Part shown: piece after piece, positions 1 to 64,000 of the stretch
How the letters are laid out: every line of letters starts with the position of its first letter
Numbering within the stretch: the first letter of the stretch is position 1
Assembly (NCBI RefSeq): GCF_035581345.1
Contig: NZ_CP141608.1
Span: forward strand, 762,001 to 826,000
DNA: 64,000 bases
Direction of reading: 5' to 3'
From: Pseudomonas sp. JQ170C
Lineage (GTDB): Bacteria; Pseudomonadota; Gammaproteobacteria; Pseudomonadales; Pseudomonadaceae
Position numbers and translations under genes: made by a program
Notes under the pieces: model-generated
Databases searched by the model: none
Told to the model about the DNA's origin: nothing
Seen by the model: only the letters and a program-made list of their open reading frames with translations

Positions 1-863
1 CGCCGGCGGCTTTCTTGCAGCATGCGATGGCGACGACGCATGTTGATCAGCGCCAGCAGCGGGATCAGGGCGCAGAACAGGCCCAGTACACATTTGCCGA
101 TCAGCGCCGGCAGCAGTTGCTGGCGGGCAAGTCCCGCATCGAACAGGCCGCGCAGTTGCCAGGTACTGTTGTCGAGGAACGCCAGCATCACGCTTTGCAG
201 CGGCTCGTCACTGCCGGGCGTTGGCGGGTGGCGGTTGATGATGTGGCCGGTGCGGCTGTTTTCCAGCAGCCACAGCGGATGATTGGGGCGGTCCAGGTGC
301 GAGGTCAGGTCGTTGTAGTAGGTCGCGTCCAGGCGCAGCAGCCAGTGCCCCGGTGCCGCATCGGGCTGGTGAAGCAGCAAGTAGATGAGCCGGTTGTCCG
401 GGGTGTTGCTGTAGTAATAAGGACGATCCTGGCTCAACTGCAGCAGAGTGTGCAGGGTGCTCGAGTCGGGGGTGTCGCCGAGGCTGTCGGCGAGCACGGA
501 ACCGTTTGCGTCGATCCAGGCCAGGCTTTGCAGCGCAGGCATGCGGGCTTGCAGGTGCGCGAGCGTCTCCGGCAGTTGTTCCTTGGCAACCGACGAGCGG
601 TAGGGCTGCACCAGGTTCAGGGCCTGCTGGGCCTTGAGTGCCATGTTCAGGGACAGGTGATCGGCAAGCTCGACGCTGGCGTCCAGGCTGTGCTGGTACT
701 GGTCGGCCTGGGTGTGGCGGTACTGGTCGACAAGCTGCCAGAGCAGCAGGCCAAGCAACAGGAATACCAGCAGGGCCAGGGCACTCTTCAAGGAGCCGCG
801 CAAGGGTGAGCCGGACGCGCTGGACGGTGTGCGCAAGGATGTCGGCTGAGTGAGATTGGTCAA
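1..863 (-). CDS. Membrane sensor protein, N-terminal part (likely diguanylate cyclase/phosphodiesterase or kinase); runs off window
   Basis: Reading the minus strand from a TTG at 863 gives an uninterrupted frame of about 287 residues running off the left edge. The TTG has an AGGA seven bases upstream; no ATG is available in frame nearby. A first membrane helix lies at about residues 25-45 and a second at about 252-272, followed by Arg-rich MRRRHR-type cytoplasmic start. The roughly 200 residues between them would be a periplasmic sensing domain. This two-helix layout is typical of membrane-bound GGDEF/EAL proteins and histidine kinases. The output domain lies outside the window, so the enzymatic class is an inference. 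Overlapping plus-strand ORFs here are shadows. Confidence 0.6.
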   Translation of the reverse strand, partial: MTNLTQPTSLRTPSSASGSPLRGSLKSALALLVFLLLGLLLWQLVDQYRHTQADQYQHSLDASVELADHLSLNMALKAQQALNLVQPYRSSVAKEQLPETLAHLQARMPALQSLAWIDANGSVLADSLGDTPDSSTLHTLLQLSQDRPYYYSNTPDNRLIYLLLHQPDAAPGHWLLRLDATYYNDLTSHLDRPNHPLWLLENSRTGHIINRHPPTPGSDEPLQSVMLAFLDNSTWQLRGLFDAGLARQQLLPALIGKCVLGLFCALIPLLALINMRRRHRMLQESRR

Positions 864-1130
864 ACGATGATCCTGCGGTATGGCTGGATGGCAGGTTTAG
901 AGCTGCTGGGGGGCAGGCACCGCGGTCCTGGCGGCTACTCCGGTTTCGCACTATAAGCCCGACGCCCGAAGGGCGGTTAGCATGCCCGCAAACGTGGCAA
1001 AGTGCCAGCCCTGTTCGTCGGCGGTTTGCCCAACCAGGCGCATTACGGTAGCTTTGGCCCTTTCCTGGGGGCTGCGGCTCCCCTCATCTGTTTCGTACTC
1101 ATTTTTTCGTCTCTGACGCTAGGTTTTTCC

Positions 1131-2795
1131 ATGGCTCAATACGTCTTTACCATGCATCGGCTGGGCAAAGTTGTCCCACCGAAGCGGGAAATTTTGAAGA
1201 ACATCTCCCTGTCGTTTTTCCCAGGCGCCAAGATCGGCGTGCTTGGCCTGAACGGCTCGGGTAAATCCACCCTGCTCAAGATCATGGCCGGTGTCGACAA
1301 AGAGTTCGACGGCGAAGCCCGCCCGATGCCAGACCTGAACATCGGCTACCTGCCACAGGAACCGCAACTGGACCCGACCAAGACCGTACGTGAAGTGGTC
1401 GAGGAAGCGGTCAGCGTGATCAAGAACGCCCAGGCGCGTCTGGACGAGGTCTACGCGGCCTACGCCGAGCCGGATGCCGACTTCGACAAGCTGGCCGCCG
1501 AACAGGCCAAGCTCGAAGCCATTCTGCAGGCCAGCGATGGTCATAACCTGGAGCGCCAGCTGGAAGTGGCGGCCGACGCCCTGCGCCTGCCGGCCTGGGA
1601 CGCGAAGGTCGAGCACCTGTCCGGTGGTGAAAAGCGTCGCGTGGCCCTGTGCCGCCTGCTGCTGTCGGCCCCCGACATGCTGCTGCTCGATGAACCGACC
1701 AACCACCTGGACGCCGACTCTGTCGCCTGGCTGGAACATTTCCTCCACGACTTCCCGGGTACCGTGGTCGCGATTACCCACGACCGTTACTTCCTGGACA
1801 ACGTTGCGGGCTGGATCCTCGAACTCGACCGCGGCGCCGGTATTCCGTACGAAGGTAACTACTCGGGTTGGCTGGAAGCCAAGTCTGATCGACTGGCCCA
1901 GGAATCCAAGCAGCAGTCGGCCCATGAAAAGGCCATGAAGGAAGAACTGGAGTGGGTGCGCAAAGGCGCCAAGGCACGTCAGTCCAAATCCAAGGCCCGT
2001 CTGCAACGCTTTGAAGAAATGCAGTCGCAGGAATTCCAGAAGCGCAGCGAGACCAACGAGATCTACATCCCGGCAGGCCCACGCCTGGGTGACAAGGTCA
2101 TCGAATTCAAGAACGTCACCAAGGGCTACGGCGATCGCGTCCTGATCGACAACCTGTCTTTCAGCATGCCAAAAGGCGCCATTGTTGGCGTGATTGGTGG
2201 TAACGGTGCCGGTAAATCGACCCTGTTCCGTATGCTCATGGGCAAGGAACAGCCAGATTCGGGCACCATCGAAATCGGTGAAACCGTGCAACTGGCGTGC
2301 GTCGACCAGAGCCGCGAGGACCTGGACGGCAGCAAGACCGTGTTCCAGCAGATCTCCGACGGTTCCGACCAACTGCGTATCGGCACCTACGAGATTCCGT
2401 CGCGTACCTACGTGGGTCGCTTCAACTTCAAGGGCGGCGATCAGCAGAAGTTCGTCAAGGACCTCTCCGGTGGTGAGCGTGGCCGTCTGCACCTGGCCCT
2501 GACCCTCAAGGAAGGCGGCAACGTCCTGCTGCTCGACGAACCGTCCAACGACCTGGACGTTGAAACCCTGCGTTCGCTGGAGGAAGCCCTGCTGGACTTC
2601 CCGGGCGCCGCCATCGTGATCTCTCACGATCGCTGGTTCCTTGACCGTGTGGCCACCCACATCCTGGCGTACGAAGACGACTCGCAAGCCGTGTTCTTCG
2701 AGGGCAACTACACCGAGTACGAAGCCGATCGCAAGAAGCGCCTCGGCGAAGCCGCTGCCCAGCCGCATCGGGTACGGCACAAAAAACTGGCATAA
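1131..2795 (+). CDS. ettA: Energy-dependent translational throttle protein EttA (ABC-F ATPase)
   Basis: A 554-residue ABC-F protein with two ATP-binding cassettes on one chain and no membrane segments. The first cassette has Walker A GLNGSGKS at residues 39-46 and signature LSGGEKRR. The second has GGNGAGKS and LSGGERGR, each followed by LLLDEP Walker B motifs. Length and sequence match EttA (E. coli 555 aa), which binds the ribosomal E site and gates entry into elongation according to the ATP/ADP ratio. The ATG at 1131 ([13 protein letters not shown]) is chosen over an upstream in-frame TTG-type extension from 1002, because it matches the family N terminus and has a TAGG ahead of it. A strong terminator follows. 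Confidence 0.95.
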
Positions 2796-2812
2796 CCTTT
2801 ACCGGTTTGCAC

Positions 2813-2845
2813 AAAAACGGGGCCTTCGGGCCCCGTTTTTTTTTT
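2813..2845 (+). terminator. Rho-independent terminator of ettA
   Basis: Hairpin AACGGGGCC-TTC-GGGCCCCGTT followed by a run of nine Ts, 18 bases after the ettA stop. Confidence 0.9.
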
Positions 2846-2857
2846 AGCGTTTTTTTT

Positions 2858-2882
2858 CGCGGGGCAAGCCCGCTCCTACAGG
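2858..2882. repeat. REP element (single)
   Basis: Copy of the P. putida-type extragenic palindrome CGCGGGGCAAGCCCGCTCC, lying between ettA and gdhA. The same unit recurs at many gene ends in the window. Confidence 0.85.
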
Positions 2883-2909
2883 ATGTGGGGCGGGGTTGCT
2901 TGGCGAACA

Positions 2910-2923
2910 AAGTGTATACACTT
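2910..2923. promoter_or_regulatory. Perfect 14-bp palindrome upstream of gdhA
   Basis: AAGTGTATACACTT is a perfect palindrome about 118 bases ahead of the gdhA start. A TGTATACA core resembles operators of GntR/FCD-type regulators. The binding protein is not identifiable from this window. Confidence 0.4.
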
Positions 2924-3013
2924 ATACAAACGCACCATTTAATTTCATAAAAACGACATTCCGCCCTGTTGCGGTGCGACTGGTTCTTGGTAAAGTTCCG
3001 AAAAAATAAATAA

Positions 3014-4872
<1,859 letters not shown>

Positions 4873-4938
4873 GATGGCCTCCTTTCAGAGGAGACCATGC
4901 TGACAGGTTGGCGGTTTCATTGACTGTCTGTTTGCGAC

Positions 4939-5295
4939 CTACGGGCGTCGGTATGCACGCGCGGCGTCGCGGTCTTTCTCTTGCTGCCACTGCTCATCGC
5001 GCTCATCCCAGTGACGGGCGCGGTAGTCCTGCAGGTCCTGGTTTTCCTGGAGGGCGTGGCACTGGCGAAAGCCGTCGTCCCAACCGCTTTCGTACTGAGG
5101 ATTGTGCAGGTAGCGCGGCACGTCCTTGCGAAAGTCCCCGGCCATCACCCCGGCGGCCTGGCGACCACTGCTGCAGCCGTCCTGAAAGCCGTCGGCATAG
5201 GCCGGCGGATAACCCTGGTCGATCAATTGCTCATGGGTCGATTGGCAACCTGCGAGCCATATCGCCAACGCCATCATTACCCCGTACCGCCACAT
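4939..5295 (-). CDS. Small outer-membrane/periplasmic lipoprotein, unknown function
   Basis: A 118-residue protein starting at ATG 5295 (GGAGAG upstream) with a signal peptide and lipobox LAGC at about residues 13-16, so it should be lipidated at Cys. The mature part has a repeated aromatic-glycine pattern (YADGFQDGC, YESGWDDGF) and is charged. The frame extends upstream to 5391 but that extension would place the signal peptide internally and run into a REP, so it is rejected. Function not recognised. Confidence 0.75.
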   Translation of the reverse strand: MWRYGVMMALAIWLAGCQSTHEQLIDQGYPPAYADGFQDGCSSGRQAAGVMAGDFRKDVPRYLHNPQYESGWDDGFRQCHALQENQDLQDYRARHWDERDEQWQQEKDRDAARAYRRP

Positions 5296-5380
5296 AGTCA
5301 GACTCTCCGCTTGCCGGGGAAAGTCTAGGTGGGGTGTTGTTGGTGGGGTGTCAAAACGGTGTGAAGGCGATGCAAAAGCT

Positions 5381-5433
5381 TCGCGGGGCAAGCCCGCTCC
5401 TACAGAGCCTGTAGGAGCGGGCTTGCCCCGCGA
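5381..5433. repeat. REP pair (inverted, BIME-like)
   Basis: Two REP units in perfect inverted orientation (25-base arms at 5381-5405 and 5409-5433, 3-base loop). They sit between two leftward genes and would form a strong hairpin in RNA. Confidence 0.9.
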
Positions 5434-5442
5434 TCTAATGAA

Positions 5443-7296
5443 TCAATAGTGATACCACTTCAGTTCCAGCATCACCTCATTCTGCGCCGTCGACAGCTGG
5501 CTGAACTCGCGCTTGGCGCTCAGGCGCAGTCCCAGGTTCTGTGACAGCTCCCATTGCTGGTTCAGGCTCAGGGTGCGGCGTACTTCGCCGTTGGTGAAGT
5601 AGTCGCCCTTGGCTTCGAGCGTCATGTTCCCCAGTGGGTTGCGCCACAACAGGCCGGTATTGAAACCGGCGGCCGGGGCAATGAACTCGGCGAAGTCATT
5701 GTTGTGCTCCACCCGCACGGTGCCCAGGGCAAAGCCGAGCATGTCGTCGGCCAGTTGCCAGGTACCGCCTGCGCCGCCGTTGACGTGGCTGACCAGTACA
5801 TCGTCCTCATGCTTGCCCAGCACACGCTCAAGGCCCCCGGTGACTTGCCACGACCAGGGTTGCAGCAAGGCATTGCGTGGCGTCAGCGAGCGGATCGTCG
5901 CCAGGTCCAGGCGCTGCACCTGCCAGTCGTTGTTCTCGTACTGGCGCACCTTGAGCTGCAGGATTTCGATCTGCGCGCCCAGGGGGAAGCCGTAGGCATT
6001 GTCGTTGAGGTCGTGGTAGGCCATGCGCAGGCCGTACTCGGCGAAGGCGCGGTCTTCGCGGGTGCCCACGCCAAGCTGCCAGGTGCGTGATTCGTGGCCG
6101 TCTTCGGGCAGGCCAGGGCGTTCGATGTCCAGCTCGGGCGCCGGATTGCGGTTGATCGCCCGCAGCAGCTCAAAACTGCGTTGGGTGCGCGCCGGATCAC
6201 GCTCCTGGCCGTTGGCGCGGTAGCGCTCCAGGCGGTACGCCGCGTCCTGGATCAGCGCCTGGCGCTCGCGGGGCAGGGCAGTGAACTCGGCGCTCTGCAG
6301 TTGGGCGGTGTCGGCGCTGACCGCCAGCACTTGCTGCTGTTCTTCGACATCCAGCGGCTTGGCCCGCTCCAGCAGCTCGCGTTCGCGGGACGGACGATAG
6401 TCGATGCGCTCCACCAGGCCCGACTGCTTGACGGCCTTGACGGTGTCGGTAGGGATGGCTGTCAGCGGGAACTGCGAGGTGAGGTCCAGGCTCGGGCGAG
6501 CCACCTGCAACAATTCAAGCAGGCGGTAGGAGCAGTTCTCGTCGAAGAAGAAGTAATCGAACTGGATCTGCTTGAGTTCCCAGATGTGCTCGACCATGCG
6601 CCCGGTTTCTTCGGGGGTCAGGTTCAGCCGGTATTCCCACAGGTCGCGGTTTTCCAGGCTGCGGTACTCGGAGAGTTTTTCCTGGTAGGGCACCAGGGCG
6701 AACAGGCCGGGGTAGCCGCCCATCAGGCCCTTCCAGGCATAGAGAATGCTGTTGTCGTTGCCTTCGATGTAGGCGCCGAAGTTGATCGCGTAGCTGAGCA
6801 GGGCCGTCTCGTTGCTCTGCACATCGGCCTGGTCGATACGCAGCAGGGTATGGCCGAACATCGAGGAGGGGCTGTTGAGGTAGGCCGCCGGGAAGATCAT
6901 CACCGCGCTGTGCGGCGACACATCCGTGAACCATTGGCGGTAGTCCTTGCAGTCTGGCGCTGGCAGGTCATCGAGCTGGAGTTGCTCGCGCAGCCAGCGG
7001 GTGCGTGCCGGGAATACGCACTGCGCATGCTGGTTGCCGAGGTTGGCCGGTGCGTAGAGCGCCTTGAGCGTGGCGCGCAGTTCCTGGTCCGGATGGTGGG
7101 CGCCGTCTTCGGCGAGGAAGAAACGTCGGTCATCGACGTAGCTGCGCCAGCCGCCGAGCTTGGCGGTTTCATAGTGACCCAGGGCGATCCAGTAACGGTC
7201 GGCAGCCAGTTGCGCAAGGCGCGCGTCATCGAACGAGGGGGCAGCATGCAGCGGGGCGCAGGCACAGAGCGCCAGGTAGGCAAGGCGTTTGAGCAT
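5443..7296 (-). CDS. DUF4105 (Lnb_N) domain protein with C-terminal outer-membrane barrel
   Basis: A 617-residue exported protein. The signal peptide ends near HAA (about residue 19 from ATG 7296). The N-terminal half matches the DUF4105/Lnb_N family, with a conserved stretch around MIFPAAYLNSPSSMFGHTLL and a Cys in FFDENCSYRLLELL. The last ~220 residues alternate polar/aromatic positions and end in an aromatic residue, as outer-membrane beta-barrels do. Lnb_N is named after lipoprotein N-acyltransferases described in other bacteria; whether this protein acylates lipoproteins is unknown. ATG 7296 is preferred to TTG 7305; no clear ribosome site is visible. Confidence 0.75.
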   Translation of the reverse strand: MLKRLAYLALCACAPLHAAPSFDDARLAQLAADRYWIALGHYETAKLGGWRSYVDDRRFFLAEDGAHHPDQELRATLKALYAPANLGNQHAQCVFPARTRWLREQLQLDDLPAPDCKDYRQWFTDVSPHSAVMIFPAAYLNSPSSMFGHTLLRIDQADVQSNETALLSYAINFGAYIEGNDNSILYAWKGLMGGYPGLFALVPYQEKLSEYRSLENRDLWEYRLNLTPEETGRMVEHIWELKQIQFDYFFFDENCSYRLLELLQVARPSLDLTSQFPLTAIPTDTVKAVKQSGLVERIDYRPSRERELLERAKPLDVEEQQQVLAVSADTAQLQSAEFTALPRERQALIQDAAYRLERYRANGQERDPARTQRSFELLRAINRNPAPELDIERPGLPEDGHESRTWQLGVGTREDRAFAEYGLRMAYHDLNDNAYGFPLGAQIEILQLKVRQYENNDWQVQRLDLATIRSLTPRNALLQPWSWQVTGGLERVLGKHEDDVLVSHVNGGAGGTWQLADDMLGFALGTVRVEHNNDFAEFIAPAAGFNTGLLWRNPLGNMTLEAKGDYFTNGEVRRTLSLNQQWELSQNLGLRLSAKREFSQLSTAQNEVMLELKWYHY

Positions 7297-7335
7297 GTCG
7301 GGCAACTAAGTCTGAATGATGCCGATAGAGGCGGA

Positions 7336-7364
7336 AAACAACCCGCCCCGGTAATGGGGCGGGT
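7336..7364 (-). terminator. Terminator of the DUF3015 gene
   Basis: Stem ACCCGCCCC/GGGGCGGGT with six-base loop, followed in the leftward direction by a T-rich tract (TTGTTTT). It isolates the DUF3015 gene from the DUF4105 gene. Confidence 0.75.
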
Positions 7365-7372
7365 GGCCGAGC

Positions 7373-7861
7373 TTAAGCCTGGGTCGCGTACTTGGCCAGG
7401 CGTGGATCGCTTTTGAGAATGGCCAGGGTGTTGGAGTGGACATCTTCGGCGGTCACATCCGCCGTCTTGAAGATTTCCTGGAAGTGCTGGTGGGTGACGG
7501 CCGCGAAGTGGGCGCGGTCTTCCGGGGCTACACCGAGCACCACGGCATAGGTGGTCAGGGCTTCGCCCTGGCCCTTGGCCATGTCTTCGGAGAGCTCGTT
7601 CATCATGCCGTTCATGGCAAACCAGGATTTGCCGCCGTAGGTCAGTGCCGCGTTGGTCGAGCAGCCGTTGGTGCCCGAGGTCATGCCGAAGGTGGCGTTG
7701 CCAGACGTGCCGTTGGTGGTGGAAGCGAGGAAGTGGGCCGGTGTGCCGCGTTGGCCCTCGAACAGCATGTTACCCCAGCCGCAGTCCGGTCCGCCTGGCG
7801 CCTGGGCCATGGCGTTGAGGGAAACCGCGGTGAACAAAGTACCCAGAAGAATCCGTTTCAT
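7373..7861 (-). CDS. DUF3015 domain protein, exported
   Basis: A 162-residue protein with a signal peptide (cleavage near NAMAQA, about residue 20). The mature part is Gly/Asn/Thr-rich, carrying GWGNMLFEGQRG and a pair of cysteines (PDCGWG, TNGCST) likely to form a disulfide in the periplasm. This is the DUF3015 pattern. Function is unknown. The gene stands alone, with its own terminator, and the 279-bp gap upstream separates it from the divergent protease gene. Confidence 0.8.
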   Translation of the reverse strand: MKRILLGTLFTAVSLNAMAQAPGGPDCGWGNMLFEGQRGTPAHFLASTTNGTSGNATFGMTSGTNGCSTNAALTYGGKSWFAMNGMMNELSEDMAKGQGEALTTYAVVLGVAPEDRAHFAAVTHQHFQEIFKTADVTAEDVHSNTLAILKSDPRLAKYATQA

Positions 7862-8140
7862 AGCGTTGTTCTCTTTCTAGTCGTACATACCAAAGGTCAG
7901 GGTTGTCTGGCGTGGCCTTGGGAGCGCTTGCCAGGGGCGGGTCGGTTGTTTACCCAGCCGCGCAGTTATGGAGTTTAGGCACGATCTAAGGGTTCCGTGA
8001 TTTATTGCGAATAATTGGCTTGAAACATTGACGTAACGCGGCTTTTCGACCCTGCGACATATTGTTCCGATGAGCCTTGCAAGGCGCGGGCAGGCGGCGC
8101 CAGAATGCCGTCATCTGCCCCGCCGAAGTAAGGAAGCCCG

Positions 8141-10579
8141 ATGCCCGATCCTGTCGCTGCGAGTCTGCGTCTTGCGCCTGAAGCCCTGACCCGGCCGTTT
8201 TCCGCCGAACAGTTCGCTTTTTCCACCACCAATGATCTGGAGCCTTTTCGCGGTGTGCTAGGCCAGGAACGTGCGGTCGAAGCCTTGCAATTCGGCGTCG
8301 CCATGCCACGTCCCGGCTACAACGTGTTTGTCATGGGTGAGCCCGGCACCGGGCGTTTCTCTTTCGTAAAACGTTACCTCAAGGCCGAAGGCAAGCGCCT
8401 GCACACGCCGTCGGACTGGGTCTACGTCAATAACTTCGACGAGCCCCGCGAGCCGCGTGCCCTGGAGTTGCCAGCCGGCAGTGCCGGCGCGTTCATCAGC
8501 GATATCGGTGGCCTGATCGACAACCTGCTGGCCACCTTCCCGGCAGTCTTCGAGCACCCGTCCTACCAGCAGAAAAAAAGCGCCATCGACCGCGGCTTCA
8601 ATCAGCGTTACGACCGTGCCCTGGATGTGATCGAGCGCGCCTCGCTGGAAAAGGACGTGGCCCTTTACCGTGACAGCAGCAACGTCGCGTTTACCCCCAT
8701 GGCCGACGGCAAGGCGCTGGACGAGGCGGAGTTTGCCCAGTTGCCGGAAGCCGAGCGCGAACGCTTCCATGAAGACATCGCGGCCCTCGAGGAGCGCCTC
8801 AACGAGGAGCTGGCGAGCCTTCCGCAGTGGAAGCGCGAGTCGAACAATCAGCTGCGTCAGCTCAATGAGGAAACCATCACCCTGGCGCTTGGGCCGCTGT
8901 TGGCGCCGCTGTCGGAGAAGTACGCGGAAAATGCTGCCGTGTGCGCCTACCTGCAAGCCATGCAGGTGTACCTGCTGCGCACGGTGGTCGAGCAACTGGT
9001 CGATGACAGCAAGACCGATGCCCAGGCGCGCAAGCTGCTTGAAGAACAGTACGCACCGAGCCTGGTGGTCGGTCATCACGCCAGTGGCGGCGCGCCTGTG
9101 GTATTCGAGCCGCACCCCACCTACGACAACCTGTTCGGCCGTATCGAATACAGCACCGACCAGGGCGCGTTGTACACCACCTACCGGCAACTGCGCCCAG
9201 GTGCCTTGCACCGCGCCAATGGCGGTTTCCTGATTCTTGAAGCAGAGAAGATGCTGGGCGAGCCTTTCGTCTGGGACGCACTCAAGCGTGCGCTGCAGTC
9301 GCGCAAGCTGAAGATGGAGTCGCCGCTGGGTGAATATGGTCGCCTGGCCACTGTTACCCTCAACCCGCAGATGATTCCGCTGAACATCAAGGTGGTGATC
9401 ATCGGCTCGCGCCAGCTGTACTACGCGCTGCAGGACCATGATCCAGACTTCCAGGAAATGTTCCGGGTACTGGTGGACTTCGACGAAGACATCCCCATGG
9501 TCGACGAGAGCCTGGAGCAGTTCGCCCAGTTGCTCAAGACTCGTACCAGCGAGGAGGGCATGGCGCCGCTGAGCGCCGATGCGGTTGCCCGCCTGGCGAC
9601 CTACAGCGCACGCCTGGCCGAACATCAAGGGCGCCTGTCGGCACGTATCGGTGATCTGTTCCAGCTGGTCAGCGAGGCGGACTTCATCCGTCACCTGGCC
9701 AACGATGAGATGACCGATGCCGGGCACATCGAGCGGGCGCTCAAGGCCAAGGCCACGCGAACCGGGCGGGTGTCGGCGCGCATCCTCGACGACATGCTGG
9801 CCGGCATCATCCTGATCGACACCGAAGGCGCAGCGGTTGGCAAGTGCAACGGTCTGACCGTGCTGGAAGTCGGCGACTCGGCCTTCGGTATCCCTGCGCG
9901 GATTTCTGCCACGGTCTATCCCGGCGGCAGCGGCATCGTCGATATCGAGCGTGAGGTCAACCTTGGTCAGCCGATCCACTCCAAGGGGGTGATGATCCTT
10001 ACCGGTTACCTGGGCAGTCGCTACGCCCAGGAGTTCCCGCTGGCGATCTCGGCGAGTATCGCCCTGGAGCAGTCCTACGGTTACGTGGATGGCGACAGTG
10101 CGTCGCTGGGTGAGGCCTGCACATTGATCTCGGCCTTGTCGAAAACCCCGCTCAAGCAGTGCTTTGCCATCACCGGATCGATCAACCAGTTCGGTGAAGT
10201 ACAGGCGGTGGGAGGGGTCAACGAGAAGATCGAAGGGTTCTTCCGCTTGTGCGAGGCACGCGGCCTGACCGGTGAGCAGGGCGCGATCATCCCCAGGGCC
10301 AACGTCGCCACGCTGATGCTCGACGAGCGGGTACTGCAGGCGGTGCGCGCGGGCATGTTCCACGTCTATGCGGTCAGCCAGGCCGACGAAGCGCTGAGCC
10401 TGCTGGTAGGCGAGCCGGCCGGTGAGCCCGATGCCGAGGGCGAGTTCCCCGAGGGCAGCGTCAACGCCCGGGTGGTGGAGCGCCTGCGCGTGATCGCTGA
10501 AATGATCAGCGAGGAGGACCTCAAGGAAGCCGAGAAGGAGCAGGCCGAGCAAGCCTTGGCCCAGGTCAAGCCGACCTGA
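8141..10579 (+). CDS. Lon-like ATP-dependent serine protease (LonB/AsrA type)
   Basis: An 812-residue protein with an N-terminal AAA module (MGEPGTGR at residues 65-72) and a C-terminal S16 Lon protease domain. The catalytic Ser is in GDSAS (Ser653) and the Lys in VNEKIEG (Lys696). The Walker A lysine is replaced by Arg in this reading, as commonly seen in this subfamily. Without the long Lon N domain it belongs to the Pseudomonas family that includes P. aeruginosa AsrA (PA0779), a stress-induced protease. The ATG is preceded by AAGGA. A CTTGAAA sequence in the upstream gap resembles a heat-shock -35 but lacks a convincing -10, so regulation is not assigned. Confidence 0.85.
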   Translation: MPDPVAASLRLAPEALTRPFSAEQFAFSTTNDLEPFRGVLGQERAVEALQFGVAMPRPGYNVFVMGEPGTGRFSFVKRYLKAEGKRLHTPSDWVYVNNFDEPREPRALELPAGSAGAFISDIGGLIDNLLATFPAVFEHPSYQQKKSAIDRGFNQRYDRALDVIERASLEKDVALYRDSSNVAFTPMADGKALDEAEFAQLPEAERERFHEDIAALEERLNEELASLPQWKRESNNQLRQLNEETITLALGPLLAPLSEKYAENAAVCAYLQAMQVYLLRTVVEQLVDDSKTDAQARKLLEEQYAPSLVVGHHASGGAPVVFEPHPTYDNLFGRIEYSTDQGALYTTYRQLRPGALHRANGGFLILEAEKMLGEPFVWDALKRALQSRKLKMESPLGEYGRLATVTLNPQMIPLNIKVVIIGSRQLYYALQDHDPDFQEMFRVLVDFDEDIPMVDESLEQFAQLLKTRTSEEGMAPLSADAVARLATYSARLAEHQGRLSARIGDLFQLVSEADFIRHLANDEMTDAGHIERALKAKATRTGRVSARILDDMLAGIILIDTEGAAVGKCNGLTVLEVGDSAFGIPARISATVYPGGSGIVDIEREVNLGQPIHSKGVMILTGYLGSRYAQEFPLAISASIALEQSYGYVDGDSASLGEACTLISALSKTPLKQCFAITGSINQFGEVQAVGGVNEKIEGFFRLCEARGLTGEQGAIIPRANVATLMLDERVLQAVRAGMFHVYAVSQADEALSLLVGEPAGEPDAEGEFPEGSVNARVVERLRVIAEMISEEDLKEAEKEQAEQALAQVKPT

Positions 10580-10589
10580 GTCAAATAAT

Positions 10590-10628
10590 CGGCGCCGCAG
10601 CGGGTCTGACCGCTCGGCGCCGGTTTTC
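10590..10628 (+). terminator. Terminator of the Lon-like protease gene
   Basis: GC-rich imperfect hairpin (outer stem CGGCGCC/GGCGCCG) followed by TTTT, eleven bases after the stop. Confidence 0.65.
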
Positions 10629-10738
10629 CCACGCAGTATCGGAATTCTTCTATCCTGATAAACAGGGACCGTAGTCGCTAAAGGATCGAAACAGCCTTGT
10701 CCGCAGGGCTGAACAAGGGTTTACCGAGGGACGTCGCC

Positions 10739-11080
10739 ATGCCGCGCAACCTCAGCCTCACCCGCCAATGCCTGGGCCTGGTGACCCGCATTGAATGCAG
10801 CATCCGCCCACTGGCCGGCGACAACGGCATGTGGACCCTCCTGTTTGCCGCCGGCATGGCTGGCGAGCAACCTTCAGCTATCAAGGCCCAAGGGCCGTTT
10901 CATGGGCCTTTCGTGGCCGAATCGGTCCTCAGCGCCATTGTCGACAGCCTGACCTTGCACGGTTATCAGGTGGCCGACGACCCGCAGATCTGGTGTGTAC
11001 ACCTGCAAGCCCAGCTACGCCGGATCAATGGTGAGCGGGTCCATCACGTCGGCGACTTCCAGTTCCATCCGGAAACCTGA
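10739..11080 (+). CDS. Conserved Pseudomonas small protein, unknown function
   Basis: A 113-residue soluble protein. ATG 10739 ([10 protein letters not shown]) has GAGG eight bases upstream; a TTG extension to 10697 is less likely. No signal peptide, membrane helix or recognised motif. Composition is ordinary for the genome (codon use like neighbours). Function not recognised. Confidence 0.65.
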
Positions 11081-11181
11081 GCCGCCTGCGCGCCATGCCT
11101 GTGGCAGCATGCCACGGGCTTTTTCTGTCATGGCTGGCTGTTATACTCGCGCTCGCTTTTTGGCCACCTGACGAGTTTTCA

Positions 11182-11670
11182 ATGGAACGTATTATCGAAA
11201 ATGCGATGTATGCCTCGCGCTGGCTGCTCGCCCCGATTTATTTTGGTCTGTCGTTGGGCCTGCTGGCGCTGGCACTGAAGTTCTTCCAGGAGATCTTCCA
11301 CGTCCTGCCCAACGTCTTCGCCCTGGCCGAAGCCGACCTGATCCTGGTGCTGCTGTCGCTGATCGACATGGCCCTGGTGGGAGGTCTGTTGGTGATGGTG
11401 ATGATCTCGGGCTACGAGAACTTCGTCTCGCAGCTGGACATCGACGAGGACAAGGAAAAGCTCAACTGGCTGGGCAAGATGGATTCTTCTTCGCTGAAGA
11501 TGAAAGTCGCAGCCTCCATCGTGGCGATTTCCTCGATTCACTTGCTGCGGGTGTTCATGGACGCACGCAACATCGAGACCCAGTACCTGATGTGGTACGT
11601 GATCATCCACATGACCTTCGTGGTATCGGCCTTCGCCATGGGGTATCTGGACAAGCTGACCAAGCACTGA
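11182..11670 (+). CDS. YqhA/UPF0114-family inner-membrane protein
   Basis: A 162-residue protein with about four hydrophobic helices (around residues 12-35, 52-75, 105-125 and 135-155). Conserved family features are [19 protein letters not shown] at the N terminus and ENFVSQLD in the cytoplasmic loop. Members of this family are inner-membrane proteins without an assigned activity. The start ATG 11182 gives the family's usual N terminus. A terminator follows immediately. Confidence 0.85.
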
Positions 11671-11694
11671 TCACTCGCTCGGCGCAGTACTCGA

Positions 11695-11734
11695 CCGCCC
11701 GTCCGTTGCAAAACGGACGGGCGGTTGCGTTTTT
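11695..11734 (+). terminator. Terminator of the yqhA-like gene
   Basis: Perfect 13-bp stem CCGCCCGTCCGTT/AACGGACGGGCGG with GCAA loop, then TTGCGTTTTT. Confidence 0.85.
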
Positions 11735-11804
11735 GCCTTGTGCTTTGCGCCGTGCTGTACGAAAAATGAACGGTCACCCGAAGTGCCAGTCATGAGGTAT
11801 CGCA

Positions 11805-12110
11805 ATGAACCTTCAACAACTGAACACCGAGGCCAGGGCCGGTCATGTCGAAGAGCTCAACCTGATCGCCATCGAAGGCGGGGATTACATTCTCGAAGCC
11901 CGCGTAAAAGGCCACGCCCATCCGCTGTCGGATACCCACGGCGAGCGCCTTAAAGTCCATTCCGTAGTTGATGCGCAGCGCCTGCTCAATGGCTTGCCTG
12001 CTGTGCCGCTGCACCTGGTGCATTGGTCGATGGACGATGAGATGTGCGGGGGAGACGTCACCGGCGACGGCGACCTGAAAATACCGATGCCCCGTCGTTC
12101 CGCCTGGTAG
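11805..12110 (+). CDS. Small conserved protein (DUF6482-like), unknown function
   Basis: A 101-residue soluble protein beginning MNLQQLNTEAR, with GAGG seven bases before the ATG. The sequence resembles a Pseudomonas family of about 100 residues catalogued as DUF6482 (from memory, not searched). It contains EGGDYILEA and a conserved HWSMDDE stretch. Function is unknown. It stands between two terminated units. Confidence 0.65.
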   Translation: MNLQQLNTEARAGHVEELNLIAIEGGDYILEARVKGHAHPLSDTHGERLKVHSVVDAQRLLNGLPAVPLHLVHWSMDDEMCGGDVTGDGDLKIPMPRRSAW

Positions 12111-12196
12111 CTGATCTGCTTTGCCGCAGTGTGCTAGGCTGCTCGCCCTTTTCATAAAGGGCGCAGTTGTCGTGCGCCCTGCTGCGGAGCAAGCAA

Positions 12197-12814
12197 ATGT
12201 CCGAAATCAACCTGTCTACCGACGAAACCCGCGTCAGCTACGGCATCGGCCGTCAACTGGGTGGCCAACTGCGTGACAACCCGCCACCGGGCGTGAGCCT
12301 GGAAGCCATCCTGGCCGGCCTGACCGACGCCTTCAACGGCCAGGACAGCCGCGTCAGCGAAGCAGACCTGTCGGCCAGCTTCCAGGTCATTCGTGAAATC
12401 ATGCAGGCCGAAGCCGCTGCCAAAGCCGAAGCGGCTGCTGGCGAAGGCAAAGCCTTCCTGGCCGAGAACGCCAAGCGTGACGGCATCACCACCCTGGCAT
12501 CGGGCCTGCAGTTTGAAGTGCTGACCGCTGGTGAAGGCGCTAAGCCAAGCCGCGACGACAGCGTTCGCACCCACTACCACGGCACCCTGATCGACGGCAC
12601 TGTGTTCGACAGCTCCTACGATCGTGGCCAGCCAGCCGAGTTCCCGGTCAGCGGCGTGATTGCCGGCTGGACCGAAGCCCTGCAACTGATGAACGCCGGC
12701 AGCAAATGGCGCCTGTACGTTCCGAGCGAGCTGGCCTACGGCGCTCAGGGCGTTGGCAGCATCCCGCCGCACAGCGTTCTGGTATTCGACGTCGAGCTGC
12801 TGGACGTCCTGTAA
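12197..12814 (+). CDS. fklB: FKBP-type peptidyl-prolyl cis-trans isomerase
   Basis: A 205-residue protein with the FklB/FkpA-type layout: an N-terminal helical dimerisation region (about 1-95, Ala/Glu-rich) and a C-terminal FKBP domain (about 100-205) with the active-site signature GTVFDSSYDRG, VIAGWTEAL, and LAYGAQGVGSIPP. No signal peptide, so cytoplasmic. It isomerises Xaa-Pro bonds and acts as a folding helper. ATG 12197 is the family start. A REP pair follows the stop. Confidence 0.92.
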   Translation: MSEINLSTDETRVSYGIGRQLGGQLRDNPPPGVSLEAILAGLTDAFNGQDSRVSEADLSASFQVIREIMQAEAAAKAEAAAGEGKAFLAENAKRDGITTLASGLQFEVLTAGEGAKPSRDDSVRTHYHGTLIDGTVFDSSYDRGQPAEFPVSGVIAGWTEALQLMNAGSKWRLYVPSELAYGAQGVGSIPPHSVLVFDVELLDVL

Positions 12815-12821
12815 CACCTGA

Positions 12822-12870
12822 TCGCGGGGCAACTCCTGCTCCTACCTGTAGGAGCGGGCTTGCCCCGCGA
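12822..12870. repeat. REP pair between fklB and the convergent small gene
   Basis: Inverted REP units; the left unit is degenerate (GGGGCAACTCCTGCTCCTAC). Located in the convergent intergenic gap, where its hairpin may terminate both transcripts. Confidence 0.85.
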
Positions 12871-12878
12871 TGCTTGTA

Positions 12879-13127
12879 TCAGTTCCACTCAGTCCCACCC
12901 CCAGGGCGCAACGCCCGGGCATAGCAGAACAGGAACAGGTTCCTCACCAGCTCCTTGAGCACGATCGGCTCGCTCGAATTCAAACCATTGAGATCCAGGT
13001 CACCCTGGTCGCGAAGTTCGTCCAGTGCTTCTTCTTCAAGCACGGCACAGACCTCGCCGGTCTCCCGGTGCAGGATGCGCAGGTACGGATGGGGGCGGTC
13101 AAGCCAGGCGTCTATCAGATAAGTCAT
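12879..13127 (-). CDS. Small PA4570-like protein, probable iron-starvation gene
   Basis: An 82-residue acidic soluble protein (MTYLIDAWLDRPHPYLRI start, AAGGAG six to seven bases upstream). It resembles P. aeruginosa PA4570, which likewise lies between fklB and ispB orthologues, so synteny supports the match. A Fur-box-like palindrome lies 27 bases upstream of the start, overlapping a plausible TTGCTA/TATTCT promoter. That predicts repression by iron-loaded Fur. Biochemical role unknown. Confidence 0.75.
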   Translation of the reverse strand: MTYLIDAWLDRPHPYLRILHRETGEVCAVLEEEALDELRDQGDLDLNGLNSSEPIVLKELVRNLFLFCYARALRPGGGTEWN

Positions 13128-13153
13128 GGCTATTCTCCTTGGAAGCGTCCAAT

Positions 13154-13172
13154 GAGAATAATTCTTATTATC
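13154..13172 (-). promoter_or_regulatory. Fur box upstream of the PA4570-like gene
   Basis: 19-bp AT-rich site GAGAATAATTCTTATTATC matches the Fur consensus GATAATGATAATCATTATC at 14 of 19 positions. It overlaps the presumed leftward promoter. Confidence 0.65.
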
Positions 13173-13260
13173 AAAATAGCAAGTGTCTATTGGCAGAAAA
13201 TTGCCGGCATGTGCTTGCGCCGTGCTTCGAGGCTGGTGGCCAGCCCCGAAACCACTGGGG

Positions 13261-13602
13261 TCAGACCTTGCGGACGAACTCCGACTTGAGCTTCATCGGA
13301 CCGATGCCGTCGATCTTGCAGTCGATGTCATGGTCGCCATCGCACAGGCGGATGTTCTTGACCTTGGTGCCGACCTTGACCACCAGCGACGTGCCTTTGA
13401 CCTTCAGGTCCTTGATCACGGTGATGGTGTCGCCGTCCTGCAGGACGTTGCCTACCGAATCCTTCTTGACCGCTTCGTCGCTCACTGCTTCGGCGTCACC
13501 GGCGGCAGACCACTCGTGTGCGCACTCGGGGCAGATCAGCTGGGTGCCGTCTTCGTAGGTGTATTCGGAGTTGCATTTAGGGCAGGGTGGCAAAGTGCTC
13601 AC
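13261..13602 (-). CDS. Zinc-ribbon protein YjdM/PhnA
   Basis: A 113-residue protein with an N-terminal zinc ribbon (CPKC at residues 7-10 and CPEC at 24-27) and a C-terminal beta-rich domain (about 45-113, [23 protein letters not shown]). This is the YjdM family, historically called PhnA, despite having no shown role in phosphonate breakdown. Cytoplasmic. Start at ATG 13602. Stands alone between the Fur-regulated gene and ispB. Confidence 0.88.
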
Positions 13603-13702
13603 TAGGGTTCCTCAAGACGTACAGGTACAAAGCCTACATTGTATAGGGTTTTGTCCGTCAGAGGTGAGTCGGGCCCATCGAGCGATGGGCCACAGGGCGG
13701 GC

Positions 13703-14671
13703 TCAGTGGGTACGGGCGACAGCGAATTCGCTCAGTTCCACCAGGGCGTCGCGGTATTCGCTGGCTGGCAGTACATCCAGGCAGGCGATGGCGCGGGCCA
13801 CGTAGTCACGGGCCAGTTGTGCGGTGTAGTCGAGGGAACCGGAGGCTTCGACCGCAGCGCGGATGCTTTCCAGGTCCTCGATACCGCCTTTCTGGATCGC
13901 CTGGCGAACCAGTGCGGCCTGTTCGGCAGTGCCTTCGCGCATGGTGTAGATCAGCGGCAGGGTTGGCTTGCCCTCGGCCAGGTCGTCACCGACGTTCTTG
14001 CCCAGGGTCTGTGCATCGCCCTTGTAGTCGAGCAGGTCGTCGACCAATTGGAACGCCACGCCAAGGTGATCGCCGAAGGTGCGCAGGGCTTCGCTCTGCT
14101 CGGCGGTGGCCTGGGCCAGGGCCGCGGCGCTGTGGGTCGAGGCCTCGAACAGCATCGCGGTCTTGCCACGGATGACGTCCATGTAGACTTCTTCGGTGGT
14201 GCTGGCGTCGCGGACCTTGGACAGCTGCAGGACTTCGCCTTCGGCGATGACCCGGGTGGCCTTGGAGAGGATCTGCATGACCGGCATCGAGCCCAGTTCG
14301 ACCATCATCTCGAACGAGCGCGAATAAAGGAAATCACCGACCAGTACGCTCGGCGCATTGCCCCACAGGGCATTGGCGGTGGAGCGACCACGGCGCATGC
14401 CCGACATGTCGACCACGTCGTCGTGCAGCAGGGTGGCGGTGTGCAGGAACTCGATGGTGGCGGCCAGCAGGCGCAGGTCGTCGCCTTCGCGGCCCAGTGC
14501 CTTGCCGCACAGCAGCACCAGCAGAGGACGCAGGCGCTTGCCGCCGGCCGAAGTAATGTAGTCGCCGATTTTCGATACCAGCGGTACACGCGAAGTCAGC
14601 TGTTTCTTGATAATCTCGTCAACGGCGCTGAAGTCGTCCGCTACCGCGCGGTAGAAAGCTTGGGGTTGCAT
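13703..14671 (-). CDS. ispB: Octaprenyl/nonaprenyl diphosphate synthase
   Basis: A 322-residue trans-polyprenyl synthase making the side chain of ubiquinone. The two aspartate-rich motifs are present: DDVVD (residues 84-88) after LLH, and DDLLD in the second half, with GKRLRP near residue 44-49 for diphosphate binding. ATG 14671 (MQPQAFYRAVADDF) fits the Pseudomonas N terminus. An ATG six codons upstream (14689) has no ribosome site, so it is less likely. Divergent from rplU, the usual gammaproteobacterial arrangement. Confidence 0.93.
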   Translation of the reverse strand: MQPQAFYRAVADDFSAVDEIIKKQLTSRVPLVSKIGDYITSAGGKRLRPLLVLLCGKALGREGDDLRLLAATIEFLHTATLLHDDVVDMSGMRRGRSTANALWGNAPSVLVGDFLYSRSFEMMVELGSMPVMQILSKATRVIAEGEVLQLSKVRDASTTEEVYMDVIRGKTAMLFEASTHSAAALAQATAEQSEALRTFGDHLGVAFQLVDDLLDYKGDAQTLGKNVGDDLAEGKPTLPLIYTMREGTAEQAALVRQAIQKGGIEDLESIRAAVEASGSLDYTAQLARDYVARAIACLDVLPASEYRDALVELSEFAVARTH

Positions 14672-14762
14672 CGGCCACAGGTGCTCCATAAAGGTTGCGC
14701 GGCATGCTAGGTCGCGGGTCCCGGCCTGTCAAGGCGCGGTCCCGGCGGGCCGGGGTCGGGAC

Positions 14763-14791
14763 TTGCAAGGGGCCGGCGGCTTGCGTACAAT
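14763..14791 (+). promoter_or_regulatory. Sigma-70 promoter of rplU-rpmA
   Basis: TTGCAA (14763-14768), 17-base spacer, TACAAT (14786-14791). The predicted start near 14798 leaves a leader of about 125 bases before rplU. Such a leader could host translational control, but I see no clear structure. Confidence 0.7.
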
Positions 14792-14922
14792 CGCGCACCC
14801 TGAACTTCCTGGGCAGCACCTGCCTTACGCAATTGCACTGGGCCGTTCCAGCCCTATGCAGCCATGCCAGCCAATACTCTTCCTATAAAGAGCTGGGTGA
14901 GCAGGATTATCGGAGAAATACC

Positions 14923-15234
14923 ATGTACGCAGTAATTGTTACCGGTGGCAAGCAGTACAAAGTCGCCGAAGGTGAATACCTGAAAATCGAAAAACTGGAA
15001 GTCGCCACTGGCGAATCCGTGACTTTCGACCGCGTTCTGTTGGTTGCCAATGGCGACGACGTGAACATCGGCGCTCCAGTCGTTGCTGGTGCAAAGGTTG
15101 TTGCTGAAGTGATCTCGCAAGGTCGTCACGACAAAGTGCGCATCATCAAGTTCCGCCGCCGTAAGCACCACATGAAGCGTATGGGCCACCGCCAGTGGTT
15201 CACCGAAATCAAGATCACCGGTATTTCGGCGTAA
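14923..15234 (+). CDS. rplU: Large-subunit ribosomal protein bL21
   Basis: A 103-residue protein starting [17 protein letters not shown] with the conserved basic C-terminal block [16 protein letters not shown] that contacts 23S rRNA. Length is exactly the family norm. The ATG is preceded by a GGAG-type ribosome site. First gene of the rplU-rpmA operon. Confidence 0.98.
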
Positions 15235-15266
15235 TCGCCTAAATCCCATTTCTGGAGAATTGAACC

Positions 15267-15524
15267 ATGGCACACAAAAAAGCTGGTGGTAGTACCCGTA
15301 ACGGTCGCGACTCAGAAGCCAAACGCCTTGGCGTGAAGATGTATGGCGGCCAGGCTATCATTCCTGGCAACATCATCGTCCGTCAGCGCGGCACCCAATT
15401 CCACGCTGGCTACGGCGTTGGCATGGGCAAGGATCACACCCTGTTCGCCAAGATCGCGGGTAAGATCAAGTTTGAAGTAAAAGGCGCCTTCGGTCGTCGT
15501 TACGTGAGCGTTGTCGCCGAGTAA
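15267..15524 (+). CDS. rpmA: Large-subunit ribosomal protein bL27
   Basis: An 85-residue protein starting [16 protein letters not shown], the unprocessed bL27 N terminus that reaches the peptidyl-transferase centre. It lies 32 bases after rplU with GGAG before its ATG. A terminator follows. Confidence 0.98.
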
Positions 15525-15540
15525 TCGCGCGAACGCTGGA

Positions 15541-15571
15541 AAAGCCCTGTCTCGCGACGGGGCTTTTTCGT
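15541..15571 (+). terminator. Terminator of rplU-rpmA
   Basis: Hairpin AGCCCTGTC/GACGGGGCT (one wobble pair) with TCGC loop and TTTTTC tail. Confidence 0.85.
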
Positions 15572-15585
15572 TTGTGGGGTGAGTC

Positions 15586-15667
15586 TCTTGCAAAGCTGTT
15601 TGTATGGGCTGCCGGCGCTGGTGTTTCGGTCGTTGACGGGGGCCGCCGCGCTCACTTTTGCAAGAGC
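15586..15667. repeat. 10-bp perfect inverted repeat bounding an 82-bp segment upstream of cgtA
   Basis: CTCTTGCAAA at 15586-15595 and its exact complement TTTGCAAGAG at 15658-15667, with 62 bases between. Could be a miniature mobile-element remnant or a regulatory fold; undecided. Confidence 0.4.
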
Positions 15668-15702
15668 CTTATGTCTTTGTGTCACTCAGCTCGTCCAGCT
15701 GA

Positions 15703-16941
<1,239 letters not shown>

Positions 16942-16957
16942 TTCGTTGCAGTACACT

Positions 16958-16985
16958 AAACGCCGCTCTCTGGAGCGGCGTTTTA
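16958..16985 (+). terminator. Terminator of cgtA
   Basis: Eight-bp stem CGCCGCTC/GAGCGGCG with four-base loop and TTTTA tail, 19 bases after the stop. Confidence 0.85.
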
Positions 16986-17016
16986 GTATCTAAAGATCTC
17001 TATAGGTTGGAAGAAG

Positions 17017-18135
17017 ATGCGGAGCAAGGTGACGGGTGCGCAGCGCTGGGTAGTGAAGATCGGCAGTGCCCTGCTGACAGCAGATGGCAAAGGCCTCGAT
17101 CGCACGGCCATGGGCGTCTGGGTCGAGCAGATGGTGGCGTTGCATGAGGCGGGTGTCGAATTGGTGCTGGTATCGTCCGGGGCGGTTGCCGCCGGGATGA
17201 GCCGGCTGGGCTGGTCCAAGCGACCCAGTGCCATGAATGAGCTGCAAGCGGCGGCCTCGATTGGCCAGATGGGCCTGGTCCAGGCCTGGGAGTCGAGCTT
17301 CGCCGAGCACGACAAGCACACTGCGCAGATTCTCCTGACCCACGACGACCTGTCGGACCGCAAGCGCTACCTCAACGCGCGCAGTACCCTGCGCACGCTG
17401 GTGGAGCTGGGCGTGGTGCCGGTGATCAACGAAAACGACACCGTGGTGACCGACGAGATCCGTTTCGGTGATAACGACACCCTGGCGGCCCTGGTGGCCA
17501 ACCTGGTCGAAGCCGACCTGCTGGTGATCCTCACGGACCGCGACGGCATGTTCGACGCCGACCCGCGCAACAACCCCGATGCCCAACTGATCTATGAAGC
17601 CCGCGCCGACGATCCGAGCCTGGATGCGGTCGCTGGCGGTACCGGTGGCGCGCTGGGCCGTGGCGGCATGCAGACCAAGCTGCGCGCTGCGCGCCTGGCG
17701 GCCCGTTCCGGTGCCCACACCATCATCGTCGGTGGTCGCCTGGAGCGCGTGCTCGATCGCCTCAAGGCTGGCGAGCGCCTGGGCACCTTGCTGTCGCCGG
17801 AGCGCGGCATGCTCGCTGCGCGCAAGCAGTGGCTGGCCGGGCACCTGCAGACCCGTGGCACCCTGGTGCTCGATGCCGGTGCCGTTCAAGCCCTGCGCCA
17901 GGCCAACAAGAGCCTGCTGCCGGTCGGCGTCAAAACCGTGCAGGGGAGTTTCCGCCGTGGCGAGATGGTCGTCTGTGTCGGTCCGGACGGTATGGAAGTC
18001 GCCCGCGGCCTGGCCAACTACAGCGCCCTGGAAGCACAGAAGATCATCGGCCAGTCTTCCGAGGCCATCGAGAGCCTGCTGGGCTACATCGCCGAGCCTG
18101 AGCTGGTTCATCGCGACAACCTGATTCTGGTCTGA
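17017..18135 (+). CDS. proB: Glutamate 5-kinase
   Basis: A 372-residue enzyme phosphorylating glutamate in the first step of proline synthesis. The amino-acid-kinase domain (about 1-255) carries [19 protein letters not shown] and NENDTV. A C-terminal PUA domain covers about 275-360. Length fits the family. GGAAG precedes ATG 17017. It is followed 10 bases later by creA, so the two are probably co-transcribed. Confidence 0.96.
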
Positions 18136-18145
18136 GGAAACAACC

Positions 18146-18604
18146 GTGTTCAAAGGGATAGTTGCAGCGGCGTTGCTGGCATTGCCGGCAGTGGCGGCGG
18201 CCGAAGAAATCGGTCAGGTATCGACCGTGTTCAAATTCGTCGGGCCGAACGATCGCATCGTCGTCGAGGCTTTCGACGACCCGAAAGTCGAGGGTGTGAC
18301 CTGCTACCTGTCCCGTGCCAAGACGGGCGGTGTGAAGGGCGGCCTGGGCCTGGCCGAGGACCGTGCCGAAGCCTCCATTGCCTGTCGCCAGGTAGGGCCG
18401 ATTCGCTTCAAGGAGCAGCTCAAGGACGGTGACGAGGTGTTCAAGGAGCGCACCTCGCTGGTGTTCAAGACCATGCAGGTGGTGCGCTTCCTGGACAAGA
18501 AGCGCAATACCCTGGTCTACCTGGTGTACTCGGACCGGCTGATCGAAGGTAGCCCGCAGAACGCGGTGACGGCGATTCCGATCTTGCCCTGGCCCCAGCA
18601 GTAA
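18146..18604 (+). CDS. creA: CreA-family periplasmic protein
   Basis: A 152-residue protein with a GTG start (GAGG ten bases ahead), a signal peptide (cleavage near VAAAEE, residue about 19) and the conserved CreA region with two cysteines ([18 protein letters not shown]) likely disulfide-bonded. The family has no established activity. Second gene after proB. Converges on mksB, with a REP pair in the 55-bp gap. Confidence 0.88.
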
Positions 18605-18607
18605 TCC

Positions 18608-18654
18608 TCGCGGGGCAAGACCGCTCCTACGCTAGGAGCGAGCTTGCCCCGCGA
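18608..18654. repeat. REP pair between creA and mksB
   Basis: Two inverted REP units, each with small changes (CAAGACCGCTCC and GGAGCGAGCTTG), filling the convergent gap. Probably serves as a two-way terminator. Confidence 0.85.
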
Positions 18655-18659
18655 TTGCG

Positions 18660-21491
18660 TCAGACCGAAGCCTCTTCCTCTTCCTCGCGCACAACCGCCT
18701 TCACTTCATCCAGCCGGCTGATGAACTTCCAGTCTGCTTCGTCGATGTAGATCCCGTTCGGCCCGCTGCCGCCTTCCAGGTCGATGGCGACATGCGCTGA
18801 AACCTGCGGCTTCACGCTCGCCAGAATCGGTACGAAGCCCAGCTGCAAGCTGGTTTCCAGCAAGGCAGCCTGGTTGCGTTCGTCGATGTCCGCGGCCTCG
18901 TCCAGGTAGTACGGCAGACGCACGCGGCCGGCCAGGTCGCGGTCCATCAGGTGCAGCAACAGGTACATGTTGGTCAGCGCCTTGATGGTCATGGTGGTGC
19001 CGTTGGACGCCGCACCGTCGATGTCGGTGTGGATCACCGGCTGACCATTGACCTTGGTGATCTCGAAGGCCAGTTCAAACAGGTCCTTGAGGCCCAGCTG
19101 GTTGTGGTTGGACGCTACCAGGCGGGCCAGGTACTCCTTGGCTTCCTCGTTCTTGTTGTCCTGCTCGGCACTGGCGCTCAGGTCGAACACCGACAGGGTC
19201 TCGCCTTCTTCGTACTGACCGGCGCTGTGGATGATCTGGTCGATGTGCTTGAGCGCTTCCTTGTTCGGTGCCAGCACGATGCGGAAGCTTTCGAGGTTGG
19301 ACACCTGGCGTTTGTTGATCTCGCGGTTGAACAGCGCCAGCTGGTGCTCGAGGCTGTCATAGTCGCTGCGGATGTTGCGCAGGGTTCGGGCGATGTCGGT
19401 GACCGCCGCGCGGCGCGCCTTGCCCAGGGTCAGGGCTTCGTCGGTGCGGTGCGCGTAGGCGTTGATCAGCAGTTGCAGGCGGCGCTCCATGTCGTCTTCG
19501 CTGTCGAACTTGGCCACGCCCTTGAGGCGTACCTGGGCGTACAGCGCCTCGATCTGGCCATCGACCCGCAGCAGGCTCTGCCAGCTGTCCTGATAGTCGT
19601 TGAGCAGTGGCAGCAGGTTGTCCATGGAGTCGTCCACCGACTCCATGAACGGCGTACCGAACGGCAGGTCGGCCGGCAGTAGCTGGCGGCGGCGCAAGGC
19701 GTCGTCGAGGGTGCGCTGCTTGGCTTCCATGTCGGCGATCTGGCGGCCGACCAATTGCAGTTTGGCCGACAGCTGCTGGACCCGTTCGGTGAACGCATCG
19801 CTGGAGCGCTTGAGCTCGTCCTGGGCGGCTTCCATCTGCGCCAGCTGCTCGAGCTTGTCGCCTTCCTCGGCAGACAGCGTCTGGGTGCGGCGGAAGTCTT
19901 CCAGGGCCTTTTGCGCGTCCAGTACCTGCTGGTACAGGGTTTCGGTCTGGGTTTTGCTCGCCGCGCGGTCGGCGGCTACCGCCTGCTGGGTCTTGAGCTG
20001 CTTGAGCTCTTTTTCCAGGCGCTCCTTCTGGTCGCGCAGGGCGGCGCGGTCGGCCAGGGCTTGCAGGGCCGGCGGCTCGATGTGCGAGAGGTCGATCGAC
20101 AGGCCGGGGACTTCAAAGCGCTCGCCCTTGAAGCCGTCGAGCACTGCTTCCAGGGATTTGACCCACAGGTCGCTGTCGTCCAGCTCGATGCCGCGCTCAC
20201 CCAGCGGCAGACTGAACAGCGCGCCATTGAACAGGCGCATCAGGCGCTCGACATCCTGCTGGGAGAACTCTTCGCGCAGACGGGCGTAGCTGTTGTTGTC
20301 GGCGTGGTCGAGCTGCTGCTTGACCGACTTGAGGCGTTTTTCCAGGTCGCGCAGACGCTCTTCGAGGTCTTCGGCGCTGAACTGGCGGGACTGGGCCAGC
20401 GCGCCGGCCAGTTCGTCGTGGGCGTCCTTGGCGGCCAGCAGTTGCTGCTCCAGCACCTTGACGTCATCGACCAGGGCGAAGCGGTGCTTGAGCACCGACA
20501 GCTCGCCGAGCCAGCGCTGGATGCCGGTGATTTCGCGCTCCAGGCGCATCAGCTCCTGGGTGCCGCCACGCTGGTCGTTCTGCAGGCTGTCCTGTTCGTT
20601 CTTGTAGTGCTCGGCCTGGATCACCAGCTCTTCCTTGCGGGCGCTGGCGTAGTCCTGCCAGGTGCCCAGCAGCGAGTCGAGCAGCGGCGACAGGCGATGC
20701 AGCTTGCCACGCAGGATGTCGCGCTGGGTCACGCCGTTGGCTAGGGCCTCGACCAGGGGGCCGGCGGCGACCAGGGAGTTGTAGTCCTGCTCCATGCGGC
20801 GCACGTCGCGGAAGGCTTCTTCGCAGGCGGCGATGTAGTCGACGCTGCCCGAGCGCAGGCTGTGCTCGAAGGCGTCGAGGAACAGCTGCTTGAGCTTGGC
20901 CGCGGTGATCTCGCGCATGTGCAGCAGGTTGATGAACAGCGCGCGGAAGGTCTTCAGGCTCTGCTCGCTGGTGGAGCGCAGCGGGATCAGGGTCAGGTCC
21001 AGCGGGATCGAGGTGTGGCCGCCGACCAGCAGGCGACGCAGCTCATCGGGCTTGAGCTCGTAGGCCTTGAGGCCGTTGCGCTCCAGGTTGCTGAACAGTT
21101 CTTTCTGGCGCAGGCAGGTGTCGTTCTTCTGGTAGTGGGCCAGGTCCAGCTCGCCGGCATAGGCAAAGAACTGGTGACCGAAGCCGCCACCCGGGCCGCG
21201 ACCGACCACACCGATCACATGCGGGCCGTGGGGCAGGTTGACCTCGCAGAGGATGTAGCTGGTGTCGCTGGCAAAGTAGAAGCGCCGGGACTGTTCCAGG
21301 CTGTACTTGCCGAAACTCATGTCCGACATGCGCGCCAGGATCGGGAACTGCAGGGCGTTGATCGAGGCGGATTTACCCAGGTTGTTGGCGCCGTAGACCG
21401 ACAGCGGGTGTTCCAGCGGGAACAGGCCCAGGCTGTAGCCGGCGGTATTGAGCAGTGCAAAGCGGCGAATGCCGTAGCGTTCCTGGCTCAT
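18660..21491 (-). CDS. mksB: MksB, SMC-like ATPase of the MksBEF condensin
   Basis: A 943-residue SMC-like protein. The ATPase head has Walker A GANNLGKS (residues 34-41) near the N terminus and the Walker B YYLDEAADID with a following Ala/Ser-rich stretch near residue 860. Between are two long coiled-coil arms (about 240-770). It organises the chromosome together with MksE and MksF. Last gene of the mksF-mksE-mksB operon, its ATG overlapping the mksE stop by four bases. No mksG nuclease gene follows, so this is the chromosomal rather than the plasmid-defence (Wadjet) form. Confidence 0.92.
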   Translation of the reverse strand: MSQERYGIRRFALLNTAGYSLGLFPLEHPLSVYGANNLGKSASINALQFPILARMSDMSFGKYSLEQSRRFYFASDTSYILCEVNLPHGPHVIGVVGRGPGGGFGHQFFAYAGELDLAHYQKNDTCLRQKELFSNLERNGLKAYELKPDELRRLLVGGHTSIPLDLTLIPLRSTSEQSLKTFRALFINLLHMREITAAKLKQLFLDAFEHSLRSGSVDYIAACEEAFRDVRRMEQDYNSLVAAGPLVEALANGVTQRDILRGKLHRLSPLLDSLLGTWQDYASARKEELVIQAEHYKNEQDSLQNDQRGGTQELMRLEREITGIQRWLGELSVLKHRFALVDDVKVLEQQLLAAKDAHDELAGALAQSRQFSAEDLEERLRDLEKRLKSVKQQLDHADNNSYARLREEFSQQDVERLMRLFNGALFSLPLGERGIELDDSDLWVKSLEAVLDGFKGERFEVPGLSIDLSHIEPPALQALADRAALRDQKERLEKELKQLKTQQAVAADRAASKTQTETLYQQVLDAQKALEDFRRTQTLSAEEGDKLEQLAQMEAAQDELKRSSDAFTERVQQLSAKLQLVGRQIADMEAKQRTLDDALRRRQLLPADLPFGTPFMESVDDSMDNLLPLLNDYQDSWQSLLRVDGQIEALYAQVRLKGVAKFDSEDDMERRLQLLINAYAHRTDEALTLGKARRAAVTDIARTLRNIRSDYDSLEHQLALFNREINKRQVSNLESFRIVLAPNKEALKHIDQIIHSAGQYEEGETLSVFDLSASAEQDNKNEEAKEYLARLVASNHNQLGLKDLFELAFEITKVNGQPVIHTDIDGAASNGTTMTIKALTNMYLLLHLMDRDLAGRVRLPYYLDEAADIDERNQAALLETSLQLGFVPILASVKPQVSAHVAIDLEGGSGPNGIYIDEADWKFISRLDEVKAVVREEEEEASV

Positions 21492-22189
21492 GCATCAATC
21501 TCCTGTTGCTCTTCGGCAATGGCGCGGGCCAAGGCGTCTTCTTCACTTTCCTCGAACGGGCTCAGGTCGAGCGGGTCGTCGGTCCGGTTCAGCACTTCGG
21601 GGTTTTCTTCTTCGACCAGTACCGGCGTTGGCAGCGGCAGGGTGCTGTGCAGGCTGGCGGCGAGGTCGCGGTCCTGCTGCACCGACAGGCACACGTCGAG
21701 GAAGCGGTGCATCGGCGGCAGGAAGCGGTAGATGCCGTTTTCTTCATGGGCAAAGCCCAACTGGGTCATGCGGCGCATGATCTTTTCTTCCAGCTCGTCC
21801 GGGGTCTGCACTTCGGCCTGGATGAACAGGTCGCGGTACTTCTCCAGCATCGAGGGCAGCTCGTCACGGCCCAGGCTGCCGCCATCGAGCACCGACATCG
21901 GGTCGCGGCCCTGGTCGGCCAGGTGCTCTACCAGGATGAAGGTGAACAGCGACAGGCGCTGGGCCGTCTTGTTGACCTGGGCGGCGGCCTGGTCGGGAAC
22001 GAAGTAGTAGAAGCCACGGGTGTCGCACACCAGCTCGAAGCCCAGGGCCTTGAACAGGCCACGGTACTGGTCCTGGAAGTTCGACAGCTGGCCGTACAGC
22101 TCCGGGTCGCGGCGACTGATGTGAAAGCCCTTGAACAGCTCGCGGAAGATCGGTGCGAGCTGGGACAGTTCGGAAAGATCAAGATGCAT
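21488..22189 (-). CDS. mksE: MksE, condensin accessory subunit
   Basis: A 233-residue protein of winged-helix type with an acidic C terminus, matching MksE by size and by its place between mksF and mksB. MksE dimers bind the kleisin MksF and regulate MksB-DNA contact. It overlaps mksF by 11 bases and mksB by 4, which indicates translational coupling. Confidence 0.9.
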   Translation of the reverse strand: MHLDLSELSQLAPIFRELFKGFHISRRDPELYGQLSNFQDQYRGLFKALGFELVCDTRGFYYFVPDQAAAQVNKTAQRLSLFTFILVEHLADQGRDPMSVLDGGSLGRDELPSMLEKYRDLFIQAEVQTPDELEEKIMRRMTQLGFAHEENGIYRFLPPMHRFLDVCLSVQQDRDLAASLHSTLPLPTPVLVEEENPEVLNRTDDPLDLSPFEESEEDALARAIAEEQQEIDA

Positions 22190-23456
22190 GGGCAGGGCTC
22201 GCAGTTGGTTCAGGCGATGGTTCGCGGCTGGATGTCAGGGCGAAGGAACGCAGGCTGACCAGGTGTTCGCGGGTGGTGTATTCGCGGCGTTCGAGGCGCT
22301 CGCGGGTAAAGCGCTTTTCCCGCGACAGGCGCGAGAACCAGTACAGCAATTCGTCGGTGGCGCCGTCGGGCTCCTGGTCCAGCAACCAGACCATCAGGTC
22401 GGGCAGTGGCAGGGCGCTTTCGCAGCGCTGGAGCATCTCCTTGACCGTGCGCGGCGCCTTCTGGTTGTCGCTGCGGTTGCTCTTGTGGGCCTTGGGGAAC
22501 TGCGCAGGCTTGGGCTCGAAGCGGGCCAGGGCGTAGACATAGGCCTCGACCTGACTGGCGCTGCCCAGGAAGGTGCTTTGCGGGCGGGTGAACAGTGGCA
22601 TGGCCGCCTGCGGCACGGCGTCCAGCCCCTTGCGGCGGATGACCGAGAGGGCCAGGGCGGCGCCACGGGTCACGGCGTTGTGGCGGCGGGCTTCTTCGCG
22701 CAGCGGCAGCAGCAGTTCGCGGGCATGGCGCAGGGTCAGCTGGGCGCTGGTCTGCATCTCAAGGATTCGCGCGTGGGTGCGCAGGAGCATGTCGTCGTCG
22801 ACCAGATGGCCCAGGCGGGCCTGTTCGCCCAGCAGGCGCAGCAGCACCGTCTCGACCTTGCGCACGCCTTGCTCGAAGGCGCCGTCAGCGTTGACCAGCT
22901 GGATCATGGGCTCGACGTACTCGTCCCAGGTCGCCAGTACTTCGGCATAACGCTGGCGCAACGGAATCTGCCGGTCGCTGGTCTTGGCCCGTTCGGCCAC
23001 GGCAACCAGGGCCTGTTCGTCGTTGTCGAGTTTTTTCAGTACGTCGCGCACGCGCATGTCGAGCAAGCGCAGCTGGCGGGCCAGGTCGTTGCTGTCACGA
23101 ATCTCGAAGGCGTCCTGGATATGCCCGGCCAAACGCTCGAGGTGGCGCAGGTAGGCTTCGATCTCGAGGCACAGGCCCAGGCGGTGTTCGCGGCGCAGGT
23201 AGGCGAGGAAGTCGTGGATCTGCGCATTGAGCTCGAATCGGTTGGGGCTCTTGGCCACCGGCACCAGAATATCGAGGCGAATCCAGACGTCGAGCAGGCT
23301 GGTGATGTCCTGGGGCGTGCTCTCCAACTGCTGGCTGGCCAATTGCTGGCGCAGTTCGCCGAGGCTCAGGGTGCCTCCGTCGAAGCGCTCGCACAACGGC
23401 TCAAGCAAGGCCCAGTGTTCGGCTAGGGCGCGCAGGACGCGCTTGGGTTCGATCAT
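22179..23456 (-). CDS. mksF: MksF, kleisin subunit of the MksBEF condensin
   Basis: A 425-residue protein beginning MIEPKRVLRALAEHW, with an N-terminal helical/winged region and a central helical bundle typical of MukF/MksF kleisins. It bridges the MksB heads. First gene of the leftward operon. Upstream is a 179-bp divergent gap containing a DnaA-box-like sequence. Ends in a Ser/Pro/Ala tail. Confidence 0.9.
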   Translation of the reverse strand: MIEPKRVLRALAEHWALLEPLCERFDGGTLSLGELRQQLASQQLESTPQDITSLLDVWIRLDILVPVAKSPNRFELNAQIHDFLAYLRREHRLGLCLEIEAYLRHLERLAGHIQDAFEIRDSNDLARQLRLLDMRVRDVLKKLDNDEQALVAVAERAKTSDRQIPLRQRYAEVLATWDEYVEPMIQLVNADGAFEQGVRKVETVLLRLLGEQARLGHLVDDDMLLRTHARILEMQTSAQLTLRHARELLLPLREEARRHNAVTRGAALALSVIRRKGLDAVPQAAMPLFTRPQSTFLGSASQVEAYVYALARFEPKPAQFPKAHKSNRSDNQKAPRTVKEMLQRCESALPLPDLMVWLLDQEPDGATDELLYWFSRLSREKRFTRERLERREYTTREHLVSLRSFALTSSREPSPEPTASPAHAS

Positions 23457-23611
23457 TGGCGGGTCGACTCGTTGCCAAATAAAAGCGCCGATTGTACTGC
23501 ATCAAGTGCCTGTCGATTCACCCCCTGATCGTTTCGCGAGGCTTCCCGGCGGATTTGTGCCGATCAACAGCGGCGCAGCGTGGCGAACAACGTTAGAATG
23601 GCGCCCCTGAC

Positions 23612-23620
23612 TTATCCACA
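23612..23620. promoter_or_regulatory. DnaA-box-like 9-mer
   Basis: TTATCCACA, a perfect match to the DnaA box, in the gap between mksF and the gene at 23636. A single site, so its significance is uncertain. Confidence 0.35.
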
Positions 23621-23635
23621 GATGGCCGACCCTTC

Positions 23636-24433
23636 TTGTTAATCGAGTCCCGCCGCCGCGCTTACCTCAACGCCATGCAAGTGGTGCACTGGCTGCCACG
23701 TGCCGAACTGCCGTTCGCCGCACCGTCGCGCCCGGCGCTGTTGCAGCCGGTGGCGCCGCTGGAGGAGCCGGTATTCGAGCCGCAGGCACAGGCACCTGCT
23801 GCGGTAGCCGTGGCACCCAGCGCACCGGTAGCGCGCAGTGGCGAGCGACCGAAGATCGAAATCCCGCGCCCTGGCAGCACGCCAAAAGTGGCCGGCAAGC
23901 CGGCGGCGGAGGCCGAAAAGGCGCCTGTTGCAGCGCGCCCGGCACCCGTACCGCCACCGCGATTTGCCCTCCAGCTGCTGCGTGCCGGCAATTGCCTGCT
24001 GCTGGTCGAACTCGCCACGGGCGAGCCGTTCCAGAGCCGCGACCCGTCGTACCTGCTGCTCAAGGACATGCTGCGCGCCGCCGGTTTGCCCGACAGCCCG
24101 CAGATCATCGGTGAGCCGGTGCGTTGGCCGTTGCTGGTGCGCGGCAACATCGACCAGGGGCCGCAAGCGGCCACCGATTTCGTCCAGGGCTTTATCCAGG
24201 CCCGGCTTGAAGAGGCGCCGTGCGTCTGTTTGTGGCTGGTCGGCCTGCCTGCCGTGCGTTTTGCCGGCGAGGCGGATGCCGAAAGTTATTACCGCGAGCT
24301 GCCCGTCGAGAGCCTGGGCGCTGCCTGGGCCTTGCCTGGCCTCGAACTGTTGATGGACGAGCCGCAGCGCAAGGCGGACGTCTGGCAAGCCATGCGCCGG
24401 CTGATGGCGCGCTGGAAACCAAGTGATGAGTGA
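23636..24433 (+). CDS. Hypothetical protein co-transcribed with rimI
   Basis: A 265-residue protein read from TTG 23636 (MLIESRRRAYLNAMQVV...); an internal ATG at 23675 is the alternative. Residues about 30-105 are Pro/Ala-rich and probably disordered. The C-terminal ~155 residues form a compact domain with RFALQLLRAGNCLLLVELATG and VCLWLVGLPAVRF. Similar proteins are sometimes misnamed TonB energy transducers because of the Pro-rich linker, but there is no membrane anchor here. It overlaps rimI by eight bases. Function unknown. Confidence 0.75.
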   Translation: MLIESRRRAYLNAMQVVHWLPRAELPFAAPSRPALLQPVAPLEEPVFEPQAQAPAAVAVAPSAPVARSGERPKIEIPRPGSTPKVAGKPAAEAEKAPVAARPAPVPPPRFALQLLRAGNCLLLVELATGEPFQSRDPSYLLLKDMLRAAGLPDSPQIIGEPVRWPLLVRGNIDQGPQAATDFVQGFIQARLEEAPCVCLWLVGLPAVRFAGEADAESYYRELPVESLGAAWALPGLELLMDEPQRKADVWQAMRRLMARWKPSDE

Positions 24434-24878
24434 CACGATCAGCTTCCGCCGGATGACCGAGGCGGATCTGGATGCCGTACTGAAGATCGAATACGCCGCC
24501 TTCAGCCACCCCTGGACCCGCGGGATTTTCCTCGACGGGCTCAAGTCCTATGAGATCTGGCTGATGTTCGAGGGCGAGCAGCAGGTCGGTCATGGCGTGA
24601 TCAACGTGATCATCGACGAGGCCCACCTGCTCAACATCACCATCAAGCCCGAAAGCCAGGGCCGTGGCCTGGGCTTGCGCCTGCTCGAAGAGTTGATGAC
24701 GCGCGCCTACGCGCTCAACGGCCGCGAGTGCTTCCTTGAAGTGCGTGCCAGCAACCAGTCGGCCTACCGCCTGTACGAACGCTACGGCTTCAACGAGATC
24801 GGCCGGCGTCGCGACTACTACCCGATTGCCGGTGGCCGTGAAGACGCGCTGGTCATGGCCTGCACCCTGTTCGAGTAA
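24426..24878 (+). CDS. rimI: Ribosomal-protein bS18 alanine N-acetyltransferase
   Basis: A 150-residue GNAT acetyltransferase. The acetyl-CoA loop is QGRGLG (within ESQGRGLGLRLLEEL, about residues 78-92) and the C-terminal NQSAYRLYERYGF motif is typical of RimI. It acetylates the N-terminal Ala of ribosomal protein bS18. ATG 24426 is used; a GTG directly before it is not needed. Translation is probably coupled to the upstream gene. Confidence 0.88.
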   Translation: MSDTISFRRMTEADLDAVLKIEYAAFSHPWTRGIFLDGLKSYEIWLMFEGEQQVGHGVINVIIDEAHLLNITIKPESQGRGLGLRLLEELMTRAYALNGRECFLEVRASNQSAYRLYERYGFNEIGRRRDYYPIAGGREDALVMACTLFE

Positions 24879-24882
24879 CGCC

Positions 24883-25293
24883 TCAGCGCTCGGGCTTGCC
24901 GTCCAGCGGATCGCGCCGGGCAAGCTCAGCTTCATCCAGGCCGGTGCCGCCACCGATATCGTCTTCATCGACCAGGCTCAGGTCCCAGTCGGCGGGGTTG
25001 TCTGCGCCGTCTTCAGTGGCCGAGCGGGCACCGTCTTCATGAATCAGGGTTTCCGGGCTCAGGTCATCGTCGGTGGGCTCGTGGTCGTCGCTTGAGGCGC
25101 CGGTCATGCCGGCTTCGCGTACGCGCTCGGCGGGCATCAGTTGCTCGCGCTCCTGATCGGGAATCAGGTCACCGATCTTTTCGCTGGGCGTATCATCGTC
25201 AAAATCCAGGCTTTCCATTGAGCCCATGCGGTCTTCGAGGGTGTCGATGGGGGCGGGTTCCGGGGCGTGGGGCGGGCGTCTTGAATCGTTCAT
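24883..25293 (-). CDS. Acidic low-complexity protein, unknown function
   Basis: A 136-residue protein very rich in Asp and Glu, with no hydrophobic segment and little predicted fold. AGGAG nine bases before ATG 25293 and normal codon use argue it is real. Converges on rimI with a four-base gap. Function not recognised. Confidence 0.65.
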   Translation of the reverse strand: MNDSRRPPHAPEPAPIDTLEDRMGSMESLDFDDDTPSEKIGDLIPDQEREQLMPAERVREAGMTGASSDDHEPTDDDLSPETLIHEDGARSATEDGADNPADWDLSLVDEDDIGGGTGLDEAELARRDPLDGKPER

Positions 25294-25415
25294 GGGGCTT
25301 TTCTCCTGCAGGTGCCTGTCTTTGGGTGGACCGGGCCCTGGCGGGAAGATTCAAAGGCGTGACCCGAACGGGGTCTCGCCTGTCACAACATGCGCATCAA
25401 CCATGAGGCTTGAAC

Positions 25416-26054
25416 ATGCACGACCTACAAGAACTGATTGATAACAACGCGCGTTGGGCTGATGCAATCAAGCAGGAAGACCCGGATTTCTTCGCCAAGC
25501 TTGCCCGCCAACAAACCCCCGAATTCCTCTGGATCGGCTGCTCCGATGCCCGTGTACCGGCCAACGAGATCGTCGGCATGCTGCCGGGCGACCTGTTCGT
25601 CCACCGCAACGTGGCCAACGTGGTGCTGCACACCGACCTCAACTGCCTCTCGGTGATCCAGTACGCCGTGGACGTGCTCAAGGTGAAGCACATCCTGGTG
25701 ACCGGCCATTACGGTTGCGGCGGTGTGCGGGCCTCGATGCAGGACCGTCAGTTGGGCCTGATCGACGGCTGGCTGCGCTCGATCCGCGACCTGTATTACG
25801 AAAACCGGGTGGAGCTGGGCAAATTGGCCACCGAAGAGGAACGTGTTGACCGCTTGTGCGAGCTCAATGTGATTCAGCAAGTGGCGAACGTCGGTCACAC
25901 TACCATCGTCCAGAACGCCTGGCACCGTGGCCAGAGCCTGTCGATCCATGGCTGCATCTATGGCATCAAGGATGGACGCTGGAAGAGCCTGAACGCCACC
26001 ATCAGCGGCCTGGACCAGCTACCGCCGCAATACCGCCTGTGCCCGCAAGACTGA
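25416..26054 (+). CDS. can: Beta-class carbonic anhydrase
   Basis: A 212-residue zinc enzyme interconverting CO2 and bicarbonate. The zinc ligands are Cys42, His98 and Cys101 (HYGCGG), with the Asp44-Arg46 dyad in CSDAR. Length fits bacterial Can. ATG 25416 has GAGG upstream. Immediately downstream is a REP element that has been split by an insertion sequence. Confidence 0.95.
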   Translation: MHDLQELIDNNARWADAIKQEDPDFFAKLARQQTPEFLWIGCSDARVPANEIVGMLPGDLFVHRNVANVVLHTDLNCLSVIQYAVDVLKVKHILVTGHYGCGGVRASMQDRQLGLIDGWLRSIRDLYYENRVELGKLATEEERVDRLCELNVIQQVANVGHTTIVQNAWHRGQSLSIHGCIYGIKDGRWKSLNATISGLDQLPPQYRLCPQD

Positions 26055-26058
26055 CCCC

Positions 26059-26079
26059 TGTAGGAGCGGGCTTGTCCCG
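26059..26079. repeat. REP element interrupted by IS copy 1 (left part)
   Basis: GTAGGAGCGGGCTTGTCCCG ends at the IS boundary. The missing GCGATA part resumes at 27363 on the far side of the IS. The duplicated target appears to be CCCG. Confidence 0.8.
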
Positions 26080-27359
26080 GGTACAAACCGGAGACATCGT
26101 TTACATTTCAAACCGGGGACATGGTTTACAGGCTAATACGCATGATCAGGAGGTATCTGATCATGCCCTGGAACCAAGAGTCCCCCATGAATCAACGCAT
26201 CAGATTGATCAGCGACTGGCTTTGCGGTGACTACACCAAGAGCCAGCTCGCACGACGTTTCAACGTCAGCCGTCCCACCGTGGACAAATGGATCGCCCGC
26301 TACACCGCTGCTGGTGCCAGCGGGCTGGTCGATGCCTCGCGCAAGCCGCACAGCAGCCCTCATCAGGTCGATGATGAAATCCTGATGCGCCTGATCGCCA
26401 TGAAAGAGGCGCACAGCAGTTGGGGGCCGAAAAAACTCATCCAGCTTCTGCACCTTGAAGACCCATCCGTCGCCTGGCCCGCGCCAAGCACGGCCGGGCA
26501 ATGGCTTGATCGCTGTGGGCTGGTGAATAAGCGCCGCCCCAAACGACGCTACGGCAAGAGCGCCACGCAGATGCGTGAGGCCAACGAGCCCAATCAGACC
26601 TGGTGCGCGGACTACAAAGGCCAGTTCAAAATGCTGAATGGCCAGTGGTGTTTTCCTTTGACGGTCACCGACCATGCCTCTCGGATGATTCTGGCCAGCC
26701 GCGCGCACGCCAAGGTCATGACCCAGCCGGTGCGTCAGACGTTTGAGCGGTTGTTCGAGGAACACGGCATGCCCGATGTCATCCGCAGCGATAATGGCAT
26801 CCCGTTCGCCTCCCCAGGCTTGGCGCGGATGTCGACCTTGGCGGCGTGGTGGATCCGGCTAGGCATCTATCCCGAGCGAACCGGGCTGGGACGTCCGGAC
26901 CAGAATGGTCGACACGAACGCATGCATCGCAGCTTGAAGGCCGAGCTTCCACTGGGGCAAAACTTCCTGGAACAGCAGCTTCTGCTGGAGCACTTTCGCC
27001 ACGAGTTCAACCATGTGCGCCCTCACGAAGCGCTTGAAATGAAGCGCCCGGGCGAACTGTATGTGCCATCCAATCGCCCTTATCCGGGCTGTTTGCCCGA
27101 TGTGGAATACCCGTCAGAAATGGTGGTACGAAGCGTCAGACAGAACGGCTCGATCAAATGGAAAGGCAAGCTGCTCTTCGTCAGCGAAGCCCTGGCCGGC
27201 GAGCGGATAGGGCTTAAGGAGGTGGAGGATGACACCTGGGAGTTGTACCTGTGTGACTATCCCTTAGGGAGGCTGGGACGCGGTGAGAACCGCGTCCAGG
27301 CCTAAAATGTGTAAACCATGTCTCCGGTTTACGGTGTAAAGGATGTCTACGGTTGTACA
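26080..27359 (+). mobile_element. IS481-like insertion sequence, copy 1
   Basis: A 1280-bp element with one transposase gene and related inverted ends (left GGTACAAACCGG, right complement TGTACAACCG). Each end carries two tandem copies of a ~22-bp motif containing ACCGGRGACAT: at 26084-26105 and 26109-26130, and inverted at 27310-27331 and 27335-27359. These are probably transposase sites. A 4-bp CCCG flanks both sides. It is inserted inside a REP element. The copy at 41922-43201 looks identical, suggesting recent movement. Confidence 0.85.
26163..27305 (+). CDS. IS481-family transposase (copy 1)
   Basis: A 380-residue DDE transposase starting at ATG 26163, with AGGAGG nine bases upstream. 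The N-terminal helix-turn-helix (about 18-50: YTKSQLARRFNVSRPTVDKW) is followed by a second HTH-like region. The RNase-H-like core begins at about residue 135, with WCADYKGQF carrying the first Asp, IRSDNGIPF the second and the C-terminal Glu in NGRHERMHR. An in-frame upstream extension to 26121 is less likely given the strong ribosome site. Confidence 0.9.
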   Translation: MPWNQESPMNQRIRLISDWLCGDYTKSQLARRFNVSRPTVDKWIARYTAAGASGLVDASRKPHSSPHQVDDEILMRLIAMKEAHSSWGPKKLIQLLHLEDPSVAWPAPSTAGQWLDRCGLVNKRRPKRRYGKSATQMREANEPNQTWCADYKGQFKMLNGQWCFPLTVTDHASRMILASRAHAKVMTQPVRQTFERLFEEHGMPDVIRSDNGIPFASPGLARMSTLAAWWIRLGIYPERTGLGRPDQNGRHERMHRSLKAELPLGQNFLEQQLLLEHFRHEFNHVRPHEALEMKRPGELYVPSNRPYPGCLPDVEYPSEMVVRSVRQNGSIKWKGKLLFVSEALAGERIGLKEVEDDTWELYLCDYPLGRLGRGENRVQA

Positions 27360-27390
27360 CCCGCGATAGCAGTAGCCCAGACTACGCTGA

Positions 27391-27414
27391 TCACGGGGCA
27401 AGCCCGCTCCTGCA
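27391..27414. repeat. REP element, partner of the IS-split unit
   Basis: TCACGGGGCAAGCCCGCTCC, inverted relative to the split REP at 26059. The two originally formed a pair downstream of can. Confidence 0.75.
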
Positions 27415-27443
27415 ATGTCATGGATCAGATGGGGGAAGGGACG

Positions 27444-28055
27444 ATGAAGCTCTGGAGCAAGGCCGGACTCGGCACAGGCGTTCTACTGGCCGGGCTGTGC
27501 AGCGCCCATGCCGACCCACGCGATCTGTACATGTTCGCGCAATGGGCCGGTGACCATGAAACCCGCGCTTTTCGCGAAATGCTGGTGGATGCGCGCCTGT
27601 ACGGCGTTGTGCCGATCTACCAATTGCTGCGCTCGGCCAGCGACTGGCGCCTGTGTCACGCCGAGCCCTTCGCCGTGACCCCCGCCAGCCAGTGGCCAGC
27701 GGTGCGCTCTACGGTGCAGCTGCTCAAGACGTTGGGCGATCAGGGTATCTTGCGGCAGTTTGAAGTGGTCTCGGCCTATCGCGACCCGCAGCTCAATCGC
27801 TGTGCCGGCGGTGCGGTGGCCAGCGCCCATACCCGGGCCTTTGCCGTGGATGTACTGCTGCCGCGCTGGACCGACCCCACGCCGCTGTGCACGTTCTGGC
27901 AAACCCACGGCAAGGCCTGGAACATGGGCCTGGGCCGCTATCCGTCGGGCCGCATTCACATCGACACTGCGGGGTTTCGCACCTGGGGCGGGGACTTCAG
28001 TGCCAACTCGTCGTTCTGCGCCTTGCCAGTGGCGGGCAAGCCTCAGAGCAAGTGA
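27444..28055 (+). CDS. M15-type zinc peptidase (peptidoglycan-active), exported
   Basis: A 203-residue protein from ATG 27444 (MKLWSKAGLG, GGGGGAAGGG upstream) with a signal peptide cleaved near SAHA (about residue 23). M15 signatures are present: SAYRDPQLNRC, SAHTRAFAVDV (His and Asp zinc ligands) and GRIHIDTAG (third ligand). The family hydrolyses D-Ala-containing peptidoglycan cross-links in the periplasm. An in-frame upward extension reaches into the IS right end and is an artefact. Its stop overlaps the convergent lysR-type gene by 13 bases. Confidence 0.8.
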   Translation: MKLWSKAGLGTGVLLAGLCSAHADPRDLYMFAQWAGDHETRAFREMLVDARLYGVVPIYQLLRSASDWRLCHAEPFAVTPASQWPAVRSTVQLLKTLGDQGILRQFEVVSAYRDPQLNRCAGGAVASAHTRAFAVDVLLPRWTDPTPLCTFWQTHGKAWNMGLGRYPSGRIHIDTAGFRTWGGDFSANSSFCALPVAGKPQSK

Positions 28056-28921
28056 GCCAGGCAGGCCTGCGCTTCTTCGCTGACCCACTGCGCAAAGCGC
28101 CGGCATTTGTCGTCGGCCAGGATCGGTTGCGGGCACAGCAGGAAGTAGGCCGATTGATCCTGCACAAAGCTGCGCGGCGCGCGCAGCTGGCCGCTGTCGA
28201 TTTCATCCTGGACCATCAGGAACGACGCCATGGCCACGCCGAGCCCCGCCACGGCCGCCTGGATGCACAGGTAGAAGTGTTCGTAGTCGGTGCGGCTGGC
28301 GCCGTTGGCCGATTCGCCACTCAGGCGCAGCCAGGTGTTCCACGCCCCCGGGCGTGAGGCGCTGTGCAGCAGGCGCTGGCCGTCGAGGCTGTCATCGGGC
28401 AGCGGCAGGTGCGCGCTGCACACCGGCCCCACCCATTCGTCGCAGATCTTCAGGCTGTGCAGGTTGGCATCCCAGCGAAAGTCATCGCGGCGCAGGGCCA
28501 GGTCGACGCCGCTGCGCGAAAAGTCGATGGGCCCGCCGGCCGCCACCAGGTGCAGGTGAATGTCGGGATGTGCGGCATGAAAGGCCGGCAGCCGCGGAAT
28601 CAGCCATTTCATGGCGATGGTCGGTTCGCACGACAGCACCAGCACGTTTTCCCGGGCTTGTTGCTGCAAGCGGTACACCGTTCCTTCCAACTGCTCGAAA
28701 ATCGACTGCGTGGTGCCGTGCAAGGTGCGTCCGGCGGCCGTCAGGAAGATCGCCCGGTTGCGCCGCTCGAACAACTGCACACCCAGTGACTCCTCCAGCA
28801 GGCGCACCTGGCGGCTGACCGCGCCATGGGTGACGTTGAGCAGTTCGGCGGTGCGCACGAAGCTCTGGGTCTGGGCGGCGACATCGAAGTAGCGAAAGGC
28901 GGAGAGGGCTGGCAGTTTCAT
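28043..28921 (-). CDS. LysR-family transcriptional regulator (GcvA-like)
   Basis: A 292-residue regulator. The N-terminal winged HTH (MKLPALSAFRYFDVAAQTQSF..., recognition helix near residues 30-50: NVTHGAVSRQVRLLEESLG) is followed by a substrate-binding domain. Start ATG 28921; the longer upstream frame is not coding. Divergent from a lysE-type exporter with a 123-bp shared gap, which is the classic arrangement where the LysR protein controls the exporter in response to its amino-acid substrate. Confidence 0.88.
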   Translation of the reverse strand: MKLPALSAFRYFDVAAQTQSFVRTAELLNVTHGAVSRQVRLLEESLGVQLFERRNRAIFLTAAGRTLHGTTQSIFEQLEGTVYRLQQQARENVLVLSCEPTIAMKWLIPRLPAFHAAHPDIHLHLVAAGGPIDFSRSGVDLALRRDDFRWDANLHSLKICDEWVGPVCSAHLPLPDDSLDGQRLLHSASRPGAWNTWLRLSGESANGASRTDYEHFYLCIQAAVAGLGVAMASFLMVQDEIDSGQLRAPRSFVQDQSAYFLLCPQPILADDKCRRFAQWVSEEAQACLAHLL

Positions 28922-29044
28922 ATCTGTGAGAAAAACTAGCGGATTTCCAACACTATAAATCGCTTTTGGCTCGCCATTAAGCTTTCGATAATGGGCGTGC
29001 ACGGTGCTATCTGTGCAATTGCCTAGCAGATCGAGGAGCTTTTC

Positions 29045-29662
29045 GTGAATGAACTCATAGCCGTTGCCCTGTTCACCATCCTGGCGGTGATCAGCCCCGG
29101 CGCCGACTTCGCCATGGTCACCCGCAGCAGCTACGCCTTTGGCCGCCGCGCCGGGTTGTCGGCAGCGCTGGGCATTGCCCTGGGGGTGCAGGTCCATGTG
29201 CTGTACACCGTGTTCGGCATCGCCGTGATCATCAGTCAGTCGCCGGCGCTGTTCATGGCGATGAAGGTGGTGGGGGCGGGGTACCTGGTGTACCTGGGCT
29301 ACAAGTCGCTGACCAACACCACGCGAATCTCGCTCGACGATAGCGAGGCATCAAACCGGCTGGGGGTGCTGGCGGCCTTTCGCTCGGGCTTTTTGACCAA
29401 CGCAATGAACCCCAAGACCATGTTGTTCGTGGTCAGTGCCTACACGCAGGTGGTGCAGCCGGGCAGCTCGCTGGTCAGCAGCCTGGGCTACGGCCTGTTC
29501 ATGTCGGTGGCGCACTGGGTGTGGTTCAGCCTGGTGGCGATCTTCTTCTCATCCCACGGCCTGCGCCGGATCATGCTCGAGCGTCAGATCCTGGTCGACC
29601 GGGTGATCGGCGTGGCGCTGATCGGCTTGGGCCTGGCGGTGGTGATGGCCAGCGTGCGCTGA
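29045..29662 (+). CDS. LysE/RhtB-family amino-acid exporter
   Basis: A 205-residue inner-membrane protein with about six helices, starting at GTG 29045 (GAGGAG upstream). The family N-terminal motif SPGADFAMVTR (residues 18-28) and GLGLAVVMAS near the C terminus are visible. It likely exports an amino acid or derivative. The divergent LysR gene is its probable regulator. Substrate not predictable. Confidence 0.87.
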   Translation: MNELIAVALFTILAVISPGADFAMVTRSSYAFGRRAGLSAALGIALGVQVHVLYTVFGIAVIISQSPALFMAMKVVGAGYLVYLGYKSLTNTTRISLDDSEASNRLGVLAAFRSGFLTNAMNPKTMLFVVSAYTQVVQPGSSLVSSLGYGLFMSVAHWVWFSLVAIFFSSHGLRRIMLERQILVDRVIGVALIGLGLAVVMASVR

Positions 29663-29667
29663 ACGTT

Positions 29668-29708
29668 TCGCGGGCCAAGCCTGCAGTAGGAGCGGGCTTG
29701 TCCCGCGA
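29668..29708. repeat. REP pair after the lysE-type gene
   Basis: Degenerate left unit (TCGCGGGCCAAGCCTGCA) followed directly by a near-canonical inverted unit ending GTCCCGCGA. Confidence 0.75.
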
Positions 29709-29725
29709 TCAAAAAATCAACGCAT

Positions 29726-29759
29726 AAAAAAAGGGCCTACCTTTCGGTAAGCCCTTTTT
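29726..29759 (-). terminator. Terminator of the tRNA-Met gene
   Basis: Leftward hairpin GGGCTTACC-GAAA-GGTAGGCCC with one mismatch and a seven-T tail, directly after the tRNA 3' end. Confidence 0.85.
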
Positions 29760-29765
29760 AGTACT

Positions 29766-29842
29766 TGGTGGCTACACAGGGACTTGAACCCCGGACCCCA
29801 GCATTATGAATGCTATGCTCTAACCAACTGAGCTATGTAGCC
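29766..29842 (-). tRNA. tRNA-Met (elongator, CAT anticodon)
   Basis: A 77-base cloverleaf including an encoded CCA. Acceptor GGCTACA/TGTAGCC, D arm AGCTCAGTTGGTTAGAGC, anticodon loop TTCATAA (CAT), T arm with GGTTCAAGTCC. The acceptor forms a normal first pair, so it is the elongator rather than the initiator. It has its own promoter and terminator. Confidence 0.96.
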
Positions 29843-29853
29843 AAGTGGCGCGC

Positions 29854-29882
29854 ATTATTCGCTCGAAACGAAGTTGTGTCAA
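29854..29882 (-). promoter_or_regulatory. Sigma-70 promoter of tRNA-Met
   Basis: Leftward TTGACA (29882-29877), 17-base spacer, AATAAT (29859-29854). A GC-rich discriminator GCGCGCC follows before the start near 29847, the signature of stringent control at stable-RNA promoters. Confidence 0.85.
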
Positions 29883-29935
29883 CACCTCTTTCAAAAAAAT
29901 TTTACGCGCGATCAACCGCTTAGCCGATTACCGGC

Positions 29936-32353
29936 TCAGAAGTCGTATTTGAACGTGGTCATCAGGTTACGCGGCGCGCCGTAGTTGCCGTAGGACGAGG
30001 CCATGGAGAAGTACTCGCGGTCGAAGGCGTTGTTCAGGTTGACGGTGGCGCTGAGGTTTTTGCTGATCTCATAACGCGCCATGAGGTTGACCAGCGCATA
30101 GCTGCCTTGATCGAAGCTGTGCAGGTCCTGGCCCACCTTGCTCTGCCAGTTAACCCCGCCCCCTACTGTCACTTTGTCGAGCATGCCCGGCAGGCGATAG
30201 CTGGTGAAGGTCTTGAGGCTGTGGCGCGGCACGATGGTGGCAATGCGTTCATCCTGATTGTCGGTGGTCAGGGTGTAGGTATAGCCCGCCGACGCCTGCC
30301 AGCCTTGCGCCAGCTCGCCATTGAGCTCCATCTCCAGGCCCTTGGAGGTGGTGTCCTGTTTGGCTTCGTACACGTTGTCATGCATCCAGATCGCCAGGTT
30401 GTCCTGTTCGAGCTTGAACAGCGCCAGGCTCGAGTTCAGCGCGCCATCGAAGTGATTGCCCTTGATGCCGACTTCATAGCCCACGCCTTCCATGGGGTCG
30501 AGCGGCTGGTTGTTCGCATCGGTTACCCACGAGGCTTGCGGGTTGAAGATCTTGGTGTAGCTGGCGTACAGGGCCCAGGTCTCGTCGAGGTCGTAGACCG
30601 CACCGGCGTAAGGGATGAAAACGCCGGTCTCCTTGCGATTGACCTCGGTGGTAGCCCCGCCGTACGGACGGTCTTCGGTGTCGCGCCTCCAGTCGATCAC
30701 CCGGCTGCCGAGGATCAGGTTCAGGTCATCGGTCAGTTGCAGGCGTGACGTGAGGTAGGCCGCGTACTGGGTCTCTTCCATCGAAGATTTGCCGCTGATG
30801 CTCCAGTCCGGTTCGGGCTGTTTGCCGTTCCAGTCGAAAATGTTCTCGACCGCCGCGCCGGGTGTGGCGTTGTAGTCGTAGCGCCAGCCGCCCCAGCTCG
30901 GTACGTTTTCGTTGTACCTGGACAGGGTCACGCCGCCGATCAGCTCGTGTTCCCGATTGAACAGGCTGAACGGGCCCGTCACGTACACATCGAGGTTGTC
31001 CTGGCGCGGGGTGCCGGAAAAGCGCACCGGCAGCTGGCTCAGGCCGCTGCCATCGGGTTGCAGGTCGCCCATGAGAAAGCCGAACACTTCGTCGAACTGG
31101 TTCTCGGAGTGGCTGTACTCGACCTTGCCGCTCCAGCCGTTACCCAGTTGCTGCTCAATGGAGGTAAAGAAGCTGGTCTGCTCGTGGTCGTTGTACGACC
31201 AGGTCGGCGCCATGTTGATCGAACGCTTGAGGTCCGAGCGTTCACCGGTGCTGAAGCGGGTGGGCAAGCCGGTCCGCAGGGGCGAGTCGACGTCGGTGCG
31301 CTGGTAGCTGAAGCCCATGGTCAGCAGCGTGTCTTCGCTCAGGTCGAATTCGGTGATGCCGTAGAGCAACTGGCTTTCCAGCTTGTAGCGGTCAACCCAG
31401 GCGCCTTCGGTCTTGTAGTCGGCGACCAGGCGGCCGCGGATGTTGCCGGTTTCGGTCAGCGGCCCGGACACGTCGAAGCCGGTACCGTAGCGGTCCCAGG
31501 TGCCGGCCGAGCCGGTGACGCTGGCCTGGGTGTCGGCGGTGGGGCGCTTGCGGATCAGGTTGATGGTCGCCGAGGGGTTGCCCATGCCACTGATCAGGCC
31601 GCTGGCGCCCCGCACGATTTCGATGCGGTCATACATCGCCATGCTCTGGGTGTAGTTGTCCATGCGCGAGATGGTCGGCACACCGTCGATCTCGTAGTTC
31701 TGGATGACGAAACCGCGCGAGTAGTAGGTGTCGGTTTCCGCGCCCAGGCCGTCGCGTACCACGATGACGCCTGGCGTTGCCTCCAGGGCGTCGCTGAGGT
31801 TGGTCAGGCGCTGGTCGTCCAGGCGCTGGCGGGTCATCACCGTCAGCGACTGCGGGGTTTCCTGGGGCGTGAGGTTAAGGCGCGTCGAACTGCTGGAGGA
31901 GTAGGTGGTGTACAGCCCCGTGCCTTCGGTGGTGGAGCCCGGTGCCTTGCCGGAAATGCTCAAGGCATCCAGTTGCAGGGCGTTGCCCAGTTCCACGGGC
32001 AGGTCGATCACGAAGCTGCCGGCATTGGGCTGGCTGAGGCGGGCATTGCTACCGGCGGTCAGGGCCTGGAGCGCCTCGGTCGGGCTCAGCGTGCCCTGCA
32101 CACCGGGCGAAGTGCGACCGGTCAGCTGACTGGCGTCGTAGATCACCTGCAATCCGCTCTGGGCGCTGAACTGGTCCAGGGCATCGGCCAGGGGCTGGGC
32201 CTTGATGTTGAAGTCCAGGCGCTGGGCCTGGCCTTGCGCGGCGGCGGGTTGTGCCGCCAGGGCAGCCAGCGGCAGCGCCGAGAGCAAGGTGGTTGCAAGA
32301 ATGGCGCTGGCCAGTGGCAAGCGGGCGAAGCCGAAATCGCGTGGGTACTGCAT
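29936..32353 (-). CDS. TonB-dependent ferric-siderophore receptor with STN signalling domain
   Basis: An 805-residue outer-membrane receptor: signal peptide (about 1-40), STN signalling domain (about 50-120, LDFNIKAQPLADALDQFSAQ), plug (about 150-270, TPQSLTVMTRQ, VRGASGLISGMGNPSATINLIRK) and a 22-strand-type barrel ending in Phe (KYDF). The STN domain contacts the FecR-like anti-sigma encoded next door. GGGGGAG five bases upstream of ATG. The siderophore is unknown, but the plug resembles FpvA/FoxA-type receptors for hydroxamates. Expression should depend on the adjacent ECF sigma factor. Confidence 0.92.
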   Translation of the reverse strand: MQYPRDFGFARLPLASAILATTLLSALPLAALAAQPAAAQGQAQRLDFNIKAQPLADALDQFSAQSGLQVIYDASQLTGRTSPGVQGTLSPTEALQALTAGSNARLSQPNAGSFVIDLPVELGNALQLDALSISGKAPGSTTEGTGLYTTYSSSSSTRLNLTPQETPQSLTVMTRQRLDDQRLTNLSDALEATPGVIVVRDGLGAETDTYYSRGFVIQNYEIDGVPTISRMDNYTQSMAMYDRIEIVRGASGLISGMGNPSATINLIRKRPTADTQASVTGSAGTWDRYGTGFDVSGPLTETGNIRGRLVADYKTEGAWVDRYKLESQLLYGITEFDLSEDTLLTMGFSYQRTDVDSPLRTGLPTRFSTGERSDLKRSINMAPTWSYNDHEQTSFFTSIEQQLGNGWSGKVEYSHSENQFDEVFGFLMGDLQPDGSGLSQLPVRFSGTPRQDNLDVYVTGPFSLFNREHELIGGVTLSRYNENVPSWGGWRYDYNATPGAAVENIFDWNGKQPEPDWSISGKSSMEETQYAAYLTSRLQLTDDLNLILGSRVIDWRRDTEDRPYGGATTEVNRKETGVFIPYAGAVYDLDETWALYASYTKIFNPQASWVTDANNQPLDPMEGVGYEVGIKGNHFDGALNSSLALFKLEQDNLAIWMHDNVYEAKQDTTSKGLEMELNGELAQGWQASAGYTYTLTTDNQDERIATIVPRHSLKTFTSYRLPGMLDKVTVGGGVNWQSKVGQDLHSFDQGSYALVNLMARYEISKNLSATVNLNNAFDREYFSMASSYGNYGAPRNLMTTFKYDF

Positions 32354-32456
32354 GTGTTCTCCCCCAGAAAGTGCAAATGCTAATGCTTCTTATCCGAGGT
32401 GTGACGCAGCAGCGAACGGAATTACCGCAGGCCGCGAAAATTATTTACCGGGGCCA

Positions 32457-33398
32457 TCAGCGCACGAGAATCAACTGCCCGGCCAGGTTGTGAATGTTCA
32501 GGTCCTGGCTCTGGGCCAGGGCGTCGAGTGCGTTGTCGGCCTTGTCGAGGTTGAAGCTGCCACTGACCAACCGTCGTCCGACCTGTTCATCGAGCAGTAC
32601 CAGCCGAGCGCCCTGATAACCGGCCAGTTGTTCGAGTACCTGGCGCAGTGGCACCTCGCGAACGCGCAACTGTCCATCGCGCCAGGCCGTCAGGCGTTCG
32701 GCATCGACAGCCTGCACCGCGTCCAGGCGCTGGCTGTTGAAGGTGACGCGCTGGCCGGGGTCGAGCAGGCGCTTCTGGCCATTGTTGCTGACTTCGACCT
32801 TGCCCTTGAGCAACACCACCTCGTCGTGATCCTTGGCCCGGCTGACGGAAAAACGTGTCCCCAGCACCTGCACCTGTGCGCCATCGACCTCCACGACAAA
32901 GGGTCGGCCGTCATGGCTCACATCAAGGAACAGCTGCCCCTGAACCAGGCGGATTTTGCGCACCGGCCCCCGCAGGTCGACATCCACGGCGCTGGCACTG
33001 TCGAGCACCAGCAGCGTGTCGTCGGCCAGGCGCAGGTGACGGCGTTCGCCGGCCGAGGTGGCGTAGTCGCTGTTCAGTCGCTGCAGAGTGGGCAGTTGCA
33101 GCACCAGCAGGCCGCTGACCAGTATGATGCACGCGGCCACCGCCAAACGCCGCCAAGGACGTTTGGCCGGGCGGTACTCAGCGCGGCGCACCCGGCGCGC
33201 CGGCAGTTCCAGCTGTTGCCAGAGCTGCTCGAGTTCGGCAAAGGCCCGGGCGTTTTCCCGCTGTTGGTGCCATTGCGCGAAGGCCAGTTGCTCGGCGGCG
33301 CTCAGGTCGTGGGCGCGCACACGGGTAAACCAGTCCAGGGCTTGCTGTTCCCGGTCGCCCGGTTCGATCGTTGACGTAGTTTCAGGCGATGGGTTCAT
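32457..33398 (-). CDS. FecR-family anti-sigma factor / sigma regulator
   Basis: A 313-residue inner-membrane protein. A cytoplasmic N-terminal domain (about 15-75, ALDWFTRVRAHDLS..FAQWHQQ) is followed by one helix (about 88-107) and a periplasmic FecR domain (about 115-235, VLDSASAVDVDL, VLGTRFSVSRAKDHDEVVLLKG), with an STN-like C terminus. It passes the receptor's signal to the sigma factor. ATG 33398 overlaps the sigma-factor stop by four bases. The upstream frame to 33443 belongs to the overlap. Confidence 0.92.
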   Translation of the reverse strand: MNPSPETTSTIEPGDREQQALDWFTRVRAHDLSAAEQLAFAQWHQQRENARAFAELEQLWQQLELPARRVRRAEYRPAKRPWRRLAVAACIILVSGLLVLQLPTLQRLNSDYATSAGERRHLRLADDTLLVLDSASAVDVDLRGPVRKIRLVQGQLFLDVSHDGRPFVVEVDGAQVQVLGTRFSVSRAKDHDEVVLLKGKVEVSNNGQKRLLDPGQRVTFNSQRLDAVQAVDAERLTAWRDGQLRVREVPLRQVLEQLAGYQGARLVLLDEQVGRRLVSGSFNLDKADNALDALAQSQDLNIHNLAGQLILVR

Positions 33399-33916
33399 GG
33401 CGAGACATCTTTGTGTTGGGCATGAAGTGCAGCCGCGGCGCAATGGCTCAGGGCCTTGTTCAGGTGACGCTCGACGGCGCGCGGGTCCAGCCCCAGGCGC
33501 GCGGCGATGTCCTTGTAGCTCAGCTGTTCGACCCGGGCCAGCAGGAACACCTCGCGGGTGGGCGAGGGCAGGCCGTCGATCAGGCGTTCCAGGTGGTCGA
33601 GGGTATTACCGGCCACGGCGCTGCGCTCCGGTGAGGTTTCATTGAGCAGCAGCCCCAGCGCCTGTTCGTCGTTGACGCCGCGTACCTGGGTGCGACGGGC
33701 ATGGTCGATGCTCAGGTTGTTGGCAATGCGGTAGAGAAAGGCGCGCAGGTTGCCCACCTGGCCACGCTCGCTGTGCATCAGGCGGACGAAGGCATCCTGT
33801 AGCAGGTCCAGGGCCGTTTCCCGGCAACGTACCCGCCGGGTAAGGAACGCCAGCAGTTCGCTGCGATGACGCTGGTAGAGCAGCGACAGATTGCGTTGAT
33901 CCTGGTTGTCGGGCAT
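33395..33916 (-). CDS. ECF sigma factor, iron-starvation (FecI-like)
   Basis: A 173-residue sigma factor. Region 2 contains DLLQDAFVRL and LYRIANNLSIDHAR; region 4 contains SYKDIAARLGLDPRAVERHLNKAL. It directs transcription of the adjacent receptor gene. ATG 33916 (MPDNQDQRN) is preferred to the longer frame from 33997, because the longer one would translate through a Fur box. First gene of the sigma/anti-sigma pair. Confidence 0.92.
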   Translation of the reverse strand: MPDNQDQRNLSLLYQRHRSELLAFLTRRVRCRETALDLLQDAFVRLMHSERGQVGNLRAFLYRIANNLSIDHARRTQVRGVNDEQALGLLLNETSPERSAVAGNTLDHLERLIDGLPSPTREVFLLARVEQLSYKDIAARLGLDPRAVERHLNKALSHCAAAALHAQHKDVSP

Positions 33917-33976
33917 GGCGAATGCGGCCTCTGGACAGGCGGGCAGTGGGGGTTTGCAAGATTCGGCGATGCTAAC

Positions 33977-33995
33977 GTTATTGAGAATTATTAAC
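33977..33995 (-). promoter_or_regulatory. Fur box upstream of the ECF sigma gene
   Basis: On the minus strand GTTAATAATTCTCAATAAC matches the 19-bp Fur consensus at 13 positions, 60 bases ahead of the start. It predicts iron repression of the whole signalling set. Confidence 0.6.
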
Positions 33996-34088
33996 AAGCA
34001 CGTCTGTCGGGAGCCGCGGAAAAGAATAATGCGCTTGCTAACGAATTCTGGATAATTGGATCCCGCCTACCGAATGGACGCTTTTGTC

Positions 34089-35306
34089 ATGGCTGTGAGC
34101 AGTGCCTCGTCAACTTCACCCGCCAGCACCGCGACTGCCCAGAGCAGCCCGCTGGTCATGCGCATCATTGCCGCCTGCGCCCTGGCGCACTTGATCAACG
34201 ACCTGATCCAGGCGGTGCTGCCTTCGATCTACCCATTGCTCAAGGCCAACTATGGGCTGACCTTCACCCAGGTGGGCCTGATTACCCTGACATTCCAGAT
34301 CACCGCTTCGCTGCTGCAGCCGTGGGTCGGCTTTTACACCGACCGAAAGCCGATGCCGAACCTGCTGCCGCTGGGCACCCTGTGCACCCTGGTGGGGATC
34401 GTCATGCTGGCCTATGTCGGCAGCTTTGCGATGATCCTGCTGGCGGCGGCGCTGGTGGGCATTGGCTCCTCGACTTTTCACCCCGAGACTTCACGCATTG
34501 CGCGCCTGGCCTCGGGTGGGCGTTTCGGGCTGGCGCAATCGACCTTCCAGGTGGGCGGCAACGCCGGCTCGGCCTTCGGCCCGTTGCTGGCGTCGGCGAT
34601 CATCATTCCCTTCGGCCAGGGCAACGTGGTGTGGTTCGGCCTGTTCGCGATCTTCGCCGTGCTGGTCACCTACGGCCTGAGCCGCTGGTACAAGGAGCAC
34701 CTGAACCTGTTCAAGGCCAAGCAAGGCCAGCGCGCCACCCATGGCCTTTCGCGCCAGCGGGTGATCGGGGCGCTGGTGGTGCTGGGCCTTCTGGTGTTCT
34801 CCAAGTACTTCTACATGGCCAGCTTCACCAGCTACTTCACGTTCTACCTGATCGAGAAGTTCGACTTGTCGGTGGGCAGCTCGCAGTTGCATCTGTTCCT
34901 GTTCCTGGGCGCCGTGGCGGCCGGTACCTTCTTTGGCGGGCCGATTGGCGACCGTATCGGCCGCAAGGCGGTGATCTGGTTCTCGATCCTGGGCGTTGCG
35001 CCGTTCACCTTGTTGTTGCCCTACGTGGACCTGTTCTGGACCAGCGTGCTGAGCGTGATCATCGGCTTTATCCTGGCCTCGGCGTTCTCGGCCATCGTCG
35101 TGTATGCCCAGGAGCTGGTGCCGGGCAACGTCGGCATGATCGCCGGGATTTTCTTCGGCTTGATGTTCGGTTTTGGCGGCATCGGCGCCGCGATGCTGGG
35201 TTACCTGGCCGACCTCAAGGGCATCGAGTACGTCTACAGCCTGTGTTCCTACCTGCCATTGTTCGGCCTGCTGGCGATCCTGCTGCCCGCTACCGGCAAG
35301 CGTTGA
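34089..35306 (+). CDS. MFS efflux pump, fosmidomycin-resistance (Fsr) type
   Basis: A 405-residue transporter with about 12 helices. The loop GFYTDRKPMPNLLPLG and the stretch GIGSSTFHPETSRIARLASGGRFGLAQSTFQVGGN are characteristic of the Fsr family, which exports fosmidomycin and related phosphonates. ATG 34089 (MAVSSASS) or ATG 34074 (MDAFVMAV) could be the start; neither has a strong ribosome site. Divergent from the ECF sigma gene across about 170 bases. Confidence 0.85.
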   Translation: MAVSSASSTSPASTATAQSSPLVMRIIAACALAHLINDLIQAVLPSIYPLLKANYGLTFTQVGLITLTFQITASLLQPWVGFYTDRKPMPNLLPLGTLCTLVGIVMLAYVGSFAMILLAAALVGIGSSTFHPETSRIARLASGGRFGLAQSTFQVGGNAGSAFGPLLASAIIIPFGQGNVVWFGLFAIFAVLVTYGLSRWYKEHLNLFKAKQGQRATHGLSRQRVIGALVVLGLLVFSKYFYMASFTSYFTFYLIEKFDLSVGSSQLHLFLFLGAVAAGTFFGGPIGDRIGRKAVIWFSILGVAPFTLLLPYVDLFWTSVLSVIIGFILASAFSAIVVYAQELVPGNVGMIAGIFFGLMFGFGGIGAAMLGYLADLKGIEYVYSLCSYLPLFGLLAILLPATGKR

Positions 35307-35324
35307 AGGCTCAAGCACGGGCTA

Positions 35325-35353
35325 TTGACGGGTGGCATGGGTTCTCCTAGAGT
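35325..35353 (+). promoter_or_regulatory. Sigma-70 promoter upstream of a small Cys-rich ORF and an MFS gene
   Basis: TTGACG (35325-35330), 17-base spacer, TAGAGT (35348-35353). The predicted start is near 35360, about 25 bases before a small ORF. Confidence 0.5.
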
Positions 35354-35383
35354 GCCGCCCGTCCTTTACTGCGTAGCCGACGA

Positions 35384-35527
35384 ATGAATCGCTCCAGCCT
35401 CCCTTGCCAGTACTGCCAGCCGGTCATCCTGACCCGCTGCTGCGATTGGCCGAGCGATACCGTCCTCAAGCGTCGGCGCAGTGTGCTCTTCGCCTTCACC
35501 TTCTCCCCACCCCGTCAGGCCCTCTGA
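35384..35527 (+). CDS. Possible 47-residue Cys-rich small protein
   Basis: An ATG-initiated 47-codon frame lying just downstream of a good promoter. Cysteines are arranged as CQYC (residues 8-11) and CC (19-20), with a basic stretch KRRR after them, suggesting a metal-binding knuckle or a leader peptide. There is no clear ribosome site. The 35307-35648 gap otherwise holds nothing I recognise. Confidence 0.35.
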   Translation: MNRSSLPCQYCQPVILTRCCDWPSDTVLKRRRSVLFAFTFSPPRQAL

Positions 35528-35648
35528 CAAGGCTGTCGTGTGCCCGGCGCTTTGCCGTGGCCTGGCCTGTGTGTACCTGAATATTTTATCGGTCGTGTTT
35601 ACCACGCCTGGGGGCGGTGTCGCTCCTGTGCGGGTGGGTGGAGTTGTG

Positions 35649-36818
35649 ATGAACAAGCGTTTTCTGGCGGGCCTGTTGTTCGCCGTGTCGGTGGTTGGTT
35701 TCAGCCTGGGGGCGAGCCTGCCACTGGTGTCCCTGCGTCTGCTCGAAGCGGGCGCCAGTACCCTGCAGATCGGGGTGCTTTCGGCCATTCCGGCGGCGGG
35801 GATGATGCTCTCGGCGTTCATGGTCGATGCCTGCTGCCGGCACCTGACCCGGCGCACCATCTACTTGCTGTGCTTTGGCTTGTGCACCTTGAGCATCGGC
35901 TTGCTGGAGTGGGCGTTCTCCTCGATCTACCTGCTGGGCCTGTTGCGCCTGGGGCTGGGGATCGGCATGGGCATCGCCATCATCCTGGGCGAGTCGTGGG
36001 TCAATGAACTGAGCCCGGAGCACAACCGCGGCAAGATCATGGCGCTGTACGCCACGGCCTTTACCGGTTTCCAGATGCTCGGCCCGGCGATGCTGGCGCT
36101 GGTGGGGGCGCAGAGCACATCGGTGACCGCCGTGGTCACGGCCTGCTACGGCCTGGCGTTGCTGTGCATTGTGCTGACGGTGCCCAACGACCATGTCGAG
36201 CATGGTGAGGAAGGCGAGAAGAGCTTCTCGCTGGCAGGCTTTTTCCGTGTGGCGCCGGCGCTGTGCATGGGCGTGTTGTTCTTCTCCTTCTTCGATGCCG
36301 TGATCCTTTCATTGATGCCGGTGTATGCCTCAAGCCACGGCTTTGCCGTGGGTGTGGCGGCGTTGATGGTCACCGTGATCCTGACCGGCGACATGCTGTT
36401 CCAGCTGCCGCTGGGCTGGCTGGCGGATCGCAGCGAGCGCACCCTGGTGCACTTGGTGTGCGGTGTGGTGGCGATGCTGATCGGCATCGCCTTGCCGTGG
36501 TTGCTGCAGGTGCAGTGGCTGCTGTGGCCAGCGCTGGTGTTGCTCGGTGCGGTGGCGGGCGGGGTGTATACCCTGGCGCTGGTGCTGATCGGCCAGCAGT
36601 TCAAGGGGCAGGACCTGGTGACCGCCAATGCCAGTGTCGGCTTGCTGTGGGGCGTTGGCAGCCTGGTCGGGCCGCTGGTCAGCGGTGCAGCGATGGACGT
36701 GGCGCCGCATGGCTTGCCGATGGCGCTGGCGGTCATGGCCGCGTTGTTTGTGTGCTTTGCGCGCAATGCCAATCGCAAGGCACGCGGCTTGCGCAAGAGC
36801 GGGCTTGTCTCGCGATAG
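35649..36818 (+). CDS. MFS transporter, unknown substrate
   Basis: A 389-residue permease with about 12 hydrophobic helices, from ATG 35649 (GGAG upstream). It has a LGESWVNELSPEHNRGKIMALYATAF loop after helix 4 and WLADRSERTLV between helices 8 and 9, as in YcaD-type MFS proteins. Its last codons and stop are built from a REP-like sequence, so the C-terminal tail KSGLVSR is repeat-derived. Substrate not predictable. Confidence 0.82.
   Translation: MNKRFLAGLLFAVSVVGFSLGASLPLVSLRLLEAGASTLQIGVLSAIPAAGMMLSAFMVDACCRHLTRRTIYLLCFGLCTLSIGLLEWAFSSIYLLGLLRLGLGIGMGIAIILGESWVNELSPEHNRGKIMALYATAFTGFQMLGPAMLALVGAQSTSVTAVVTACYGLALLCIVLTVPNDHVEHGEEGEKSFSLAGFFRVAPALCMGVLFFSFFDAVILSLMPVYASSHGFAVGVAALMVTVILTGDMLFQLPLGWLADRSERTLVHLVCGVVAMLIGIALPWLLQVQWLLWPALVLLGAVAGGVYTLALVLIGQQFKGQDLVTANASVGLLWGVGSLVGPLVSGAAMDVAPHGLPMALAVMAALFVCFARNANRKARGLRKSGLVSR
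36796..36817. repeat. REP element overlapping the MFS gene end
   Basis: AGAGCGGGCTTGTCTCGCGA, a near-canonical REP half whose GATAG provides the stop codon of the MFS gene. Confidence 0.75.
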
Positions 36819-37000
36819 CGGTAATCAAGCCCCGTCGTATCGTGGGACAACGCTCGACAAACCTCTTTTTCCAACCACCAATCCCTTCACCCACTCCACG
36901 TGGGTGGGGTCTTGGTGGCTGCCGGCGCATTAGGCTGCACTTATCGTCACGCGCCGGTCTGCCCGGGGCGTGATTTGCCCGAATTGAAGAGGTACGCGTT

Positions 37001-37864
37001 GTGAACCGGAGTATTTCCACCCTCTCCAGCGGCAGCCGCACGCTCGATGGCGGCGTCATGTTCGGCGCTACCCCACGAAAAGACTGGGCAGCGGTGATCG
37101 AACCCGACCACGAGAACCAGGTGCAGTTGCCCTCACGCGCCTTGCTGGTGCAGCAGGGCGACAAGAACATCCTGGTCCTGGCAGGCACCGATGCGCTGCT
37201 GGCGCCACTGCCGCGCACCTGTCGTTGCCAGAAACACACCCACGGCCTGCTCGACAGCCTGGCCCGGCACGGCCTGGGCGAGCACGACATCCATGCCGTG
37301 GTGCTGACCCACCTGCAAGCCCTGGTGTCGGCCGAGCTGCGCCATGCCATCGAGGACGGCGACACCCCGCGCCTGCTGTTTCCCACCGCGCGCTACATCA
37401 CGGGCAGGCGTCATTGGCTGCGGGCATTGCGGCCGCATCCGCGTGATCGCGCGATGTTCATCAACCCGATCCTGGGCCAGCTGCAAGTCAGCGAGCGCCT
37501 GGAGCTGGTCGATGAAACCAGCGAAGACGTGCTGGGCAGTGGCTGGCGTTTTCATTTCAGCGATGGGCACACCCCCGGCCAGCTGTTGCCTGAAATCGAC
37601 CTGCCCGGTGGCTGCGTGGTGTTTGCCGGCGACCTGATTCCCGGCACTCACTGGCTGAGCCTGGACGCAGGCAGTGGCTTTGATCGCAACCCCGAAGGCC
37701 TGGCCGACGAGAAGGAGCGCCTGCTCGACCACCTGGTGGCCAAGCGGGGGCGGTTGGTGCTGGCGCGTGATCCCAGCGTGGCAATGATCAAGGTGATGCG
37801 TGACCGCAAGGCACGCTACGCACCCTATGACCAGTACGCCCGTCTGCGCTCCTTCGACAACTGA
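37001..37864 (+). CDS. Metallo-beta-lactamase-fold protein with degenerate metal site
   Basis: A 287-residue soluble protein starting at GTG 37001 (AGAGG upstream). It keeps the fold markers DGHTPGQ (about residue 187) and FAGDLIPG, but the canonical THxHxDH is THLQALV at residues 103-109, so the second His, the Asp and the third His are lost. It may be inactive, a binder, or use one metal differently. Neighbours are an MFS gene and an acyl-CoA dehydrogenase gene. Confidence 0.7.
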   Translation: MNRSISTLSSGSRTLDGGVMFGATPRKDWAAVIEPDHENQVQLPSRALLVQQGDKNILVLAGTDALLAPLPRTCRCQKHTHGLLDSLARHGLGEHDIHAVVLTHLQALVSAELRHAIEDGDTPRLLFPTARYITGRRHWLRALRPHPRDRAMFINPILGQLQVSERLELVDETSEDVLGSGWRFHFSDGHTPGQLLPEIDLPGGCVVFAGDLIPGTHWLSLDAGSGFDRNPEGLADEKERLLDHLVAKRGRLVLARDPSVAMIKVMRDRKARYAPYDQYARLRSFDN

Positions 37865-37979
37865 GCGCAAGACGCAGGCGTAAAACACAGCCCGCCCACT
37901 CACTACGGGTGGGGCCGCCGACCGTGCGCTCTGCTTTACTCGCACCCTCAAAAGCCCCGCCCGATACGAGTACTGAGCC

Positions 37980-39776
37980 ATGAGTGAATACACCGCGCCG
38001 CTGCGCGACATGCAGTTCGTCCTCAACGAACTCGGCAACCTGGACCAGGTCCGCCGCCTGCCTGGCTGCGAAGACCTGGGCAGCGATCTGGTCGATGCCA
38101 TCCTCAACGAAGCCGGCAAGTACGCCCAGGGCGTGCTCTCGCCGCTCAACGTCAGCGGCGACCGTGAAGGTGCACGCTGGGTCGATGGTCAGGTGATTAC
38201 GCCCAAGGGCTGGCGTGAAGCCTATGAACAATTCGTTGAAGGCGGCTGGAACGCGCTGTCCTGCGACCCGACCTTCGGCGGCCAGGGCTTGCCACGGCTG
38301 GTCTCGGCCCTGGTCGAGGAAATGTGGAACGGCGCCAACGTCTCGTTCGGCCTGTGCCCCATGCTCACCCGCGGCGCCATCGAAGCCATCGAACTGCGCG
38401 GCGGCGACCTGCTCAAGCACACCTATCTGGCCAAGATGATCAGTGGCGAGTGGACCGGCACCATGAACCTTACCGAGCCCCAGGCCGGTTCCGACCTGGC
38501 CGCCGTGCGCAGCCGCGCCGAACCCCAGGACGACGGCAGTTACCGGGTGTTCGGTCAGAAGATATTCATCACCTACGGCGAGCACGACCTGACCGACAAC
38601 ATCGTCCACCTGGTACTGGCCCGGGTGCCTGGCGCACCGGAGGGGGTCAAGGGCATCTCGCTGTTCGTGGTGCCCAAGTTCCTGGTCGAAGCCGACGGCA
38701 GCCTGGGGGAGCGTAACGATGTGCGTTGCGTGTCCATCGAACACAAGCTCGGCATCCACGCCAGCCCGACCGCAGTGCTGGCTTTTGGTGACAAGCAAGG
38801 GGCCACCGGCTGGCTGGTGGGCGAAGAGAACCGCGGCCTGGAATACATGTTCATCATGATGAACGCGGCGCGCTTCTCGGTTGGCATCGAAGGCGTGGGC
38901 CTGTCCGAGCGTGCGTACCAGCGCGCCCGCAGTTATGCCCGCGACCGGGTCCAGGGCACTGAGATCGGGGTGAAAAGCCGCGACAAGGTGGCCATCATCC
39001 GCCACCCCGACGTGCGCCGCATGCTCCTGTCGATGAAGGCCCGCACCGAAGCCATGCGCGCCCTGGCCTGCACCGTGGCCGCGGCCATGGACAGTGCCGA
39101 GCGCAATGGCGACCCGCAACAGCGCGAGCTCGACCAGGCCTTTGTCGATCTGATGATTCCGGTGGTCAAAGGCTGGAGCACCGAGCAATCGGTGGACATC
39201 GCCTCCCTTGGCGTGCAGATCCATGGCGGCATGGGCTTTATCGAAGAAACCGGCGCGGCCCAGCACCTGCGAGATGCCCGCATCACCACCATCTATGAGG
39301 GCACCACCGGAATCCAGGCCGCCGACCTGATCGGCCGCAAGATCGCCCGTGACCAGGGCCGGGCCATCGGTTGGGTGATAGAACAGATTCGCCAGGTGAC
39401 CCAACAACTGTTGGCGGCCGACGACCTGACACTGACGGCGATCGCCGCTGCCCTGGGGCAGAGCGTCAGGGCGCTGGAGCAGGCTGTGGCCTTCATCGTC
39501 TCGAACTACGACAGCCGTGTGGCGGCTGTCAGCGTCGGCGCGGTGCCCATGCTGGAGCTGTTCAGCACCGTGGTCGGTGGCTGGCAGCTGGCCCGCTCGG
39601 CGCTGGTGGCGCAGCAACGCTTGCAGGCTGGCACCGGCGAGCAGGACTTCTACAGCGCCAAGCTGGTGACGGCACGCTTCTATGCCGACCACCTGCTCTC
39701 CCGTGCTCCAGGCCTGGCCCATGTGCTGATCCAGGGTGGTGATGCGGCCTTGGCGCTTGCCGACGATCAGTTTTAG
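37980..39776 (+). CDS. Large acyl-CoA dehydrogenase (FadE/DmdC-like)
   Basis: A 598-residue FAD enzyme with an N-terminal extension, the middle domain (MNLTEPQAGSDLAAVRSRA, IFITYGEHD) and the C-terminal domain carrying the catalytic base in RITTIYEGTTGIQAADLIGRK (Glu at about residue 440), then a ~150-residue helical extension. This layout fits the ~600-residue Pseudomonas FadE-type dehydrogenases acting on medium/long acyl-CoAs. It oxidises acyl-CoA to enoyl-CoA in beta-oxidation. A terminator follows. Substrate range is not determinable here. Confidence 0.88.
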   Translation: MSEYTAPLRDMQFVLNELGNLDQVRRLPGCEDLGSDLVDAILNEAGKYAQGVLSPLNVSGDREGARWVDGQVITPKGWREAYEQFVEGGWNALSCDPTFGGQGLPRLVSALVEEMWNGANVSFGLCPMLTRGAIEAIELRGGDLLKHTYLAKMISGEWTGTMNLTEPQAGSDLAAVRSRAEPQDDGSYRVFGQKIFITYGEHDLTDNIVHLVLARVPGAPEGVKGISLFVVPKFLVEADGSLGERNDVRCVSIEHKLGIHASPTAVLAFGDKQGATGWLVGEENRGLEYMFIMMNAARFSVGIEGVGLSERAYQRARSYARDRVQGTEIGVKSRDKVAIIRHPDVRRMLLSMKARTEAMRALACTVAAAMDSAERNGDPQQRELDQAFVDLMIPVVKGWSTEQSVDIASLGVQIHGGMGFIEETGAAQHLRDARITTIYEGTTGIQAADLIGRKIARDQGRAIGWVIEQIRQVTQQLLAADDLTLTAIAAALGQSVRALEQAVAFIVSNYDSRVAAVSVGAVPMLELFSTVVGGWQLARSALVAQQRLQAGTGEQDFYSAKLVTARFYADHLLSRAPGLAHVLIQGGDAALALADDQF

Positions 39777-39856
39777 GACTCGCCGCTTGCTGATCGGGTC
39801 AGCAAGCGGCAGTAACGCAGTGCCGGCGACGGTGGGTTCGTCGGCCTGCTTTCTTG

Positions 39857-39882
39857 GGCCGTCGATGTGACGGCCTTTTTTT
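39857..39882 (+). terminator. Terminator of the acyl-CoA dehydrogenase gene
   Basis: GGCCGTC/GACGGCC stem with GATGT loop and seven Ts. Confidence 0.85.
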
Positions 39883-39915
39883 GTTCTTCACGGATTGTCG
39901 GGAAGGTTTGGCTTG

Positions 39916-39963
39916 GGTGGTGGTGGTGGTGGTGGTGGTGGTGGTGGTGGTGGTGGTGGTGGT
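39916..39963. repeat. (GGT)16 trinucleotide repeat
   Basis: Sixteen perfect GGT units in a row in a gene-free region. ORFs through it encode poly-Gly, poly-Val or poly-Trp and are not genes. The tract should be prone to length change. Confidence 0.95.
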
Positions 39964-40001
39964 GGGGAGCTTATCCATTTTGTGTGGTGGGGCCACTGGC
40001 C

Positions 40002-40593
40002 CCTTCCGCCCTTACGGCGGCTTACTTTTTTTCAGTCGAAAAAAAAAGTAAGCAAAAAATTCTTGCCCCACCAGGGGCCCTGCGCTTCGCTCCGGGTCCC
40101 CTCGCTACGGTGTCGTTACGGGGCATTGCGAGCTACGAGTTGCAAGCAACTCTACGCTTCGCAACTTCGGCCACGGCCGAAGGCGCTTCGCGCTAGCCCC
40201 TCCACGACACCTACGCTCGGCCCTTCTGGTTAACGGGGCGGGTGGATCAAGATCAAGAGCACAATTCGCTGCGCTCTTGCTTTTGGACCACGGTGGGTCA
40301 GTAAACACAGCTTTTGCTTTTGCTTTTGCTTTTGATCTTGCTTTTGATCTATCTGCCCCGTTAACCAGAAGGGCCGAGCGGAGGTGTCGTGTAGGGGTGA
40401 GTGCGAAGCACCTTCGGCGTTAGCCGAAGTCGCGAGACGTAGACTTGGCGAAGCAAGTCGTAGGCCGCGATACCCCGTAGCGGCACCGGAGAGAGGGGAC
40501 CCGTAGCGAAGCGTAGGGCCCCTGGTGGGGCGAGAATTTTTTGCTTACTTTTTTTTTCGACTGAAAAAAAGTAAGGCGCCGTAAGGGCGCAAA
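40002..40593. repeat. ~590-bp imperfect palindrome with simple-repeat centre
   Basis: Left arm about 40002-40260 and right arm about 40330-40593 are inverted copies with scattered mismatches. Shared landmarks include GGTTAACGGGGC at the inner ends, GCCCCACCAGGGGCCC, and an AT-rich TTTTTTTCAGTCGAAAAAAA near the outer ends, itself a small hairpin. The centre holds GCTTTT repeats (40310-40349). The whole gap 39777-40806 contains no credible gene. Similar structures occur in other Pseudomonas genomes from memory; origin unknown. Confidence 0.85.
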
Positions 40594-40697
40594 GGTGACT
40601 CAGCGCCGCCTTGGCAAACGGATAATCCCGCAACACTCAAAGCCACAAAGCCACAAAGAACATCAAACCCGTAAATCCGTGAAGAACCTTTTTTATC

Positions 40698-40722
40698 TGC
40701 AGGCGCGGGCTTGCCTCGCGAT
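40698..40722. repeat. Degenerate REP element
   Basis: TGCAGGCGCGGGCTTGCCTC followed by GCGAT, a diverged REP unit upstream of the MBL-fold gene. Confidence 0.6.
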
Positions 40723-40806
40723 ACGATGATGGCTTCACTATCGCAATCGCGGGCAGAGCCCGCACTGACCAGGCGGCGGTACGCGCGAACAGGAGAGTCA
40801 CAGGTC

Positions 40807-41856
40807 ATGAATCAGGAACGCCAATCACTGAACTACCCCTGTGGTCCCGCGCCAGAGCCAGGCTCGGCGGTTGAAATTGCCCCGGGGGTTTTGTGGCTGC
40901 GCATGCCGCTACCGATATCGCTGGATCACATCAATCTGTATGCGGTACGCGACGGTGAAGGCTGGGCGATCTTCGATACCGGCATGCACACCCCGGGTAC
41001 CGTCGATGCCTGGCAGGCCCTGCTTGCCAGTGACGGGCCACTGGGTGGCCTGGGCATCACCCGGGTGTTCGCGACCCACATGCACCCCGACCATATCGGC
41101 ATGGCCGGCTGGCTGAACGAGACCTTGGGCTGTGAGCTGTGGATGACCTTTGGCGAGTACATGAATTGCCGGGTGCTGGTAGCCGATTGTGGGCGCGCGG
41201 CACCCGCGCAGGGCGTGAACTTCTATCGGCGCGCCGGTTGGGAGGCCAAGGCCATCGAGAACTATCGCGTGCGCTTTGGTGGCTACGGCCGCTACATCAC
41301 GCCATTGCCCCAGGGGTATCGGCGCCTGCGTGACGGCGACAGCTTGCGCATAGGCGAACATGACTGGCAGGTGGTGGTGGGCGAGGGGCACTCACCGGAG
41401 CACGCATGCTTTCATTGCCCGGCGCTGCAGTTGTTGATTTCGGGCGATCAGGTGCTGCCGCGTATTTCTTCCAACGTCTCGGTGTTTCCTACCGAGCCCA
41501 ATGCCGATCCGCTGGCGTTGTGGTTGGCGTCGCTGGAGAAGCTCAAGCGCCAGGTCCCCAATGACGTGCTGGTGCTGCCGTCTCATAACGAGCCGTTCAA
41601 GCCGTTGCATGCCAGGCTCGATCAATTGCACGACAGTCAGCACCGCGCCATCGAGCGCTTGCAGCAAAAACTGCTGGAGGGGCCGATGCGTGCGGTGGAT
41701 CTGTTCAGTGTGTTGTTCAAGCGCACGATCGACGATGGGGTGCTGACCATGGCCACCGGGGAGTGTCTGGCCAATCTCAATTACCTGTTGCATCGGGGGT
41801 TGGTGCAGGTGACGGAGGATGATGAGGGGGTGGCGTGGTATAGCAGTGCGCGGTAG
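40807..41856 (+). CDS. Metallo-beta-lactamase-fold hydrolase with winged-helix C terminus
   Basis: A 349-residue protein from ATG 40807. The intact metal motif HMHPDH is at residues 91-96, with GEGHSPEH and LISGDQVLP supplying further ligands. After about residue 270 a winged-helix region (LLEGPMRAVDLFSVLFKR..) resembles the beta-lactamase-associated winged helix. Such proteins hydrolyse thioesters or other small ester substrates. Proximity to the acyl-CoA dehydrogenase suggests acyl-CoA chemistry, but the palindrome lies between them. The upstream frame to 40711 is REP-derived. Confidence 0.82.
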   Translation: MNQERQSLNYPCGPAPEPGSAVEIAPGVLWLRMPLPISLDHINLYAVRDGEGWAIFDTGMHTPGTVDAWQALLASDGPLGGLGITRVFATHMHPDHIGMAGWLNETLGCELWMTFGEYMNCRVLVADCGRAAPAQGVNFYRRAGWEAKAIENYRVRFGGYGRYITPLPQGYRRLRDGDSLRIGEHDWQVVVGEGHSPEHACFHCPALQLLISGDQVLPRISSNVSVFPTEPNADPLALWLASLEKLKRQVPNDVLVLPSHNEPFKPLHARLDQLHDSQHRAIERLQQKLLEGPMRAVDLFSVLFKRTIDDGVLTMATGECLANLNYLLHRGLVQVTEDDEGVAWYSSAR

Positions 41857-41877
41857 CGACCCATCCGGGGCATCGCA

Positions 41878-41921
41878 TCGCGGGGCAAGCCCGCTCCTAC
41901 CGGTAGGAGCGGGCTTGCCCG
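41878..41921. repeat. REP pair, right unit interrupted by IS copy 2
   Basis: TCGCGGGGCAAGCCCGCTCC, CTACCGGTAG and the inverted unit ending GGGCTTGCCCG at the IS boundary. The GCGATA remainder follows the IS at 43205. Confidence 0.85.
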
Positions 41922-43201
41922 GGTACAAACCGGAGACATCGTTTACATTTCAAACCGGGGACATGGTTTACAGGCTAATACGCATGATCAGGAGGTATCT
42001 GATCATGCCCTGGAACCAAGAGTCCCCCATGAATCAACGCATCAGATTGATCAGCGACTGGCTTTGCGGTGACTACACCAAGAGCCAGCTCGCACGACGT
42101 TTCAACGTCAGCCGTCCCACCGTGGACAAATGGATCGCCCGCTACACCGCTGCTGGTGCCAGCGGGCTGGTCGATGCCTCGCGCAAGCCGCACAGCAGCC
42201 CTCATCAGGTCGATGATGAAATCCTGATGCGCCTGATCGCCATGAAAGAGGCGCACAGCAGTTGGGGGCCGAAAAAACTCATCCAGCTTCTGCACCTTGA
42301 AGACCCATCCGTCGCCTGGCCCGCGCCAAGCACGGCCGGGCAATGGCTTGATCGCTGTGGGCTGGTGAATAAGCGCCGCCCCAAACGACGCTACGGCAAG
42401 AGCGCCACGCAGATGCGTGAGGCCAACGAGCCCAATCAGACCTGGTGCGCGGACTACAAAGGCCAGTTCAAAATGCTGAATGGCCAGTGGTGTTTTCCTT
42501 TGACGGTCACCGACCATGCCTCTCGGATGATTCTGGCCAGCCGCGCGCACGCCAAGGTCATGACCCAGCCGGTGCGTCAGACGTTTGAGCGGTTGTTCGA
42601 GGAACACGGCATGCCCGATGTCATCCGCAGCGATAATGGCATCCCGTTCGCCTCCCCAGGCTTGGCGCGGATGTCGACCTTGGCGGCGTGGTGGATCCGG
42701 CTAGGCATCTATCCCGAGCGAACCGGGCTGGGACGTCCGGACCAGAATGGTCGACACGAACGCATGCATCGCAGCTTGAAGGCCGAGCTTCCACTGGGGC
42801 AAAACTTCCTGGAACAGCAGCTTCTGCTGGAGCACTTTCGCCACGAGTTCAACCATGTGCGCCCTCACGAAGCGCTTGAAATGAAGCGCCCGGGCGAACT
42901 GTATGTGCCATCCAATCGCCCTTATCCGGGCTGTTTGCCCGATGTGGAATACCCGTCAGAAATGGTGGTACGAAGCGTCAGACAGAACGGCTCGATCAAA
43001 TGGAAAGGCAAGCTGCTCTTCGTCAGCGAAGCCCTGGCCGGCGAGCGGATAGGGCTTAAGGAGGTGGAGGATGACACCTGGGAGTTGTACCTGTGTGACT
43101 ATCCCTTAGGGAGGCTGGGACGCGGTGAGAACCGCGTCCAGGCCTAAAATGTGTAAACCATGTCTCCGGTTTACGGTGTAAAGGATGTCTACGGTTGTAC
43201 A
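41922..43201 (+). mobile_element. IS481-like insertion sequence, copy 2
   Basis: Same length, orientation and, wherever compared, same sequence as the copy at 26080-27359 (constant offset 15842). Tandem end motifs and CCCG flanks are repeated. It inserted at the same position of a REP element as copy 1. It lies 10 bp downstream of the ehuA stop, without damaging it. Confidence 0.87.
42005..43147 (+). CDS. IS481-family transposase (copy 2)
   Basis: A 380-residue DDE transposase with a translation identical to copy 1. Start ATG 42005, with AGGAGG nine bases upstream. A longer in-frame reading from 41819 runs back through the REP and the end of the MBL gene and is not real. Confidence 0.9.
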   Translation: MPWNQESPMNQRIRLISDWLCGDYTKSQLARRFNVSRPTVDKWIARYTAAGASGLVDASRKPHSSPHQVDDEILMRLIAMKEAHSSWGPKKLIQLLHLEDPSVAWPAPSTAGQWLDRCGLVNKRRPKRRYGKSATQMREANEPNQTWCADYKGQFKMLNGQWCFPLTVTDHASRMILASRAHAKVMTQPVRQTFERLFEEHGMPDVIRSDNGIPFASPGLARMSTLAAWWIRLGIYPERTGLGRPDQNGRHERMHRSLKAELPLGQNFLEQQLLLEHFRHEFNHVRPHEALEMKRPGELYVPSNRPYPGCLPDVEYPSEMVVRSVRQNGSIKWKGKLLFVSEALAGERIGLKEVEDDTWELYLCDYPLGRLGRGENRVQA

Positions 43202-43211
43202 CCCGCGATAC

Positions 43212-44063
43212 TCAATTGGCCTCTTTCACCGCACTCAGAAACGCCCGCGTCCGCTCCTGCTGTGGGTTCTCGAAGATCTGCTTCGGCGTGCCTTGCTCGT
43301 GGATCTGGCCCTTGTAGAAAAAGCACACCCGATCCGCGAACTCGCGGGCAAACCCCATCTGGTGGGTCACCATCAGCATGGTCAGGTTGTGCTCGCTGCC
43401 AAGCTTGCGAATCACGTTGAGCACTTCACCACACAACTCCGGGTCCAGCGCCGAAGTGACCTCGTCAAACAGCATCACCTTGGGCCGCATGGCCAGCGCC
43501 CGGGCGATGGCGACCCGTTGCTGCTGCCCGCCCGACAACTGCGAGGGGTAGTGATCGAACTTGTTGCCCAGGCCCACCAACTCCAGCAATTGCGCGGCGC
43601 GCTCGCGGGCCTCCGCAGGCTTGACCCCCAGCACCTGCACCGGCGCCTCGATCACGTTCTGCAGGGCGGTCATGTGCGGGAACAGGTTGAAGCTCTGGAA
43701 CACCATGCCGATCTTGGCGCGTACCTTGCGCACATGGCGATCATTGGCCGGCACCAGGACGCCGTTGCGGTTGCGCATGTGGGTCAGGGAGTCGTTGTCG
43801 ACCTCGATCATGCCTTCATCGATGCCTTCGAGGGTCATCAGTACCCGCAGCAGGGTCGATTTGCCCGAGCCGCTGGGGCCGATGATGGCGACTTTCTCCC
43901 CGGGTGACACGCTGAGGTTGAGACGGTCCAGTACGGTAAAGCTGCCGTAGCGCTTGGTCACGTCGTTGAAGCTGACGATGGACTGGGCACTGTCCAGGGC
44001 AGGCGTCGCCACCTGCTGCAGCGGGTTGGTGTTGACGGCAAGGGTCGAGACGGGCGCGATCAT
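43212..44063 (-). CDS. ehuA: Ectoine/hydroxyectoine ABC importer, ATP-binding subunit
   Basis: A 283-residue cytoplasmic ATPase. Walker A is GPSGSGKS, signature LSGGQQQR, Walker B VMLFDEVTSALDPE, then THQMGFA. It energises import through EhuC/EhuD. ATG 44063 has GGAG upstream and overlaps the ehuD stop. A much longer frame upstream is a shadow of ehuD. The assignment as ehuA rests on its place in an ehu/doe cluster, since polar amino-acid ATPases look alike. Unusual in being last in the operon. Confidence 0.85.
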   Translation of the reverse strand: MIAPVSTLAVNTNPLQQVATPALDSAQSIVSFNDVTKRYGSFTVLDRLNLSVSPGEKVAIIGPSGSGKSTLLRVLMTLEGIDEGMIEVDNDSLTHMRNRNGVLVPANDRHVRKVRAKIGMVFQSFNLFPHMTALQNVIEAPVQVLGVKPAEARERAAQLLELVGLGNKFDHYPSQLSGGQQQRVAIARALAMRPKVMLFDEVTSALDPELCGEVLNVIRKLGSEHNLTMLMVTHQMGFAREFADRVCFFYKGQIHEQGTPKQIFENPQQERTRAFLSAVKEAN

Positions 44064-44719
44064 TAGCGTAACTCCAGGCGCACTTCGAGGCGCCGAACCA
44101 GGTAAGCCAGAGCAACGCTCAGGGCCAGGAAGAACAGGCCGACCAGGGTGATCGGTTCCAGGTAACGGAAGCTCTCGGAGCCTGCGTTTTTGGCTTGCTG
44201 CATGATTTCCACCACGGTGATCGCCGACAGCACGGGCGTGTCCTTGAGCATCGCGATCAGGTAGTTGCCCAGCGGCGGCAGGATCGGCCGGATCGCCTGG
44301 GGCAGGATGATGGCGCGGTAGGCAGTCCAGGGTGCGAAGTTCAGGGCGATGACCGCTTCCCACTGACTGCGCGCCACCGAGTCCAGGCCACCGCGGTACA
44401 CCTCGGCGATGTAGCAGGCGTAGTGCAGCCCGATACCGAGTATCCCCGCCTGCATGGCCGTGAGGCTGACGCCGTAGTTGGGCAGTACGTAGTAGAGGAA
44501 GTACACCTGGATCAGCAGCGGCGTGCTGCGGATGAACTCGATCAGCAGGGTCGTCGGCCACGACAGCCAGACCTTGCGACTGCGCCGGCCTATGGCCAGG
44601 AACAGTCCCAGGACGATGGCGATCATAAAGCCCACCAGGGTGATGCCCAGGGTGTTGAGCGAAGCGCGTAGCAGGTCGGGAAGAATCTGCCAGACGTAGT
44701 TCCAGTCCCACAGGTTCAT
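44063..44719 (-). CDS. ehuD: Ectoine/hydroxyectoine ABC importer, permease
   Basis: A 218-residue inner-membrane permease of the HisMQ type with about five helices and the ABC-contact loop EAVIALNFAPWTAYRAIILPQAIRP. It pairs with EhuC to form the channel. It overlaps ehuC by four bases and ehuA by one base. The ectoine assignment follows from the cluster. Confidence 0.85.
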   Translation of the reverse strand: MNLWDWNYVWQILPDLLRASLNTLGITLVGFMIAIVLGLFLAIGRRSRKVWLSWPTTLLIEFIRSTPLLIQVYFLYYVLPNYGVSLTAMQAGILGIGLHYACYIAEVYRGGLDSVARSQWEAVIALNFAPWTAYRAIILPQAIRPILPPLGNYLIAMLKDTPVLSAITVVEIMQQAKNAGSESFRYLEPITLVGLFFLALSVALAYLVRRLEVRLELR

Positions 44720-45375
44720 GACAGACCTCCACGCAGACGACCACGGCTCAAGCGGCGTTCAAAGCCACGCATGGTGAAGTTGATGACCTGGGCCAGGACG
44801 AAGTACATCACCAGGGCCAGGCTGAAGATTTCCAGGGTCTGGAAGGTCGCCTGGTCCAGCTGGCGGGCCCGGAAGCTCAAGTCCGACAGGGTGATCAACG
44901 ACACCAGCGAGGTGTTCTTGAGCAGCTCGATCAGCAAGTTGGTGCCCGGTGCGATGGCCGCGAGCAACGCCTGGGGCAGGATGATCCGCCGAAAGCGTGT
45001 GCGCGCTGGCATGTTCAGGGCAATGGACGCTTCGTACTGACCCTTGCCGACCGAACTGATGGCACCGCGCATCACCTCGGCACCGTAGGCGCCGATGTGC
45101 AGGCCCAGGCCGACGATGGCCACGGTGTAGGCGCTCAGCTCGATGTTGAAAGGCGGCAGCGGCAGGACGAAGAACAGCCAGAACAACTGCACCAGCAATG
45201 AGGTGCCACGAAACAGCTCGATGTAGGCCACGCAGAACCAGCGTAGCGGCCGCCAGTTGGAGAGGCGCCCGAGGGCGGCGAGGATCGCGGCCACCACGGC
45301 CAGGATCGAGCCGAAGAAAGTGACCTGGATGGTGATCCAGGCACCCTGCAGTAACAACGGTATCAATTCACCCAT
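44716..45375 (-). CDS. ehuC: Ectoine/hydroxyectoine ABC importer, permease
   Basis: A 219-residue HisMQ-type permease with about five helices. The EAA loop is YEASIALNMPARTRFRRIILPQALL. Second gene of the leftward importer operon, 62 bases after ehuB. Substrate inferred from context. Confidence 0.85.
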   Translation of the reverse strand: MGELIPLLLQGAWITIQVTFFGSILAVVAAILAALGRLSNWRPLRWFCVAYIELFRGTSLLVQLFWLFFVLPLPPFNIELSAYTVAIVGLGLHIGAYGAEVMRGAISSVGKGQYEASIALNMPARTRFRRIILPQALLAAIAPGTNLLIELLKNTSLVSLITLSDLSFRARQLDQATFQTLEIFSLALVMYFVLAQVINFTMRGFERRLSRGRLRGGLS

Positions 45376-45437
45376 GGTTCGACCTGACTATTCAGACTAC
45401 GCAGGGAACGGCATGGCAGGGGCCATGCCACCTCGAC

Positions 45438-46295
45438 TCACTGGGCGCAGAGCTCGGCAGCGGTCTTTTTGGTCACGTTGGACTGGTCGAAGCCAAAGGG
45501 CTCGACGGCCTTCAGATGCTCTTCGCTGCCCAGCCACTTCTGCAGCTCGGCGTTGACCGCATCGCGCAGCTCCTTGTCTTCGGGGCGGAAGGCCAGGGCG
45601 CCGTAGCCGGTGTGCGACGGGTCATCGGTGAAGTCGCTGATGGCCTCGACTTTTTCACCGCCTTTCTTGGCCAGGCCCTTCATGGTCAGTTGGGTGCCGA
45701 CGGCTGCATCGGCGCGACCGGCGCGCACGGCCTGCAACTGGGCGGTGGTGTCGGGGACCTGGAGAATCTGTGCTTCTTTGACGCCGGAGTCGCGGGCGTA
45801 GGCCAGGTTCACGGTGCCGGCCATGATCGCCAGCTTGACGTCGGGGTTCTTGGCCACGTCGGCATAGCTGTGCAGGTTTTTCGGGTTGCCCTTGGCCACC
45901 AGCAAGGTGTCGGGCAACTGGTACTGCGGGTCGGTGAAGATCACCTGCTTGCAGCGCGCCGGGGTGATGTACATGCCCGCGGCAATCACGTCGAAGCGCC
46001 CGGCACGCAGGCCCGGGATCAGCGAGCCCCATTCGGTGAGCACGCCATCGACTTTCTTGATGCCCATTTTCTCGAAGATGATCTTGGCGATTTCCGGCGA
46101 CTCGCCAGTGACCCGGCCGTCGGTTTCGGTAAAGGCGAAGGGGGTTTCGTTGGCATAGCCGATGCGGATGCTGTTGTTCTGCTTGATCGTTTCGAGTGTG
46201 GTTGCCGCCTGGGCGCTGGCCATCAGGCCGAAGGCGGCGCAGGCAAGCACCAGTTGCTTGAACGGTGTTGCTGCGTTCTTGAACGTTGGGCTCAT
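45438..46295 (-). CDS. ehuB: Ectoine/hydroxyectoine-binding periplasmic protein
   Basis: A 285-residue solute-binding protein. The signal peptide ends near AQAA (about residue 31). The two-lobe SBP type-3 fold shows SIRIGYANETPFAFTE, GVLTEWGSLIPGLRAGRFDVIAAGMYIT and DTTAQLQAVRAGRADAA. AGGAG eight bases before ATG 46295. It captures ectoines in the periplasm and delivers them to EhuCD. First gene of the leftward operon, divergent from enuR. Confidence 0.88.
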   Translation of the reverse strand: MSPTFKNAATPFKQLVLACAAFGLMASAQAATTLETIKQNNSIRIGYANETPFAFTETDGRVTGESPEIAKIIFEKMGIKKVDGVLTEWGSLIPGLRAGRFDVIAAGMYITPARCKQVIFTDPQYQLPDTLLVAKGNPKNLHSYADVAKNPDVKLAIMAGTVNLAYARDSGVKEAQILQVPDTTAQLQAVRAGRADAAVGTQLTMKGLAKKGGEKVEAISDFTDDPSHTGYGALAFRPEDKELRDAVNAELQKWLGSEEHLKAVEPFGFDQSNVTKKTAAELCAQ

Positions 46296-46501
46296 CGTTG
46301 AAATCTCCTGTTTGTTATACGTCCGTCGCTGACGGCACTGTGTTAGGAGGCAGTGGAGCAAGAACTTCAAACGTGCAGGGCCGTTCCTTTTTGGAGCGGG
46401 CAAACGGTGGATCCGTTCCGGCACCGGTCGAGTTGGCTATTGTTGACGCCGGCGAACCGGGCGAATGATCGACCTTGGACCGAGCATACAAAAGCTGCGC
46501 C

Positions 46502-46540
46502 AGCGATTGCATTGCACTAGGACAATTGCCTGCAATCGCT
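46502..46540. promoter_or_regulatory. Perfect inverted repeat, candidate EnuR operator
   Basis: AGCGATTGCA (46502-46511) and TGCAATCGCT (46531-46540), an exact 10-bp inverted repeat with a 19-base spacer. It lies 47 bases ahead of enuR in the divergent ehuB-enuR gap (46296-46587), the expected location for autoregulation and importer control. Confidence 0.6.
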
Positions 46541-46587
46541 TCCCGGGTGATGCTGTGCATCCCGTCAGTCCTTGCGGTGCGATCACT

Positions 46588-47982
46588 ATGGAAAGCTGGA
46601 AAACGGCCCTCGGCACGGCGCGTATCGGCGAGTCGAAGTACAAGATTCTGGTGCAGGCCATCACCCGCGAAATCGAGCAGGGCCAACTGGTCAACGATCA
46701 GCGCCTGCCGCCCCAGCGCCAGGTGGCCGATGCGCTGGGCATCAGTGTGCAGACCGTAACCAATGCCTACAAGGAGCTGGAGCGCCAGGGCCTGGTGCGT
46801 TGCGAGATTGGCCGTGGCAGCTTCGTCACCCGGCGCATGAGCGATCGTGTGGCCAATGACATTCTCGATGCACCGGAACGGGCCCTGGTGGATTTCTCCA
46901 TCACCCGCATCCTGCACACCCAGGCCCATGAGCGGATCTGGCGCGATACCTGTGCAGAGTTGAGCGTTGAAGAGGATCAACCGTGGATTCATGCCTTTCG
47001 TCCCATCGCCGGGTTCGAGGCACACCGCGAGGCCGCCGCGCAGTGGGTGCGCGGCCTGGGGCTCGACGTGGCGCGCGAGGATGTGCTGATCACCAACGGC
47101 GCGGCCCATGGAATCTTCCTGGCGCTGGCCTCGCTGGCAGGCCCGGATGATGTGGTGTTGTGCGAAGGCCTGACCGACCACGGCGTGATTGGCAATTCCC
47201 AGGTGCTGGGCTTCACCCTCAAAGGCCTGGAGCTGGACCGCGACGGGATTGATCCGGAGCATTTCGAGGACATGTGCAGCAACGAGCGCATCACTGCGCT
47301 GGTGTGTACGCCGAACCTGAACAACCCCACCACCAGCCTGATGCCCGATGCCCGGCGCCGCGAGATTGCCGCGATTGCCCGGCGCTTTGGCGTGCATATC
47401 ATCGAAGACGATGTGTACGGGCCGCTGCTGGGGGAGCGCCACGCGCCACCGCTGAGTCATTACGCGCCGGAGCTGTCGTTCTACTGCACCAGCATGACCA
47501 AGTCGGTGCTCACGGGCCTGCGCGTGGGTTACCTGGCAATGCCCAAGCGCCTGGCGCTGCGCACCGAAAGCATCCTGCGGGTCAACAGCTGGATGGCCAC
47601 GCCCATGGTCTCGGAGATCGCCAGCCGCTGGATCCGCGACGGGCGTGCCGAGACGCTGGTGCAGTTGCAGCGCAAGCTGCTGGGGGCGCGGCAGGCCATG
47701 GTGCGCGAGTACCTTGATGAGTATCTGCTGGGGCACCATCCCCAGGCACTCAGTGCCTGGCTGGGCATTCCTGCGCACTGGGAGGTGGACAGCCTGGTGC
47801 GGGCTCTGCGCCACCGGCACATCGCCGTGACACCGCCCGAGCCGTTCCTGGTACGGGGCACACCACGGCCGCGGGCGGTGCGTTTGTGCGTGGGCGCCGA
47901 GTGCAGCGACAAGGAAATGCGCCAGGCGCTGGCCGGCATGCGCGAGCTGTTCGGGCAGTATCCGCAGATCCACGACTTCTGA
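46588..47982 (+). CDS. enuR: MocR/GntR-type regulator of ectoine catabolism
   Basis: A 464-residue protein: a GntR winged HTH (about 15-80, RLPPQRQVADALGISVQTVTNAY) fused to an aminotransferase-like domain. The PLP lysine is Lys305 in SMTKS. EnuR senses ectoine breakdown products (diaminobutyrate derivatives) through PLP and represses import and catabolic genes. ATG 46588 is preferred, since the longer frame would translate across the inverted repeat. Leads the rightward catabolic cluster. Confidence 0.88.
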   Translation: MESWKTALGTARIGESKYKILVQAITREIEQGQLVNDQRLPPQRQVADALGISVQTVTNAYKELERQGLVRCEIGRGSFVTRRMSDRVANDILDAPERALVDFSITRILHTQAHERIWRDTCAELSVEEDQPWIHAFRPIAGFEAHREAAAQWVRGLGLDVAREDVLITNGAAHGIFLALASLAGPDDVVLCEGLTDHGVIGNSQVLGFTLKGLELDRDGIDPEHFEDMCSNERITALVCTPNLNNPTTSLMPDARRREIAAIARRFGVHIIEDDVYGPLLGERHAPPLSHYAPELSFYCTSMTKSVLTGLRVGYLAMPKRLALRTESILRVNSWMATPMVSEIASRWIRDGRAETLVQLQRKLLGARQAMVREYLDEYLLGHHPQALSAWLGIPAHWEVDSLVRALRHRHIAVTPPEPFLVRGTPRPRAVRLCVGAECSDKEMRQALAGMRELFGQYPQIHDF

Positions 47983-48090
47983 TTGCACAGCGAAAATAAA
48001 AATCTGGGTAAATTGACCTAGTACATTCATCACGACAATTTGCCGCTCTTACACTCCGCCCAACACCAGACCTCCTGTTGGGATTCGGAT

Positions 48091-49062
48091 ATGTCAGCGC
48101 TCTCGCTCAACGCTATCTACCTTGCCCGCCAGCGTATCGCCGGCCTCGTACGGACAACGCCGATGGAGCATTCGCCAAGCCTGTCCAAGCGCTTGGGCGT
48201 GGCGGTCTACCTCAAGCTCGAATCCCAGCAGATCACCGGCAGCTTCAAGCTGCGCGGTGCCAGCAACGCAATCGCCCAGCTCGATGCCGACAAAAAGGCC
48301 AAGGGCGTGGTGGCCGCCTCCACTGGAAATCATGGCCGGGCATTGGCTTATGCCGCTGCACAATTGGGGGTGCGAGCCACCATCTGCCTGTCGCAGCTGG
48401 TGCCGGCCAACAAGGTGCAGGCGATCCGCGACCTGGGCGCCGAGGTGTGCATCGTCGGTCACTCCCAGGATGACGCCCAGCGCGAAGCCGAGCGCATAGC
48501 CGCCGAGCACGGCGCCACCTTGCTGCCGCCGTTCGATCATCCCGACATCATTGCCGGCCAGGGCACCCTGGGCCTGGAGATTCTTGAGCAGCTGCCTCAG
48601 GTGGCCCAGGTGCTGGTGCCGCTCTCGGGGGGTGGCCTGTTTGCCGGCGTGGCGCTGGCGCTCAAAAGTGCCAACCCGGCCATCTGCCTGCACGGCATCA
48701 GCATGCGCCGTGGCGCTGCCATGCACGCCAGCCTGTTTGCCGGCCAGCCGGTGGAGGTGCCGGAGCTGTCCACCCTGGCCGACTCCCTGGGCGGCGGCAT
48801 TGGCCTGGACAATCAGTTCACCTATTCCATGACCCGCGAGCTGTGCGACCAGGTACACCTGCTCGATGAAGCTTCGATTGCCGCCGGCATGCGTCACGCC
48901 TACCGCCAGGAGCGCCAGGTGGTGGAGGGCGCGGGCGCCGTGGGCATCGCCGCCTTGCTTGACGGTCTGATCCCGGCGCGGGGCCCGATCGTGGTGGTGG
49001 TCAGCGGTCGCAATGTCGACATCGAACAGCACCTGCGGGTGATGAACGGCGCCGACGCCTGA
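48091..49062 (+). CDS. eutB: Hydroxyectoine utilization dehydratase, threonine-dehydratase-like
   Basis: A 323-residue fold-type II PLP enzyme. The PLP lysine is Lys53 in ITGSFKLRG and the phosphate loop is SGGGLFAG. It is thought to deaminate/dehydrate the hydroxylated intermediate of hydroxyectoine so that it can enter the ectoine pathway. ATG 48091 gives the expected N terminus. A 108-bp gap after enuR contains a possible promoter (TTGACC at 48013, CAATTT at 48036). Confidence 0.88.
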   Translation: MSALSLNAIYLARQRIAGLVRTTPMEHSPSLSKRLGVAVYLKLESQQITGSFKLRGASNAIAQLDADKKAKGVVAASTGNHGRALAYAAAQLGVRATICLSQLVPANKVQAIRDLGAEVCIVGHSQDDAQREAERIAAEHGATLLPPFDHPDIIAGQGTLGLEILEQLPQVAQVLVPLSGGGLFAGVALALKSANPAICLHGISMRRGAAMHASLFAGQPVEVPELSTLADSLGGGIGLDNQFTYSMTRELCDQVHLLDEASIAAGMRHAYRQERQVVEGAGAVGIAALLDGLIPARGPIVVVVSGRNVDIEQHLRVMNGADA

Positions 49063-49087
49063 GACGTTTTTCAACGGAGGATTTGTG

Positions 49088-50080
49088 ATGCCTGCTACTA
49101 CCTTGCTCAGCGAAGCCGATCTGCGCGCCTGCGTCAGCCTTGACCAGGCGGCGGTCGATGCCATCGAGCATGCCTTTTTGTTGCTGGCGACGGCGGCGGT
49201 GGCCATGCCACCGATCCTGCGCCTGGATGTGCCGGAGCATAACGGCGAGGTCGATGTGAAGACGGCCTACCTGCCAGGCCTCGAGCGTTTTGCGATCAAG
49301 GTCAGCCCGGGTTTTTTCGACAACCCCTCGCTGGGGCTGCCCAGCCTCAACGGCATGATGATGTTGCTGTCGGCACGCACCGGCTTGCTCGATGCCTTGC
49401 TGCTCGACAACGGCTACCTGACCGCGGTGCGTACTGCCGCCGCGGGCGCTGTTGCGGCACGCTGGCTGTCCCGTGAAGACAGCCGCAGCGTGGCCCTGAT
49501 CGGCACCGGTGAGCAGGCGCGCCTGCAGTTGCAGGCCTTGCGCCTGGTGCGCCCGATCGAGGCGGTGCGGGTGTGGGGGCGCGACGCCGAAAAGGTCGCT
49601 GCCCTGTGTGACGAACTGGGCCGGGATGGCCGCCTGCACGTGCAGGCCTGCACCTCGGTCGACGAGGCCATGCGCGGGGTGGACATCGCTATCACCACGA
49701 CGCCGAGCCGTGAGCCGTTGATCCAGGCACATCATCTGCAGCCGGGCCTGCACATCACCGCCATGGGCTCCGATGCCGAGCACAAGAATGAAATCGCCCC
49801 GGCCGCGCTGGCCGCGGTGGACTGCTATGTCGCCGACCGCCTGAGCCAGACCCGTGTGCTGGGCGAGATGCACCACGCACTCAAGGCCGGCCTGGTCAGC
49901 GAGGAAAGCGGCTTCAGCGAGCTGGGCCAGGTGGTTGCCGGCCAGCGCCAGGGGCGCAAGGCCGCCCGCGATATCACCCTGTGCGACCTGACCGGTACTG
50001 GCGCCCAGGACACCGCCATTGCCAACCTGGCCTACGCGCGTGCGCTCGAGGCGGGCAAGGGCTTGCAGTTCAACAACTGA
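49088..50080 (+). CDS. eutC: Ectoine utilization protein EutC (ornithine-cyclodeaminase-like)
   Basis: A 330-residue member of the ornithine cyclodeaminase/mu-crystallin family. The NAD-binding region shows ALIGTGEQARLQLQAL and KVSPGFFDNP lies in the substrate lobe. It works with EutB on the hydroxyectoine branch; its exact reaction is inferred from the family. GGAGG eight bases before ATG 49088. Confidence 0.87.
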   Translation: MPATTLLSEADLRACVSLDQAAVDAIEHAFLLLATAAVAMPPILRLDVPEHNGEVDVKTAYLPGLERFAIKVSPGFFDNPSLGLPSLNGMMMLLSARTGLLDALLLDNGYLTAVRTAAAGAVAARWLSREDSRSVALIGTGEQARLQLQALRLVRPIEAVRVWGRDAEKVAALCDELGRDGRLHVQACTSVDEAMRGVDIAITTTPSREPLIQAHHLQPGLHITAMGSDAEHKNEIAPAALAAVDCYVADRLSQTRVLGEMHHALKAGLVSEESGFSELGQVVAGQRQGRKAARDITLCDLTGTGAQDTAIANLAYARALEAGKGLQFNN

Positions 50081-50114
50081 TCACTCCGATTACTCACCCA
50101 ACGAGGGTATTTGC

Positions 50115-51305
50115 ATGTCTGAGGTCGTCATCAATCTGCCGTTCAGCCGGCAGGAGTATGCGCAGCGTCTGGCCAAGACCCGCGCCGCCATGCAAGCGCA
50201 AGGCATCGAGCTGTTGCTGGTTACCGATCCGTCGAACATGGCCTGGCTGACCGGTTATGACGGTTGGTCGTTCTATGTGCACCAGTGTGTGTTGCTGGCG
50301 CTGGACGGCGAGCCGGTGTGGTATGGCCGCGGCCAGGACGCCAATGGTGCCAGGCGCACGGTGTTCATGGGCCACGAGAACATCGTCGGTTACCCGGACA
50401 TCTACGTGCAGTCGCGCGAGCGTCATCCCATGGACTACCTGTGCCAGGAGGTGATCGCTGCCCGGGGCTGGAGCACGCTGAGCATCGGCGTTGAAATGGA
50501 CAACTACTACTTCAGCGCCGCCGCTTACCTGTCGCTGCAAAAGCATTTGCCCAAGGCGCGCTTCAGCGATGCGGCCGGGCTGGTGAACTGGCAGCGGGCG
50601 GTCAAGTCGAGCCAGGAAATCGAGTACATGCGCATCGCCGCGCGCATCGTCGAGAACATGCATGCGCGGATTCTGGAGCGCATCGAGCCGGGCATGCGCA
50701 AGAACGAGCTGGTGGCCGAGATCTACAGCAGTGGCATTCTCGGTGCCGACGGCCACGGCGGCGACTACCCGGCCATCGTGCCATTGTTGCCCACCGGTGC
50801 CGATGCCAGCGCCCCGCACCTGACCTGGGACGACACCCCGTTCGAGAAAGGCGCCGGCACCTTCTTCGAGATCGCCGGGTGCTACAAGCGCTATCACTGC
50901 CCGCTGTCGCGCACGGTGTACCTGGGCAAGCCGCCGCAGCACTTTCTCGACGGCGAAAGGGCTGTGGTCGAAGGCATTGCCGCTGGCCTGGAAGCGGCGC
51001 GCCCCGGCAACACCACCGGTGATGTGGCCAAGGCCTTTTTCAAGGTGCTGGAGAAGTTCGGCATCCACAAGGACAGCCGCTGCGGCTACCCGATCGGTAT
51101 CAGTTATCCGCCCGATTGGGGCGAGCGCACCATGAGCCTGCGTCCAAGCGACACCAGCGTGTTGCAACCGGGCATGACCTTCCACTTCATGCCTGGCCTG
51201 TGGATGGACGACTGGGGCCTGGAAATCACCGAAAGCATTCTGATTACCGACACCGGCGTCGAGACGTTCTGCAACGTGCCACGCCAACTGTTCGTGAAGG
51301 ATTGA
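50115..51305 (+). CDS. doeA: Ectoine hydrolase (M24/creatinase fold)
   Basis: A 396-residue protein with the creatinase N-domain (LLLVTDPSNMAWLTGYDGWSF) and M24 catalytic domain (HGGDYPAIVPLLPTG, FFEIAGCYKRYHCPLSRT). It opens the ectoine ring to N-acetyl-diaminobutyrate. GAGGG upstream of ATG 50115; it begins 34 bases after eutC. Central gene of the pathway. Confidence 0.9.
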   Translation: MSEVVINLPFSRQEYAQRLAKTRAAMQAQGIELLLVTDPSNMAWLTGYDGWSFYVHQCVLLALDGEPVWYGRGQDANGARRTVFMGHENIVGYPDIYVQSRERHPMDYLCQEVIAARGWSTLSIGVEMDNYYFSAAAYLSLQKHLPKARFSDAAGLVNWQRAVKSSQEIEYMRIAARIVENMHARILERIEPGMRKNELVAEIYSSGILGADGHGGDYPAIVPLLPTGADASAPHLTWDDTPFEKGAGTFFEIAGCYKRYHCPLSRTVYLGKPPQHFLDGERAVVEGIAAGLEAARPGNTTGDVAKAFFKVLEKFGIHKDSRCGYPIGISYPPDWGERTMSLRPSDTSVLQPGMTFHFMPGLWMDDWGLEITESILITDTGVETFCNVPRQLFVKD

Positions 51306-51308
51306 GCC

Positions 51309-52328
51309 ATGAACGCACCTCTGCCTGAAGCCACGCTGGCGGTGAACCCGATCAGCAGCACGGTCGACTTTGAACGCGACGGTGTGCAACACGGTTTTCT
51401 CAAATTGCCCTATTCGCGGGACGACTCGGCCTGGGGCGCGGTGATGATCCCGATCACCGTGGTGAAGCAGGGGGCTGGCCCTACGGCGCTGCTCACCGGT
51501 GGCAACCACGGTGACGAGTACGAGGGGCCGGTGGCCCTGAGCAAGTTGGCGCAACGGCTTGAGGCAGGCCAGGTCAGTGGCCGGGTGATCATCGTGCCGT
51601 TCATGAACACGCCGGCGTTCCATGCCGGTCAGCGCACCTCGCCGATCGACAAGGGCAACATGAATCGCAGCTTTCCCGGTAAGCCGGACGGTACCGTGAC
51701 GCAGAAGATCGCCGACTATTTTCGGCGCACGCTGCTGCCGATGGCCGACCTCGTGGTGGATATCCACTCCGGTGGCCGGACCCTGGATTTCCTGCCGTTT
51801 GCAGCCTGCCATGTGTTGCCCGACAAAGCCCAGCAAGCACGCTGCGAGGCCGCCATGCAGGCCTTTGCCGCGCCCTACAGCATGCGCATGCTCGAACTGG
51901 ATGCGCAGGCCATGTACGACACCGCCGCCGAAAGCCAGGGCAAGGTGTTTGTGACCACCGAGCTGGGCGGTGGCGGGTCGTCCACCGCCCGCAGCGTGGC
52001 GGTGGCCGAGCGCGGGGTGCACAACGTCCTGGTACACGCCGGAATCCTCGCCGGCGAGGTGCAGCCCGGCGAGTCGACCATGCTCGACATGCCCGGCGAC
52101 GACTGCTTTGTGGCCAGCGAGCACGACGGCTTGCTGGAGATGTGCCGCGACCTGGGCGAGCGGGTAGAGCAGGGCGAGGTGATTGCCCGTATCCATGACA
52201 TCAAGCGCAGCGGTGCCACGCCGGTGGAGTACCGCGCCCGCCGCAGCGGGTTGCTGGCGGCGCGGCATTTTCCGGGGCTGGTGCAGTGTGGCGATACTCT
52301 CGCGGTGGTCGCCGACGTTCTGCAGTAG
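51309..52328 (+). CDS. doeB: N-acetyl-L-2,4-diaminobutyrate deacetylase
   Basis: A 339-residue zinc hydrolase of the AstE/aspartoacylase type. Zinc ligands are in GGNHGDEYEG and VDIHSGG; ELGGGGSS lies near the active site. It removes acetate from N-acetyl-diaminobutyrate. It starts three bases after doeA. Confidence 0.9.
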   Translation: MNAPLPEATLAVNPISSTVDFERDGVQHGFLKLPYSRDDSAWGAVMIPITVVKQGAGPTALLTGGNHGDEYEGPVALSKLAQRLEAGQVSGRVIIVPFMNTPAFHAGQRTSPIDKGNMNRSFPGKPDGTVTQKIADYFRRTLLPMADLVVDIHSGGRTLDFLPFAACHVLPDKAQQARCEAAMQAFAAPYSMRMLELDAQAMYDTAAESQGKVFVTTELGGGGSSTARSVAVAERGVHNVLVHAGILAGEVQPGESTMLDMPGDDCFVASEHDGLLEMCRDLGERVEQGEVIARIHDIKRSGATPVEYRARRSGLLAARHFPGLVQCGDTLAVVADVLQ

Positions 52329-52360
52329 CACATCCCCCCACACGGTTTGGAGAACACGAT

Positions 52361-53833
52361 ATGCCACACAAGCATGCGCTGACATTCAAGACCCTCTGTC
52401 ATGTGGATGGCCAATGGCTGCACAGCTCCACAGGCAACAGCATTGCCGTGCACAACCCGGCCACCCGCCAGGTCATCGGGCATGTACCCCTGCTTGAGCA
52501 CGAGCAGATCGTTGCTGCCGTCGACGCCGCCCAGCGCGCCTTTGCGCCGTGGCGCGCCCGGAGCCTGGAAGTGCGGGCGACGCTGCTGCGCCGGTGGGCC
52601 GAGCTGATCCTGGATCATCAGGAAGAACTGGCGCGGATACTCAGTGAAGAGCAGGGCAAGTCGCTGGCCGAATCACGCGGCGAGATTGCCTACGCGGCAA
52701 GCTTCATTCCCTGGTTCGCCGAAGAGGCGCGGCGCCTGTACGGCCAGACCATCCCCAGCCATATTCCCGGTGCCCACCTGGGCACGGTGAAGGAGCCGGT
52801 GGGCGTCTGCGCCTTGCTTACCCCGTGGAACTTCCCCAGCGCGATGATTACCCGCAAGGCCGCTGCCGCCCTGGCGGCGGGCTGTACGGTAGTGGTCAAG
52901 CCTGCGCATGAAACACCTTTCTCCGCCCTGGCGTTGGCCCAGTTGGCCGAGGAGGCGGGCTTTCCGGCAGGCGTGTTCAACGTGGTGATCGGCGAGCCGC
53001 AGATGGCCATGGAAACCCTGGTGCGTGATGCACGGGTGCGCTCGGTCAGCTTCACCGGCTCCACCCGGGTGGGCAAGCTGGTGCTGCAGGCCGCCGCCCA
53101 GGATGTGAAAAAGGTCGCACTGGAGCTGGGCGGCAACGCGCCCTTTATCGTCTGCGCCGATGCTGATCTGGAGCTGGCGGTGAAGGTGGCGGTGGCGGCC
53201 AAGTTCCAGACCTCGGGCCAGGATTGCTGCGCCGCCAACCGGATCATGGTGCAACGGCCGTTGTACCCGGCCTTTGTCGCCCGCTTCGCCGAAGCGGTCC
53301 GGGCGTTGCGTGTGGGGCCGGCGATGGTGGGCGGTGAAGAGATGCCGGTGGATGTCGGCCCGCTGATGCACCAGGGCGCCTTCGATGTCACCTGTGCCCG
53401 GGTCGAGGATGCTGTGCACAAAGGTGCCCGCTGCCTGGCGGGTGGTGAAGGGCACGCGCTGGGTGGCTGGTTCTATCAGCCTACCGTGCTGGCAGACGTG
53501 ACCCCGCAGATGCGCATCTACCAGGAAGAAAACTTCGCCCCGATTGCCGGCGTCATGCCCTTCGACACCCTCGATGAGGCGGTCGAACTGGCCAACGACA
53601 CCGAGTACGGCCTGGCGGCCTATATCTGTTCCAACCGCCTTGACCAGGTGTACCCGCTGATCCGGCGGCTGGACCACGCGATGGTCGCGGTCAACGGCGT
53701 GAAATTCACCGGCCATCCGATCCCCTTCGGCGGCATGAAGGCCTCGGGCCTGGGCCGCGAGGGCGGTAGCGAAGGCTTCGAGCCCTTTGTTGAAACCAAG
53801 TACTTCTGCCTGCACCACCAAGGTCAAATTTAA
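52361..53833 (+). CDS. doeC: Aspartate-semialdehyde-type dehydrogenase of ectoine catabolism
   Basis: A 490-residue ALDH. The catalytic Cys289 sits in SGQDCCAANR (with a second Cys290) and the Glu in ALELGGNAP. NAD fold markers PWNFPSAMITRK and SFTGSTRVGK are present. It oxidises the semialdehyde formed by DoeD to aspartate. An upstream extension to 52286 is not needed. Confidence 0.88.
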   Translation: MPHKHALTFKTLCHVDGQWLHSSTGNSIAVHNPATRQVIGHVPLLEHEQIVAAVDAAQRAFAPWRARSLEVRATLLRRWAELILDHQEELARILSEEQGKSLAESRGEIAYAASFIPWFAEEARRLYGQTIPSHIPGAHLGTVKEPVGVCALLTPWNFPSAMITRKAAAALAAGCTVVVKPAHETPFSALALAQLAEEAGFPAGVFNVVIGEPQMAMETLVRDARVRSVSFTGSTRVGKLVLQAAAQDVKKVALELGGNAPFIVCADADLELAVKVAVAAKFQTSGQDCCAANRIMVQRPLYPAFVARFAEAVRALRVGPAMVGGEEMPVDVGPLMHQGAFDVTCARVEDAVHKGARCLAGGEGHALGGWFYQPTVLADVTPQMRIYQEENFAPIAGVMPFDTLDEAVELANDTEYGLAAYICSNRLDQVYPLIRRLDHAMVAVNGVKFTGHPIPFGGMKASGLGREGGSEGFEPFVETKYFCLHHQGQI

Positions 53834-53844
53834 GGAGCGTTGCC

Positions 53845-55230
53845 ATGAGCCAAGATTTCAGCCAACTGTTCGAGCAAGACCGTGCCCACTTCATGCACCC
53901 CTCGACCCACGCCCATGACCATGCCAGCGGTGCGCTCAAGGGCAGGATCATCACCGGCGCCGAAGGCATCCGCCTGCGCGACCATGAGGGGCGCGAGCTG
54001 ATCGACGCCTTTGCCGGCCTGTACTGCGTGAACATCGGCTACGGCCGTACTGAGGTCGCCGAGGCGATCTACAAGCAGGCCAAGGAGCTGGCGTACTACC
54101 ACACCTACGTGGGCCACTCGACCGAGGCGATCATCGAGCTCTCCAGCCGCATCATCGACTGGGCACCCGAGGGCATGAAGAAGGTCTACTACGGTCTGTC
54201 CGGCTCCGATGCCAACGAAACCCAGATCAAGCTGGTGCGCTACTACAACAACATCCTGGGCCGCCCGCAGAAGAAGAAAATCATCTCCCGCGACCGTGGC
54301 TACCACGGCTCGGGGATCATGACCGGCAGCCTTACCGGCCTTGCCAGCTTCCACCAGCACTTCGACCTGCCGGCCGAAGGCATCAAGCACACGGTCTGCC
54401 CGCACTGGTACCGCAAAGCCCCGGCCGGCATGGATGAAACCGCGTTCGTGCAGTACTGCGCCAACGAGCTGGAAAAGATGATCCTGGCCGAAGGCCCCGA
54501 CACCGTGGCAGCGTTCATTGGTGAACCGCTGATGGGCACCGGCGGCATCATCGTGCCGCCCAAGGGTTACTGGGCAGCGATCCAGGCGGTGCTGAACAAG
54601 TACGACGTACTGCTGATCGCCGATGAGGTGGTGTGCGCCTTCGGCCGCCTGGGCTCGAAAATGGGCAGCCAACGCTACGGCATGAAGCCCGACCTGATCA
54701 CCACCGCCAAGGGCCTGACCAGCGCCTATGCACCGCTGTCGGCGGTGATCGTCGGTGAGAAAGTGTGGAACGTGATCGACCAGGGCTCGCAGAAAGAGGG
54801 CGCGATGGGTCACGGCTGGACTTACTCCGGGCACCCGGTGTGCGCCGCGGCGGCACTGGCCAACCTGGACATCCTGGAACGTGAAAACCTCACCGAGAAC
54901 GCCGAGGTGGTGGGCGCCTACCTCAATCGCACACTGCGCGAAGCGCTGGAAGGTCATCCGCTGGTCGGCGAGGTGCGCGGTGACGGCATGCTCGCGGCGG
55001 TGGAGTTCATGGCTGACCGTGAAGCACGTACCCCGTTCGACCCGGCGTTCAAGGTTGGCCCGCAGGTCTCCGCAGCCTGCCTTGAGCGCGGCATGGTCGC
55101 CCGGGCGATGCCCCACGGCGACATCCTGGGCTTCGCGCCGCCGTTGGTGCTGACCCGCGAGGATGCCGACCTGATCGTCGCCATCACCAAGGAAGCGGTC
55201 GATGAGGTGGCGGGCAAAGTGCTGGGCTAA
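53845..55230 (+). CDS. doeD: L-2,4-diaminobutyrate transaminase
   Basis: A 461-residue class-III aminotransferase. PLP lysine Lys289 (ITTAKGLTSAY) and LLIADEVVCAFGR (Asp for PLP nitrogen) are present. It converts diaminobutyrate to aspartate semialdehyde for DoeC. AAGGAG before ATG 53845, 11 bases after doeC. Last gene of the cluster, followed by a terminator. Confidence 0.9.
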   Translation: MSQDFSQLFEQDRAHFMHPSTHAHDHASGALKGRIITGAEGIRLRDHEGRELIDAFAGLYCVNIGYGRTEVAEAIYKQAKELAYYHTYVGHSTEAIIELSSRIIDWAPEGMKKVYYGLSGSDANETQIKLVRYYNNILGRPQKKKIISRDRGYHGSGIMTGSLTGLASFHQHFDLPAEGIKHTVCPHWYRKAPAGMDETAFVQYCANELEKMILAEGPDTVAAFIGEPLMGTGGIIVPPKGYWAAIQAVLNKYDVLLIADEVVCAFGRLGSKMGSQRYGMKPDLITTAKGLTSAYAPLSAVIVGEKVWNVIDQGSQKEGAMGHGWTYSGHPVCAAAALANLDILERENLTENAEVVGAYLNRTLREALEGHPLVGEVRGDGMLAAVEFMADREARTPFDPAFKVGPQVSAACLERGMVARAMPHGDILGFAPPLVLTREDADLIVAITKEAVDEVAGKVLG

Positions 55231-55255
55231 ACCGGCCGGCGGCCCCTGAAAAAAC

Positions 55256-55289
55256 AAAACCCCGTCTCGGCAAGCGAAGACGGGGTTTT
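55256..55289. terminator. Bidirectional terminator between doeD and ppk2
   Basis: 12-bp perfect stem AAAACCCCGTCT/AGACGGGGTTTT with a 10-base loop, ending the rightward ectoine cluster and the leftward ppk2. Confidence 0.88.
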
Positions 55290-55305
55290 GTATTCAGGGC
55301 GTTGC

Positions 55306-56115
55306 TCAGAAGCGCTCGGGAATCATCCGGAACGGATAGTCGACGCTCTTGTACTGGCCGATCTTGCCGCGTTTGGGCAGCTTGATCTTCTCGTCCTGGG
55401 TGATGTCCTTGTAGGGGATCTGCTTGAGCAGGTGGCTGATGATGTTCAGCCGCACGCGCCGCTTGTCCTCGGAAGGCGCCATGTACCACGGCGCCCAGGA
55501 GGAGTCGGAGGCCGCGAACATCTCGTCGCGGGCGCGGGTGTAGTCGTCCCAGCGGTTGAACGACTTGAGGTCCATGGGCGAGAGCTTCCAGATCTTGCGG
55601 CCATCGGTGATGCGTTCTTCCAGCCGGCGCTGCTGTTCCTCAGGGCTGACCTCCAGCCAGTACTTGATGACGATGATGCCGGACTCCACCAGCATCCGCT
55701 CGAACAGCGGCACCACGCCGAGGAATTTCTTCGCCTGGTCGTCAGTACAGAAGCCCATGACCCGTTCAACGCCCGCGCGGTTGTACCAGCTGCGGTCGAA
55801 GATCACCACTTCGCCAGCCGACGGCATGTGCTGGAGGTAGCGCTGGGCATACATCTGGCTCTTTTCCCGCTCGGTGGGCGCCGGTAGCGCCACAACGCGG
55901 AAAATCCGTGGGCTGACCCGTTCGGTGATGGCCTTGATGGTACCGCCCTTGCCGGCGCCGTCACGGCCCTCAAAGATCACGCAGACCTTCAGGCCCTTGG
56001 CCACGACCCACTGCTGGAGCTTGACCAGCTCGACATGCAGGTTCTTGAGTTCCTTCTCGTAGTCTTTGCGCGGTAGCCGTTCTGCGTCACGGGCCTTGTC
56101 TTTCTTCTTGCTCAT
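55306..56115 (-). CDS. ppk2: Polyphosphate kinase 2
   Basis: A 269-residue PPK2-family kinase, which moves phosphate between polyphosphate and nucleotides. Walker A GRDGAGKGG is at residues 50-58 and the lid/Walker B DRSWYNRAGVERVMGF follows. Short single-domain form. ATG 56115 (MSKKKDKARD) is chosen; the upstream frame to 56211 lacks support. A leftward -10 TATACT (56152-56147) lies between the arms of an 11-bp inverted repeat upstream. Confidence 0.9.
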   Translation of the reverse strand: MSKKKDKARDAERLPRKDYEKELKNLHVELVKLQQWVVAKGLKVCVIFEGRDGAGKGGTIKAITERVSPRIFRVVALPAPTEREKSQMYAQRYLQHMPSAGEVVIFDRSWYNRAGVERVMGFCTDDQAKKFLGVVPLFERMLVESGIIVIKYWLEVSPEEQQRRLEERITDGRKIWKLSPMDLKSFNRWDDYTRARDEMFAASDSSWAPWYMAPSEDKRRVRLNIISHLLKQIPYKDITQDEKIKLPKRGKIGQYKSVDYPFRMIPERF

Positions 56116-56123
56116 GGAGGTAG

Positions 56124-56182
56124 CCTGGTCAGTGAAAGTGGAGTTGAGTATAGGCAGGGCTGTGCCGGGCGCACTGACCAGG
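56124..56182. promoter_or_regulatory. 11-bp inverted repeat flanking the ppk2 promoter region
   Basis: CCTGGTCAGTG (56124-56134) and CACTGACCAGG (56172-56182), an exact inverted repeat separated by 37 bases that include a TATACT-like -10. Confidence 0.45.
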
Positions 56183-56247
56183 GGCAAAGGAAAAGCAGCG
56201 AGCGTCAGCACGGCAACGCGCTACACAGCAGCACCGAACACCGTCAG

Positions 56248-57120
56248 TCACTCATACAGCCACGGCTTCAGCTCCCTCAGGTTCGTCACCACGATTTGCT
56301 GGGCTTCAGGGGTGGGGTCCAGGTTCCTGTGGTCGATCTGATAACGCTGCAATACATACTTCACCAGGGCCCTTCGGCTGGGGACCACCAACTGGCCATC
56401 CACCATGCCGAAGTCGCTTTCGATGATTGCTTTCTGCGGCGTGCTCAGTCGCCCATCGGCAGCGATCATGACCGGTACCTCGGTATTCCAGTCTTCATCG
56501 AACTCGCGGGTGTTTTGCGAAGGATCAAGCAATTCGGGTTGGCCGCGCAGTCGGCTCAGCACGAAGTCGCGGTACTGGCCGTTCTTCTCGCAGTACGCTC
56601 GCACGTGCCAGCGCATGCCGGTGTAGACCAGGGTATGCGGCGCTATGAGGCGAACTTCCACGTTGGGCGTGTTGAGCGACACATACTCGGTTTCCAGGCG
56701 CAGGCCGTCGCGGCAGGCCTTGAGCAGAGGGCGCAGAACTTCCGGGTGGATTGGCCGGTCAGGTACTTCCAATACCTTGGTATGGGCATACGCCAGGGCG
56801 AGCCCATCAATGTGGGGCGCGCGTTCGTTGTTCTGATAGAGCAGGTGCAAATAGGCACTGGCACTGTCATCAATGAACAGGGGCTTGAAGTGCTTGGTGG
56901 GGACATAACCTTTGAGCTGCTTGTCGTAGGCCAGGTTCTTTGACGCATGCTCGGTGATGTAGGTATTGATGTCCTTGGACGCCTGTTGCCGGCTGATGCC
57001 AAAGCTCTGGATCAGGTGCCCGGTGGTCAGACGGCCTTCCCACCAGACCACGGTCTCGATCAGCCTGTAGCGCAGTGCCAGGTCCCAACGTACCTGCTCG
57101 ATGGTGTGCTTGCGTTTCAT
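56248..57120 (-). CDS. WYL-domain transcriptional repressor (BrxR/CapW type)
   Basis: A 290-residue regulator: winged HTH (about 10-75; recognition region TTGHLIQSFGISRQQASKD) followed by a WYL domain (about 125-205; TLVYTGMRWHVRAYCEK then YRDFVLSRLRG) and a C-terminal extension. These motifs match BrxR/CapW, repressors that guard phage-defence operons until a signal is sensed by the WYL domain. GGAGGGG precedes ATG 57120. Forty-eight bases upstream is a two-part motif that also precedes the rightward operon at 58339. Confidence 0.85.
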   Translation of the reverse strand: MKRKHTIEQVRWDLALRYRLIETVVWWEGRLTTGHLIQSFGISRQQASKDINTYITEHASKNLAYDKQLKGYVPTKHFKPLFIDDSASAYLHLLYQNNERAPHIDGLALAYAHTKVLEVPDRPIHPEVLRPLLKACRDGLRLETEYVSLNTPNVEVRLIAPHTLVYTGMRWHVRAYCEKNGQYRDFVLSRLRGQPELLDPSQNTREFDEDWNTEVPVMIAADGRLSTPQKAIIESDFGMVDGQLVVPSRRALVKYVLQRYQIDHRNLDPTPEAQQIVVTNLRELKPWLYE

Positions 57121-57168
57121 TGCCCCTCCCTGTGTGCGGATGCTTGCATCGCAGCACTCTACAACAAG

Positions 57169-57195
57169 GACCTGTCGTAACAAGCGACATATCGT
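57169..57195. promoter_or_regulatory. Two-part operator motif, site 1 (upstream of the WYL gene)
   Basis: GACCTGTCGT, 8-base gap, ACATATCGT. The same 10 + 9 bases with the same 8-base gap occur at 58267-58293. Probably bound by the WYL repressor (inference). Confidence 0.65.
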
Positions 57196-57235
57196 AGAAA
57201 TGTCACAGGGAGAGTGCCTGGCTCAGCGCTAGACG

Positions 57236-57979
57236 TCAGGCTTCCTCAGCCTCGACCTCTTCTTCAAGCTGCAACCCTTCCCACATGTGCCAGACCTCGT
57301 CAGTGACGCAGCGGGAGCGGTTGCCCTGGCCCCGGGGCTGCGAGAAGAACGAGATCCCGCGCTTGAGGCTGATCAACGCTTTCTCATTGCCGGACTTGCC
57401 GTTGCTGCCCACCGGGAAGTGCGGGCTGAAACATTCGATGCCCATCGCCAGTTGTTCACTGATGTCGCTGCGATCCTGGAAGTCCGACTCCCCGGCGCGA
57501 ATCATCTGGCGAATGATGGACAGGTCGATCATGGTGCTTTCATGCCAGTACGCTGCGCAGTTGTAGGCGGCTACCCAGGCAATGTTCGACTCCTGGACCA
57601 TGTAGTTGATCGTTTCGGCCTGGGAGCGTTTGGCCGTGCCGGCGGAGAAGCACGAGCCCAGGACGACGCCGGTGATGTTGGCCGCCACCGACTTGAGGCT
57701 GCACTCGACCATGATGTCGATGATCCTGGCGCCGCCTACACGCTGACCATCACCATGGCCGGCGACATAGACGATGGCATTCTTGTACGTGTGCTTGCTC
57801 AGCGCCGCGAACGCCAACCGGAAGCTGCTCACATCGTAGAAACGAGAATGCAGAATTTCGACGTCATTGGATTGTTTGGCCAGCCCCTGGAAAAAGGGCT
57901 CGACCGAGCTGCGGTTGATATCCCCTTCATAGATGTTCCAGGGGGCTTCCAGAATCAGTACTGCGCTTTTGTCGTGCAT
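57236..57979 (-). CDS. Caspase-like cysteine protease
   Basis: A 247-residue soluble protein with a caspase/CHAT-type dyad: His75 in VYVAGHGDG and Cys110 in VVLGSCFSAG, each after a hydrophobic strand, 35 residues apart. The strand order (AVLILEAPW, AIVYVAGHG, GVVLGSCFS, IAWVAAYN) fits the clan CD fold. No membrane segment or known fused domain; acidic tail. In bacteria such proteases are effectors in several defence systems. Transcribed leftward ahead of the WYL gene, 115 bp apart. Ribosome site weak at ATG 57979. Substrate unknown. Confidence 0.72.
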   Translation of the reverse strand: MHDKSAVLILEAPWNIYEGDINRSSVEPFFQGLAKQSNDVEILHSRFYDVSSFRLAFAALSKHTYKNAIVYVAGHGDGQRVGGARIIDIMVECSLKSVAANITGVVLGSCFSAGTAKRSQAETINYMVQESNIAWVAAYNCAAYWHESTMIDLSIIRQMIRAGESDFQDRSDISEQLAMGIECFSPHFPVGSNGKSGNEKALISLKRGISFFSQPRGQGNRSRCVTDEVWHMWEGLQLEEEVEAEEA

Positions 57980-58246
57980 GAGGTCGTCTGTGGGTCAGGG
58001 GTGATTCGAGTCGGCACCTGCCATCGCAGTGGTCATGTGTAAAGTTTCAGGACACAAGAGGCCTGAAGCTAGATACCAGTCCCTCACTGCTCAAGCGGCT
58101 GCCGGGGAAGACCGATTTCATGGCTTTCAGGCTTCCCTGCCGGGGGCAGATCCTCTAACAGATGATGGCAAAAAGCTATTTTTTGCTGGCCCAGCGACCC
58201 CGAGGCCCGACCTTTTCAGGTGCATACATCTGCATGATTACCTTAC

Positions 58247-58262
58247 CTGTATAAGTCTACAT
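58247..58262 (+). promoter_or_regulatory. LexA-like (SOS box) sequence
   Basis: CTGTATAAGTCTACAT matches 13 of 16 bases of CTGTATAAATATACAG. The left half is perfect; the right lacks the final G. It lies just before operator site 2. Moderate to weak. Confidence 0.35.
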
Positions 58263-58266
58263 TCTA

Positions 58267-58293
58267 GACCTGTCGTGAATTACTACATATCGT
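58267..58293. promoter_or_regulatory. Two-part operator motif, site 2 (upstream of the rightward operon)
   Basis: GACCTGTCGT, 8-base gap, ACATATCGT, 45 bases ahead of the gene at 58339. It lies in the 359-bp divergent gap 57980-58338, which otherwise holds a TTCAGG-N10-CCTGAA inverted repeat (58046-58067) and no recognised gene. Confidence 0.65.
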
Positions 58294-58338
58294 GATCCTG
58301 GCTTGTTGATAAATCGGACTCACGCAAGGACGTAAAAC

Positions 58339-58596
58339 ATGAATATGTCAGAAGCGGTTTCGACAGGGGCATTGGCGCTGATCGGGGTGATTCTGCTGGT
58401 GCTTCTGCATCAGTGCCTCAGGCTGCACGAACTGTGGGAAATGGCCCGGGCCTGTCAAAAGGGCGCGCGCTGGGCACGGATCTGGGAGGCGGAGAACCGC
58501 GAGCTTCGTTCGCAGCTGCGTGCCAATAAGGCGCACATCGAGCAGTTGCAGAGCAAGCTGGTGAGTTTGCAGGCGGTGCTCCCGACGGAGGGGTGA
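58339..58596 (+). CDS. Small single-pass membrane protein with coiled coil
   Basis: An 85-residue protein with AAGGA eight bases before ATG. A hydrophobic helix (about residues 8-24) is followed by a charged helical region (about 48-78, ENRELRSQLRANKAHIEQLQSKL) with coiled-coil heptads. It lies between the operator and the dynamin-like genes, 100 bp from the next gene. Possible roles are membrane anchor, adaptor or effector. Not a recognised family. Confidence 0.65.
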   Translation: MNMSEAVSTGALALIGVILLVLLHQCLRLHELWEMARACQKGARWARIWEAENRELRSQLRANKAHIEQLQSKLVSLQAVLPTEG

Positions 58597-58696
58597 GTGC
58601 ATCATTTTCTAAACTATCCCCTCTTTCTGCCGACAACCCGACTGTCACCTATTGCCCGATCCAGGCCGGCGTTGTCAGACACCAAGGAGTTTCACC

Positions 58697-60805
58697 ATGT
58701 ATGCCTCGCTCATCGATCCCGTCACCCAGGCGCTGAGACAGGCGCTCGACATCGCCGTCCAATTTGACCGCAGCACCCAGGAGCGCGAGAAGATCCGCGC
58801 CGTGCTGCGCAAATTGCTGGTGATCCGTGAGATGCACTCCAGCTTCTTTGTGAGTGTGGGGGGCACCCAGGGCGCGGGGAAAACGCATCTGTTACGTGAG
58901 CTCTACGACCTGGACGACTGGCTACCGGACAACCCCGGCCGTGGCGAATGTCGCCCGCTGTTCGTGCTGGAGCGCGATTGCGAGACACCCCAGGCCTACG
59001 GGGTGGATGAGTGGGGGCAGGAGTGCCCGATTGACCCACAGACGCTGTTCGACGAATTGCGCAGTTTCTCGGCAGGCGAGCAGTTTTTGCTGTTGCGCCT
59101 GTATGTACCCAAGCGCCATTTTGGCGGGCGTGCCGGTTTCCTGCTGTTACCCGGCTACGAAAAGCTCAACCGTACCAATGGCCTGTGGCAACAGGAAATG
59201 CGCGACACGCTCAAGCATGCGACGGGCAGCATCATGGTGACCCACAGCAACGCCCTGGCCACGAAGTCCACGCAGGATGTGCTGGTCGAGATGCTCGAAC
59301 AGGCGCTGCCGGGGCGTCAGCCGATCATCGCTATCGGGCGCACCGAAAACCAGTCCGATGAAGCGCGTGACGAACTGCGCGTCTCGGCGGCACAGGACTG
59401 CCTTGTACCGGCCGAACAACTGGACCGTATTGTGTGTGTCGGTCGTGGCGAGGCGTACAAAGCACGCTGGATACCGCAATTGTTTGAAGCGCTGGGTCGT
59501 TACGCCGAGCCAGGACTGGATGTTTACCACCAGCGCCTGACGGACCTGCGTGCCGTCCTGGAGCTTGAGCTGGAAGCTGCGGTGGGCTTTCTGGACGCAC
59601 TGATCGAAGATGCCGGGGCCACGGCCAGTGCTAGCGAAGGGCTGGTCAGGAAGGTTCTGGAGCAGTTCCGTCGTTCGGCCGATACCTATCGCGGTCAGTA
59701 CAAGAAGCGTCTTCACCAGCACCTGCAGCACTATGCCGATCAGGCGACTGCAAGCGCCAGGAAAGCCTTTGCCGAAGAGGAGGAGGGCTGGTCCAACGTC
59801 GCCAGGAACATCGTGGATTACGTAAAGCTCAAGACCAGCGAAACCGAACAGCGACACATCGAGCGCATCAACCAGCACTGGCAGCAGCAGGGCACACGGA
59901 CGCCTGTGCATGCCATCTACCTGGCGCTGACGCATGTGGCCGATGAGCAATTCCAGCTTGGGGTTGCAGAGACCCTCAGTGAGGGTTCCAACGCGCTGCT
60001 CACGCAGCGCCTGGAGAACCAGCCGGGTCGCTACCTGGGTTACGAAAAGCCTGACGGCACTGCGGTGATACCCAGCAGCAAACTCCCCGAGGCCCCCGAG
60101 CTGCAAAAAAACCTCTGCCTGCTGCTGAACAACACTGCCAGCGAAAACCACCTGGACCCGGCCACCGTGCGCACCCGGCAGTTCGATACGGCGCTCAAGC
60201 ATCTCCCCGCGTTGACGATGGAATACCTGCGCATGAGCCAGGGTATGGCGCTGTACCAGCAGCAGGCGGTCGATACCGCGCAGATGGTCAAATACGACCC
60301 TGACGCGCTGGCCAGGGACATTCGCGATACGCTCCCCGGCTTTACCCAGGGCGCCAAGCAGGTGGGGCGTGCGCTGCTCGCCATCACCGCGGTCGACCTG
60401 GCCATCGATGGCAGCCTGGATGTCATTCCGGTGCTGGCCGGCGGGGCTGCGACCGGTCTGGGCGCGACGTTGTCGCTGGCAGCCACCGGGCTGATGGGTT
60501 TGGGCTTTATCGGCTACAAGGCGGCCAGTTCGGTCCATCACTACAACGTGGCGAAGAGCAATTTTATCGGGGCGAGCATCGAGCGATTCAAAGACCACTT
60601 AGTGGAAGGCAGCCTCGATCATTACGATGAGCTGATGAACAAAATCGAAGAGCGCATTGAGCACAACCTCAGTGTGGCCTATGGCGTGGATGCCAATCAG
60701 TTCTCCGAGCGTGATGCCCTGGCAAGGGCCATGCGCGCGCTGAATGCATCGCGGCGTCACCTGAGCGCCGAGATCGACCGTGCCCAAGCCTCGTTTGTGG
60801 TTTGA
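58697..60805 (+). CDS. Dynamin-like P-loop protein with C-terminal hydrophobic hairpin
   Basis: A 702-residue protein. The N-terminal P-loop is GGTQGAGKT (residues 55-63). The expected DxxG switch is replaced by LLPGYE, so nucleotide hydrolysis may be altered. A long helical region (about 280-540) follows, then a hydrophobic segment (about 558-610, Ala/Gly/Leu-rich) able to enter or span the membrane, then a helical tail. This is the layout of bacterial dynamin-like proteins. ATG 58697 has AAGGAG upstream. It overlaps the next gene by 26 bases. GTPase versus ATPase use is unknown. Confidence 0.7.
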   Translation: MYASLIDPVTQALRQALDIAVQFDRSTQEREKIRAVLRKLLVIREMHSSFFVSVGGTQGAGKTHLLRELYDLDDWLPDNPGRGECRPLFVLERDCETPQAYGVDEWGQECPIDPQTLFDELRSFSAGEQFLLLRLYVPKRHFGGRAGFLLLPGYEKLNRTNGLWQQEMRDTLKHATGSIMVTHSNALATKSTQDVLVEMLEQALPGRQPIIAIGRTENQSDEARDELRVSAAQDCLVPAEQLDRIVCVGRGEAYKARWIPQLFEALGRYAEPGLDVYHQRLTDLRAVLELELEAAVGFLDALIEDAGATASASEGLVRKVLEQFRRSADTYRGQYKKRLHQHLQHYADQATASARKAFAEEEEGWSNVARNIVDYVKLKTSETEQRHIERINQHWQQQGTRTPVHAIYLALTHVADEQFQLGVAETLSEGSNALLTQRLENQPGRYLGYEKPDGTAVIPSSKLPEAPELQKNLCLLLNNTASENHLDPATVRTRQFDTALKHLPALTMEYLRMSQGMALYQQQAVDTAQMVKYDPDALARDIRDTLPGFTQGAKQVGRALLAITAVDLAIDGSLDVIPVLAGGAATGLGATLSLAATGLMGLGFIGYKAASSVHHYNVAKSNFIGASIERFKDHLVEGSLDHYDELMNKIEERIEHNLSVAYGVDANQFSERDALARAMRALNASRRHLSAEIDRAQASFVV

Positions 60806-62717
60806 GCGGCACCGGCAGCGCCATGATTGGGCGCTGCAGGCCTATGATCGCTTCGTCCATGAGTTGGCGCCGGAGGTGAGTGCCCAGCTCAAGCGTTCCG
60901 AACAGGTGACGGTAGTGGTGTATGGCGCCACCCAGGTGGGCAAGACCACCTTGATACTTGATCTGCTGGGGCTCGCCTCCGATACCCAGCAGGAGGTCGC
61001 CCAGGTGCTGCGCGGGGGGCAGGCACGCGGCAAGTCAGCGACGGTGATGCCGCTGCGTTATGGGCGTTCTACGGATGACCACTGGTACATCGGCAACAGC
61101 GCGGCGCTCGACCGGGCCCAGGCCACCCAGGCGCTGGCCGATGTAAGACGGGGTGTCGAGCAGGGCCAGAACGAGGGCATTGTGCTGACCGACATTCTGA
61201 TCCCGGCCAGGCTGTTTCCTTCTGCGGGCGATGAGGCGCTGGAGGTTGATGTCAAACTGATCGACTTGCCAGGTCTGGATGCGCGCAATGCCCATGAGCG
61301 TGAGCTGGTTGCGGCGCTTGCCCGACGCTTCGTCACCGTGGCCGATCTGGTGTTGCTGGTGACCCAGGCCAGTAGCCTGGGCTTCTTGCGACCGGAGAAC
61401 TTGCAGATCGAAGAGCTGGCCAACTGGGTGCACCAGCCGGTGCGTTTTCGGGTGGTGATCACTTCCAGCTACTCATTGAGCAGCGTGCGCAAGCGCATAC
61501 TGGCGTCCCCGCTGGATGTGGCGGCGATGCGGGTAGCGATGATCGAGGAAATCGAAACCCTCGATCTACGTATACCCCCGTCTTTCAGCGATAACGTCTA
61601 TGTACTGGAACTTGGGGACTCCGCGCGGGACATGGCCGAAGGCGACCCGGATTATTATTCAAAGGTCAGTCCCCTGGTTGAAACCTTCCGACGGCAGCTG
61701 ATTAGCGATATCAAACGCTCCAGCGGACCGTTTTCCCGATTGTTTGCTGCCTTCCAACTGGATCAGGTGGTGACGGGGCAGGTCGCGGCGTTCGAGGACG
61801 ACTATCGAGAGCGCAAGGCGTTTCTGGAGGTTGAGTTGCAGGCCTTTGAGTCACGGCTGCGGGCAATGTATTCATTGCATACCAAAGACGGACTCTGGGC
61901 CGCGCTGCAGGAACACAAGGACACGCTCGAAGCGCAATGCGCCACGATCAAGCATTGGGCGGGTATCGTCGAAGTGCTGCTGAAAACCGATTGCCGGGTG
62001 GCTTTTGAATCGCTGTTCGCAGCCCCCGTGATTTCACGGGGAGTGCAACGTGTCAGCGCCATGCAGGACGCACTTCAAAGCGAAAAGCATGCACTGAAAG
62101 AGCAGTCCGAGTCCTGGGTTGACGCGCTAAAAACCTTACTTTTCGATCGTGTGGATGAGAGCGTCAGGCCTCTCTTGGAGGCATTTTTCAAAATGCTGCG
62201 TCCCACCGCTTTTGATGATCGCAGTTTCCATTTGCTGGAATACCAACTTGACGGGTATTCATGGGATCGTTACTGGAAGTCTTCGAGCTATGACGGTGAT
62301 GTGTGGATGTTGGACGTTGCTGTCAGAGAGAGTCGGCAGCATCACATCAAGCTTGCGCACGAAGACTTTGTCAGCGGCTTGCGGCTGCAGGCAACATCGC
62401 AGGGGGAGGCCCTGTCCGCGATTCAAATCCAGTTACAGCAAGTGCAAAAAGCGATTGAGACGTATGAAATCCATCTGGGTGGAATGTCGGCACTGAGTGC
62501 CGAGCTTGACGGCAACATTGCCCGAATGCACGACTCGCAGGAAATCGCCCGGCATTTTGAGCGGCGTGTTCACGAGAGCTTCTCGAATGCCCTGCAAGCC
62601 TCCTCGGCGGAGATCACTCAGGGGCGGTGTGCGACTGAAAAGTTCCTGGGCTTGATGAATGCTCATTTAATTATCAACGAAGCAGAAAAGTTCTATTCCG
62701 GAAAACCCGCCACATGA
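60780..62717 (+). CDS. Dynamin-like GTPase
   Basis: A 645-residue protein with G1 GATQVGKTT (residues 49-57), a Thr in GKSATVMP as likely G2, and G3 DLPG (162-165). The G4 position reads VVITSSYS, not a classical NKxD. The C-terminal ~330 residues are mostly helical with coiled-coil stretches. It pairs with the preceding gene as bacterial dynamins often do (two partner proteins encoded in tandem). ATG 60780 lies inside the end of the previous gene and its TGA overlaps the next ATG, so the three are translationally coupled. Confidence 0.75.
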   Translation: MPKPRLWFERHRQRHDWALQAYDRFVHELAPEVSAQLKRSEQVTVVVYGATQVGKTTLILDLLGLASDTQQEVAQVLRGGQARGKSATVMPLRYGRSTDDHWYIGNSAALDRAQATQALADVRRGVEQGQNEGIVLTDILIPARLFPSAGDEALEVDVKLIDLPGLDARNAHERELVAALARRFVTVADLVLLVTQASSLGFLRPENLQIEELANWVHQPVRFRVVITSSYSLSSVRKRILASPLDVAAMRVAMIEEIETLDLRIPPSFSDNVYVLELGDSARDMAEGDPDYYSKVSPLVETFRRQLISDIKRSSGPFSRLFAAFQLDQVVTGQVAAFEDDYRERKAFLEVELQAFESRLRAMYSLHTKDGLWAALQEHKDTLEAQCATIKHWAGIVEVLLKTDCRVAFESLFAAPVISRGVQRVSAMQDALQSEKHALKEQSESWVDALKTLLFDRVDESVRPLLEAFFKMLRPTAFDDRSFHLLEYQLDGYSWDRYWKSSSYDGDVWMLDVAVRESRQHHIKLAHEDFVSGLRLQATSQGEALSAIQIQLQQVQKAIETYEIHLGGMSALSAELDGNIARMHDSQEIARHFERRVHESFSNALQASSAEITQGRCATEKFLGLMNAHLIINEAEKFYSGKPAT

Positions 62718-63718
62718 CGGATAACACCGCTAACGATGACAGGCTCGCCGCCAAGCAGGATTTGACCGAGCTTCTCATTGATATCCTGATACCCCCGTTC
62801 AAACATGAGATTTCTACAATCCTTGAGGAGAATCTCTATCCTCTGGAAAAGAACATCCTTGATAAGCAGGAGCGCTTGGAGACCCAGGCCGGCAGAGTTG
62901 CACGGTTCATCGCCAAGCATTACCCCGAGCACAGTCCGCCGCTTGAAGAGCAACTTCAAGGCCTGCAGTTTGCCCAGCAGGATGCCGACGCGCTTGCACA
63001 AGCCCGCAATACTGAACTGTTTGCCACCCTGGCTAAGCACACCGAGCAAGCGCAGGTCATTCAACATGGGCTCGAGGGGCTGTCGCAGGCGCTCAAGGCA
63101 GCGGGAGTGAACCAGGCTGCTACCCAGGATCTGCTTCAACACTTGATTGAAACGAACCAGCAAAGCCTTGGTCAGCTGAGCCAGCAGTTGTCGTCGTTCA
63201 TTGAGACGCAGCAGCACGCTCACGCACAGGCACTACAGGCCTTACAAGCGCTGGGCGCGTCCGTGGAGGGTAGGCTGGACGATCACCTGCTGCGCTTGAA
63301 AGCCTATGGGCAGGCGCTGAGTGATAACAGTGAGCAGCGGTTGCAGGAAGGGTTCAGTGAATTGCTTGAACAGCTGCGAGGGCTGGACAAGGAAGGGCGG
63401 CAGCGGCTGGAGAAGTTCATGGTCGTGACTGCGTCCCAGCAGCGCACCGTCGCGCAGAATGTCGCCTTGGCGCAGGACCAGCATGTGCAGACCGTGTTGG
63501 CCGAGCAAGCGAACACGCTGCGCGCCCAGCATGAGGCCTACCTGCAATCACTGAATGAGCTTCAACTGAACCAGCAGGCGCAGCAGGCATGCACGGTGGA
63601 GTTGAAGTCGCAGTTGGACATCAGCCACAAGCAGCTGAAGCGAGTGCTGTACGGTTGTGCGGGGATGGTGTTCGTCGGCGTCTGCGCCGTGATGTACCTG
63701 GTACTGCTCGGCCGCTAG
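62714..63718 (+). CDS. Coiled-coil protein with C-terminal membrane anchor
   Basis: A 334-residue protein, Gln/Leu/Ala-rich with long coiled-coil regions (about 60-305) and one hydrophobic helix at the very end (about 312-332, VLYGCAGMVFVGVCAVMYLVLL). This is a tail-anchored topology with the bulk in the cytoplasm. It overlaps the GTPase gene by four bases (ATGA). Its Gln-rich helices could scaffold the dynamin pair at the membrane. No family recognised. Confidence 0.7.
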   Translation: MTDNTANDDRLAAKQDLTELLIDILIPPFKHEISTILEENLYPLEKNILDKQERLETQAGRVARFIAKHYPEHSPPLEEQLQGLQFAQQDADALAQARNTELFATLAKHTEQAQVIQHGLEGLSQALKAAGVNQAATQDLLQHLIETNQQSLGQLSQQLSSFIETQQHAHAQALQALQALGASVEGRLDDHLLRLKAYGQALSDNSEQRLQEGFSELLEQLRGLDKEGRQRLEKFMVVTASQQRTVAQNVALAQDQHVQTVLAEQANTLRAQHEAYLQSLNELQLNQQAQQACTVELKSQLDISHKQLKRVLYGCAGMVFVGVCAVMYLVLLGR

Positions 63719-63742
63719 TACTGCCAGAGCCCTGGCGGAAAA

Positions 63743-63780
63743 GAAAAACCCCTTGAGGCGTGAATCCTCAAGGGGTTTTC
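63743..63780. terminator. Bidirectional terminator between the dynamin operon and ychF
   Basis: Perfect 14-bp stem AAAACCCCTTGAGG/CCTCAAGGGGTTTT with CGTGAAT loop. It marks the right boundary of the accessory region. Confidence 0.88.
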
Positions 63781-63797
63781 TGTTCAGCGGGAGCGGC

Positions 63798-64000
63798 TTA
63801 GACGTTGAAGCGGAAGTGCATCACGTCACCGTCCTTGACGATGTAGTCCTTGCCTTCCAGACGCCATTTACCGGCTTCCTTCGCGCCGCCTTCACCCTTG
63901 TACTGGATGAAGTCGTCATAGGCGACCACTTCGGCGCGGATGAAGCCTTTCTCGAAGTCGGTGTGGATCACACCGGCCGCCTGTGGCGCGGTAGCGCCGA
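63798..64000 (-). CDS. ychF: Redox-regulated ATPase YchF, C-terminal part; runs off window
   Basis: The minus strand encodes the last 67 residues of YchF, including [38 protein letters not shown] and the terminal [12 protein letters not shown], the TGS-domain end of this Obg-family ATPase that binds ribosomes. The rest lies beyond the right edge. A core-genome marker bounding the accessory island. Confidence 0.95.

What the first reader, a model, noticed from the sequence alone, without database searches (positions are those of the whole stretch)
56248..63718. Candidate undescribed system: WYL repressor + caspase-like protease + two dynamin-like proteins + two membrane/coiled-coil proteins
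Six genes between the core genes ppk2 and ychF combine a BrxR/CapW-type WYL repressor, a His/Cys-dyad caspase-like protease, a small membrane protein, an overlapping pair of dynamin-like P-loop proteins and a tail-anchored coiled-coil protein. Known families: WYL repressors control BREX/CBASS-type defence; caspase-like proteases are effectors in several bacterial immune systems; tandem dynamins occur in LeoABC and the Eleos defence system. I know of no named system with all of these parts. Function in phage defence or membrane-damage response is inference.
Basis: partly seen in the sequence, partly recalled or inferred. Interest (0 to 1): 0.92.

Follow-up and report, generated by a model that had tools for sequence, protein, structure and literature searches.

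The report
Modular WYL-controlled caspase and dynamin locus
A bacterial chromosome carries a probable phage-defence locus in which a known type of stress-sensing switch, paired with a small unnamed membrane protein and a repeated control sequence, appears to govern a caspase-like protease and a three-gene membrane-acting (dynamin-like) set; the parts also travel separately, so this looks like a mix-and-match assembly and not a fixed six-gene machine.

The parts
56248..57120 (-). WYL: BrxR/CapW-type winged-helix/WYL transcriptional repressor, 290 aa
   Evidence: Pfam WYL 7.8e-13; PDB sequences: BrxR 7t8k E 2.4e-60, CapW 7tb6 E 1e-43; matches at E up to 1e-60 in 70 of 298 Pseudomonas genomes
57170..57195 (+). 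operator copy 1 (ACCTGTCGTn8ACATATCGT), 50 nt 5' of the WYL start
   Evidence: a site (up to 3 mismatches) at 49-51 nt from WYL in 33 of 40 orthologous loci
57236..57979 (-). CASP: caspase/CHAT-like protease, 247 aa, His75/Cys110
58167..58183 (+). GGCAAAAAGCTATTTTT element between CASP and operator 2, shared with the split head of G204
   Evidence: role unknown
58268..58293 (+). operator copy 2, 45 nt 5' of the SMEM start
   Evidence: the two copies are the only sites in the 5.94-Mb genome at up to 3 mismatches
58339..58596 (+). SMEM: 85-aa single-pass membrane protein with conserved coiled coil; first gene of the rightward set
   Evidence: hydropathy and alignment; 28 of 30 SMEM loci have a divergent WYL orthologue; no Pfam hit above cut-off, no NCBIfam or PHROG hit
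58697..60805 (+). DLP1: dynamin-fold P-loop protein, 702 aa, P-loop GTQGAGKT; G3 motif reads LLPGY (no Asp)
60780..62717 (+). DLP2: dynamin-like GTPase, 645 aa, P-loop GATQVGKT, G3 DLPGL
   Evidence: Dynamin_N 5.6e-7; weak LeoBC/LeoA hits; motifs
62714..63718 (+). CC: coiled-coil protein, 334 aa, C-terminal transmembrane anchor
   Evidence: C-terminal hydrophobic stretch; homologue in G288 53% over residues 1-189; a third gene follows DLP2 in the six other chromosomal trios and in the four plasmid loci read (117 aa only in L026)
56160..63738 (.). approximate extent of the insert between ppk2 and ychF
   Evidence: alignment of the flanks to the roughly 150-bp ppk2-ychF gap of G007; left boundary uncertain

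Best explanation
This is a composite, accessory, probably anti-phage locus built from three mobile modules under one switch. Module 1 is a regulatory head: a BrxR/CapW-type WYL repressor and a divergently encoded membrane/coiled-coil protein (SMEM) that share an operator. Module 2 is a caspase/CHAT-like protease, carried here between two copies of that operator. Module 3 is a DLP1-DLP2-CC dynamin-like trio fused behind SMEM. Proposed working (inferred): in the resting cell the WYL dimer sits on both operators and silences itself and SMEM-DLP1-DLP2-CC, and possibly the protease. Phage attack or DNA damage releases single-stranded DNA, which takes CapW/BrxR-type repressors off DNA (reported for relatives, not tested here), and the locus is expressed. 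DLP1 and DLP2 then form a hetero-oligomer at the inner membrane, with the tail-anchored CC and SMEM as membrane scaffold, and reshape or breach the membrane at the infection site. The protease cleaves a still unknown target as a separate killing or arrest arm. Shown by sequence: the parts, the operator copies, conservation of the head, exchange of cargo, independence of the modules. Inferred: operator binding, trigger, defence outcome, and any joint action of protease and dynamins.
For: WYL matches BrxR over residues 12-262, including the SRQQAS stretch (that this is the recognition helix is recalled). The operator occurs twice here and nowhere else in the genome at up to 3 mismatches; at up to 2 mismatches it is in 14 of 16 genomes chosen for having the WYL orthologue and 0 of 16 without. 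A site starts 49-51 nt from WYL in 33 of 40 loci. SMEM is divergent beside WYL in 35 of 40 WYL loci, and 28 of 30 SMEM loci have a divergent WYL. Cargo behind similar heads differs: L099, L101, L102, L103 and L107 have WYLs in one 95% cluster but different first rightward genes (L099 and L102 share two later genes). Cargo includes Eleos (L114: LeoBC 7e-166, LeoA 5.4e-177), Bunzi-like and other GTPase sets. In a P. veronii plasmid the operator (1 mismatch) lies between WYL and SMEM and again upstream of a CASP homologue. Trios lie next to Shango and Druantia III genes in two genomes, on plasmids, and DLP1-DLP2 on a viral contig; a WYL regulator is within 1 kb in 3 of 6 other chromosomal trio loci. 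Literature: CapW/BrxR repress until they bind ssDNA (passages of PMC13373217); BrxR-family genes co-localise with defence systems (PMC9122601, passages and one section).
Against: No defence phenotype, operator binding, GTPase or protease activity was tested. The trio of G288 lies at ychF without WYL, SMEM or CASP beside it, so it may work without the head. There are 100 nt between SMEM and DLP1, and the trio may have its own promoter; a consensus promoter scan found none in the region. Operator copy 2 is about 290 nt from the CASP start, so control of CASP is weaker than control of WYL and SMEM. DLP1 lacks the G3 aspartate and its model is poor between residues 520 and 613. 7 of 40 WYL loci have no operator match and 5 of 40 no SMEM match; L099, L102 and L107 are among the seven. 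At 3 mismatches 8 of 16 genomes without the WYL also have a site. The 40 loci are the most similar ones and not independent (21 clusters at 95%).
Confidence: 0.62

Rival explanations
1. One integrated six-gene system: protease, dynamins and membrane proteins act in one pathway, for example the protease activating or cutting the dynamin scaffold.
For: All six share one insert with two copies of one operator. One other CASP locus (L040) has a septin/IRG-like GTPase pair about 4.5 kb away.
Against: CASP and DLP1 were not found together elsewhere: 0 of 12 and 0 of 9 genomes. None of 40 WYL-head stretches has either. In plasmids the 3 CASP records and 11 DLP1 records do not overlap. The trio in G288 has no CASP.
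Confidence: 0.15
2. Membrane-stress or membrane-repair locus: dynamins and membrane proteins seal membrane damage (an idea recalled for other bacterial dynamins), induced by WYL; phage defence is incidental.
For: DLP1 model resembles mitofusin, IniA and BDLP; two membrane-anchored coiled-coil partners.
Against: Rare and patchy (6 of 298), on plasmids, and next to Shango and Druantia III genes in two genomes; regulator type and other cargo of the head are defence-type.
Confidence: 0.15
3. Chance neighbours: unrelated accessory genes collected at a variable site next to ychF, with no functional link beyond location.
For: The genes at the 3' side of ychF differ among relatives; one has an integrase-like gene there (L135, by eye). 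The modules have independent histories.
Against: Operator copies at both WYL and SMEM, spaced 50 and 45 nt as in the intact head; WYL-operator-SMEM conserved in most of the orthologous loci read.
Confidence: 0.08

Closest known systems
BrxR / CapW-controlled defence loci (PMC9122601 and PMC9122588, passages; PMC9122589, search listing only)
   Same: WYL repressor of the same family beside defence-type genes, with an operator near its own promoter and a second copy at the effector promoter (compare R-BOX1 and R-BOX2 of PMC9122601).
   Different: This Pseudomonas head has a small membrane protein (SMEM) across the promoter; the words membrane, dynamin and GTPase do not occur in the text of PMC9122601; the operator is a conserved block and not a clear 11-5-11 inverted repeat.
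Eleos (LeoA + LeoBC) and LeoABC
   Same: Adjacent dynamin-like GTPases; Eleos-type genes occur behind the same WYL-SMEM head in L114 and, by cluster, L095.
   Different: DLP2 only weakly matches LeoBC (4.1e-11, local) and DLP1 matches neither at E up to 1; a third, tail-anchored coiled-coil gene is part of the set.
Campylobacter jejuni DLP1/DLP2 pair (PMC6104087, abstract and passages)
   Different: Partner genes and regulator differ; defence role not claimed in the passages seen.
SAVED-CHAT CBASS effector; caspase-like effector of TIR systems (type IV Thoeris by recall; seen only as a reference title in PMC13373217)
   Same: Caspase/CHAT fold with His/Cys pair; CASP relatives in L044-L046 sit with a TIR-type gene.
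   Different: The window protein is a bare 247-aa protease without SAVED domain; no TIR, cyclase or AAA+ gene among the six.
ietAS (AAA+ ATPase with a protease; the protease type is recalled)
   Same: CASP relatives in L017, L038, L039, L041 follow an AAA+ protein that in L041 matches IetA (E 1.3e-41).
   Different: The protease is caspase-like; no AAA+ gene at the window locus.

Membership tests
BrxR/CapW WYL repressor | Full-length wHTH-WYL similarity to BrxR/CapW | tested here: met
   BrxR 7t8k E 2.4e-60 over residues 12-262, CapW 7tb6 E 1e-43
BrxR/CapW WYL repressor | Operator at own and effector promoters | tested here: inconclusive
   Two copies of a conserved element at the right places; binding was not tested
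BrxR/CapW WYL repressor | Inverted-repeat/palindromic operator | tested here: inconclusive
   Majority sequence holds only an imperfect palindrome, ACACTACATATCGTGT, 6 of 8 pairs
BrxR/CapW WYL repressor | Release from DNA by single-stranded DNA | not testable with these tools
   Needs a binding assay
Caspase-like (clan CD) protease | His/Cys dyad | tested here: met
   His75 and Cys110 invariant in 26 of 26 rows
Caspase-like (clan CD) protease | Caspase/CHAT fold | tested here: met
Dynamin fold (DLP1) | Dynamin-type G domain plus helical stalk | tested here: met
Active dynamin GTPase (DLP1) | G3 DxxG aspartate | tested here: not met
   LLPGY in 25 of 25 rows; DLP1 is therefore called dynamin-fold, not filed as an active GTPase
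Eleos | LeoA and LeoBC proteins | tested here: not met
   DLP2 LeoBC 4.1e-11 and LeoA 4.9e-7, local only; DLP1 none at E up to 1; L114 gives LeoBC 7e-166 and LeoA 5.4e-177
CBASS (SAVED-CHAT) | SAVED domain and CD-NTase gene | tested here: not met
   No such Pfam or PADLOC hit in the six proteins
Thoeris with caspase-like effector | TIR-domain partner gene | tested here: not met
   No TIR hit among the six; TIR_2 E 1.1e-15 beside the CASP relative of L044
Housekeeping locus | Present in essentially all relatives | tested here: not met
   DLP1 6 of 298, CASP 3 of 298

The most novel reading that the evidence does not exclude
Pseudomonas carries a portable defence 'mount': WYL repressor, conserved operator and an unnamed membrane-anchored coiled-coil protein (SMEM) that is kept while the effector cassette behind it is exchanged. 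SMEM would then be a shared working part and not cargo, for example a membrane sensor or anchor that ties membrane-acting effectors (often dynamin-type GTPases) to the switch. In this strain the mount drives a new dynamin-like trio together with a bare caspase-like protease.
Probability: 0.4. Interest if true: 0.78.

Novelty: new variant of a known kind. Interest (0 to 1): 0.6.

Why it matters
It gives a sequence rule (WYL, operator, SMEM) that points to effector cassettes, including unnamed ones; the WYL orthologue is in 70 of 298 Pseudomonas genomes sampled and SMEM is detectable in 28 of 199. It also marks out a dynamin-like trio distinct from Eleos, and a small caspase-like protease family that recurs with several partners (AAA+/WYL, TIR/AAA, KAP). 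Each module can be tested apart. It also corrects a tempting error: neighbours under one operator are not necessarily one machine.

Tried and rejected
Genome-contig scan with DLP1 gave one hit (L002, 30% over 76 residues, inside what looks by eye like a housekeeping gene); taken as chance. The DLP1 matches of G261 (91 residues, one stop), G080 (42 positions, E 5e-4) and G623 (71 positions, a fragment) were not counted as trios. CASP protein P0030 joins the protease start to other sequence that looks by eye like a tRNA-synthetase end; I took it for an assembly chimera and left it out of the alignments. The first operator pattern had the wrong spacer length and found nothing. Viral contigs gave one DLP1 relative and no CASP. 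The consensus sigma-70 scan found no promoter in 56100-58800. PDB by sequence: no relative for CASP at E up to 10 or DLP2 at E up to 1, and only hits at E 0.13 or worse for DLP1. DLP1 and DLP2 show no significant similarity to each other. Literature searches: dynamin/caspase/WYL/phage defence, dynamin/Eleos/phage, WYL/caspase-like/CHAT sets, dynamin-like/antiphage/LeoA, WYL/BrxR/CapW, WYL/ADP-ribosylglycohydrolase, dynamin/defense island/Pseudomonas, WYL/dynamin/phage. In the listings shown (capped) and the passages opened I saw no paper describing this locus, the WYL-SMEM head or the trio; most subscription papers and all preprints are outside that library. Enrichment of GTPase cargo over chance was not tested. 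PADLOC is of 2023, so newer named systems could be missed.
Full report
What is there. The locus is an insert between ppk2 and ychF. In relative G007 the two genes are about 150 bp apart; the right flank aligns well to the window and the left one less well. It is accessory: in 298 Pseudomonas genomes DLP1 matches in 6 (one, G261, only a 91-residue stretch with a stop) and CASP in 3.

The six are not one conserved system on this evidence. Only the window's genome has both CASP and DLP1 in the draws of 298. Of 398 Pseudomonadaceae genomes 11 have CASP, one of them (G495) as a fragment. None of 12 other CASP carriers has DLP1 (that search had no positive control of its own, but the same profile found DLP1 in 9 of 398 Pseudomonas genomes). 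None of 9 other genomes with a DLP1 match has CASP, with G000 and G149 as positive controls in the same search; of these nine, G261 and G080 are weak matches, G623 is a fragment, and G635 and G080 are less than 90% complete. The protein search lists ten CASP proteins at 84-89% identity whose contigs I could not read, so more six-gene loci may exist.

The trio. DLP1-DLP2-third gene recurs in G288 (82% DLP1, beside ychF, without WYL, CASP or SMEM next to it), G211, G236, G007, G537 and G635 (DLP1 frame broken). DLP1 relatives are in 11 plasmid records; I read four, from P. luteola, Enterobacter roggenkampii, Gluconobacter and Klebsiella variicola, and all four have DLP2 and a further gene (only 117 aa in the last, where DLP1 is also split). 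One viral contig has DLP1-DLP2. In G211 the trio adjoins Shango genes (SngA 1.6e-118, SngB 2.9e-184) and in G007 Druantia III DruH (E 0). A WYL-type regulator is within 1 kb in 3 of the 6 chromosomal loci. Homology of window and G288 starts at about 58653, between SMEM and DLP1, so SMEM is not part of the trio. Eleos membership fails.

The protease. I read 15 CASP neighbourhoods. Four have AAA+ ATPase, WYL/WCX regulator and CASP in a row (L017, L038, L039, L041); two have WYL/WCX with small genes (L042, L043); three have a SLOG-like gene, a TIR-type gene and an AAA gene (L044-L046; Pfam was run only for L044, where the SLOG hit is below cut-off); one has a KAP NTPase (L018). Of the other five, L040 has the AAA+ and small genes 3-7 kb away with a transposase between, L021 has the WYL-SMEM head, L047 is a CASP fragment, and L020 and L022 show nothing I could name. 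No DLP1 or DLP2 match appeared in any of the 15. The AAA+ protein of L041 is IetA-like.

The regulatory head, which was not in the finding. A 26-nt element, ACCTGTCGTn8ACATATCGT, occurs at 57170 and 58268 (none in shuffles), 50 nt before WYL and 45 nt before SMEM. In the whole genome these are the only two sites at up to 3 mismatches. Among 16 genomes chosen for having the WYL orthologue (own included; several had already shown the motif) 14 have a site at up to 2 mismatches, against 0 of 16 without; at up to 3 mismatches the counts are 16 and 8, so only the stricter level is informative. WYL matches at E up to 1e-60 are in 70 of 298 genomes, at 87 places. I read 40 of the 86 places other than the window's, taken from the most similar: SMEM is divergently adjacent in 35 of 40 and a site starts 49-51 nt from WYL in 33 of 40. 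These 40 are not independent: the WYL proteins fall in 21 clusters at 95%. Starting instead from SMEM, 28 of 199 genomes match at 35 places; of the 30 loci given (own included), 28 have a divergent WYL match (one only a short stretch) and 22 an operator site. So WYL-operator-SMEM is a conserved unit. In the window, and in G204 with the nearest WYL (93%), the head is split by a second operator; G204 has similar intergenic DNA (by eye, with one identical 17-mer) but no CASP. The P. veronii plasmid has the operator between SMEM and WYL and again upstream of its CASP homologue.

Cargo changes behind the head. Over 40 loci the rightward genes include ADP-ribosylglycohydrolase in 14, dynamin/GTPase sets in 9 (two of them Eleos-type) and Bunzi-like in 2; L094 and L095 count in the first two groups. 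Groups rest on BLAST clusters with a representative annotated, not on every member. No CASP or DLP1 match lies in the 40 stretches. L099, L101, L102, L103 and L107 share a 95% WYL cluster but have different first rightward genes; L099 and L102 share two later ones, and L099, L102 and L107 have no operator match.

How it probably works. Sequence supports one WYL repressor over WYL, SMEM and, if they are co-transcribed, the trio, and possibly CASP. For relatives it is reported that CapW/BrxR repress until they bind single-stranded DNA (passages of PMC13373217), that BrxR uses two operator boxes and lies near defence systems (PMC9122601, passages and one section), and that an unlike dynamin pair tethers membranes (PMC6104087, abstract and passages). 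From this I infer an inducible membrane-acting dynamin arm and a protease arm. No step of function is shown here.

Verdict. Observation confirmed; six-gene system not supported; composite locus under a WYL head well supported; defence role likely by association. Parts that I found described nowhere in the searches named under Tried and rejected: the SMEM-WYL-operator unit, the trio and the small caspase-like family.

Noticed in passing
L044, L045, L046 around CASP homologues: CASP homologue followed by a 552-aa SLOG-like gene, a TIR-type gene, an AAA gene and small genes: a recurrent candidate TIR/caspase-like system (Pfam run for L044 only).
   Followed up: partly
L017, L038, L039, L041: AAA+ ATPase (IetA-like in L041), WYL/WCX regulator and CASP in a row: a candidate three-gene system with a caspase-like protease.
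   Followed up: partly
L104, L106, L108, L110 (rightward of the head): Recurrent multi-GTPase cassette (LeoA-like, dynamin-like and further GTPases) behind the WYL-SMEM head.
   Followed up: partly
L040:14865-17116 and L102:6525-8944: A pair of septin/IRG-like GTPases (46% and 35% identical between loci) occurs both near a CASP homologue and behind a WYL-SMEM head.
   Followed up: partly
L097, and further sites in G030 and G129: Operator matches (2 mismatches) 9-19 kb from WYL, perhaps the far ends of longer regulated islands.
   Followed up: no
window 58167-58183 and L090: GGCAAAAAGCTATTTTT element found, among the loci held, only in this locus and the G204 split head.
   Followed up: partly
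L135: Integrase-like gene (by eye) directly at the 3' side of ychF in relative G009: the site may be an insertion hotspot.
   Followed up: no
L058 (G623) compared with L013 (G211): A DLP1 start (profile positions 4-74) remains next to what look by eye like the same Shango genes: probable trio remnant.
   Followed up: no
L021: P. veronii plasmid: WYL-SMEM head with an ADP-ribosylglycohydrolase-type gene (annotated crystallin J1) on one side and PADLOC candidate PDC-M16A on the other.
   Followed up: partly
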